From positions 1 to 34,969 of IMG/VR virus record IMGVR_UViG_3300044530_002035: 34,969 nucleotides of DNA. One strand, written 5' to 3'. Positions 1 to 34,969 of the stretch are shown one piece after another. Made by a program: the position numbers and the translations under genes. The first letter of the stretch is position 1; each line of letters begins with the position of its first letter. Origin of the DNA: a virus. Under the pieces are notes generated by a model. The model did not search any database, had not been told where the DNA came from, and was given only the letters and a program-made list of their open reading frames with translations.

Positions 1-285
1 GTGGGACAGATTAAGACTCAGGAGAAAAGATGGATTATTGATATTGATAATGTATCGATGGACGGATTCAATCATGACCCATATCAGGTGTCATTGAGAG
101 AATATATAAACGAGTTACAAAAAGAGGTAGGAAAAGACCAAGGAATGACTTTTATTAAGACAAGAAGTGGATTCCATATCATAACTCAACCTTTTAATGT
201 AATGAAATTTAAAGAAAGATATCCCGAGGTTGATATTCAAAAAAAGAACCCAACATTATTATATTATCCCAATAATTTAGGTTAA
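1..285 (+). CDS. Unknown phage protein, 5' end probably outside window
   Basis: The frame is open from the first base, and the GTG at position 1 may be internal, so the 94 residues seen are probably the C-terminal part of a longer protein. Notable stretches are WIIDIDNV near the start, TRSGFHIITQPF in the middle and a C-terminal KKNPTLLYYP. An acidic strand followed by a TRSGFH-type segment is faintly reminiscent of small archaeo-eukaryotic primase or nucleotidyltransferase folds, but that is weak and I do not assign a function. The gene ends 16 bases before the first tRNA of the cluster. Confidence 0.7.
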   Translation: MGQIKTQEKRWIIDIDNVSMDGFNHDPYQVSLREYINELQKEVGKDQGMTFIKTRSGFHIITQPFNVMKFKERYPEVDIQKKNPTLLYYPNNLG

Positions 286-301
286 ATTTGTAAAACAAAA
301 G

Positions 302-373
302 GGTCGGTTGGCCGAGTGGTTTAGGCGGTAGTCTGCAAAACTATCTACACAGGTTCGAATCCTGTACCGACCT
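302..373 (+). tRNA. tRNA-Cys (GCA)
   Basis: Acceptor arms GGTCGGT (302-308) and ACCGACC (366-372) pair perfectly. The T-arm is ACAGG-TTCGAAT-CCTGT and the anticodon loop CTGCAAA gives GCA. No CCA is encoded. Confidence 0.92.
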
Positions 374-374
374 C

Positions 375-494
375 ATGACAAAGAAAGAAATTGACAAAAT
401 GGTTAAAGCCATTAGAATGACAACAAAAAAAGCTTGTAAGAATAAGAAATCTGCTCGTAAGTTTCTTATTAAAGCTGGAATTGTAAAAAAATAA
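375..494 (+). CDS. Small basic protein of 39 residues
   Basis: The ATG lies one base after the tRNA-Cys discriminator, and the TAA is one base before the tRNA-Trp acceptor, so the gene fills the gap between two tRNAs. The product is highly basic, with the C-terminal stretch ARKFLIKAGIVKK. Short proteins ending in a FLxKAGI-type motif are frequent in tailed phages and their hosts, which is why I accept an ORF this short. No function can be assigned. The lysine-rich composition would fit nucleic-acid binding, but this is only a composition argument. Confidence 0.6.
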   Translation: MTKKEIDKMVKAIRMTTKKACKNKKSARKFLIKAGIVKK

Positions 495-495
495 T

Positions 496-568
496 ACGTG
501 TGTAGCTCAGTTGGTAGAGCAGTAGTCTCCAAAACTATGTGTCAGAGGTTCGAATCCTTTCATGCGTG
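496..568 (+). tRNA. tRNA-Trp (CCA)
   Basis: Acceptor arms ACGTGTG and CATGCGT pair with two G-U type pairs. The T-arm is AGAGG-TTCGAAT-CCTTT. The anticodon stem AGTAGT/ACTAT encloses loop CTCCAAA, anticodon CCA. Discriminator G. Confidence 0.9.
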
Positions 569-574
569 CTAAAG

Positions 575-664
575 GTTGATTGGGGAATGATGATGTAAAA
601 CCTGTTAGTGGTTGGAATAAGACATCGTCGGAGTTTAAACTAACATCAGTAATGCCAATCATAA
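575..664 (+). other. Possible structured non-coding RNA inside the tRNA cluster
   Basis: There is no ATG-started ORF and no T-loop here, so it is not a tRNA. Nested complementary segments are visible: GATTGG with CCAATC as the outer pair, TGAT with ATCA, and GTTAG with CTAAC as the inner pair. This gives a cloverless rod of about 85 nt. A long open frame without ATG runs through it into the tRNA-Tyr gene. Whether it is an RNA or spacer is unresolved. Confidence 0.3.
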
Positions 665-704
665 AAGGAGTCGTCCACGGAACCATCTTCTCCTTTCCTT
701 ATTT

Positions 705-786
705 GGGAGTATCGCATAGCGGCAATTGCAGAAGACTGTAAATCTTCCCTCTTTAGAGTTCGTAGGTTCGAGTCCTACTACTCCCA
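705..786 (+). tRNA. tRNA-Tyr (GTA)
   Basis: Class II tRNA with a long variable arm. Acceptor arms GGGAGTA and TACTCCC pair perfectly. The T-arm is GTAGG-TTCGAGT-CCTAC and the anticodon loop CTGTAAA lies between AAGA and TCTT. Discriminator A. Confidence 0.94.
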
Positions 787-792
787 CATTTT

Positions 793-866
793 GGACTTGT
801 AGCTCAGTTGGTTAGAGCACTTCACTCATAATGAATAGGTCCCTGGTTCGAGCCCAGGCTGGTCCA
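793..866 (+). tRNA. tRNA with CAT anticodon (elongator Met, or Ile2 if lysidine-modified)
   Basis: The D-arm GCTCAGTTGGTTAGAGC is standard. The anticodon stem TTCA/TGAA encloses loop CTCATAA, and the T-arm is CCTGG-TTCGAGC-CCAGG. Acceptor arms GGACTTG and CTGGTCC contain one T-T mismatch. Met and Ile2 cannot be separated by eye. Confidence 0.88.
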
Positions 867-872
867 CAATAT

Positions 873-943
873 TGCCCGATGGTGTAGCGGTAGCACAAAT
901 GTTTTTGGTGCATTTAGGGTTGGTTCGAATCCAGCTCGGGTAA
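873..943 (+). tRNA. tRNA-Gln (TTG)
   Basis: Acceptor arms TGCCCGA and TCGGGTA give a U1-A72 first pair, as is usual for tRNA-Gln. The anticodon stem AATGT/GCATT encloses TTTTGGT, anticodon TTG. The T-arm is GTTGG-TTCGAAT-CCAGC. Confidence 0.87.
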
Positions 944-952
944 CTAAATAAA

Positions 953-1030
953 ATGGAAAAAAATATGTGGTTTTTATTAGTATGGGTTATTTTGATGATT
1001 ATTGTCAAATGGGACAATGACCGCGATTAG
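953..1030 (+). CDS. 25-residue single-pass membrane peptide
   Basis: ATG at 953, TAG at 1028-1030, which directly abuts the first base of the next tRNA. After MEKNM comes one uninterrupted hydrophobic stretch (WFLLVWVILMIIV) followed by a charged tail (KWDNDRD). That is the layout of a one-helix membrane peptide. Its exact fit between two tRNAs supports a real gene, but the ORF is very short and could be chance. No function assigned. Confidence 0.45.
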   Translation: MEKNMWFLLVWVILMIIVKWDNDRD

Positions 1031-1102
1031 GGTTTTATGGTGTAACGGATAGCACACGAAACTACGGATTTCGGAGTTTAGGTTCGAATCCTAATAGAAC
1101 CT
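1031..1102 (+). tRNA. tRNA-Arg (ACG)
   Basis: Acceptor arms GGTTTTA and TAGAACC pair with one G-U. The anticodon stem CGAAA/TTTCG encloses CTACGGA, anticodon ACG, presumably read as ICG after host TadA editing. The T-arm is TTAGG-TTCGAAT-CCTAA. Confidence 0.88.
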
Positions 1103-1108
1103 CTAAAC

Positions 1109-1178
1109 TGCGTGGCTTAGAGGAAAAGAACTATCTCTCATAAGGATGGTCAATTGGGTTCAAACCCCAAACACGCAA
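1109..1178 (+). tRNA. Second tRNA with CAT anticodon (Met, fMet or Ile2)
   Basis: Acceptor TGCGTGG pairs with ACACGCA except for the last position. The weak anticodon stem TATCT/GGATG encloses CTCATAA, and the T-arm is TTGGG-TTCAAAC-CCCAA. The U1-A72 start and the short D-arm differ from the CAT tRNA at 793-866, so the two probably have different amino-acid identities. Confidence 0.78.
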
Positions 1179-1183
1179 CATAT

Positions 1184-1257
1184 GGTGGCTATAGCTCAGT
1201 TGGCAGAGCGCTTGGTTGTGGTCCAAGTTGTCACGGGTTCGATTCCCGTTAGTCACC
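1184..1257 (+). tRNA. tRNA-His (GTG)
   Basis: The encoded G(-1) at 1184 faces C73 at 1257, the hallmark of bacterial tRNA-His. Acceptor arms GTGGCTA and TAGTCAC pair. The anticodon stem TTGG/CCAA encloses TTGTGGT, and the T-arm is ACGGG-TTCGATT-CCCGT. Confidence 0.94.
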
Positions 1258-1300
1258 CAAAGTGTTTACAACGGACAAGGCTTAGGCAAGTGAGTTGAGA

Positions 1301-1375
1301 ATGAGTAGTAGGAGATTTAATCGTTTGGACTACAGAAAGTTTGATACAATAGATTGGTGGGATGCGAGTGGTTGA
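1301..1375 (+). CDS. Possible 24-residue peptide between tRNA-His and tRNA-Ser
   Basis: The ORF begins MSSRRFNRLDYRKF and ends DWWDASG, a basic N-terminal half and a Trp-rich acidic end. It sits in a 134-base gap bounded by an inverted repeat (AAGTGTTT near 1260, AAACACTT near 1378). It could be a real micro-protein or chance reading of a structured spacer. There is no clear ribosome binding site, but these are not expected in Bacteroidetes-type genes. Confidence 0.3.
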   Translation: MSSRRFNRLDYRKFDTIDWWDASG

Positions 1376-1391
1376 CCAAAACACTTATTAC

Positions 1392-1477
1392 GGAAGGATG
1401 GCAGAGTTGGTCTATTGCGTCAGTCTTGAAAACTGAAGTACTGCAAGGTACCGTGGGTTCGAATCCTACTCCTTCCG
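1392..1477 (+). tRNA. tRNA-Ser (TGA)
   Basis: Class II tRNA with a long variable hairpin (GTACTGCAAGGTAC). Acceptor arms GGAAGGA and TCCTTCC with G73. The anticodon stem CAGT/ACTG encloses CTTGAAA. The T-arm is GTGGG-TTCGAAT-CCTAC. Confidence 0.92.
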
Positions 1478-1498
1478 CAATTTTTTACCCATATTGAC

Positions 1499-1507
1499 TA
1501 TTTATTA
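1499..1507 (+). promoter_or_regulatory. Putative phage late promoter for the Dps-like gene
   Basis: TATTTATTA ends two bases before the ATG at 1510. With T4-like spacing the transcript would start at or next to the start codon. Confidence 0.6.
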
Positions 1508-1509
1508 GT

Positions 1510-1959
1510 ATGGAAAAAGTAACATTAACAAAAGAGCAACTATTCAAGGTAATGCACCTGAATGAACAGGAAAATAAGTCTGAAACTAAAGGTAACTCAG
1601 GATTTAAGAATATGGTGTCAGCACTATTACATTCTCAAACTCAGGTACACATCTTTCATTTACAGACTAAGTCATATTCTGAACATAAAGCATTACAAAA
1701 ATACTATGAAGGAATTGATGCATTAGTGGACGGTATTATCGAAAGTTATCAAGGTAAGTACGATGTTATTAAAAATTATGATTCAGTTAAAACTGAGGAC
1801 TATAAGAGTTCTGAGCAAGTAATTAATTATTTCAAATCATTAGATACTATGATTGAGAAATCTAGAAAAGAAGTTAAAGAATCGTTCATTCAAAACCAAA
1901 TTGATACGGTTCAGGAATTAATATTCTCCACAGTATATAAGTTAAGATTCTTAAAATAA
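1510..1959 (+). CDS. Dps/ferritin-like helical protein (DUF5856-like)
   Basis: The 149-residue product has a central helix HIFHLQTKSYSEHKALQKYY (about residues 47-66) followed by a second helix with DALVDGIIESYQGKYDVI. Histidines and an acidic residue are spaced as in the Dps/ferritin-like metal-site helices. I recognise it as resembling a family of phage Dps-like proteins (DUF5856), from memory rather than a search. In cells Dps proteins bind DNA and oxidise iron. The first 19 residues end in HLNE, an [L/I]-x-E site like those cut by T4-type prohead protease, so it may travel inside the capsid. A late-promoter motif touches the start codon and an intrinsic terminator follows, making it a single-gene unit. 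Confidence 0.75.
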   Translation: MEKVTLTKEQLFKVMHLNEQENKSETKGNSGFKNMVSALLHSQTQVHIFHLQTKSYSEHKALQKYYEGIDALVDGIIESYQGKYDVIKNYDSVKTEDYKSSEQVINYFKSLDTMIEKSRKEVKESFIQNQIDTVQELIFSTVYKLRFLK

Positions 1960-1982
1960 GATACTGTCGAAATCTAATATTG

Positions 1983-2018
1983 AATTCCTCTAATTTAAAA
2001 GTTAGGGGAATTTTTTTT
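1983..2018 (+). terminator. Intrinsic terminator after the Dps-like gene
   Basis: AATTCCTCTAA (1983-1993) pairs with TTAGGGGAATT (2002-2012) with one G-U pair, and eight T follow. Confidence 0.85.
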
Positions 2019-2033
2019 ATGGTACAAAATGAC

Positions 2034-2041
2034 TATCTTTG
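2034..2041 (+). promoter_or_regulatory. Bacteroidetes-type -7 element before tRNA-Ile
   Basis: TATCTTTG matches the host TAnnTTTG element, about 10 bases before the tRNA start and just after the previous terminator. The upstream region is a T-run rather than a clear TTG. Confidence 0.55.
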
Positions 2042-2050
2042 TACAAATAA

Positions 2051-2124
2051 TGGAATATAGCTCAATTGGTTAGAGCGTCCGCCTGATACGCGGGAGGTTG
2101 ATGGTTCGAGTCCATCTATTCCAA
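2051..2124 (+). tRNA. tRNA-Ile (GAT)
   Basis: Acceptor arms TGGAATA and TATTCCA pair perfectly. The anticodon stem CCGC/GCGG encloses CTGATAC, and the T-arm is GATGG-TTCGAGT-CCATC. Confidence 0.94.
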
Positions 2125-2126
2125 CA

Positions 2127-2462
2127 ATGGAAAATGAAATTAAAAACAAAACTGGCAATAGAGCCAAGTTTAAGAAAATTGTAAAAGAGTATAAAAACGC
2201 CACTACTTCAGAAATTTGGGAAGGGGTTAGGGATAATTTTACTTTTGGGTTTATTGGTGCGACTATTGTTGTGTTTATTGCAACAAGAGCGGATTTTGCG
2301 GTGTTATTAGGTTATCTGGCGTATTACTTTTTTATGGGTAAGATAGTTAACCGTCCCAAATATGTAACAGATTTGGGACGAATGATAGTGTTCCCAATAC
2401 CATCAGCATTAGGCGCATTTGCAGGATATAAATTATCTTATTACCTTTTACAATTATTGTAA
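2127..2462 (+). CDS. Small membrane protein, unknown function
   Basis: The ATG lies two bases after tRNA-Ile and the stop is six bases before tRNA-Ser, so it is probably co-transcribed with both. The product has 111 residues: a basic, soluble N-terminal part (about 1-40), then hydrophobic segments FTFGFIGATIVVFIATRA, FAVLLGYLAYYFFMG and a C-terminal IPSALGAFAGYKLSYYLLQL. Three membrane helices are likely. I do not recognise the family, and nothing in the sequence points to holin-specific features beyond size and helix count. Confidence 0.75.
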   Translation: MENEIKNKTGNRAKFKKIVKEYKNATTSEIWEGVRDNFTFGFIGATIVVFIATRADFAVLLGYLAYYFFMGKIVNRPKYVTDLGRMIVFPIPSALGAFAGYKLSYYLLQLL

Positions 2463-2468
2463 TGTGTT

Positions 2469-2554
2469 GGAGAGTTACCCAAGTTGGTGAAGGGGCTTGT
2501 TTGCTAAACAAGTAGGGTGTTAAAGCCGCGAGGGTTCGAGCCCCTCACTCTCCG
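2469..2554 (+). tRNA. tRNA-Ser (GCT)
   Basis: Class II. Acceptor arms GGAGAGT and ACTCTCC with G73. The anticodon stem CTTGT/ACAAG encloses TTGCTAA, and the T-arm is GAGGG-TTCGAGC-CCCTC. Confidence 0.94.
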
Positions 2555-2575
2555 CAGAAAAAAATATCTGAAAAG

Positions 2576-2609
2576 TTGACATAATCGAATAACCTTCCTA
2601 TATTTATAA
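2576..2609 (+). promoter_or_regulatory. Promoter region for the small lipoprotein gene
   Basis: TTGACATAA at about 2576 is followed by TATTTATAA at 2601-2609, 36 bases before the ATG. A similar TTGACATAA lies before the UVR gene at 18207. Confidence 0.5.
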
Positions 2610-2645
2610 TCTATTAATTAATAAACAAACAAAGAAAAAAAAAAC

Positions 2646-2831
2646 ATGAAAAAAGTATTAGCAATTTTTGCAATCGCGTCAATCGCAGTGTTATCATCTT
2701 GTGGTAACGGAAAATCAACTGAAGTTAACTCTGACTCAACTGCAGTCGCAGTAGATTCAGTAAAAGTGGATTCAGCCGCAGTGTCTGTAGACTCTACAAA
2801 AACTGAAGCAACTGCAGTAGAAGTAAAATAA
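2646..2831 (+). CDS. Small lipoprotein
   Basis: The 61-residue product has a classic signal peptide (MKK, then a hydrophobic stretch) and lipobox LSSC with the lipidated Cys at residue 19. The mature part is only 43 residues, almost entirely Ser, Thr, Val, Ala, Asp and Lys in a loose VDSxxV repeat. Such tiny lipoproteins are common in Flavobacteria. In a phage, a surface lipoprotein expressed during infection could act in superinfection exclusion, as in other phages, but nothing here proves it. It has its own promoter region and a strong terminator, the layout of an independent cargo gene. Confidence 0.8.
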   Translation: MKKVLAIFAIASIAVLSSCGNGKSTEVNSDSTAVAVDSVKVDSAAVSVDSTKTEATAVEVK

Positions 2832-2853
2832 TTATATTTCTATTCAAAACTTA

Positions 2854-2881
2854 AAAACCCATCATACGATGGGTTTTTTTA
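2854..2881. terminator. Bidirectional intrinsic terminator
   Basis: AAAAACCCATC and GATGGGTTTTTTT flank a four-base loop. It lies between the convergent lipoprotein and M15 peptidase genes and can serve both. Confidence 0.88.
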
Positions 2882-4216
2882 TTATAACAACTTTTTAATT
2901 TTTTCGATATTTTCGGTAACTCTTTTTCTACCAAAAGGGTCTTTAATAAAATCTAATACCCATGGGTCTACAGGTCTTTTATCTGCAACCCCTCCCCACC
3001 TTTTCTGAGTCATATTTCCTGACTTATCATATCTATCACCAAAAACCCTATCAATCGCTTTTGCAGGTAAAGAAGATACCATTGATGTGATATTGTCTTT
3101 TGGTGTTCTATCACTATCAAAGACAGATGACCTATATCTTGATTTATCTTTCTTTTCAGTGTCATCTGAATTTTTACCTTTTTTAGGTGAAGCGGATTTA
3201 ATCCCTTCAGAACCAATCGGGATAATATTCCAAGAACTATCAAACATTGATACGTCAACATCAGAGTCAGTTCTACCAATAACATCTCCTCTTGAGATAG
3301 TTTGACCATCTCTAACTAATGGTGTACTAATACCACAAAATTGAAGGTAAAACTTTTTATCATCTTCATTTTTAATTGTTATTTGATTAAGACATCCTGA
3401 AGAATATTTCTTATTAAAAACAACTCCTGAAATTGGGCTTTTAATTTTTGGGTTAGTATCTTTTGGAATTACAATTCTTCCATATCGATTACTAACGTCA
3501 TTACCAAAACTTTTTTGTTCATTAATCTTTCCCTCTGTTTTAAGGAATTTACTGGCGATTGATTTACCCATTTGACTTAAGAAATCGTCTTTAGGAACTC
3601 CTGCGGCATCAAATACCGAGTCCGATTTTGAGGCTGACGCACCTGCCGATGCTGCGTTATAAGCGGTTTGACTGGCATTATCTCCTGTTGTCGTAGGTGC
3701 TCCACCTGACTCTCCTGAATTATTTGACACGTGTAAGTGATTATAGTGGTTACCACCTGTATTGGTTTGCCACAACACGGCTTTATCGTTTCCTGATTCG
3801 GTGTTTAGTGTGTATCCCATAGATACTAACGCATCTTTTAATTTGTTACCTAAAGACCTAAATTCAGAATTACCATTTGCTGAATTGGTGGCTCCTCCCG
3901 AACCAATACCATTTAGTACTGCGATATCTACGGCTGTTTTTTTTGTGTGTCTACTAGGATTTCCTGTAACGGTATTTGATGGGTGACCTGTGGATGCTGT
4001 AGTAATTGTTGTTGTAATCCCCGCTGCTTTAGAAGCAGCATTTATATCGTCTAACAAAGGTTTGTTAACTGAGTCATACTGAGTTCCATCGTTATCATAC
4101 TTAAGATTACTATAATTGGTATCGTTGAGTTGTACTAACTCTAATTCGCTAATGATATTTCTATTATTAGTAAGGATTTCTTCGTATATCGATAATATGT
4201 CTTTATTTACTTTCAT
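2882..4216 (-). CDS. M15-type peptidase fused to a degenerate M23 domain
   Basis: 444 residues. Residues about 45-165 look like a VanY/M15 zinc peptidase: SRHTKKTAVDIAV supplies H90 and D97, and NHYNHLHVS supplies the HLH with H162. This family cuts peptidoglycan stem peptides. A Ser/Ala/Gly-rich linker follows, then residues about 245-325 resemble a LytM/M23 fold (PISGVVFNKK, GQTISRGDVIGRT), but the usual HLHF metal ligands are replaced by VDVSMF, so this domain is probably inactive and may bind wall. The C-terminal tail is basic. The N-terminus carries candidate gp21 sites (SIYE, IISE). A late-promoter motif lies four bases upstream, which points to a virion-associated lysin rather than a simple endolysin. 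Confidence 0.8.
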   Translation of the reverse strand: MKVNKDILSIYEEILTNNRNIISELELVQLNDTNYSNLKYDNDGTQYDSVNKPLLDDINAASKAAGITTTITTASTGHPSNTVTGNPSRHTKKTAVDIAVLNGIGSGGATNSANGNSEFRSLGNKLKDALVSMGYTLNTESGNDKAVLWQTNTGGNHYNHLHVSNNSGESGGAPTTTGDNASQTAYNAASAGASASKSDSVFDAAGVPKDDFLSQMGKSIASKFLKTEGKINEQKSFGNDVSNRYGRIVIPKDTNPKIKSPISGVVFNKKYSSGCLNQITIKNEDDKKFYLQFCGISTPLVRDGQTISRGDVIGRTDSDVDVSMFDSSWNIIPIGSEGIKSASPKKGKNSDDTEKKDKSRYRSSVFDSDRTPKDNITSMVSSLPAKAIDRVFGDRYDKSGNMTQKRWGGVADKRPVDPWVLDFIKDPFGRKRVTENIEKIKKLL

Positions 4217-4220
4217 GTAT

Positions 4221-4229
4221 TAATAAATA
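4221..4229 (-). promoter_or_regulatory. Putative phage late promoter for the M15 peptidase gene
   Basis: On the minus strand TATTTATTA is followed by ATAC and then the ATG, a four-base gap. Confidence 0.6.
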
Positions 4230-4257
4230 CCTGAGTTAAACAAAAAAAGACCAACGA

Positions 4258-4593
4258 TTAGTTGGCCTTCTTTGTATACGTAAGTCTTTTAATTTTAACC
4301 TGAGTTTCTTCAGGTAAACCCTTTAGTAACGTTGATTCTTCTTCTTTAACAGGTTTTGGTTTTTTAGTCGGTTTAATTTCAACTAAACCAAATTTCAAAT
4401 ATCTATACCAAAATCTTTCGTGTAGATAATATAACGCGGGTTTAATTAATAACTCGGCAGCTCCAAACGCCGCTCCAAATGTTACACTACCTGTTACCCA
4501 CCACATGATTAAAAATCCAACTAAGGTGCTGATTATTCTGTAACTAATTGTTTTTGCCAAATGTCGTTTGGCGGAAACTTTAATCTGATTCAT
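4258..4593 (-). CDS. DUF2061-type membrane protein
   Basis: The first 60 residues match what I know of DUF2061: AKRHLAKTISYRIISTLVGFLIMWWVTG, then FGAAELLIKPALYYLHERFWYRY. These include the conserved R..AK..SYR start and the YYLHER.W end. Two membrane helices are expected. A Lys/Glu-rich cytoplasmic tail of about 50 residues follows. The family is of unknown function and is sometimes found near sulfate assimilation genes. The start overlaps the end of the upstream HAD gene by 14 bases, so it is the last gene of the minus-strand operon. Confidence 0.8.
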   Translation of the reverse strand: MNQIKVSAKRHLAKTISYRIISTLVGFLIMWWVTGSVTFGAAFGAAELLIKPALYYLHERFWYRYLKFGLVEIKPTKKPKPVKEEESTLLKGLPEETQVKIKRLTYTKKAN

Positions 4594-4975
4594 AAGGACT
4601 AATGTACGATGGAATTTCGATTTCTCTTAATCCACCGTCTCTTTCTAAGTTTATACCAATAGCTCTTGGTAGTTCTGGCTTATCAGGGTCAATATCGTTT
4701 AAAACAACTCTTGTTCCTCTACCACAATTCATAACTATCTGATTATACTTAATTCCAAGAGTACCTAATTCGTTCTCCGTAAATTCTCTGTAAGTTTCAG
4801 GTCTTGCGGTTGTAATGATAATTACTGAACCTGAATCAAAATGACTATTCACAAAATCAATTACATCTTGGATTGGAGTTAATGTTGACTCAGCGAGTTC
4901 ACTGAACTTTCTGTACTTAACTAAGGTACCATCGATGTCAACAAATAAGGTTGGGTTTTTAACTACTTTCTTCAT
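4580..4975 (-). CDS. HAD-superfamily phosphatase
   Basis: 131 residues. Motif I is FVDIDGTLVKY with the catalytic pair D13 and D15. Motif II is VIIITTARPETYREF, a Thr/Ser after a hydrophobic strand. A late LNDIDPDKP supplies acidic residues for motif IV. There is no large cap domain, so it is a small HAD of the kind that acts on phosphorylated nucleic-acid ends or small metabolites. The substrate is unknown. It lies one base after the PspC gene and overlaps the DUF2061 gene. Confidence 0.8.
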   Translation of the reverse strand: MKKVVKNPTLFVDIDGTLVKYRKFSELAESTLTPIQDVIDFVNSHFDSGSVIIITTARPETYREFTENELGTLGIKYNQIVMNCGRGTRVVLNDIDPDKPELPRAIGINLERDGGLREIEIPSYISPYESD

Positions 4976-4976
4976 A

Positions 4977-5165
4977 TTAAAATTTCGGTTCTTTTGGAAT
5001 TATAGCCCAAAGTAAAAGATATATAAAAATTGCTGGCATTGGGGTGAAAATACCGACTAAAAAAAGAACACGAAATATAACTTCGTCAATTCCAAAATAA
5101 TCCCCTAATCCTCCACAAACTCCACCAAGTTTGGATTCTTTTCTTCTTAATAATTGTTTTTTCAT
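4977..5165 (-). CDS. PspC-domain membrane protein
   Basis: The 62 residues are almost wholly one PspC domain: KLGGVCGGLGDYFGIDEVIFRVLF followed by a hydrophobic helix and the typical LLLWAIIPKEP end. PspC proteins sense envelope stress in the phage-shock response. Phage copies could blunt or modulate that response, but this is inference. The gene lies downstream of the structured RNA at 5178-5340 and is followed at one base by the HAD gene. Confidence 0.88.
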   Translation of the reverse strand: MKKQLLRRKESKLGGVCGGLGDYFGIDEVIFRVLFLVGIFTPMPAIFIYLLLWAIIPKEPKF

Positions 5166-5177
5166 AATTTAAAAAAT

Positions 5178-5340
5178 AAAAAAAGGTGGTCAGGGACTAT
5201 TGGGGTATCCCCTGAGAGTGCACTTCCGTTCGTCGCTGCAGACAACTACAATAGTTTGACCACCATACGTTAAGGTCTTATGGTTTACCTTGTCGAGTTC
5301 TACCTCGATTCAAATTCACATACACCCAACGCCTTTAACT
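5178..5340 (-). ncRNA. Putative stand-alone structured RNA
   Basis: On the minus strand a Bacteroidetes-type promoter at 5347-5376 precedes a 160-nt stretch with no ORF. It holds small hairpins (CGAGGTAGAACTCG; CCATA with TATGG), then a long rod: GGTGGTCA (5264-5257) with TGACCACC (5192-5185), and inside it ACTATTG with CAATAGT. The rod is directly followed by T7-A-T6, as in an intrinsic terminator. The inner loop contains a GGGG/CCCC mini-hairpin. I do not recognise the family. It may instead be a long 5' leader of the PspC gene if termination is conditional. Confidence 0.55.
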
Positions 5341-5346
5341 GTGTTA

Positions 5347-5376
5347 CAAATGTAACAGATTTTTATACTTTAACAA
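5347..5376 (-). promoter_or_regulatory. Bacteroidetes-type promoter for the structured RNA
   Basis: TTG at 5376-5374, a 19-base spacer, then TACATTTG at 5354-5347 on the minus strand. The -7 element sits inside a perfect inverted repeat, TGTTACA-AA-TGTAACA, which could be an operator. Confidence 0.6.
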
Positions 5377-5560
5377 AGTGTTTATTGTTTAATTCTCTAA
5401 TAGAAATTTGGTTATGTTTCCATTCTTTCCAAACCTCAAAATCTTTCAATTCTTCTAATGTGTCTTCATGAATCAAAACAAATCCTTCAGGAGCGTTCCC
5501 TTCTAATTTTCCTGTAGGTCCTCTTTCTTCTATTAACCTTTTAATATCTACTTGTCCCAT
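5363..5560 (-). CDS. Small unknown protein
   Basis: 65 residues, acidic in the middle (LIHEDTLEELKDFEVWKEWKHN), no membrane segment and no cysteine cluster. I do not recognise it. Its ATG overlaps the stop of the upstream HAD gene by one base, so it is translationally coupled. Its 3' end carries the -33 part of the promoter of the structured RNA. Confidence 0.65.
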   Translation of the reverse strand: MGQVDIKRLIEERGPTGKLEGNAPEGFVLIHEDTLEELKDFEVWKEWKHNQISIRELNNKHFVKV

Positions 5561-6150
5561 TACATTAAATACTTGATTACCTTTTCTTTTATCCCCGACT
5601 GTTTGATTCCTTCAGTACTTTTTGGGGTTAAAACAAAATTGGTTAAACCCCAATCCATCTCCATCTCTCCCCAACTCTCGTGAACCTGTGGAATACCCAT
5701 GTTTAAATCATCCACGGCAACCCATTCTGTGACCTCAGGATGGTCTTTAAGATATTGAAGTATCTCCAATGACCTCGACTGTTCTAGTCTCCACTGACGA
5801 GACCATACGAAGTTTTCAGGGTCATCAAATTGACCTAATAATTTAGTAAAACCAACAGGTTTTTTTAATATCCCTTGAGATGTATAATATTCACCGATTT
5901 CTTCTAAAGTTGCATGTAGTCTCCAATCAGAAGATACGACGATTTCGGCTCCTGTTTGCTCTAAGATTTCGTTTAGAATCTTAACCGCCTTTTTATCAAA
6001 ATCGTCAAATCTAACTTCAACAGGTGCGTCACTAAGTTGTTTACTTGTTTCGGGATTTGCAGAACGATATTTTGCCCATTTTTTGGAACGACCTCCCCAA
6101 TTAGAGGATAAACAAATTACTCCGTCATTATCTAAAAATATTACTTTCAT
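5560..6150 (-). CDS. HAD-family hydrolase of the SAK (nucleic-acid repair) type
   Basis: 196 residues. FLDNDGVICL gives motif I with D7 and D9, VVSSDWRLHATLEEI gives motif II with the Ser-Ser-Asp-Trp-Arg signature, and WVAVDDL gives motif IV. The SSDWR form is that of the HAD group found in bacterial and phage RNA/DNA repair contexts (HAD_SAK). It probably removes phosphate from a nucleic-acid end or nucleotide; the substrate is not known. ATGA overlap with the upstream zinc-finger gene and a one-base overlap downstream place it firmly in the operon. Confidence 0.8.
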   Translation of the reverse strand: MKVIFLDNDGVICLSSNWGGRSKKWAKYRSANPETSKQLSDAPVEVRFDDFDKKAVKILNEILEQTGAEIVVSSDWRLHATLEEIGEYYTSQGILKKPVGFTKLLGQFDDPENFVWSRQWRLEQSRSLEILQYLKDHPEVTEWVAVDDLNMGIPQVHESWGEMEMDWGLTNFVLTPKSTEGIKQSGIKEKVIKYLM

Positions 6151-6347
6151 TTTTGTTTTTGTTTGTGTTCTAAAATGAACTGTTTAACACTTTCTCTTTT
6201 TTCGTCATTAAAGATATCCTCGAATTTAATTTCTTGTAATTTGTTTAAGGATTTAATTGATTCGAATCTTTCGTTGTCGGTTAGTTCTTGACATTTCCAA
6301 CACCACTCATTGTTATTAGTGTCCACATGTCTATTGCACTTTGCCAT
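6147..6347 (-). CDS. Small putative zinc-binding protein
   Basis: 66 residues. The N-terminal 22 residues hold CNRH and CWKC, a possible Cys/His zinc knuckle. The rest is a charged helical tail rich in Lys and Glu. Not recognised as a named family. It overlaps both neighbours (17 bases upstream, 4 bases downstream), so expression is coupled to them. Confidence 0.65.
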   Translation of the reverse strand: MAKCNRHVDTNNNEWCWKCQELTDNERFESIKSLNKLQEIKFEDIFNDEKRESVKQFILEHKQKQK

Positions 6348-6786
6348 CTTTTTCTCTCTTCCAATTTTCGTAATTGTATTTATCGAATTCTTCTTTGGTA
6401 CCGATACCTATTGGTACAAATAACGCGAATCCGTCATCATCTTCAAAATGGTTACACTCATCTTCCATAGGAAAAAACTCCCATTTCCAATATTCAAACA
6501 CTTCACCATTCCATCTCGCAATTCCTGTACATCTATGGTTTCCAATATAGTACTCACCAACAACCAAATTTTTCTTAGGGATTGCTCCTGCGCCAATTAA
6601 TTTAGGTACATAAAATTCTTCCCATTCTTGTTTGTCTACTCTTGGTAGGGTTGGAACATCGTATTTATCCTTGAACGGTTTTAAGGTCATCCACCACTCT
6701 TTTATACGGGCAGCTCTCTCCTCTTTGGTTTCAGTATTTAACTTAACCCAAGCTTTGAAGTCCTCTTTGTTTTTAGGTATTTCCAT
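6331..6786 (-). CDS. Unknown phage protein, first gene of minus-strand operon
   Basis: 151 residues, Trp- and acid-rich, no membrane segment. The central part (GEYYIGNHRCTGIARWNGEVFEYW) looks like an antiparallel beta sheet, as in small SH3-like folds. Function unknown. A host-type promoter ends five bases before the ATG, so the mRNA would be leaderless or nearly so. It appears to head the operon that runs through the zinc-knuckle, HAD and small unknown genes. Confidence 0.7.
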   Translation of the reverse strand: MEIPKNKEDFKAWVKLNTETKEERAARIKEWWMTLKPFKDKYDVPTLPRVDKQEWEEFYVPKLIGAGAIPKKNLVVGEYYIGNHRCTGIARWNGEVFEYWKWEFFPMEDECNHFEDDDGFALFVPIGIGTKEEFDKYNYENWKREKDGKVQ

Positions 6787-6790
6787 AATG

Positions 6791-6819
6791 CAAAGATAAG
6801 ATATTTATATGAAAAACAA
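6791..6819 (-). promoter_or_regulatory. Bacteroidetes-type promoter of the minus-strand operon
   Basis: Minus strand: TTG at 6819-6817, 18-base spacer, TATCTTTG at 6798-6791, four bases before the ATG at 6786. Confidence 0.65.
6802..6810 (+). promoter_or_regulatory. Putative late promoter for the 73-residue membrane protein
   Basis: TATTTATAT on the + strand, 48 bases upstream of the ATG at 6859. It overlaps the minus-strand operon promoter, so the two may compete. Confidence 0.4.
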
Positions 6820-6858
6820 CGTTTACAAACATAAAAATTAAATACCGAAATATGGAAG

Positions 6859-7080
6859 ATGGTGAAAAGAATCAAAACGTGGAGAAAGACCCTCCAAGAC
6901 AACCTATCGCAGGTATTTTTAATGCTCGCGCTATTCTTCAATCCTTTTGGATTCGATGCCGTTCAGTATTCCCTAATATTACTGACAGGAAGTTTATGGA
7001 AGGCGAACTTCGTCTTGTATTGTATTGCGGGATTGTTTTTTGGGTTATATATCTACTTTCGCAGATTATCTAAACGTTAA
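6859..7080 (+). CDS. Two-helix membrane protein, unknown
   Basis: 73 residues: a basic start (MVKRIKTWRKTL), a hydrophobic helix around VFLMLALFFNPFGF, a second around VLYCIAGLFFGLYIYF and a basic end (RRLSKR). Another frame starting at 6852 is equally long. I prefer this one because its hydrophobic and charged residues fall into an ordered two-helix pattern, while the other frame gives mixed composition. The stop overlaps the end of the convergent gene by four bases. A holin or other membrane role is possible but unproven. Confidence 0.6.
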   Translation: MVKRIKTWRKTLQDNLSQVFLMLALFFNPFGFDAVQYSLILLTGSLWKANFVLYCIAGLFFGLYIYFRRLSKR

Positions 7081-8567
7081 AGGGATTTAAGTTGACCTTC
7101 TTTGAATGCCTCAAAATTAGGTCCTTTGATTAAGAAATAATCTTTACCTATTTTTCTGTAATTTAAAATTCCTGCTAATTTTGCTGATGCAAAGAAAGAT
7201 GAGAAATACCCTCTCCATTGAGACGATGGTAAAAAATTATTGTTTTTTGAGTAATATTTTTTACCGTCGATAGTTTTGGATTTAAGTTTTCCTATAGACT
7301 CTAAGAAATCTAATTTTGTTCCGATAGTGCCTTCGTCTAAATAATCAACAAGTTTTTTGATAAGACCTTTGTTCTTACTAAAAGTATATCCGTAGCTGCT
7401 TCTGTTTGGATTCCAAACTTGCGAGGTTCCTAAAAGTTGTTGTGAAAGTTTGGGATTATTTTTAACGTGGTCTAAAACCCAAGTTACAATATGTCTTCTA
7501 ACACCTTCGGCGGTCCATGCAGGTGTTGTAGATAATTCGTAAGTTGTATCAATTCCTGAATTTTCAAGACCGAGGTCTTCGAAATAATCACCAGATACTT
7601 CATCGGTCCCTGCAAATCCTATACTAGCCGAAAATTTATTTTCTTTCTCAGATTTGTATGTGATGTACATTTGATATTCATCAATTAATCTGTTTTCTTC
7701 ATCCGAAATTAATGATATAGATAAAATACCTTCTGAATGACCAAATCCTAAATCAGGTATATTTTGAAAACCTCTAACATATACTGATAAACTGAAATTT
7801 GTGTTCAAATACCTTCTATACTCTCTGTCGTTTTCTCCGAGACTGTTAAAAGTTTCGGTTAAAAACCTATCGGCCATTGAGCCTGCAAATTGATTATAAT
7901 TGTTTTTGATTGCCTCAATCATTTCAGGAAATGCGTATTCAAACACATCTATTTCCCTTTGACTCATTGGCGAATCCTGAGTGTCCCAATATCTTTCTTG
8001 GCCTCCATCATCAAAATGGATTGCAACCTTTGAATAGTTTTTATTTGTGGACTTGGATTTGTTAATAATGAAATATAAACCTTGACGACCTGCGGTATAT
8101 CTACCAAAATGACCTGACCCTTTAGATGTTACACACCATTTTGTATTTGAACCGTACTTACAAGAAGATTCTTCAGTTTTTGGTTTTATTACAAGGAACT
8201 TATCGTCTTCGTAAATTTTATCCGCTTGTTTCTCTAATTCCTTTTCTTTATTTTTCGCTCTAACATAAAGAATTAGTTTTTCAAGTTCATTTAATGATAC
8301 GTATTGATTTATATCTTTTTTGGGAAATTGAGATTGATACTTATCAAAATCTTTTATGAGGTCTACAAGGTGTTCTAATTCATCAGTATCTAATTCACCA
8401 TCGCCATCTGTATTTTTTAATACAAAATCGGTGTATTTGTGGTTGAAATCTTTTAAATCGGAAATATTCAAAATAAATTCTAAATCTTGTTCATTGAACT
8501 TTGTAGAATATTTTTTCTTTAAATCTTCTTTACGACCCTCCTTTAATAAAATACCTATGAATTTCAT
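7077..8567 (-). CDS. Unknown protein with EF-hand-like loop and conserved YGSxTKWC motif
   Basis: 496 residues. The N-terminal decapeptide MKFIGILLKE ends in a candidate gp21 site. Residues 52-63 (NTDGDGELDTDE) form a near-canonical EF-hand calcium loop. Residues about 136-170 hold SCKYGSNTKWCVTSKGSGHF followed by GLYFIINK, a block I associate with phage and phage-defence-type proteins of unknown function. It has a paired Cys and a Trp reminiscent of the core in PcfJ-like proteins. The remainder is mixed alpha/beta without a recognised motif. The late-promoter motif is two bases before the ATG. I suggest an internal virion protein that may enter the cell with DNA; function unknown. Confidence 0.75.
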   Translation of the reverse strand: MKFIGILLKEGRKEDLKKKYSTKFNEQDLEFILNISDLKDFNHKYTDFVLKNTDGDGELDTDELEHLVDLIKDFDKYQSQFPKKDINQYVSLNELEKLILYVRAKNKEKELEKQADKIYEDDKFLVIKPKTEESSCKYGSNTKWCVTSKGSGHFGRYTAGRQGLYFIINKSKSTNKNYSKVAIHFDDGGQERYWDTQDSPMSQREIDVFEYAFPEMIEAIKNNYNQFAGSMADRFLTETFNSLGENDREYRRYLNTNFSLSVYVRGFQNIPDLGFGHSEGILSISLISDEENRLIDEYQMYITYKSEKENKFSASIGFAGTDEVSGDYFEDLGLENSGIDTTYELSTTPAWTAEGVRRHIVTWVLDHVKNNPKLSQQLLGTSQVWNPNRSSYGYTFSKNKGLIKKLVDYLDEGTIGTKLDFLESIGKLKSKTIDGKKYYSKNNNFLPSSQWRGYFSSFFASAKLAGILNYRKIGKDYFLIKGPNFEAFKEGQLKSL

Positions 8568-8569
8568 AT

Positions 8570-8578
8570 AGATAAATA
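8570..8578 (-). promoter_or_regulatory. Putative phage late promoter for the 496-residue protein
   Basis: Minus strand TATTTATCT, then AT and the ATG at 8567. Confidence 0.6.
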
Positions 8579-8582
8579 CCCA

Positions 8583-8930
8583 TTATTTCCAAAACAATTG
8601 AATTGCAACAATGGAAACCGATAAACCAAGACATATACCTGTTTTAAGAGTTATTTCTTCTTTAAATAAAAAACTTGATAACATGGTAAAGACCATAATG
8701 CCGAGTGCAAATCCTATTAACCTACTTGGCCATATTTGACCTTCAAATGCGTCGACGTATAAGTTTACAGCTTTAATATAAATGTAACTTATTGGTATAC
8801 TACATAATAAAATAACCCATAAATATTTTTCGTACCACCCGAACTTAATTCCCCCCTGTAATTGCAAAAAAGAACCTATCTGACCTAATATCATTAATAG
8901 GGTTGCAATTATTAATTTTGTTATATTCAT
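8583..8930 (-). CDS. Four-helix membrane protein, SMR/EamA-like
   Basis: 115 residues with four hydrophobic segments at about 4-20, 36-56, 68-88 and 95-113. The last two (FALGIMVFTMLSSFLFKEE, then GICLGLSVSIVAIQLFW) have the Lys-Glu-Glu turn and Gly-rich helix typical of drug/metabolite exporters of the EamA/SMR superfamily. The substrate is unknown. It lies directly after the TonB/lipoprotein block on the same strand and may belong to the same cargo. Confidence 0.65.
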   Translation of the reverse strand: MNITKLIIATLLMILGQIGSFLQLQGGIKFGWYEKYLWVILLCSIPISYIYIKAVNLYVDAFEGQIWPSRLIGFALGIMVFTMLSSFLFKEEITLKTGICLGLSVSIVAIQLFWK

Positions 8931-8960
8931 TCTTTAATGATAGTAAATTTTTGGCAATAA

Positions 8961-8985
8961 AAAACCCCCACCGAAGTGAGGGTTC
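8961..8985 (-). terminator. Intrinsic terminator after the surface lipoprotein gene
   Basis: On the minus strand CCCTCACTTCGGTGGGGG forms a hairpin closed by a TTCG tetraloop and is followed by six T. The same 18 bases recur at 18673-18690. Confidence 0.85.
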
Positions 8986-8988
8986 ATA

Positions 8989-10194
8989 TTAATTTCCTCT
9001 TGATGGAAACCTTGTCCATCCGTTAGTCCATATTGGTTTAGAAAGTATTTCTAATTCTGCTCTTGTATAATTTTTCTCAAGATTACCTTCACTTAAAGAT
9101 TTTTCTTTCATTTGTAGTGCGGTAAACACTGTTGAGGTTGACTTAAAATTTAATAATGGGTCAAACGATTGAACTTCATTATTTTGAAATTTAGATACTC
9201 CATCTCTATATGATTGAGCGGTCTCATTACTTTCAATAGAAAATGAACCTTTTTGATAACCTAATATCTTTGAGTTTGTTATGGTAAACTGTGTTGCACG
9301 TCTCCATCTTAAACCTAAATTATGGTTTGATAGTGATGACACATCAAACGGTCCAATTAAAATCATACCACTTAATTTAGGATGTGTGAAAGGTTGTGCC
9401 GATGAACCTGTTCCATCGTTATCACATTCTACACCATTTCCTGCGTCTCCACTATCTACGAATTGTGGGTCTCTCTTTGAAACACTGTTTATTATAGTTC
9501 CATTATAACCAAAATCAAAATCGTAATCATCGTCTGCGGTTGCAAATGCGTAAAGATTTTTACCGTTTACAGTTCCTCCAAAAAATTCAAACGCGTCATC
9601 ATTAGCGTAAATTGTTTGAATGTTTTCAAGAATTGTTCCGCTTCCTACACCACCTAAAGTAAGTGCGTTGATTTCAGAATTCGGCATTGATGCGATTCCT
9701 GCGTATTCTATTCTTACATATTTCAAAACACCGCTATTGTCAGAGTCATTTGTTCCACCGTAAGGTCTACCAATACCTCCTTCAATTGTTGGTTCTGATG
9801 TCCTGTTAGTTTTTGCTCTTCCTAAAATTACAATACCACCCCAGTCACCAGGTTGTCTTTCACCTACAGGTCTGCCTGATGTAAAAACGATTGGTTTTAA
9901 TGCAGTTCCTTCAGCAATAATCTGAGCACCTCTTTCAATACACAATGCCCCTTTTTCACCAATGTCGGAAATAATTGTTGTTCCTGGTTGGATAATAAGT
10001 TTTGCTCCATCGGTCACATACACATACCCTTTTAATGTCCAAACTTTGTCTGAAGTTAAAGTTGTAGTTGCGTTAATGTTTCCTGAAAGAGTGGTTGATG
10101 TCGGAATGTTAATTGGCCCGTCTTCACCGCCTCCTAAATCTTTTTCGCATCCAAATAATGATAATGCTAAAATAAGTCCTAATAATTTTTTCAT
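8989..10194 (-). CDS. Cell-surface lipoprotein, beta-helix type, partner of TonB receptor
   Basis: 401 residues. A signal peptide with lipobox SLFGC places the lipidated Cys at residue 16. The mature protein has repeated short strands with Asn, Gly and Asp turns (TTLSGNINATTTLTSDKVW, GAKLIIQPGTTII), as in right-handed parallel beta-helices. Bacteroidetes carry similar lipoproteins beside TonB-dependent receptors. Its ATG overlaps the receptor stop (ATGA), so the two are translationally coupled and probably form one outer-membrane uptake or binding unit. I cannot name the ligand. A strong terminator follows. Confidence 0.75.
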   Translation of the reverse strand: MKKLLGLILALSLFGCEKDLGGGEDGPINIPTSTTLSGNINATTTLTSDKVWTLKGYVYVTDGAKLIIQPGTTIISDIGEKGALCIERGAQIIAEGTALKPIVFTSGRPVGERQPGDWGGIVILGRAKTNRTSEPTIEGGIGRPYGGTNDSDNSGVLKYVRIEYAGIASMPNSEINALTLGGVGSGTILENIQTIYANDDAFEFFGGTVNGKNLYAFATADDDYDFDFGYNGTIINSVSKRDPQFVDSGDAGNGVECDNDGTGSSAQPFTHPKLSGMILIGPFDVSSLSNHNLGLRWRRATQFTITNSKILGYQKGSFSIESNETAQSYRDGVSKFQNNEVQSFDPLLNFKSTSTVFTALQMKEKSLSEGNLEKNYTRAELEILSKPIWTNGWTRFPSRGN

Positions 10195-12668
10195 AAATTT
10201 AAATTTAATGTTAATGAAATTGTTTGCTCGTTATTTGTGTTTATTAGATTTCTGTTTTGTACTTTTTGGTAAAAGATGGATGACTGAGCAAAGACATCAC
10301 CTATTGCCAATTTTAATTCTCCTTTCGGAAGTTTATGTAAAAAGGTTATATCTAACACATCTCTACTGTTTTCGAATATGTCAGGATAACCTTGAAATCC
10401 CACTGCGGATATTCTATCTCCAACTCTGTTATATGTTATATTGAGTGTTTCATTCTTTTTATGAATATTCACACCACTATTTAACACATAATTTGATTGT
10501 CCTTGTAATTGTCTTTTCACACCGTTCACTTTTACCTCAGAATTCATTAAAGAAACATTTGTGTAAACGTCAAACCAATCAGTTATTTTTTTACGAACCT
10601 CCATTTCAACACCGTATAGAATAGCTGAATTTGGATTAGTATAGGTTAGTAGTAAGTTTGATGGTACAGAACCATCGGCAACAATCTGTTCTATTGGTCT
10701 AATAAAGTTTTTTCCAAATAAAGAAACTGATATGTTTTCACCTGATTTTGGATAGAATTCATATTTTAAATCTAAGTTATATATGTCTGTTTTTTCCAAT
10801 TTTGAATTACCTAAAATTTGAGCGTTTCTAACAAAATCGTAATATGCGAAATTTGCAACTTCTCTAAACTCAGGTCTTGATAATGTCTTACTAATTGAAA
10901 ATCTGTATTTTGTTTTATCTTCATTATATGAAAGATTAAGTGACGGTAGGAAATCTAAATACTGTCTGTTCACATTCACTTTTTGTCCACTAAAATCTGC
11001 GGTTTGAACCTCAAAAATATTGTATTCACTTCTAATACCTGTGTTGATTTTCCATTTACCAAATTCGTCTTCGTACATTGAATACAATGAACCTAAATCA
11101 AAGTCAGCGGTGTATCTGTCGGTATTGTTTGTTATCTCGTCTAACATATCGGTAGATTGGTAACGAAATATTCTAGCATTAAATCCTCTAAATCGTTTTA
11201 AATAACCACCACCGACTTTTATCTTACCAATCTCTTTATTGACATTACCATTAATAGAGTTTTCATCCATTACACTCCAAAAACGATATGTGTCTCTCCA
11301 TGCGGTTTGATACGGTTCGTTAATACCTAATGATTTTGTGATTGGATTTATTCTGTAGTCAGGTTGTTCTCTGAACATATAATTGTACCCAACGTTAAAA
11401 TTAAACGTTTTTATTTTACCGTCTAATTGAGAATTAATTATAAAGTTATTGATGTTATTTGATGCGGTACTACGAACGTTTTGAACGTTATCAAAGTTGT
11501 CACCATTACGAGTTAAAAATGAATTTTCTGTTTGGTAGTTTACCAAGGTTTTCCAACTATATCGGTTATCTCCCAAATATGTTAAATTAAGTAATCCATT
11601 TGTTGATAATCTTCTTGTAAATAATGTGTCTCTGTACGAATATGCCAATTCTGTAGATGATTGGTAATCTGTTCTATCAATATAATTTAGAGTATATGAG
11701 TTTCTAATAGTGGAACTAAATAAAGAGTTAAACTTACCTTTAGTATATCCAAATGAAAGACCTCCATTAAGATTTGGAATTGACTCAAATGATGATTCTG
11801 ACGGATTACCAATTAGTTTGGTAAATGCTCTTTTATCACCATTACTACTGATTCGATATCTGTACGTTGATGGGAAAGAGGAAGGGAATTTGGTAGGTTG
11901 AACTAACTTAAAATTTTCAAAAGTTGATACCGAACCCCAACCACTTCCCAATGAGACATTGAAAAAATTATCAGATACTTCTTTTGTTGTAACTTGAACA
12001 AGACCACCACTCCAATCTCCTGGTAAATTTGCCGATGAAGACTTAGCAACTATAATATTATCGATTAAAGATGTTGGAATTATATCAAAAGAAAACGCTC
12101 TTCTATCTGGTTCAGTTGATGGTAATGGGGTTTTATTTAATAATGCTGAATTATATCTATCGGCAAGTCCTCTTACTAAGACAAACTTGTCATTTTGAAT
12201 TGTAACACCACTTACTCTTTTAAGAGCGTCTCCTAAATTTCTATCAGGAGTTTTTTTAATGAATTCGGTTGAGATACCGTCAGATACTACGTTACTATTT
12301 CGTATTGACCTAACAACCGCGACTTCAGTTACTTTTTGTGGTGTTGCTCGTATTATAACTTCAGATAATTGAGTATCACTCTCTTCAAATATAATATCTA
12401 AGATTACATCAGATGTTATGTTTATTTCTTTTGAGAATTTAGAATACCCCATATACGATGCAGTAACATTATATAATCCAGGTTTTATTTTTACTTTGTA
12501 TTCGGATTTTTCGTTTGATACGGTGGAGTAGGATGTTCCATCGGAGTGTTTAAAATTGATGTGAGAAAAATATATGTTCTCGGTTTTAGATTTTGTAACA
12601 CCAGTTACATTTATTTGTCCAATGGCTAAAATTGGGATTAGTAGCAAAAATAGAAAAAATGATTTCAT
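10191..12668 (-). CDS. TonB-dependent outer-membrane receptor
   Basis: I start at the Met of MKSFFLFLLLIPILAIGQ, an obvious signal peptide; an upstream in-frame ATG at 12728 would add 20 unlikely residues (HLLKRCCSYWG). The product is 825 residues: an N-terminal carboxypeptidase-regulatory-like beta domain (about 20-105), a plug domain (about 125-235) with LGDALKRVSGVTI, VRGLADRYNSALLNKTPLPS and FDIIPTSLIDNI, then a long beta-barrel ending in NEQTISLTLNLNL. This is a full-length receptor of the Flavobacteria type. Such receptors take up siderophores, cofactors or glycans using TonB. On a phage genome it is unexpected: it may alter nutrient uptake or the surface receptor landscape of infected cells. 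Confidence 0.88.
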   Translation of the reverse strand: MKSFFLFLLLIPILAIGQINVTGVTKSKTENIYFSHINFKHSDGTSYSTVSNEKSEYKVKIKPGLYNVTASYMGYSKFSKEINITSDVILDIIFEESDTQLSEVIIRATPQKVTEVAVVRSIRNSNVVSDGISTEFIKKTPDRNLGDALKRVSGVTIQNDKFVLVRGLADRYNSALLNKTPLPSTEPDRRAFSFDIIPTSLIDNIIVAKSSSANLPGDWSGGLVQVTTKEVSDNFFNVSLGSGWGSVSTFENFKLVQPTKFPSSFPSTYRYRISSNGDKRAFTKLIGNPSESSFESIPNLNGGLSFGYTKGKFNSLFSSTIRNSYTLNYIDRTDYQSSTELAYSYRDTLFTRRLSTNGLLNLTYLGDNRYSWKTLVNYQTENSFLTRNGDNFDNVQNVRSTASNNINNFIINSQLDGKIKTFNFNVGYNYMFREQPDYRINPITKSLGINEPYQTAWRDTYRFWSVMDENSINGNVNKEIGKIKVGGGYLKRFRGFNARIFRYQSTDMLDEITNNTDRYTADFDLGSLYSMYEDEFGKWKINTGIRSEYNIFEVQTADFSGQKVNVNRQYLDFLPSLNLSYNEDKTKYRFSISKTLSRPEFREVANFAYYDFVRNAQILGNSKLEKTDIYNLDLKYEFYPKSGENISVSLFGKNFIRPIEQIVADGSVPSNLLLTYTNPNSAILYGVEMEVRKKITDWFDVYTNVSLMNSEVKVNGVKRQLQGQSNYVLNSGVNIHKKNETLNITYNRVGDRISAVGFQGYPDIFENSRDVLDITFLHKLPKGELKLAIGDVFAQSSIFYQKVQNRNLINTNNEQTISLTLNLNL

Positions 12669-12763
12669 AAAGTTATTTAAATTAGTTCCCCAATAACTAC
12701 AACACCGTTTCAATAAGTGAATTAACATTATATTATGAAATTATTAAATTAAGGAGTGAGCAT

Positions 12764-12794
12764 AAAAAAACCCTCACAATGTGTGAAGGTTTTA
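12764..12794 (-). terminator. Intrinsic terminator after the tmRNA
   Basis: Minus strand AAAACCTTCACACA-TTGTGAGGGTTTTTTT, a hairpin with a run of seven T, seven bases beyond the tmRNA CCA end. Confidence 0.82.
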
Positions 12795-12800
12795 GTTAAA

Positions 12801-13199
12801 TGGTGGAGATGGAGGGATTCGAACCCTCGTCTTGTTTACGAATAACGTAAGTGACTACACGTTTAGTATAACATTGGTTCTCAATGTTCCAAAATATCAG
12901 GTCTGATGTATGTGAGAAACCTACCTGCAAACAACTTGGTCTTAGAGTTATTTTAAACGAGCTCTAACCTGTCACCCGTATGTTGGACTTCTGTTCCTGG
13001 GTGTATGTCCTAACCGACCCGAGTGTGTTGTTCCCTATCTTAGATAGTAACAACAGCTTCTTCTCTAGTTAAACCTAAAGCAGAAAGCTTAGCAAAAGTA
13101 TTGCCATTTAATTGTTTTAAACCAGTTGATAACGGAGTTAATTCAGCTCCGACGTGCCACCTAAGCAATTACATACCAATCAATTGCCGTGTCATCCCC
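12801..13199 (-). ncRNA. ssrA: tmRNA (transfer-messenger RNA)
   Basis: The 399-nt gene has a tRNA-like end: 5' GGGGATG pairs with 3' CATCTCC, including the G3-U70 pair that specifies alanine, a T-arm GAGGG-TTCGAAT-CCCTC and an encoded CCA at 12803-12801. Next to the 5' end is GGCACGTCGGAG, which corresponds to the conserved region leading into pseudoknot 1, with CGGAG/CTCCG as its first stem. The tag frame ends at TAA 13042-13040. That stop lies in the loop of a hairpin (GTTGTT, CTATC with GATAG, AACAAC), the expected helix 5 position. The tag reads ...AKLSALGLTREEAVVTI, far from the usual end in LAA. A host-type promoter and a terminator bracket it. tmRNA genes are known in some large phages. 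Here it is on the same strand as the TonB block. Confidence 0.9.
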
Positions 13200-13240
13200 A
13201 TAATTTCAAAGAAACAAACATATCTCGTTGTTTGTGAGTA

Positions 13241-13270
13241 CAAAGATATGAATAAATATGTATAATCCAA
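13241..13270 (-). promoter_or_regulatory. Bacteroidetes-type promoter of the tmRNA gene
   Basis: Minus strand: TTG at 13270-13268, 19-base spacer, TATCTTTG at 13248-13241, about 42 bases before the mature 5' end. A minus-strand TATTTATTC at 13258-13250 lies inside the spacer, so a late signal may overlap. Confidence 0.65.
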
Positions 13271-13280
13271 ACAGAAAAGA

Positions 13281-13289
13281 TATTTATTT
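13281..13289 (+). promoter_or_regulatory. Putative phage late promoter for the 380-residue protein
   Basis: TATTTATTT, 12 bases before the ATG at 13302. It is divergent from, and next to, the tmRNA promoter. Confidence 0.5.
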
Positions 13290-13301
13290 AAAAAAACTTT
13301 A

Positions 13302-14444
13302 ATGAGGGTAATAAAATTAACGGAATCGGACCTTATACGTTTGGTAAAGAAAGTCATTTTAACGGAACAGACAGATGAGGTCGAAAATGATAGTAATACG
13401 TTACTTGCTCTCAGAAATTTCTCAAAAGGTAAAATTACAACAAATGATTTATATGGGATGGATAACACCATTGAAGATATTCGTGTTAGAAACCCATTAG
13501 GTCAATCATTAATCACCATTAAGTTAGGCGAAAAAGAAAAGTTTTTAGAAGAAATTGGATTAAGTACTGATGATGCATGGTTTAGAGATGTTGTAATGTC
13601 ATCTTACGGTAATGGGTATGAATTTACCGATAGTTACACCATACATGAGGACTTCAACGAAGGATATGTTTTTGAATACGACTTGAATGAGGAAAATACC
13701 CAAACCCTTAAAGGAATTGCGGGAAGACTGATATCTAATGAAGAAGTTAATCTTGATGACGACGAATATAGAAAAAAATTACATGGATTAATGTCAGATA
13801 TTTTCCCAAGGGAAATTGATTACATACTTAGTGACTACTCTATAGAAAAAGACAATGAAATGAATCAAGTTGCTAAAGAATCTATTAAATCCGAGTTTGA
13901 CGATAAATTAGATGAGATGGGTGTTGACCTTAGTTATGATATGGACGAAGCCACAATTACTTTGGCGGATTTATTCTCAGAGTCGTTACAACTGAACCTA
14001 TTCAATTCAAGTGCTCAGGAAATGGTTACGAAAATTATCTCAAATAAATTGGGTAGTAATGTCGGTGGTTGGTACGAAAATAATTACGAATATAGAGACG
14101 ATAGTAAATTTGACAAGGAGTCATTTAATAGAACAGTTGAAAATCAATTTGAAAAAATAATAGAAAAGATGGATGAGGATAGTGATTCTGAATATACCAT
14201 TAAAGATTATATCGAATTTAGAGCCCGCGTTTTAAATAAATTTAAAATGAAAACATGGTACGAAACTCCTAAAGACAAAGATATTATATTTGCAGTTCAA
14301 GATTTTGACCCTACAAAGATGACCGTGCAGTTAAGAGTTAAAGATAGAGAAACTCAATCACTTAAAGATATTGCAATGGACGAAGAGAATTTTACCCAAT
14401 TTTTACACCAACCTTCATTATTTAAGTTGGATGATATGTATTAA
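13302..14444 (+). CDS. Acidic unknown protein, candidate internal virion protein
   Basis: 380 residues, strongly acidic and mostly helical. The N-terminus MRVIKLTESDLIRLVKKVIL is a basic amphipathic helix ending in LTE at residue 22, which looks like a capsid-targeting peptide with a gp21 cleavage site, after which the acidic body begins. There is no catalytic motif that I recognise. A late-promoter motif lies upstream. It is followed at 17 bases by the peptidase gene, which has its own host-type promoter inside the 3' end of this gene. Confidence 0.75.
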   Translation: MRVIKLTESDLIRLVKKVILTEQTDEVENDSNTLLALRNFSKGKITTNDLYGMDNTIEDIRVRNPLGQSLITIKLGEKEKFLEEIGLSTDDAWFRDVVMSSYGNGYEFTDSYTIHEDFNEGYVFEYDLNEENTQTLKGIAGRLISNEEVNLDDDEYRKKLHGLMSDIFPREIDYILSDYSIEKDNEMNQVAKESIKSEFDDKLDEMGVDLSYDMDEATITLADLFSESLQLNLFNSSAQEMVTKIISNKLGSNVGGWYENNYEYRDDSKFDKESFNRTVENQFEKIIEKMDEDSDSEYTIKDYIEFRARVLNKFKMKTWYETPKDKDIIFAVQDFDPTKMTVQLRVKDRETQSLKDIAMDEENFTQFLHQPSLFKLDDMY

Positions 14445-14457
14445 TTGTTTATCTTTG
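14427..14457 (+). promoter_or_regulatory. Bacteroidetes-type promoter for the M20-like peptidase
   Basis: TTG at 14427-14429, 20-base spacer, TATCTTTG at 14450-14457, four bases before the ATG at 14462. The transcript would be close to leaderless. Confidence 0.65.
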
Positions 14458-14461
14458 TGCT

Positions 14462-15304
14462 ATGACACAAAATATAGACTTACTAAAAGAGGTACTCAGC
14501 GTTCCAAGTAAAACATACAAAGAGGACCTTATGGTCGAATTTCTCGTTAATTGGTTAACGGAGAACAACATCGAACACTACGTAGATGAACATAAAAATG
14601 TTTACGCTACGAAACAAGAAACACCTGAATTACCAGAAGATTTTCATTTCCCGTGTGTGATTGCTCACACCGATACCGTACACGACATTGATACTATCCT
14701 TGTCCGTGAAGAACAATTACCTAACGCCCAAGGTGAAATTAAAGACGCTTTAAAGGCGTATAATTTACATGGTATGCCGACAGGTATTGGTGGTGATGAC
14801 AAATGTGGTGTTTTTGCGTGTCTAACATTACTTAAAGAATTACCTTACTTAAAGGCATCATTCTTTGTTTCAGAAGAAACTGGTTGTCACGGCTCAAGAA
14901 AAGCCGATGAATCTTTTTTCGAGAACGTTGGGTACGGTATTCAATTTGACGCACCTGAAAACTGGATGATTACTGAAAAATGTTTCGGTCAAGTATTGTT
15001 TGACAGAGACAGTGAATTCTTTGAAAAAATTGACAAGGTATTAACTGAAGGTATGGTGAATGAAAGTATGCAATACATGGTTCACCCATACACTGACGTT
15101 TATGCTTTAAGAAATAAATTTGATTTTTCTTGTATTAACTTTTCAATAGGATATTACGATTACCATACAAGAAATGAATATGTTGTAATTGAAGACGTAT
15201 TCAACGGGATTGATATGGGAAGAAAGATGATTTCGGAATTAGGTTATAAACTACATTACAAGGAGTCTGTTAAGTACGACCCAATGCAAAGATACGTTAG
15301 ATAA
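14462..15304 (+). CDS. M20/M28-type zinc aminopeptidase, peptidase T-like
   Basis: 280 residues. The metal ligands of the family are visible in order: AHTDTVHD (H69, D71), GIGGDDKCGVF (D112/D113 with a preceding GIGGDD), SEETGCHGSR (E138, E139) and a late YHTRNEYV histidine. Peptidase T-like enzymes remove N-terminal residues from small peptides. At 280 residues it is shorter than peptidase T (about 400) and may lack the lid domain. It is driven by a host-type promoter, so likely made early or constitutively. Its role could be recycling of peptides for phage protein synthesis. Its 3' end overlaps the convergent zincin gene by eight bases. Confidence 0.85.
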   Translation: MTQNIDLLKEVLSVPSKTYKEDLMVEFLVNWLTENNIEHYVDEHKNVYATKQETPELPEDFHFPCVIAHTDTVHDIDTILVREEQLPNAQGEIKDALKAYNLHGMPTGIGGDDKCGVFACLTLLKELPYLKASFFVSEETGCHGSRKADESFFENVGYGIQFDAPENWMITEKCFGQVLFDRDSEFFEKIDKVLTEGMVNESMQYMVHPYTDVYALRNKFDFSCINFSIGYYDYHTRNEYVVIEDVFNGIDMGRKMISELGYKLHYKESVKYDPMQRYVR

Positions 15305-16055
15305 AATCTTCTAACTTATCAATATAACGTTTAACCATCGGGTGGTCTTGGATATCTTCATATTCGGCCCCCGATTTTTTTATTTGTTTAATTCCGTTTA
15401 CAATTTGAGACAAATGACTTCTAATCATGTTTGACATTGACGGGTATTTTTCAATATAAGGAGACAACGAGAATAATCTTTTTGCCACTTCGATTGGTAT
15501 TCCTGATTTAATAACAATTTTGGCAACCATATGCTTAGCAAACTTATCCGCATCTAATTCCATTTCCCAATATTTGTCGGCGAGAGCTTCGAAATCTTCC
15601 AAGTCGAATTCGGTTAATGGGTTTGGCATTTTCATATCACGAATTTGATGTTCGTGTCTAATCTCATGGAATATTGTATAAAGAAAGTCACCTATAGTTG
15701 ACATTTGTGATGGGGCACAAATTATAACTTGGTCTCGAGTTCTAACACCTGAAAACCCTGTGGTACAAGAATTAAGAAATTTAATGTTGATATTATTTGT
15801 TCTAATATAGTCGGATACAAAATTACCAATTACTGGTACTTTGGATTTAAACTCATTTGGAAATTGAGTTTCAAATTGGTCCATTAACCTGTTAAGATTT
15901 GATTTAGATTTTGGAGTATTATCATGACCGCATTTATGACAGGAGTATGTGTCATCCCCACCGTCAGCAATATCCCAAGACCATCCACAGTTATCACAGA
16001 TAACCTTACCATCTTTAACGGTCTCGTTTATTACCCTCCTAATCAAATCTTTCAT
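15297..16055 (-). CDS. Zinc-ribbon protein with zincin (HEIRH) metallopeptidase domain
   Basis: 252 residues. The N-terminus MKDLIRRVINE ends in a candidate gp21 site. Residues 20-42 form a zinc ribbon, CxxC and CxxC with a GWSW and GHDN context. The peptidase core is IFHEIRHEHQIR with HEIRH at 130-134, followed by WEMELDADKFA (about 164-173), whose E/D residues correspond to the third ligand helix of M48-like gluzincins. I infer a protease packaged in the virion and injected, or a lytic structural enzyme. The late-promoter motif lies two bases before the ATG. The protein target is unknown. Confidence 0.8.
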   Translation of the reverse strand: MKDLIRRVINETVKDGKVICDNCGWSWDIADGGDDTYSCHKCGHDNTPKSKSNLNRLMDQFETQFPNEFKSKVPVIGNFVSDYIRTNNINIKFLNSCTTGFSGVRTRDQVIICAPSQMSTIGDFLYTIFHEIRHEHQIRDMKMPNPLTEFDLEDFEALADKYWEMELDADKFAKHMVAKIVIKSGIPIEVAKRLFSLSPYIEKYPSMSNMIRSHLSQIVNGIKQIKKSGAEYEDIQDHPMVKRYIDKLEDFI

Positions 16056-16057
16056 AG

Positions 16058-16066
16058 TTATAAATA
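16058..16066 (-). promoter_or_regulatory. Putative phage late promoter for the zincin gene
   Basis: Minus strand TATTTATAA, then CT and the ATG at 16055. Confidence 0.6.
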
Positions 16067-16067
16067 C

Positions 16068-16098
16068 AAAAAAAGGGAGAATAAATCTCCCTTTTTAA
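16068..16098 (-). terminator. Intrinsic terminator after the ClpC-like gene
   Basis: Minus strand AAAAAGGGAGA and TCTCCCTTTTTTT around a short AT loop, one base after the stop codon. It abuts the late promoter of the next gene. Confidence 0.85.
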
Positions 16099-18111
16099 TT
16101 ATCGTCCTTTTTTCTGAACTTTAACCTCTTCGTTCTCAACCTTGATGGTGTAGGTTTTACCTTCAACCATCTTACCTGTTAGAACTTCTTCAGATAACAA
16201 ATCCTCAACTTTGTCTTGGATTGCTCTCTTAAGTGGTCTCGCTCCGTACATCTCGTCGAATCCAATTTTAGCCAGATAATCAACTAAAGTATCATCGAAG
16301 TTTATAGTGTACTTCATGTCCTTAAGACGTTTACCTAATTTCTCTAATTCAATCACAGTGATTTTCTTGATGTCCTCAGGGGTTAATGAATTGAATACAA
16401 TAGTATCATCGATACGGTTGATAAATTCAGGAGAGAAGAAATTCTTCATCTCTTTCATTAACACTTCTTTTTTAGCTTCTTCGTTGGCATAAGGACTATT
16501 AGAAAACCCGATACCTGTACCAAAGTCTTGTAACTTCTTCACACCTAAGTTTGAGGTTAAAATAATCAAGGTATTCTTGAAGTTAATCTTTCTACCTAAA
16601 CTATCTGTAACGTGACCGTCATCCAAGATTTGAAGTAAGATGGTAAACACATCTTTATGAGCTTTCTCCACCTCGTCAAACAAGATAACTGCGTATGGTT
16701 TGTTCTTAACTTTCTCAGTTAATAAACCACCCTCTTCGTATCCAACATAACCTGGAGGAGCTCCAACCAATTTAGATACAGTGTGTTTCTCTTGGTACTC
16801 AGACATATCCACACGGATAAGTGAGTCTTCAGAACCGAACATCTCTTTAGCCAATTGTTTTGCTAAGTGAGTTTTACCTACACCCGTTGAACCTAAGAAC
16901 ACGAATGAACCAATCGGACGGTTCGGGTCTTTAATCCCCAAACGGTTTCTCTTGATAGATTTTGCAATCTTAACAACCGCAGCATCTTGTCCGATTACTT
17001 TACCCATCAATTCTTTATCTAAGTTCAACAACGCTTTAGTATCGTCAACACTCATTTTGTTAACAGGAATCTTAACCATGTTAGATACAACCTCATAAAC
17101 ATTTTCCAATGTGATAGTTTGTTTGTTTTTAGACATAGATTCTTCAAACTTACGTTTTTCAGTTTCTAATTTATCCAACACTTTTTTCTCCTTGTCTCTC
17201 AACTGAGCAGCTTGTTCGTAGTTTTGTTTTTTAACCACGTCAATCTTTTGTTGTCTGATGTCAGCGGCGGCTTTCTTTAAATTCTCCACAGACTCAGGAA
17301 CTTTAAGTTCTGTTTGCATACGAGCCCCAACCTCATCCAAGATATCAAACGCTTTATCAGGGAACTCACGGTCTGTGATGTAACGGTCAGCTAACTTAAC
17401 ACAAGCCTCGATTACCTCGTCGGTATAATTCACCTTGTGGTAAGTCTCGTACTTATCACGTACGTTTTTAAGGATTTGGATTGTCTCATCAACAGTAGAC
17501 GCGTCCACCATTACTTTTTGGAATCTACGTTCCAATGCTCCATCCTTCTCGATGTTCTTACGGAACTCATCAAGAGTTGTTGCTCCAATGATTTGGATAT
17601 CACCACGAGACAAAGCTGGTTTAAAGATGTTTGAACCATCCATTGAACCTGAAGAGTTACCTGAACCAACCAATGTATGAACCTCATCAATAAACACGAT
17701 GATTTCAGGGTTAGCCTGAAGTTCTTCGATGATAACCTTCATTCTTTCTTCGAACTGTCCACGGTATTTTGTACCAGCAACAACTGAAGTCAAATCAAGA
17801 TTCACCAATCTTTTATCGACCAAGTTTCTTGGACAATCTCCATTAACAATTTTCATTGCTAATCCTTCGACAATTGCGGTCTTACCACAACCAGGTTCTC
17901 CAAGAATGATAGGGTTGTTCTTTTTTCTACGTGATAAAATCTGTGCAATTCGTAGAATCTCTCTGTCACGTCCGATAACGGGGTCTAACTTCCCTTCTTC
18001 TGCAAGTTTATTCAAGTCTCGACTAAAGTTATCTAAAACGGGAGTACCGCTGTCGGATTGCTTTTGTTTCTTACTCATCATTTTGTCGTCGTCGTCCATT
18101 AAGTCGTTCAT
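16099..18111 (-). CDS. ClpC/ClpA-like AAA+ unfoldase without N-domain
   Basis: 670 residues with two AAA+ modules. D1 has Walker A GEPGCGKT (71-78) and Walker B IDEVHTL (141-147); D2 has Walker A GSTGVGKT (407-414) and Walker [11 protein letters not shown]. Between them lies a short middle region with a UVR motif ([20 protein letters not shown], about 296-315), as in ClpC. The tip GIGFSNS (533-539) retains an IGF loop, which in ClpA/ClpC docks onto ClpP and is absent from ClpB disaggregases. The usual N-terminal substrate/adaptor domain (about 140 residues) is missing; only a short acidic start precedes D1. It probably feeds substrates to host ClpP. It is divergent from a UVR-motif protein gene, with a palindromic intergenic region. 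Confidence 0.92.
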
Positions 18112-18284
18112 ATGTTTCTATATTTATTTTACAAAGTAATATCAAATATTGGACTTCTCCAAATGTTTTGACAAATTGTCAGGTTATAATTATTTTACCT
18201 GACATCTTGACATAAAGATTCAGTTGGTATATTATTTGAATACCACAAAGGTAATAAATAAAATTGAATTAAAAAAACAAAATT
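18112..18284. promoter_or_regulatory. Divergent control region between ClpC-like and UVR-protein genes
   Basis: A perfect inverted repeat TGTCAGGT-12 nt-ACCTGACA (18177-18204) lies between two TTGACA copies (18168-18173 and 18207-18212). On the + strand the second TTGACA precedes TATATTATTTG. On the minus strand TACCTTTG (18253-18246) is a possible -7 element for the Clp gene, though its -33 spacing is poor. The repeat is a candidate operator controlling both genes. Confidence 0.5.
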
Positions 18285-18665
18285 ATGTTTGGAAACAGAA
18301 GAAACTACAATGACATTTTTAGAGCATTCGATGAAATGTTCTCTCATTTCGATTCACCTCAAGGAGAGTGGAAATCACAAAGTAGAGTATCTGATGATGG
18401 TACGATAAAAGTTACAACTTATTATAGAGGAGGAGACTCACCTAAAGAAACAGGAGGATTACAATCTTTAAAGTCTCAACTTGACAAAGCAATTGAAAAT
18501 GAAGATTTTGAATCTGCGGTTAAACTTAGAGACCAAATCAAAAACTTTGAAAAAAATCAAAAGACGATTGAGAAACTTGAATCGGATTTAAAAAAGTCGA
18601 TTGAAAACCAAGAGTTTGAAAAATCAATTCAACTTAGGGACCAAATCAAAGACTTGAAAAAGTAA
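18285..18665 (+). CDS. Protein with two UVR motifs, McsA-like adaptor candidate
   Basis: 126 residues. The first 50 residues (MFGNRRNYNDIFRAFDEMFSHF, then a Ser/Thr-rich strand) resemble no named family. Residues 62-90 and 98-126 are two tandem UVR motifs, each of the form LxxxLxxAIENEDFESAVKLRDQI. UVR motifs occur in UvrB, ClpC and the ClpC modulator McsA, where they mediate coiled-coil contacts. Because this gene is divergent from a ClpC-like unfoldase that itself carries a UVR motif but lacks the adaptor-binding N-domain, I infer it binds that unfoldase through the UVR segments. It lacks the zinc-finger cysteines of McsA. Confidence 0.8.
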   Translation: MFGNRRNYNDIFRAFDEMFSHFDSPQGEWKSQSRVSDDGTIKVTTYYRGGDSPKETGGLQSLKSQLDKAIENEDFESAVKLRDQIKNFEKNQKTIEKLESDLKKSIENQEFEKSIQLRDQIKDLKK

Positions 18666-18670
18666 AATTA

Positions 18671-18693
18671 AACCCTCACTTCGGTGGGGGTTT
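18671..18693 (+). terminator. Intrinsic terminator after the UVR gene
   Basis: The hairpin CCCTCACTTCGGTGGGGG (18673-18690) with TTCG loop is followed by TTT only, a weak U-tract. It is identical to the hairpin at 8965-8982. Confidence 0.65.
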
Positions 18694-18695
18694 CG

Positions 18696-18704
18696 TATTT
18701 ATAG
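18696..18704 (+). promoter_or_regulatory. Putative phage late promoter for the 2OG oxygenase
   Basis: TATTTATAG, one base before the ATG at 18706, directly after the terminator. Confidence 0.6.
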
Positions 18705-18705
18705 T

Positions 18706-19221
18706 ATGATTGAGAAAGTAGATTTAAATGGAACTTACGCGTACAAAAATTTTATTGATGAGGGGACTAAACAAATTTTATTAAATTGGGTGGATACCAA
18801 CTACGAATCTTTTGTAGTAAACCCAATTAGTGTTGGTAGAAGATACAAAATAGTTTTAAGTGAAGACCCAATCTATGAATTAGTTTCAAACATTAAAAAT
18901 AAAATAATTGAACTCGATGGGATTACGGACTGGAAAGAAGAACCTATGTATTATGATTTTATAGGTGTTAACAGTGAAGGTTCCAGTATTCATATTCATA
19001 GTGATAAAAATGACGGAGATTATATCCACACAAGATGGAATTTAATTCTTAGTTATCCAGAAGGTGGAGGACATTCAATATACAACGGTGATGTTAATAT
19101 ACTTGAAGAAAATTTAATTTGGAAATGTATCGCGGGGAAATATTCACATGGGAGCACTGAAGTTATTGGTAGTAAACCGAGAATTACATTATCGTTAGGT
19201 TTCCTAATTAAAGAAAACTAG
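18706..19221 (+). CDS. 2-oxoglutarate/Fe(II)-dependent oxygenase
   Basis: 171 residues in a double-stranded beta-helix pattern. The facial triad is visible: H98 and D100 in IHIHSDKND, and distal H148 in KYSHGSTEV. R159 in KPRITLSLGF is placed to bind 2-oxoglutarate. This subgroup is widespread in phages and includes prolyl-hydroxylase-like and nucleic-acid-modifying enzymes. The substrate cannot be read from the sequence. Late expression suggests action on a virion protein or packaged DNA. It has a near-leaderless start and sits 13 bases before the next gene, which has its own late-promoter motif. Confidence 0.85.
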   Translation: MIEKVDLNGTYAYKNFIDEGTKQILLNWVDTNYESFVVNPISVGRRYKIVLSEDPIYELVSNIKNKIIELDGITDWKEEPMYYDFIGVNSEGSSIHIHSDKNDGDYIHTRWNLILSYPEGGGHSIYNGDVNILEENLIWKCIAGKYSHGSTEVIGSKPRITLSLGFLIKEN

Positions 19222-19223
19222 TG

Positions 19224-19232
19224 TATTTATTA
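19224..19232 (+). promoter_or_regulatory. Putative phage late promoter
   Basis: TATTTATTA, then GT and the ATG at 19235, the same layout as at 1499-1512. Confidence 0.6.
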
Positions 19233-19234
19233 GT

Positions 19235-19567
19235 ATGAAACCATATGAAAAATTTTTAAACGAAAGTCTTGGACTTAAGGAGCTTATAGAAATATATCTA
19301 CAATTAAGACAACATTTCCAAGAGTTGGGCTTCAGCGAAGAAGATTTGGAAAGTCCGCCGACGTATACCCAATTAATGATGTCACTACACCAAAAGTTTC
19401 AAGAGGCTCAAAAAGCTTTATTTCAGCAAGTAAAGGATTATGGTTTTAATATTGATTGGAAGGATTATACAAGATATATGAAACCAATATTATCTAAAAT
19501 AGACCAACTAACACCATTAAGCCATGGCAATTACGAAAGAGGAAATCAAGGGGACGAAGATTATTAA
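19235..19567 (+). CDS. Small helical protein with T4-internal-protein-like N-terminus
   Basis: 110 residues, mostly helical and Gln-rich. The first ten residues, MKPYEKFLNE, closely resemble the capsid-targeting start of T4 internal proteins (MKTYQEFIAE as I remember it): five identities plus an I/L exchange, and a Glu at the cleavage point (LNE). T4 internal proteins are packed in the prohead, trimmed by gp21 and injected with DNA. The rest shows no known domain. Its end overlaps the KTSC gene by 44 bases in another frame. Confidence 0.75.
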   Translation: MKPYEKFLNESLGLKELIEIYLQLRQHFQELGFSEEDLESPPTYTQLMMSLHQKFQEAQKALFQQVKDYGFNIDWKDYTRYMKPILSKIDQLTPLSHGNYERGNQGDEDY

Positions 19568-19766
19568 TGAAATCAAATCGTCAAACATTAAAAAAACAGA
19601 ATACGACACTGAAACCAAATCATTAGTCGTTGAGTTTAATAACGGACATAGATATGAGTACTCAGACGTACCTCATCAATCTTACACTGCATTTAGAGCA
19701 TCTCCTTCTCAAGGAAAGTATTTTACCACAGATATCTCAAAAAAGTATAAGTACAAGAAACTGTAG
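19524..19766 (+). CDS. KTSC-domain protein
   Basis: 80 residues. The C-terminal 58 match the KTSC pattern: IKKTEYDTETKSLVVEFNNG, RYEYSDVPHQSYTAFRASPS and GKYFTTDISKKYKYKKL, with the Tyr-Asp, Phe-Asn-Gly, Tyr-Val-Pro and Ser-Gly-Lys-Tyr-Phe positions. KTSC domains are small and of unclear role, found alone or fused to nucleic-acid or RelA-type enzymes. The long overlap with the upstream gene implies coupled expression. Confidence 0.85.
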   Translation: MAITKEEIKGTKIINEIKSSNIKKTEYDTETKSLVVEFNNGHRYEYSDVPHQSYTAFRASPSQGKYFTTDISKKYKYKKL

Positions 19767-19775
19767 TATTTATAA
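19767..19775 (+). promoter_or_regulatory. Putative phage late promoter for the nucleotidyltransferase
   Basis: TATTTATAA ends three bases before the ATG at 19779. Confidence 0.55.
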
Positions 19776-19778
19776 AGG

Positions 19779-20510
19779 ATGAATAAGTTCCAACAGATAC
19801 TTAATAGTTTTTCAATCAAGAAAACCTTAAACCCTAAAATTTGGGAAAACCCTGAAGACCCTAACAAGTCAACCATGGTTCCTAAGGTTAGGAGAGCTCT
19901 TGAACGCATCGCAGATAAATTTGTTGAGTACTTAGGAGATGATGTATTTGTTGAGGACGTTGTTCTTACGGGCTCTTTAGCCAACTTTAATTGGTCCGAA
20001 TTTTCAGACTTTGATTTACACATTATTGTGGACCTAAAACAATACGAAGAAGATTCAGATTTATACAAGGAATTATTTAATTTAAAAAAACAAGTTTTTA
20101 ACGATAAACACGACATTAAAATCTATGGGTACGATGTCGAGTTATATGCTCAAGATGCTGAAGAGTCTCACTATGCGTCTGGGGTTTATTCCGTGATGAA
20201 TAATGAATGGGTTACTAAACCTAAAAAATTTAAAGCGGAAATAGACAAAGAAGTTTTGAAAAATAAAATTGATTGTTGGACTGAAAAGATTGACAAGGGT
20301 CTTGAATCGGATGAGTCAAAAACTCTTGATACTATAAAAGAAAAATTAAAAGATTACAGAAAATCAGGTCTTGAAAAGGATGGTGAATTATCGTATGAAA
20401 ACTTAGTTTTTAAATTTTTACGTAGGTCAGGGCACATCCAAAAATTATTTGACACTGCAGATAATATCATTGATAAAGGACTATCGGTCGAGAGAAAATT
20501 AGAAGACTGA
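19779..20510 (+). CDS. Polymerase-beta-type nucleotidyltransferase
   Basis: 243 residues. The signature LTGSLANFNWSEFSDFDLHI carries the GS (65-66) and the DxD pair D77 and D79. YDVELY (about 118-123) offers the third acidic residue. This is the Pol-beta/MNT nucleotidyltransferase core. Such enzymes transfer NMP to proteins, RNA ends or antibiotics. The C-terminal 100 residues are helical. Homologous ORFs are common in T4-like phages, function unknown. The N-terminal MNKFQQILNSFSIKK is a basic helix but lacks a clear [L/I]-x-E site. Late expression suggests a virion or host-takeover role. Confidence 0.8.
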   Translation: MNKFQQILNSFSIKKTLNPKIWENPEDPNKSTMVPKVRRALERIADKFVEYLGDDVFVEDVVLTGSLANFNWSEFSDFDLHIIVDLKQYEEDSDLYKELFNLKKQVFNDKHDIKIYGYDVELYAQDAEESHYASGVYSVMNNEWVTKPKKFKAEIDKEVLKNKIDCWTEKIDKGLESDESKTLDTIKEKLKDYRKSGLEKDGELSYENLVFKFLRRSGHIQKLFDTADNIIDKGLSVERKLED

Positions 20511-20542
20511 TAACTATTCCTTAATAAATGTGATTAATCGTA

Positions 20543-20551
20543 TATTTATAA
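20543..20551 (+). promoter_or_regulatory. Putative phage late promoter for the Thr/Pro-rich protein
   Basis: TATTTATAA, 12 bases upstream of the ATG at 20564. Confidence 0.55.
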
Positions 20552-20563
20552 AGAAAAACTTAA

Positions 20564-21316
20564 ATGGCATTCAATTATTACATAGCATCATCCTGTAGTT
20601 CTCCTACGTATTTATATATTAAGTCAGAAGATGGTTTAATCATAGATAGAATATATGACCTTATAATTAACGGAAATAATAGTTGTTACACGATTGGTCC
20701 TGGATTTGAAACCCCATTAGCCGCAACCGCAACAATATTTAACGGTCCATGGAATACATGTGTTGAATGTCTTGGAGACGTTACACCAACTCCAACCGCC
20801 TCTGTTACAACAACACCAACAACAACACCAACAAATACCCCAACACAAACACAAACAGGTACAGCATCAGTAACACCAACCCCAACTCAAACTAAGACTC
20901 CAACAAATACTCCAACAAATACTCAAACACCTACTAATACGGCAACAGGAACTAATACACCTACACCAACGAATACATCGACGACTACCCAAACACCTAC
21001 TAACACCGCAACAAGAACTCCGACACCAAGTGTAACGGCAACTAAAACTCCAACACCTAATCCGACATCAACTCCAACAGGAACGCCAGCATCAACACCA
21101 ACATCAACACCAACCCCAAGTGTTACTTTAGGGTTTGTAATTGAAGTGAATCAACAGTATGAATATACTATTGGTATGTTGGGTAATTTTAGTGGAGGAA
21201 CAGCACCTGAGGGGGCAACTGTTCCATATTCGGTAATGACAAGTGAAGATGGTGATGAGTCTATTGTACAACTAAACGCAATCTCATTAGGAGGTTTTCA
21301 AGGATTAAATAATTAA
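20564..21316 (+). CDS. Thr/Pro-rich stalk protein of the virion, probable
   Basis: 250 residues in three parts. The first 73 residues form a Cys-containing globular head ([24 protein letters not shown]). Residues 74-187 are a low-complexity stretch of TPT, TNTPT and TQTPT units. The last 63 residues form another small domain ([22 protein letters not shown]). Long Thr/Pro tracts make extended, often glycosylated rods. The gene lies at the start of the structural module and has a late promoter, so a head decoration fibre or adhesion stalk is plausible. No homologous family recognised. Confidence 0.7.
20783..21125 (+). repeat. Degenerate ACACCAACA-type coding repeat
   Basis: Tandem short units based on ACA/ACT-CCA/CCT-ACA encode the Thr/Pro tract. 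Codons vary (ACA, ACT, ACG, ACC), so the repeat is maintained at protein level rather than being a fresh slippage array. Confidence 0.8.
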
Positions 21317-21335
21317 AAAAAAAATAAATCATAAT

Positions 21336-22586
21336 ATGGGAGATTTAAAACCAATTGGTAGTGAAAAACTTCAAGGCCAAGATAAATTAAGAAGAATTAT
21401 GGAAATTGCTCGTTTTAATGAGACAATTCCGACTACTATAAATGAAACATCAAAAACTGAGTTTAATAGAACTTTATCTGATGGTAACAACTATGAAATC
21501 GTAAAAGAAAGACAAGGTTATATCATTAAGAAAACTATCTCAGAATCTGAAACTGATTACATTGAGCCGATGAAAAATAGAAAATACTATTCTTCATATT
21601 CTCAAGCTTTAAAAAGATTAAACTTAGTTGCGGGTGAATTGAATAGAGTTAACGAAAATGAAGAAGGTACTTCAATGTTTGGAGAACAAAAAAAATTTAC
21701 GTTAAAAACTCCTAAACCAGCACCGATGGAAGCCGCGGCTCCACCAATGGCTCCACCAATGGCTCCACCACCAGTACCAGCTCCTGAATTACCAGCGTCT
21801 CCTGTAGGAGGTGAAGAAATGGGTTTAGAAATGGGTGCTGAAGAAATGGGACCTGAAGGTGATATGGAAATGGACGCTGACGTGGACATGGAAATGGACG
21901 GAGGCGATGACGAACAAGTAACCTTTAAAACAATCCAAAAATTAACAGGTAAATTAACTCAAAAAATTAGAACGTTAGATAACGAAGAAGGAATGACTTC
22001 TGAAGATATCAAATATGTTATTAATATGGTTATCTCATCTTTAGACTTAAATTCATTAAGTGAAGAAGATAGAGATGATATCATGGACAAACTTGAAGGT
22101 CAAGAAGAAGACTTAGGTGGTGACGACATGGACGGAGAAGACTTAACTGATGATAGTGAAGTTGAAGATATCCAAGCTGACATGGACATTCCAATGGAAG
22201 GTGAAATGGAAGAAGGTGGTTATTACGAAAACGAAGATATGGAAGAAGAAGATATGGACTACGGAAACGGAGCTATTATCGACAGTATCTTTGGTGAATC
22301 TAAAGTAGATAAAGTTATCTCGAAATATTTTGAAATATCTAAAAAAGAAATTGTTGAAGGTAGAGAAAAAGTTGCTAAGAAAAAATTAGGTAGAGTTGCT
22401 GACGTTAGAAAACAAATGGGAGAGGTAGTGAAATTATCTGAAACTATCGAACAAGAATTATCTTCACAAAAATTTTTAAATGAAAATTTTTCCTCTAAGA
22501 TTATTGGAAAAACAAACAAACAAAATTTAGTGTTTGAAAATAAAGGTAAACAAGTAAAAATAACACCTCAAGGGCAAATATTGTAA
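21336..22586 (+). CDS. Acidic structural-module protein, unknown
   Basis: 416 residues. Residues about 1-110 are mixed and basic. A Pro/Ala-rich linker (PPMAPPMAPPPVPAPELP) follows, then a long Asp/Glu/Met-rich region (MEMDADVDMEMDGGDDEQ and similar), and a helical basic C-terminus that begins after about residue 310 with SIFGESKVDKVISKYFEISKK. The acidic and helical make-up resembles that of the prohead core protein at 31867, so it may be another scaffold or core component. No enzyme motifs. It abuts the next gene (one base). Confidence 0.7.
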   Translation: MGDLKPIGSEKLQGQDKLRRIMEIARFNETIPTTINETSKTEFNRTLSDGNNYEIVKERQGYIIKKTISESETDYIEPMKNRKYYSSYSQALKRLNLVAGELNRVNENEEGTSMFGEQKKFTLKTPKPAPMEAAAPPMAPPMAPPPVPAPELPASPVGGEEMGLEMGAEEMGPEGDMEMDADVDMEMDGGDDEQVTFKTIQKLTGKLTQKIRTLDNEEGMTSEDIKYVINMVISSLDLNSLSEEDRDDIMDKLEGQEEDLGGDDMDGEDLTDDSEVEDIQADMDIPMEGEMEEGGYYENEDMEEEDMDYGNGAIIDSIFGESKVDKVISKYFEISKKEIVEGREKVAKKKLGRVADVRKQMGEVVKLSETIEQELSSQKFLNENFSSKIIGKTNKQNLVFENKGKQVKITPQGQIL

Positions 22587-22587
22587 T

Positions 22588-22983
22588 ATGAGTAAATTGA
22601 TATACGTAAACGGTTTAGGACCCAATTATAAGGGAGACAATCTTTACGAATTCATATTCTCTGACAGTCTGGATGTGTGGGGAGAGTTTTGGGAGAGTAA
22701 ACCATCTAATGGTTACCCAACTCCACCTGAATTAAAATATATTAAAAAAGTAGGAGTTCTGAGAAATACTGATATAAAATTAGAATTGATTCAGAACTCC
22801 GATTTTTTTTCTATGATAGACGCAATTGACGATGTTGTTGCGTTAGCCTGGGAAACCGATGAAGAAAATGGACAGAAACGTATGGTTTTCAGATTTGGAA
22901 TGACTGAACAAGAAATAAAAGACAAACTCTACGAAAAAGATTTGATTTTAGAATTTGAAAAGAAAGTAATATATGAAAATTAA
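22588..22983 (+). CDS. Conserved phage protein, unknown
   Basis: 131 residues, soluble, mixed alpha/beta: GDNLYEFIFSDSLDVWGEFW, then ELKYIKKVGVLRNTDIKLEL, then a C-terminal FRFGMTEQEIKDKLYEKDLI. Not linked to a named family by me. Its position in the run between the stalk protein and the terminase and the 11-base overlap with the next gene suggest a structural or assembly role. Confidence 0.75.
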   Translation: MSKLIYVNGLGPNYKGDNLYEFIFSDSLDVWGEFWESKPSNGYPTPPELKYIKKVGVLRNTDIKLELIQNSDFFSMIDAIDDVVALAWETDEENGQKRMVFRFGMTEQEIKDKLYEKDLILEFEKKVIYEN

Positions 22984-23914
22984 CAAAAAAGCGTTAGAAC
23001 TTATCGAAAAAGGAATGTCATCTAAAACTGTTTCAAAGTTAGATGAATCTCAAATCGATATTCTACATACGAGATTAGTTGGAGAACAGGTAACTGAGGT
23101 ACCAACAAAAAAAACATATAAAGTAGGCCCTGCAGGTGGTAAAGTTGGTGATATGAATATAACACAAGACCCAAACACCAAAGAAGTTATGGTAACTGCC
23201 GAACAAGACGATTTAGAAAATAATGATGCACTTGGTGCTGATGCTATGCAAAGTGCTACAGGTCAAGAAACTCCACATATGGCCGATGATATGGCTCCTG
23301 ATGGAATGGATGATGATAGTGATAACAATAGAAAAGAAATGGGGGAGTCTAAGAAAAAGAAAGACGAGCCAAACCCATGGGCAATTTGTCATTCTCAAGT
23401 AGGACCTAAAAAATCTAGAAAATGGGAAAGATGTGTAAGAGAAGTAAAAAAACAATTGGCGGAAGGAAAAAATCCCGTATCTTTGTTTATTGAAAATCAG
23501 ATTATGAAAATTGTTGAAAAGAACTTACCTCCAAGGATTACCAAAGGTGAATTAGTAAAATACCTTACTGAAGGAAACAGTCCATCGGTAGCACCGTCAA
23601 AACCAAAAACAAAACCAACTACAAAACCTGGTACAAAACCACAGAGACCTGCACACCCTGGAAAAAATCCAAACCCTGGTGAGAACCCTGCTCCTAAAGC
23701 TAAAAAAGAAACAAACGAAAATAGTCCATCAGTTGCACCGTCAAAACCAAAAACAAAACCAACTACAAAACCTGGTACAAAACCACAGAGACCTGCACAC
23801 CCTGGAAAAAATCCAAACCCTGGTGAGAACCCTGCTCCTAAAGCAAACAGACCATCTGCGGAAGAGACAAAAGATAAAGTTATAGACGTAATATTTAAAC
23901 TCCTACAAAATTAA
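22973..23914 (+). CDS. Structural-module protein with duplicated Lys/Pro-rich segment
   Basis: 313 residues. The N-terminal helix MKINKKALELIEKGMSSKTV leads to a KLDE site. A mid region CHSQVGPKKSRKWERCVREVKK carries two Cys and many basic residues. A helical segment (LFIENQIMKIVEKNLPPRIT) follows. Then a 41-residue Lys/Pro-rich unit (start SPSVAPSKPKTKPTTKPGTK) occurs twice in tandem, separated by a short KKETNEN linker. The protein is basic overall at its end. A DNA-binding internal or neck protein is possible; function unknown. Confidence 0.72.
   Translation: MKINKKALELIEKGMSSKTVSKLDESQIDILHTRLVGEQVTEVPTKKTYKVGPAGGKVGDMNITQDPNTKEVMVTAEQDDLENNDALGADAMQSATGQETPHMADDMAPDGMDDDSDNNRKEMGESKKKKDEPNPWAICHSQVGPKKSRKWERCVREVKKQLAEGKNPVSLFIENQIMKIVEKNLPPRITKGELVKYLTEGNSPSVAPSKPKTKPTTKPGTKPQRPAHPGKNPNPGENPAPKAKKETNENSPSVAPSKPKTKPTTKPGTKPQRPAHPGKNPNPGENPAPKANRPSAEETKDKVIDVIFKLLQN
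23579..23845 (+). repeat. Tandem duplication of a 123-bp coding unit
   Basis: Copies at 23579-23701 and 23723-23845 are nearly identical over 123 bp, with differences seen only near the start (GGTA versus AGTT) and at the last base. Each copy encodes 41 residues. Confidence 0.95.
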
Positions 23915-23916
23915 AA

Positions 23917-25347
23917 ATGGCAAGAAAGATTAAAGAACAATTAGATTACGGGAATAGACCCGAAAGAATGGACCCAAATTTAGAAAGAAAATTGGCAAGT
24001 CCTGAAAATTTATACGCTCAAAATCCTGCCATGAAAAAAGGGACTGAAGACGTTCAAAGATTGATAAGTAATAGATTTCAAAAAGTTGCGGAAAAATTAA
24101 GTCAAGTAACAGGAATTGAAAACTTAAGTTCTCAACAAACTCAAGGTATGGTATACCAAGAGATGATGAGAAAGTTACCGTCTATTATGAGAATAGAGGC
24201 TCAACACAGAGAAGAATTAGAACAATTAGCTATAGAGGCGTCTTTAGAAGAAACTGAAGTTCCTGCTGATTGGTTTGTTATTGAGGCTATGTTAAATAGA
24301 GAACCTATTAACACTGGTGATTTCAGAATGAAGCCTGAAGATGAGGAAGAAGAGGAAGAGGATGAAAATGAAACTCCTGAAATTCCATCATTCGATATTG
24401 AAGATTTAACGGACGAAGAAGTTCTTGAATTAGAAAAACATAAGAGAAATATTATCAACGCAATTGTCCAAGGAGCGGCAAAGAAAGGTCATTATATTTT
24501 TCAAAAACCAGATATTAAAGCTAGACTTGACGCAATCAACCCATCTCTTTACGGAGATTATTTAGGTATCATGTCAATTAATGACTTCCTTTATTTTACT
24601 ATGGAACAAATGATTGAAATGATGAGTCAAACGGGACAAGGTGTTGCAGGTAAAGTAAAATTACAAGACAACGATGACGAAGATGGTGAAGAAGGTGGAG
24701 AAGATGAAGATAAACCTGACACTAAAATAGTTGCTCAAGGTATGATTTTCCCAATCTTATGTCATGAAATTATTAAAGGTATTGAAGAAGGTAAAGGAAG
24801 ATACGGATTACCAACAGATATGGGATTACGTAAAAAAGTTCAAGGTCAAGTTGATATATTATCAAATGAACCAATGCAACTTAGAATAGGTCCTGAAATT
24901 GTTGAAAGAATTAGATTTGCACTACCTGATGGAATGTATGAAGAATCAAACCAAGGATTAATTCCTTGGTTCCACATATTACTATACCAAATCCCTGCTG
25001 AAGAATTTTTAAAAGTAATCGGATATGCAATATCTGAAGACGAATCAAAAATCAAAATGGCAACTAAAAGGTTTGTAGAAATTATGAAAGAAGCTCAAAA
25101 AATGAAATCTGATTTCGATAACTTTAGAGAAGATGGTGATTCTGACGATAGTAATTTAAATCCTGGTGGTGGTTTCAGTTCTTATGACGATGATGAAGAT
25201 TCTGATGTTGATTACGCCCCTGAAGAAGAGGACGATGACGAGGATTATCTTGATGATATGGATAGTTACTTAGATAGTTTGGGGATAAAAAGACCCGACA
25301 ATCTTGATGACTTATTAGGTGATTTGGGTATCTCAAGACCCAAATAA
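23917..25347 (+). CDS. Acidic protein upstream of terminase, unknown
   Basis: 476 residues. Helical segments alternate with Asp/Glu runs (EDEEEEEEDENE near residue 140, DNDDEDGEEGGEDEDK near 252 and a C-terminal DDDEDSDVDYAPEEEDDDED). The region 265-365 (VAQGMIFPILCHEIIKGIEEG) is the most protein-like and probably folded. The end ISRPK is basic. It sits ten bases before the terminase large subunit, where T4-like phages carry neck, small terminase or accessory packaging genes. It is too large for a small terminase, and I cannot name it. Confidence 0.72.
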   Translation: MARKIKEQLDYGNRPERMDPNLERKLASPENLYAQNPAMKKGTEDVQRLISNRFQKVAEKLSQVTGIENLSSQQTQGMVYQEMMRKLPSIMRIEAQHREELEQLAIEASLEETEVPADWFVIEAMLNREPINTGDFRMKPEDEEEEEEDENETPEIPSFDIEDLTDEEVLELEKHKRNIINAIVQGAAKKGHYIFQKPDIKARLDAINPSLYGDYLGIMSINDFLYFTMEQMIEMMSQTGQGVAGKVKLQDNDDEDGEEGGEDEDKPDTKIVAQGMIFPILCHEIIKGIEEGKGRYGLPTDMGLRKKVQGQVDILSNEPMQLRIGPEIVERIRFALPDGMYEESNQGLIPWFHILLYQIPAEEFLKVIGYAISEDESKIKMATKRFVEIMKEAQKMKSDFDNFREDGDSDDSNLNPGGGFSSYDDDEDSDVDYAPEEEDDDEDYLDDMDSYLDSLGIKRPDNLDDLLGDLGISRPK

Positions 25348-25356
25348 CCACAAATT

Positions 25357-27114
25357 GTGAATAAAGAACAATTAATTATAGAAGTAACGAAGTGTATGAG
25401 GAATACTCCTTACGCACTTCGTACTTATTTACAGACCTACGATAACACCGTATCCAAATACGTTCCGTTAGATTTATTTCCCGACCAAGTTTCCCTTATA
25501 GAAGATTACGATAACTACAATGAAAACGTTGCCTTGAAGTATAGACAGGCAGGGGTTTCAACAGTTACCGCTGCTTGGATATCAAAACGACTAGCCTTTG
25601 CCAGAAAAGAAAAACCAGAAAAAGTTCTGATTATTGCAAACAAATTAGATACTGCGGTGGAGATGGCGAATAAGGTTAGAGGATTTACCGAACAATGGCC
25701 TTCATGGGTTGGTGCTGGATTCTCTCAAGAAAAAAACGCCCAAAGACATTTTAAATTAACTAACGGATGTGAAGTTAAAGCCGTTGCAACATCACGAGAT
25801 GCCTTGAGGGGTTATACTCCAACCATCCTGATATTTGACGAGGCCGCGTATATCGAGGCTGACGGAGATTTTTGGGCAGCCTGTATGGCGTCCCTATCTA
25901 CAGGGGGTAAAGTAATTGTGGTATCCACTCCAAACGGATACGACCCAATTTATTATGAAATCTATGACCAGTCTTTAAGAGGTATGAACGATTTCAAGGT
26001 AACCGAAATGTTTTGGTACCGTGACCCTCGTTATACAAAAGACTTGTATATGGTTAAAACCAATGATTTAGTTCACTTCCTTTTAAACAGAGAAGAGTAT
26101 AATCTTGATGAGGTTGTTATTAATTTATCTATGGATAATCCATACGATAGAGACCATTCTATTGTAACTGACTATATCGAACAAGGATATAAACCGTGTT
26201 CTGCTTGGTTTGAGGGAATGGTTAAGAAGTTAAAATACGATAGACGTAAAGTTGCTCAGGAATTAGAATGTAACTTCTTAGGTTCAGGAGATAACGTATT
26301 TGATTCTGAGATGATGACAGATATTGCCCAAAACCATGTTAAAGAACCTCAAGCTAAAATGATGGGTGGAGGACTTTGGATTTTTAAAGAACCTGTTAAC
26401 GGACATAAGTACGTTATGGGTGTCGACGTATCAAGAGGAGACTCCGAGGATTTCTCGTGTGTTCAAATTATTGACTTTGATGCCAGAGAACAAGTTTTAG
26501 AATACGTCGGTAAGGTACCTCCTGACATCTTGGCAGAGATTGCCTACAAATGGGGTACAATGTACAACGCATACTGTGTAGTCGATTTAACGGGAGGTAT
26601 GGGGGTTGCAACCGCTAGAAAAATGCAAGAGATGGGGTATCAAGCGGGTATGTACGTTGATAACGTAGACACTACCAACAAATGGAAGTTTGACCCTAAG
26701 ATGAATGAGAAGATACCTGGTATTAATTTTAACAGTAAAAGGGTTCAGATTATTGCGTCATTCGAAGAGTCCATGAGACACAAGTTTAGGATTTATTCAA
26801 GTAGACTTTATAATGAGATGAACACCTTTGTTTACATTAACGGTAGACCTGACCACCAAAAGAATCATCATGATGACTGTATTATGAGTATTTCTATGGC
26901 AATATACGTTGCTGAGAAATCATTCCAATCTTTAGAGAAGGTTGTAAACCACACTAAAGCAATGTTAAATTCTTGGTCAAGTGTTGTAAATGAGAATAAA
27001 AACACATCAGACTACTTCAATCCGATGGTTCCTCAAATGGGAAGACAAAACCCAATGAACCAAGATGCCACTAGAGCTGATTACCAAAAATATGGATGGT
27101 TATTTGGTGCGTAA
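25357..27114 (+). CDS. Terminase large subunit (gp17-like)
   Basis: 585 residues, GTG start chosen because it is the first start after the upstream stop and leaves room for the N-terminal region. The ATPase has a Walker A-like YRQAGVST (62-69) and Walker B ILIFDEAA (157-164). Coupling motif VVSTPNG is at 188-194. The nuclease domain has GVDVSRGD (D357) and the late HHDDCIMS (504-511), both typical of T4 gp17 RNase-H-fold nuclease sites. It packages DNA into the prohead through the portal encoded 40 bases downstream. Confidence 0.96.
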   Translation: MNKEQLIIEVTKCMRNTPYALRTYLQTYDNTVSKYVPLDLFPDQVSLIEDYDNYNENVALKYRQAGVSTVTAAWISKRLAFARKEKPEKVLIIANKLDTAVEMANKVRGFTEQWPSWVGAGFSQEKNAQRHFKLTNGCEVKAVATSRDALRGYTPTILIFDEAAYIEADGDFWAACMASLSTGGKVIVVSTPNGYDPIYYEIYDQSLRGMNDFKVTEMFWYRDPRYTKDLYMVKTNDLVHFLLNREEYNLDEVVINLSMDNPYDRDHSIVTDYIEQGYKPCSAWFEGMVKKLKYDRRKVAQELECNFLGSGDNVFDSEMMTDIAQNHVKEPQAKMMGGGLWIFKEPVNGHKYVMGVDVSRGDSEDFSCVQIIDFDAREQVLEYVGKVPPDILAEIAYKWGTMYNAYCVVDLTGGMGVATARKMQEMGYQAGMYVDNVDTTNKWKFDPKMNEKIPGINFNSKRVQIIASFEESMRHKFRIYSSRLYNEMNTFVYINGRPDHQKNHHDDCIMSISMAIYVAEKSFQSLEKVVNHTKAMLNSWSSVVNENKNTSDYFNPMVPQMGRQNPMNQDATRADYQKYGWLFGA

Positions 27115-27118
27115 TAAC

Positions 27119-27127
27119 TATTTATAT
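27119..27127 (+). promoter_or_regulatory. Putative phage late promoter for the portal gene
   Basis: TATTTATAT, 27 bases before the ATG at 27155. Confidence 0.5.
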
Positions 27128-27154
27128 TATCAAGGTAACAAGTAAATTTACATT

Positions 27155-29005
27155 ATGGCAGAACAGAATATGACGGTTTGGCAAAGACTGTCCCAAACAT
27201 TTGGTCCGAATTCACTACTTCAACAAGATTATCCGACTTTTAAGTTTGATAAGAAGGAATTGTTGCGTACAAAAAGTAGAGAGGAATACGAGAAAGAAAA
27301 ATTACAAGCACAGCAAACATTTTATTTAACCAATCAGTGGGCTAAGGTTGAAAACAACCTTTATTCTCAAGCCATTTATTATGAGCCAACAAGATTGTCT
27401 GCCCAATACGATTACGAATCAATGGAGTATACTCCTGAGATTTCCGCAGCATTAGACATCTACGCAGAAGAATCTACAACAACTAATGAAGATGGTTTTA
27501 TTCTTCAAATTTATTCTGAATCAAAAAGAATAAAAGGTGTGTTGGCAGATTTATTCAACAACAACTTAGACATTAACACTAACTTACCAATGTGGACAAG
27601 AAACACTTGTAAGTATGGTGACAACTTTGTTTACTTGAAATTAGACCCCGAGAGAGGGGTTGTGGGGGTACAACAGTTACCAACGATTGAGATTGAAAGA
27701 CATGAGGTAGGAGTTAGTGCAAAAATTTCTACAGACATTACAAAAGAGTTAGACAAAGATAAGAAAGCGTTACACTTCACTTGGAAGAATAAAAATATGG
27801 AATTCCAATCGTGGGAAATCGCTCACTTTAGATTATTAGGTGACGATAGAAAACTTCCTTACGGTACTTCTATGTTAGAAAAGGCTAGAAGAATTTGGAA
27901 ACAATTATTATTATCGGAAGATGCGATGTTAATATATCGTACTTCAAGAGCACCTGAAAGAAGAATGTTCAAAGTGTTCGTAGGTAATATGAATGATGAT
28001 GACGTTGAAGCTTACGTACAACGTGTTGCCAACAAATTTAAAAGAGAACAAATTGTAGATAACAAAACAGGTAACGTGGATATGAGGTTTAACCAAATGG
28101 CGGTTGACCAAGATTACTTTATTCCTGTAAGAGACCCTGCGGCACCAGACCCAATTACAACATTACCTGGAGCCACAAACTTATCAGAGATTGCGGATAT
28201 CGAATATATACAAAAGAAATTATTAACGGCACTTCGAGTACCTAAGGCGTTCTTAGGATTTGAGGAAGTTGTTGGTGATGGTAAGAACTTAGCATTACAA
28301 GACATTAGATTTGCTCGTACAATCAATAGAATCCAAAAGAGTATGTTGGCTGAGTTAAATAAGATTGCGATTGTTCACTTGTTCCTATTAGGATTTGAGG
28401 ATGAACTTTCAAACTTTACTATCGGTCTTACAAACCCATCAACTCAAGCTGACTTATTAAAGATTGACGTTTGGAAAGAAAAAGTATTATTATACAAAGA
28501 CTTAGTCTCTGACCCAGGTAACGGTATTCAAGCAACATCATCTACATGGGCTAAGAAACATATCTTTGGATGGTCTGACGAAGAAGTTCGTTTGGATTTA
28601 CAACAACAAAGAGTTGAAAGAGCTGTTGGTGAAGAACTTAAAGCAACACCTACAGTTATTACTAAAACAGGATTATTTGATAACATAGATAAATTATACG
28701 GAAGTGCCACGGGTGCAACACCTGCAGCGGGAGCGGCAACAACTCCTGACGGGGGAGAAGAGTTAGCCCCTCCACCATCTTTTGGTGGAGGAGGTGAGGA
28801 ACCATTACCTGATGCGGGGGCAGAGGTTGCACCGCCAGCGGAGGCACCACCAGCCGCAGAGGTTACACCTGAATCAACAAAAAAAGACATGAATATATTA
28901 CTTGAAAACAACTTAATTGAAGGTTCTCGAATGATAGACTTAGGTCAGGGACAAGAATCTTTAGGAGAAATTTCAAAAGAATTGGATAAGTTATTAAATT
29001 CATAA
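27155..29005 (+). CDS. Portal protein (gp20-like)
   Basis: 616 residues, the size of T4-type portals. MTVWQRLSQTFGPNSLL precedes the clip/wing region. YEPTRLSAQYDYESMEYTPEI and SAALDIYAEEST are typical of gp20 homologues. Then follow a WTRNTCKYGDNFVYLKL strand region and the C-terminal helical part DGKNLALQDIRFARTINRIQKSML. The last 90 residues are Pro/Ala/Glu-rich (PAAGAATTPDGGEE, APPAEAPPAAE) and end in a helix. It forms the dodecameric DNA gate. Confidence 0.94.
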   Translation: MAEQNMTVWQRLSQTFGPNSLLQQDYPTFKFDKKELLRTKSREEYEKEKLQAQQTFYLTNQWAKVENNLYSQAIYYEPTRLSAQYDYESMEYTPEISAALDIYAEESTTTNEDGFILQIYSESKRIKGVLADLFNNNLDINTNLPMWTRNTCKYGDNFVYLKLDPERGVVGVQQLPTIEIERHEVGVSAKISTDITKELDKDKKALHFTWKNKNMEFQSWEIAHFRLLGDDRKLPYGTSMLEKARRIWKQLLLSEDAMLIYRTSRAPERRMFKVFVGNMNDDDVEAYVQRVANKFKREQIVDNKTGNVDMRFNQMAVDQDYFIPVRDPAAPDPITTLPGATNLSEIADIEYIQKKLLTALRVPKAFLGFEEVVGDGKNLALQDIRFARTINRIQKSMLAELNKIAIVHLFLLGFEDELSNFTIGLTNPSTQADLLKIDVWKEKVLLYKDLVSDPGNGIQATSSTWAKKHIFGWSDEEVRLDLQQQRVERAVGEELKATPTVITKTGLFDNIDKLYGSATGATPAAGAATTPDGGEELAPPPSFGGGGEEPLPDAGAEVAPPAEAPPAAEVTPESTKKDMNILLENNLIEGSRMIDLGQGQESLGEISKELDKLLNS

Positions 29006-29014
29006 TATTTATTT
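29006..29014 (+). promoter_or_regulatory. Putative phage late promoter for the prohead-core candidate
   Basis: TATTTATTT, 13 bases before the ATG at 29028. A possible TTG start at 29013 lies inside the motif, so I reject that start. Confidence 0.5.
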
Positions 29015-29027
29015 GAAAACGAGCAAA

Positions 29028-29726
29028 ATGACCTTTGGTAATATCAAATCCCTGATGGAGAAAAATCTGCTAGAATCCTACAAAGATGAAAAGGATTTTA
29101 AGAAGACACTGAGAGAATTCAAACACAACGTGTTGAGTAATAAATCTATGTCAAGAGCGTATGCTTTGTATGACCAATTGAGTTCGCCTCAAGGGTTAAA
29201 CGAGCATGACGCAAAGGAGTTTTTGGAAGAGGGGTTATCGTTATTACAAAAAGTTTTGCCAAGTATTAAATTACCAAAAAGTGTTTCTGAGTCAGTTAAA
29301 AACAACTATTTAGATATCGATACGTTACTTTATAGCCAAAAAACAGATTTAATGGAAAGAATACAGGCGAAGAAAAACATCGTTTCAATCTTAACATCAA
29401 AAGTTGAAACAGTGAAAGAGTCTATTAATATCCCAATTAAGTCTATGGTAAACATTGCCAATCAAACGTTGAAAAATTACCTTGATACTTTAGATGAGAA
29501 TTCTAAAAAAGAATTCATACAGATTGTTTCTGAGGATACAAAAACTCTTGAAGGAAAATTTGAAGTTATTCGTGAAAGTGCTATAACTAAGTTACAAGCA
29601 AGAATGGAAACTGAAGACGAAAGTGAAATTAAATCAAGAATTTCAGAAACAATTAACAAATTAAAAGATGAAAAGTTTGACCAAATGAATTTTTTAAGAC
29701 TAAAAAATCTTGAGGAATCAATCTAA
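29028..29726 (+). CDS. Helical prohead-core candidate (gp67/gp68 position)
   Basis: 232 residues from the ATG, almost entirely helical and charged. The first 16 residues, MTFGNIKSLMEKNLLE, end in a gp21-type site. In T4 the small core proteins gp67 and gp68 lie between portal and gp21, the position this gene holds. I infer a prohead core role. Its last nine bases overlap the convergent bS21 gene. Confidence 0.7.
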   Translation: MTFGNIKSLMEKNLLESYKDEKDFKKTLREFKHNVLSNKSMSRAYALYDQLSSPQGLNEHDAKEFLEEGLSLLQKVLPSIKLPKSVSESVKNNYLDIDTLLYSQKTDLMERIQAKKNIVSILTSKVETVKESINIPIKSMVNIANQTLKNYLDTLDENSKKEFIQIVSEDTKTLEGKFEVIRESAITKLQARMETEDESEIKSRISETINKLKDEKFDQMNFLRLKNLEESI

Positions 29727-29909
29727 TAAGTCCTTTTTATTCTGAATATACTTAGCTTTTAAAATCTGTGCTCGTTTGACCACAGATTTTTTTGTATACT
29801 GTGTTCTCTCTTTAAGTAACTGATTTTGTTTTGTCTTAATTACTTTAGACTTTAATGTTTTTAGAGCTCTCTCAATATTATCACCGCTCTTAATGTTTAC
29901 GATTATCAT
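29718..29909 (-). CDS. rpsU: Ribosomal protein bS21, phage-encoded
   Basis: 63 residues. The sequence follows bS21 from end to end: MIIVNIKSGDNIERALKTLK, a basic middle, TQYTKKSVVKRAQ and the KAKYIQNKKD end. bS21 sits on the 30S platform near the anti-Shine-Dalgarno end of 16S rRNA and affects initiation. In Flavobacteria, bS21 helps to sequester that end. Phage bS21 genes have been reported from large phages. Here it is antisense inside the head operon, with a minus-strand late-promoter motif, so it should be made late and could shift host ribosomes toward phage mRNAs. Confidence 0.93.
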   Translation of the reverse strand: MIIVNIKSGDNIERALKTLKSKVIKTKQNQLLKERTQYTKKSVVKRAQILKAKYIQNKKDLLD

Positions 29910-29935
29910 ACAATTTAAATTTTTTTGACTATTAA

Positions 29936-29944
29936 CTATAAATA
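29936..29944 (-). promoter_or_regulatory. Putative phage late promoter for bS21
   Basis: Minus strand TATTTATAG at 29944-29936, 26 bases before the ATG at 29909. Confidence 0.5.
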
Positions 29945-29989
29945 CATTATCCTTTTATAGAAAATAAACATACATAATCATGAACATTA

Positions 29990-30430
29990 ATGAAAAAAGG
30001 AAAAAGTGTAAAGTTAAATTTATACAATCCAATTAAATCCGTTTACGGAACCGTCGATTCAAAAAACCTAAAATCAGTATACATCAACATCCAATCATGG
30101 GTGACCCCAAAAAAAGAATATGACAATTGGAATAGAGTCGTCTCAAATTTAGGACGAGAGATAAAACATTCAGTATTCGAATCAATTAACCAAAAATTAT
30201 TTCAAGAAAAAAGTATCGTAGATTTGGACCTCCGAACGAGTGGAATATCTCATGGAAAGAAATCATTCTTTAACTTAGAAATTAATTTATACACTAACTC
30301 TGAAATGGATTTTAAATCCCTCGAGATAAAAGATTCTGTCAAAATGATAGTCAATTCCATATTCAGAAATAACATCCAACAAAACAAATACTTTGAATTT
30401 TCAACTTCAAAAAAGACAGTAAATCAATAA
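29990..30430 (+). CDS. Conserved phage protein between portal and protease genes
   Basis: 146 residues, basic, beta-rich with a strong alternating pattern (VYINIQSWVTPKKEYDNWNR, SIVDLDLRTSGISHGKKSFF, LEINLYTNSEMDFKSLEI). No motif I recognise. It lies divergent from bS21 and before the protease gene; it may be an assembly factor or small structural protein. A longer upstream ATG at about 29981 is in another frame. Confidence 0.72.
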   Translation: MKKGKSVKLNLYNPIKSVYGTVDSKNLKSVYINIQSWVTPKKEYDNWNRVVSNLGREIKHSVFESINQKLFQEKSIVDLDLRTSGISHGKKSFFNLEINLYTNSEMDFKSLEIKDSVKMIVNSIFRNNIQQNKYFEFSTSKKTVNQ

Positions 30431-30446
30431 ACAATTAAGAACGGTA

Positions 30447-30455
30447 TATTTATCT
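30447..30455 (+). promoter_or_regulatory. Putative phage late promoter for the prohead protease gene
   Basis: TATTTATCT, 11 bases before the ATG at 30467. Confidence 0.55.
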
Positions 30456-30466
30456 TAAAAGATTAG

Positions 30467-31183
30467 ATGAAAAATTTAAGAATATTAGAGGCAAGTGAAG
30501 TAGGTCACGGTATCTTGATTGAAATGGATGCTGGTTGGGTTTCCCCGAAAGACAGACAAAACGAAATCACTTTGAAAGAAGCTAAGGAAATGGACTATAG
30601 AAATCCGTTTGAATTTTATGCTGTCCTTCAAAAGTACGATACCCCAAACAGAAACGGTAGAACCTATCCTGAAAGAATCCTTAAAAGGGAGGCTGACAAC
30701 TATAAAAAATCAATTGCTAAGGGTTTATCCACTTCTGAGTTAAACCACCCAGAATCGTCTCTTATTGACTTAGACAGAGTATCTCACATTATCACCGATA
30801 TATGGTGGGATAGAAATATTTTGATGGGTAAGTTAAAATTGTTAACTTCGCCAGGATTTCACGAAAGAGGAATCGTTTCTACTAAAGGAGACCAAGCGGC
30901 AAACTTAATGAGACAAGGAGTTACTTTAGGTATTTCTTCTCGTGGGGTTGGTTCACTAAAGAAGGTTGGAGAGAGAAACGAAGTTCAAGACGACTTTGAA
31001 TTGATTTGTTTTGACTTAGTATCATCACCATCTACGCCAGGAGCTTATTTGTTTGGTGATGTTAAAGAGAGAGATAACTACGAAGAAAACTTAGAAGAAG
31101 AAATAAAACATAAACAAAGTAATGGATATGTGGAAAAGTCAGTTGACTTAATGAAAAAATTAAACGATTTTTTAGGAAAATAA
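30467..31183 (+). CDS. Prohead core protease (gp21-like, MEROPS S80)
   Basis: 238 residues. Conserved blocks are NRNGRTYPERIL (61-72), STSELNHPESSLIDLDRVSH with the presumed catalytic H94, and LGISSRGVGS with the presumed catalytic Ser at 157/158. The N-terminus MKNLRILEASE contains ILE followed by Ala, which could be a self-cleavage site. T4 gp21 trims capsid, core and internal proteins after [L/I]-x-E, and such sites are present in many proteins of this window. Confidence 0.93.
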   Translation: MKNLRILEASEVGHGILIEMDAGWVSPKDRQNEITLKEAKEMDYRNPFEFYAVLQKYDTPNRNGRTYPERILKREADNYKKSIAKGLSTSELNHPESSLIDLDRVSHIITDIWWDRNILMGKLKLLTSPGFHERGIVSTKGDQAANLMRQGVTLGISSRGVGSLKKVGERNEVQDDFELICFDLVSSPSTPGAYLFGDVKERDNYEENLEEEIKHKQSNGYVEKSVDLMKKLNDFLGK

Positions 31184-31194
31184 AAAACACACAT

Positions 31195-31404
31195 ATGGAA
31201 GAAAAGTATTTTGTCGCGAAAATTCAGTACGACTTACCTGATGAAAACACAGGAAAAATCAAAAAAATTAGAGAAGAAAAATTAGTTAAAGGTTACTCAG
31301 TTACAGATGTTGAGGCGAAAGTAACTAAGAAATATGAGGGGTTCACACATGATTGGAGAATCACGGCTGTTTCTGAAAGTAAAATTGATGAAGTTATCGA
31401 ATAA
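31195..31404 (+). CDS. DUF4494-like small protein
   Basis: 69 residues: YFVAKIQYDLPDENTGKIKK, then EEKLVKGYSVTDVEAKVTKK and a C-terminal DWRITAVSESKIDEVIE. This resembles the DUF4494 family of Bacteroidetes (a strand, a YxVDA-type turn, then a Glu-Ala helix and a last strand). The function is unknown. A terminator follows 23 bases later. Confidence 0.6.
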   Translation: MEEKYFVAKIQYDLPDENTGKIKKIREEKLVKGYSVTDVEAKVTKKYEGFTHDWRITAVSESKIDEVIE

Positions 31405-31426
31405 TTGATTTAAGAATCAATTTAAT

Positions 31427-31454
31427 AAAAGTGGTCTATATGACCACTTTTTTT
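31427..31454 (+). terminator. Intrinsic terminator after the protease and DUF4494 genes
   Basis: AAAAGTGGTC-TATAT-GACCACTTTTTTT. A second weaker hairpin, TTGATT-TAAG-AATCAA, lies directly upstream at 31405-31420. Confidence 0.88.
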
Positions 31455-31464
31455 GTTTGGGAGA

Positions 31465-31473
31465 TATTTATAA
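31465..31473 (+). promoter_or_regulatory. Putative phage late promoter
   Basis: TATTTATAA, 11 bases before the ATG at 31485. TATAAATA, the T4 form, overlaps it on the same strand (31469-31476). Confidence 0.55.
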
Positions 31474-31484
31474 ATAAAAATAAT

Positions 31485-31808
31485 ATGAACTTTCAGGCAA
31501 TTTTAGGTACGGGGCTTACTCAAGAACAAAGAATAATTAATGCACCTTCATGGTCGACATGCCTTGCATACTGCGAAGGAGCGGGTAAAGACATTCAATC
31601 AATTCAACTAATACCAACATCAATTATTGTATTACACGACTTGAATACTACTAATTGTTATACCACAGTAATTAAAATTAATGAAGTAATTACTCAATAT
31701 GTTGTGTGGGCAAATAACTTTGAATCTTTCACAACTTGGTTGAATACTTTATCAAATCCGATAATACAATCAATCACTAATCAAAATAAACTTTACGTAA
31801 CAGTATAA
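31485..31808 (+). CDS. Small protein, unknown
   Basis: 107 residues from the ATG at 31485. I reject the in-frame ATG at 31431 because it lies inside the terminator hairpin and upstream of the promoter motif. Two-part fold: GTGLTQEQRIINAPSWSTCLAYCEG with two Cys, then an alternating hydrophobic region (IKINEVITQYVVWANNFESFTTWL). Not recognised. It sits between protease and scaffold, so likely a head or accessory protein. Confidence 0.7.
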   Translation: MNFQAILGTGLTQEQRIINAPSWSTCLAYCEGAGKDIQSIQLIPTSIIVLHDLNTTNCYTTVIKINEVITQYVVWANNFESFTTWLNTLSNPIIQSITNQNKLYVTV

Positions 31809-31836
31809 CCAAAATGAATTTTTTTCATTTTGACAC

Positions 31837-31845
31837 TATTTATTA
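31837..31845 (+). promoter_or_regulatory. Putative phage late promoter for the scaffold gene
   Basis: TATTTATTA, 21 bases before the ATG at 31867. A small hairpin AAAATGAA/TTCATTTT lies just upstream. Confidence 0.55.
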
Positions 31846-31866
31846 GTTAAAATAACCAATTTTTTC

Positions 31867-33468
31867 ATGCAAGAAAATAAATCACTAGTACAGGAGGCAC
31901 TCATTCAAATGAAAAATGTTGAAGAGGCTATTGCCGAAAATGCAAAAGGAATACTTGCTTCAACTATGAAGGAAGAAATCAATCAGTTAGTAAAAGAATC
32001 TCTATCAGAACAAGACGAAGATGAGGTTGATTTAGATATGGATATGGAAGACGACGACTCGGAAGAGATGGACGTTGACCTTGACATTGATAATGAAGAT
32101 GAAATGGACATGGATTTTGACATGGACATGGATTCTGAAGAAAGTCCAATAGATTTAACTGACGCTTCTGACGAAGAAATTCTGAAAGTTTTCAAAGCTA
32201 TGGGTGAAGAAGACGGTATCATCGTTAAAAAAGATGGTAACGATATTCACTTAACTGATAGCGAAACTGACGAAGAGTATTTGGTTAAGCTTGGTGAGTC
32301 TGAAGAAGACACAAATTTAGATGAAACTATGTATGTAGATGAAATCGATGAAATGGATGTTGACACAGAAGATGTGATTAACGCTATTTTTAGTAAAGAC
32401 GGTGACGCTTCAGATATTGAAGTAGACCAAGATGAAGAAGTTATGTATGAAATCGAATTCGATGAAGAAGACGAAGACGACATGATGGAACAAGAAGACG
32501 ACGACATGATGGAACAAGAAGACGACGACATGATGGAACAAGAAGAAGACCTTGATGACATGATGGAAGAAGACGACGAAGACATGATGGAAGAAGAGGA
32601 AGAAGATTTGGACGAATCTTACAACCAAAGAAGAGCTGTTAGAGAAGCGAAATCAACAATTAAACCTAAAGGTGTTGGAATTGGCTCAGGACCTAAATTC
32701 ACTTACAAAGATAAAGCTGCAGGTGGATTTAAAGAGGACAAAAAACAAGGTCCTAAATCAGTAGGTACTGGTAAAGCAAAATTCGAATACAAGAAAGGCG
32801 AAAATATGGAAGGAAGTTCCAAAGTTGTTAAGGCAGAAACAAAAGAAGGTGCTCACGGAATGAACAAGGGTGATAAATCTAGAACCATGAAAGGTAAAGA
32901 AGATTACACTACTAAAAAAGGTGACACTTTAAAAAGAAAAGCTTTCGAAAAGGAAGAAACTACAGAAGCTGCTAGAACTTATGGATTTGGTTCTAAAGAA
33001 GGTAGAGGACTAAGAAAAGGTATTACTAACAACAGAAATTATGTTTATGGTAACAACGGAGTAAAAGTTGAATCTACTAAAGAAGAAGTTAATATGTTGA
33101 GAGAGAAGAATGAAGAATACAGAAAAGCGTTAAATGTTTTCAGAGTAAAACTTAACGAAGTTGCAATCTTCAACTCAAACTTAGCATACGCTACAAGATT
33201 GTTCACTGAACATTCGACTACTAAAAAAGAGAAAATTAATATCTTAAGAAGATTTGACGATGTTGAAACTTTAAAAGAATCTAAAAATCTTTATCAGTCA
33301 ATTAAAGGTGAATTATCTAAAGGTGAAACAAAACCAATGAATGAATCAGTTGAAACAAAATTAAACAAACAAGTTTCGACAGGTTCTTCAACTACACTAA
33401 TTGAATCAAAAACTTATGAGAATCCTCAATTCATGAGAATGAAAGATTTGATGAGTAAATTAGGGTAA
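31867..33468 (+). CDS. Prohead scaffold/core protein (gp22-like)
   Basis: 533 residues. An N-terminal helix (QEALIQMKNVEEAIAENAKG) is followed by a very acidic region with Asp/Glu/Met repeats (about residues 50-255), a basic Lys/Gly-rich middle (about 255-390), and a helical C-terminus with REKNEEYRKALNVFRVKLNE and NSNLAYATRLFTEHSTTKKE. That C-terminal block is typical of T4 gp22-type scaffold cores. It lies between gp21 and gp23 exactly as in T4. Its acidic region would be degraded by gp21 in maturation. Confidence 0.85.
   Translation: MQENKSLVQEALIQMKNVEEAIAENAKGILASTMKEEINQLVKESLSEQDEDEVDLDMDMEDDDSEEMDVDLDIDNEDEMDMDFDMDMDSEESPIDLTDASDEEILKVFKAMGEEDGIIVKKDGNDIHLTDSETDEEYLVKLGESEEDTNLDETMYVDEIDEMDVDTEDVINAIFSKDGDASDIEVDQDEEVMYEIEFDEEDEDDMMEQEDDDMMEQEDDDMMEQEEDLDDMMEEDDEDMMEEEEEDLDESYNQRRAVREAKSTIKPKGVGIGSGPKFTYKDKAAGGFKEDKKQGPKSVGTGKAKFEYKKGENMEGSSKVVKAETKEGAHGMNKGDKSRTMKGKEDYTTKKGDTLKRKAFEKEETTEAARTYGFGSKEGRGLRKGITNNRNYVYGNNGVKVESTKEEVNMLREKNEEYRKALNVFRVKLNEVAIFNSNLAYATRLFTEHSTTKKEKINILRRFDDVETLKESKNLYQSIKGELSKGETKPMNESVETKLNKQVSTGSSTTLIESKTYENPQFMRMKDLMSKLG
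32473..32600 (+). repeat. 24-bp tandem coding repeat in the scaffold gene
   Basis: The unit GACGACGACATGATGGAACA plus AGAA recurs about three times, then decays into DDMMEE variants. It encodes DDDMMEQE. Confidence 0.88.
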
Positions 33469-33504
33469 TAAATAAATTAATAAAAAAACAAAATACATTT
33501 TAAA

Positions 33505-34969
33505 ATGGGAGCATTATTAGAATCAGGTCTTGTTGGTAACATCGGGTTAAAACACCTTAAAGTTATTAAAGAAGACACAATCAACAAATGGGACAAATTA
33601 GGATTCTTAGAGGGTCTTAAAGGTCACATGAGAGAAAACGTTGCACAACTTTATGAAAACCAAGCATCGTATTTAATTAACGAAGCATCATCTACTTCTG
33701 ATACAGGAGCATTTGAAACAGTGGTTTTCCCTATCGTTAGACGTGTATTCTCTAAATTATTAGCGAACGACATCGTTTCTGTACAAGCTATGAACTTACC
33801 AATCGGTAAATTATTCTACTTCGTACCTAACATTCAGGCTTACCAACCAGGTACTTCTGAGCACTACGCACCTTATGGTTCTCCGAATCAAGCTGCAGGT
33901 CAAACACCAAACAGTGGTTATGACTATAACAACACTAAAGACCTTTACGATAGATTCTACGAAGGTAACGAACCAGCTTTAGACCCACCAGGTTTATTTG
34001 ACTATTCTAAAGGACAATATTCAGCTATCACTGCTGAGGTTGGTACTGTAGCATGGTTAGCTGACCAATTAGTACCTTCAGCTTACACTGTTGGTAACTA
34101 CAGAAAAGTATTAGTTATCATGTCAGGTTTCGCATCTGATGGAGCTGGTAAATTAATCGGTCCTGATGGTCAACCAATGGATAACGAAGCTTTCTTATCT
34201 GATTTAACAGTTAAAGGTGTTGCGGGTAACGCTTACACTTCAGGAAACACAAACAACGCTTACTTATTCAGAGTTGTAACTCAAAGATATGGTAAAGGTA
34301 TTGTACAGTATGGTAACAACAACTCAACATTAGTATTCCCTAACAGTAAAACTGATGGTGGTCAATATGACAACATTTGTGACGCTCAAGGATATATCTA
34401 TTTAGAGATTGACTTACAAGTTCCTGCTGAAGTAGGTTCAGGTTCAATGGACGGATACACAGGTTCTACTTTCGAATCTACAGCTGCTGCTGACAACGCG
34501 TTCTCAGCGACTTATAGAATCTACAAAAACTTAGAATTTGAAGATAAAATTGGTGAGGTTTCTTTTGACTTAATGTCAGTAACTGTTTCTGTAACAGAAA
34601 GAAAATTAAGAGCACAATGGTCTCCAGAAATGGCACAAGACGTTGCGGCTTTCCACAACATCGATGCTGAGGCTGAATTAACAGCTTTATTATCTGAGCA
34701 AGTTGCGGCTGAAATCGACCGTGAAATCTTAAGAGATTTACGTAAAGGTGCAGCATGGAACTTACGTTGGGATTACAACGGTTGGAAGAGATTAGGTTCT
34801 AATGCAGTTCCTTACACTCAAAAAGACTGGAACCAAACGCTTATCACAGCGATTAACCAAATTTCTGCTCAAATCCACAAATCTACATTAAGAGGTGGAG
34901 CTAACTGGATTGTTGTTTCTTCTGAAATTTCTGCAATCTTCGACGATTTAGAATATTTCCACGTATCAA
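33505..34969 (+). CDS. Major capsid protein (gp23-like), truncated by window end
   Basis: The frame is open from ATG 33505 to the window end, 488 codons; a T4-like gp23 has about 520, so little is missing. N-terminal MGALLESGLVGNIGLKHLKV leads to YLINEASS, an I-N-E site followed by Ala at residue 60/61, close to the T4 cleavage position (65/66). The segment TGAFETVVFPIVRRVFSKLL and NLPIGKLFYFVPNI are hallmark gp23 sequences. It assembles around the scaffold encoded immediately upstream and is matured by the gp21-like protease. Confidence 0.95.
   Translation, partial: MGALLESGLVGNIGLKHLKVIKEDTINKWDKLGFLEGLKGHMRENVAQLYENQASYLINEASSTSDTGAFETVVFPIVRRVFSKLLANDIVSVQAMNLPIGKLFYFVPNIQAYQPGTSEHYAPYGSPNQAAGQTPNSGYDYNNTKDLYDRFYEGNEPALDPPGLFDYSKGQYSAITAEVGTVAWLADQLVPSAYTVGNYRKVLVIMSGFASDGAGKLIGPDGQPMDNEAFLSDLTVKGVAGNAYTSGNTNNAYLFRVVTQRYGKGIVQYGNNNSTLVFPNSKTDGGQYDNICDAQGYIYLEIDLQVPAEVGSGSMDGYTGSTFESTAAADNAFSATYRIYKNLEFEDKIGEVSFDLMSVTVSVTERKLRAQWSPEMAQDVAAFHNIDAEAELTALLSEQVAAEIDREILRDLRKGAAWNLRWDYNGWKRLGSNAVPYTQKDWNQTLITAINQISAQIHKSTLRGGANWIVVSSEISAIFDDLEYFHVS

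Follow-up and report, generated by a model that had tools for sequence, protein, structure and literature searches.

To our knowledge, bS21 is the commonest of the virus-encoded ribosomal proteins. The closest described systems are the ~300-kb Bacteroidetes phages of Chen et al. (2022; PMC9723584), in which the bS21 gene lies on the reverse strand within the TerL/portal/protease/MCP region, its product carries an aromatic residue at position 54 and diverges from the host protein at residues 21, 23, 25, and 28, and, in Lake Rotsee, phage bS21 is transcribed late. These authors already proposed that the late phage bS21 replaces host bS21, also considered a counter-defence role when phage protein synthesis is stalled, described a co-occurring neighbour gene (bS21_CN, family fam498) that is absent from bS21-less outgroups, and stated that below ~70% TerL similarity bS21 is no longer seen. 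According to PMC9723584 and PMC9976891, which cite Mizuno et al. (2019; PMC6375957), E. coli 70S ribosomes reportedly take up the bS21 of the Pelagibacter phage HTVC008M. This protein is phage-encoded too, but the host group is a different one and not part of the Bacteroidota, in which the anti-Shine–Dalgarno (ASD) sequence is sequestered. On the host side, McNutt et al. (2023; PMC9976891) demonstrated that F. johnsoniae rpsU has an extended Shine–Dalgarno (SD) sequence and is autoregulated by bS21-lacking ribosomes, that Tyr54 of bS21 stacks on A1534 and has a role in ASD sequestration, that bS21-replete ribosomes favour SD-less mRNA, and that bS21-deficient ribosomes initiate poorly on such mRNA.

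The DNA analysed here (the window) is the whole 34,969-base fragment IMGVR_UViG_3300044530_002035, the source of which is a T4-like huge phage. Its plus strand carries the genes for the terminase large subunit (TerL, 25357–27114; PF03237, 3.4e-13; phrog_2), a T4 gp20-like portal protein (27155–29005; PF07230, 5e-75), ORF237 as the next gene after the portal (29013–29726, with a more likely start at the ATG at 29028, 15 nt upstream of which a late motif is located), ORF146 (29990–30430), the prohead protease (30467–31183; PF03420, 2.4e-22), and the gp23-like major capsid protein (MCP), cut by the window end (33505–34968; PF07068, 7.7e-43). The bS21 gene (29718–29909) occupies the minus strand, opposite to all of these; it is convergent with ORF237, the two overlapping tail-to-tail by 9 nt (29718–29726), and divergent from ORF146. 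An earlier note on this DNA had placed the gene “antisense within the head operon”; the opposite strand stands, while “operon” is loose, since published RNA reads (PMC9723584) show that the genes here do not form a single operon. From two scans of viral contigs we obtained 80 bS21 loci and 80 TerL loci, and gene order and strand are identical in every bS21-bearing locus having both neighbours.

The window and all bS21-bearing loci examined resemble the phages of Chen et al. in the reverse-strand bS21 of the TerL–portal–protease–MCP region and in a Flavobacteria-like bS21 with an aromatic residue 54 and a first half diverged from the host protein. Relatives of the window are also similar in genome size (309 and 317 kb, against 293–331 kb for the phages of Chen et al.). 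Since both this arrangement and the idea of a bS21 swap are published, the core finding is already known in kind. Compared with the available parts of that account, the additions here are the missing strong host-type SD of the phage bS21 genes, their TATTTAT promoter and its turnover, a predicted terminator written antisense within the gene, and a bS21-less sister clade.

As the earlier note had claimed, the bS21 ORF is complete from ATG to stop (63 aa), and the profile search that was to decide its identity places it above the cut-offs of two curated models (PF01165, 40.4 bits against 27, E 2.3e-10; TIGR00030 equivalog, 34.6 bits against 28.95). Among solved structures, the F. johnsoniae bS21 is the best match (7jil chain z, residues 1–62 of 63, E 7e-14). 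By these matches, the ORF is a genuine bS21, and its relatives are under purifying selection (median dN/dS 0.118). The closest cellular bS21 proteins are 44–57% identical and mostly flavobacterial, which supports, by similarity, a flavobacterial host. We compared 36 distinct phage variants with 80 cellular bS21 proteins of Bacteroidota. Residue 54 is Tyr in 32 phage variants, the window's included, and His in the other four, which supports the assignment of the window protein to the Bacteroidota-type bS21 with the ASD-stacking Tyr54. Family, Tyr54 and, by homology, contact with the 16S 3′ tail are common to the phage protein and the bS21 of Flavobacteriia. The differences from the host protein include the replacement of residues 18–31, where a phage-specific helix segment (LKSKVIKTKQNQ, residues 19–30 in the window) is nearly frozen as LKSKVIKTKQ[NT]Q in the 36 variants, with fixed differences from all 80 cellular proteins at residues 21, 23, 24, and 28. 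The second difference is residue 41, which is Pro in 79/80 hosts and Lys in most phage copies (30/36).

The control regions differ as well. Host rpsU has an SD pairing energy with a median of −17.6 kcal/mol, and 85% of the genes lie below −13 kcal/mol, the threshold for the extended SD of autoregulated Bacteroidota rpsU. For phage bS21 the median is −1.1 kcal/mol, none of 45 genes lies below −13, and the window's value is +0.8 kcal/mol. Having no strong SD, phage bS21 falls outside the autoregulatory scheme of host rpsU. Phage mRNAs lack an SD, as the earlier note had supposed (median pairing in the SD region −1.8 kcal/mol in one relative and −1.7 kcal/mol in another). A preference for SD-less mRNA is present in host ribosomes as soon as they are replete with bS21, and the phage protein would thus maintain or adjust this preference and not bring it about.

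The explanation that we favour on balance combines a late bS21 swap with escape from rpsU control and an antisense terminator. A Flavobacteria-infecting T4-like huge phage would express a bS21 gene of its own, driven by a late-type promoter, and this protein would replace host bS21 on the 30S platform. With Tyr54 kept, the ASD tail would remain out of reach and SD-less phage mRNAs would still be initiated efficiently, while the changed N-terminal helix segment may tune the choice of mRNA. The phage gene without an SD would escape the autoregulation of host rpsU. Since replete ribosomes translate rpsU poorly, the Tyr54-bearing phage bS21 should depress host bS21 synthesis, which would favour the replacement. 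The antisense strand of the same gene would provide an intrinsic terminator at which the upstream head transcript ends, and one DNA stretch would thereby do double duty.

The most serious competitor, which we regard as possible but unlikely, is that phage bS21 equals host bS21 in function and provides dosage or insurance, keeping late ribosomes replete after host shut-off with no selectivity for mRNA. The retention of Tyr54 and of most family-conserved residues agrees with it, as do the autoregulation and SD dependence of the host gene, neither of which applies to the phage copy, and the poor initiation of bS21-deficient ribosomes on SD-less mRNA (PMC9976891). However, residues 18–31 have been replaced and then nearly frozen in the 36 variants (L-K-S-K-V-I-K-T-K-Q), and this points to a particular, altered function of the segment.

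Closely related phages with and without bS21 provide a natural comparison. Twelve loci reported here, with TerL 86–90% identical to that of the window, have no bS21; both of its neighbours, ORF237 and ORF146, neither of which was matched to the family fam498 of bS21_CN, occur in them, and the gap between the two is ~135 nt instead of the ~266–303 nt of bS21-bearing loci. No bS21 match was found anywhere in nine records of this clade (one of 309 kb, most of them fragments), while seven of the seven bS21-bearing records searched alongside were matched. All bS21-less loci group together in the TerL tree (SH-aLRT 98), and their inner branch is flanked by two bS21-bearing groups; the outgroups are only ~28–30% identical and the rooting is unreliable, so that one loss is likely and one gain possible. 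Since this clade does without bS21, neither phages of this type nor their leader architecture require it. As for another platform protein, no bS6 was detected in seven related phage records, in which the positive controls matched. In the divergent spacer between bS21 and ORF146, the element TTTTTGAC is conserved across relatives with and without bS21; a promoter-like TTGACT-N17-TATCCT for ORF146 lies there on the plus strand (29925–29953), the consensus scan that gave it being by itself not above chance.

Intrinsic terminators located inside the coding sequence of a convergent neighbour are a general bacterial phenomenon. In the window, the plus strand forms a hairpin at 29761–29793 (AAAATCTGTGCTCGTTTGACCACAGATTTT, then TTT), antisense inside bS21 codons ~39–50 and 38–67 nt past the coding end of ORF237. 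It has a 12-pair stem with one mismatch and a stability of −11.3 kcal/mol, followed by a U-tract (seven U, four of them within the stem), and with a stable stem, a direct U-tract and a position after the gene end it is predicted to be an intrinsic terminator of the portal/ORF237 transcript. Terminator-like hairpins starting at 32–41 nt occur in 41/53 distinct spacers of bS21-bearing loci. In bS21-less spacers, a free-standing terminator is found at 25–30 nt in 8/9 distinct cases, and the ninth (L131) has a visible hairpin missed by the rule of the script; the embedded hairpin and the free terminator thus stand at nearly equal distances from ORF237.

The hairpin could also be a by-product of the bS21 protein sequence with no terminator activity, which we consider improbable. 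Its arms fall on the conserved SV..RAQ codons, and 10/53 distinct bS21-bearing spacers have no such hairpin at all; in two further loci (L142 and L158) the sole hairpin is weak and lies at 109 nt. An antisense terminator is therefore not universal. Against the by-product reading, when four of the proteins were recoded synonymously with protein and codon usage held, only 0, 0, 1, and 0 of 1500 recodings were as stable as the observed sequence, and Gln48 is encoded by CAG in the stem-bearing copies, although CAG makes up only 13% of Gln codons. Protein sequence and codon usage, therefore, do not explain the hairpin. Nor does an antisense hairpin at or below −9 kcal/mol occur in any of 80 host bS21 genes. 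In L072 and its relatives, the pairing is kept via alternative complementary arms, TCGGTTC/GAACCGA, with changed residues (a compensatory change of the stem), and the nearly equal distance from ORF237 in loci with and without bS21 also argues for a terminator. The embedded hairpin was absent from the output of a generic terminator scan, which gave no more terminators than expected by chance, so the case rests on these stricter tests.

The U-tract is encoded opposite the codons Lys40-Lys41. Phage variants keeping Pro41 have no U-tract, and a few Lys41 variants (L142, L147) have no good stem. We consider it likely, from the sequence comparisons, that the bS21 gene is dual-coding: its sense strand would give a protein free of host rpsU control, its antisense strand a working terminator of the head transcript, and the need for a terminator would have left its mark on the protein, with Lys in place of Pro41 serving the U-tract and alternative residue pairs 47/48 serving the alternative stem. 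The arrangement resembles the embedded terminators of bacteria in having a hairpin and U-tract on one strand and a protein on the other; unlike these, it is located within the gene of a ribosomal protein, is found repeatedly in one group of phages in which the stem turns over, and is accompanied by a change in a residue otherwise invariant in hosts. Our literature searches, limited to open-licence papers and not aimed at embedded terminators, yielded no prior description of an antisense terminator in phage bS21. Should the terminator prove functional, translation would not be the whole reason for which bS21 is kept in its conserved “antisense” position. Two testable features are thereby added to the published picture: escape from the SD-based host autoregulation and a terminator written antisense in the gene.

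A mainly extraribosomal function, in which phage bS21 is an RNA-binding decoy or a counter-defence protein, appears very improbable. It is supported by the reported extraribosomal association of bS21 with the OLE RNP (PMC12054373) and by the counter-defence idea of Chen et al. (PMC9723584), but the whole bS21 family signature and the ASD-stacking residue are strongly retained in the phage proteins and no domain is fused to them.

The bS21 gene of the window has its own late-promoter motif, as the earlier note had stated: TATTTAT on the minus strand (29944–29938), 28 nt before the ATG, with a predicted leader of ~24 nt. A TATTT-type element stands directly before the ATG in 36/45 distinct relatives; in seven, including the window, only a distal TATTTAT is present, 28–30 nt away, and L013 and L101 have both. 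This turnover in position supports a working bS21 promoter, and the late-type motif lends indirect support to late co-expression of bS21 with the structural genes. A protein of 248–270 aa with a weak Sigma70_r2 match, found in all five related records searched (L193, 12590–12754 on the plus strand in record G010, and similar places in G001, G011, G012, and G015), is a candidate for a late sigma factor able to recognize TATTTAT; it has no PHROG match. Strong matches to sigma-70 region 2 belong to another protein of 265–266 aa on the minus strand (L292, G010:277839–278048; L291, G001:55126–55332), the G010 copy of which is assigned to phrog_351, RNA polymerase sigma factor.

Many phage genes are preceded by TATTTAT. 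The view that late genes have almost no leader is partly right: in the window, 7/16 motif genes have the motif 3–6 nt before the start and would be leaderless or almost so, but for the head genes and bS21 the distance is 13–29 nt and the predicted leaders are ~9–25 nt. We compared the spacing in the 309-kb bS21-less and the 317-kb bS21-bearing genomes, with starts taken from a simple ORF caller. The distance is bimodal: the motif ends 3–5 nt before the start in 35/82 and 33/92 motif genes, respectively, lies at 6–12 nt in only 2 and 7, and at 13–18 nt in 26 and 29. Local shuffling predicts ~1.1–1.4 genes at 3–5 nt, and in hosts TATTTAT precedes 7/1,111 genes, never at this distance. Since the −7 element of F. 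johnsoniae precedes the transcription start by 4 or 5 nt (PMC6847099), the 3–5-nt class predicts leaderless mRNA; in F. psychrophilum, leaderless mRNAs are a minority of 5.5% (PMC9723704). The leader class is kept in orthologues of the two genomes (12 leaderless in both, 17 short in both, and 6 long in both). The jumbo phage AR9 was considered as a leaderless precedent and rejected, its reported 5′ UTRs being at least 26 nt.

The earlier note suggested that a late phage bS21 could bias ribosomes to leaderless or SD-less phage mRNAs. Read as a specific switch to leaderless phage mRNAs, this appealing idea is the least probable of all the readings: leaderless-type spacing does occur in 33–35 genes per genome and is absent for TATTTAT in hosts, but the relative in which no bS21 was found matches the bS21-bearing one in how many motif genes have this spacing and where the motif lies, with 12 orthologous genes leaderless in both, so that the predicted leaderless translation is independent of phage bS21, and the head genes of the window and its bS21 are themselves leadered.

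Several other features of the window deserve mention. No Rfam RNA was detected in the head region at the gathering threshold. A strong terminator hairpin with a T-run follows the DUF4494 gene (31427–31451, plus strand), and for this reason ORF125 probably starts at the ATG at 31485 and not at the GTG at 31431. A protein rich in Thr/Pro repeats (TPTxTxT) is encoded at 20564–21316 (plus strand), with TATTTAT 14 nt upstream. A TonB-dependent outer-membrane receptor (PF14905 and Plug; 8989–12728, minus strand), adjacent to a 401-aa protein with a lipoprotein-like N-terminus, is unusual in a phage; this region has no relative in eight related phage records and may represent host-derived cargo or an assembly junction. 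A PspC-domain protein of 62 aa (4977–5165, minus strand) carries a host-like membrane stress domain. A ClpA/ClpC-like AAA+ chaperone with a UvrB/C motif (16099–18111, minus strand) is kept upstream of TerL in the relatives, the bS21-less ones included. Finally, a cluster of ten tRNA genes (Cys, Trp, Tyr, Met, Gln, Arg, His, Ser, Ile, and Ser) occupies 302–2555 on the plus strand.
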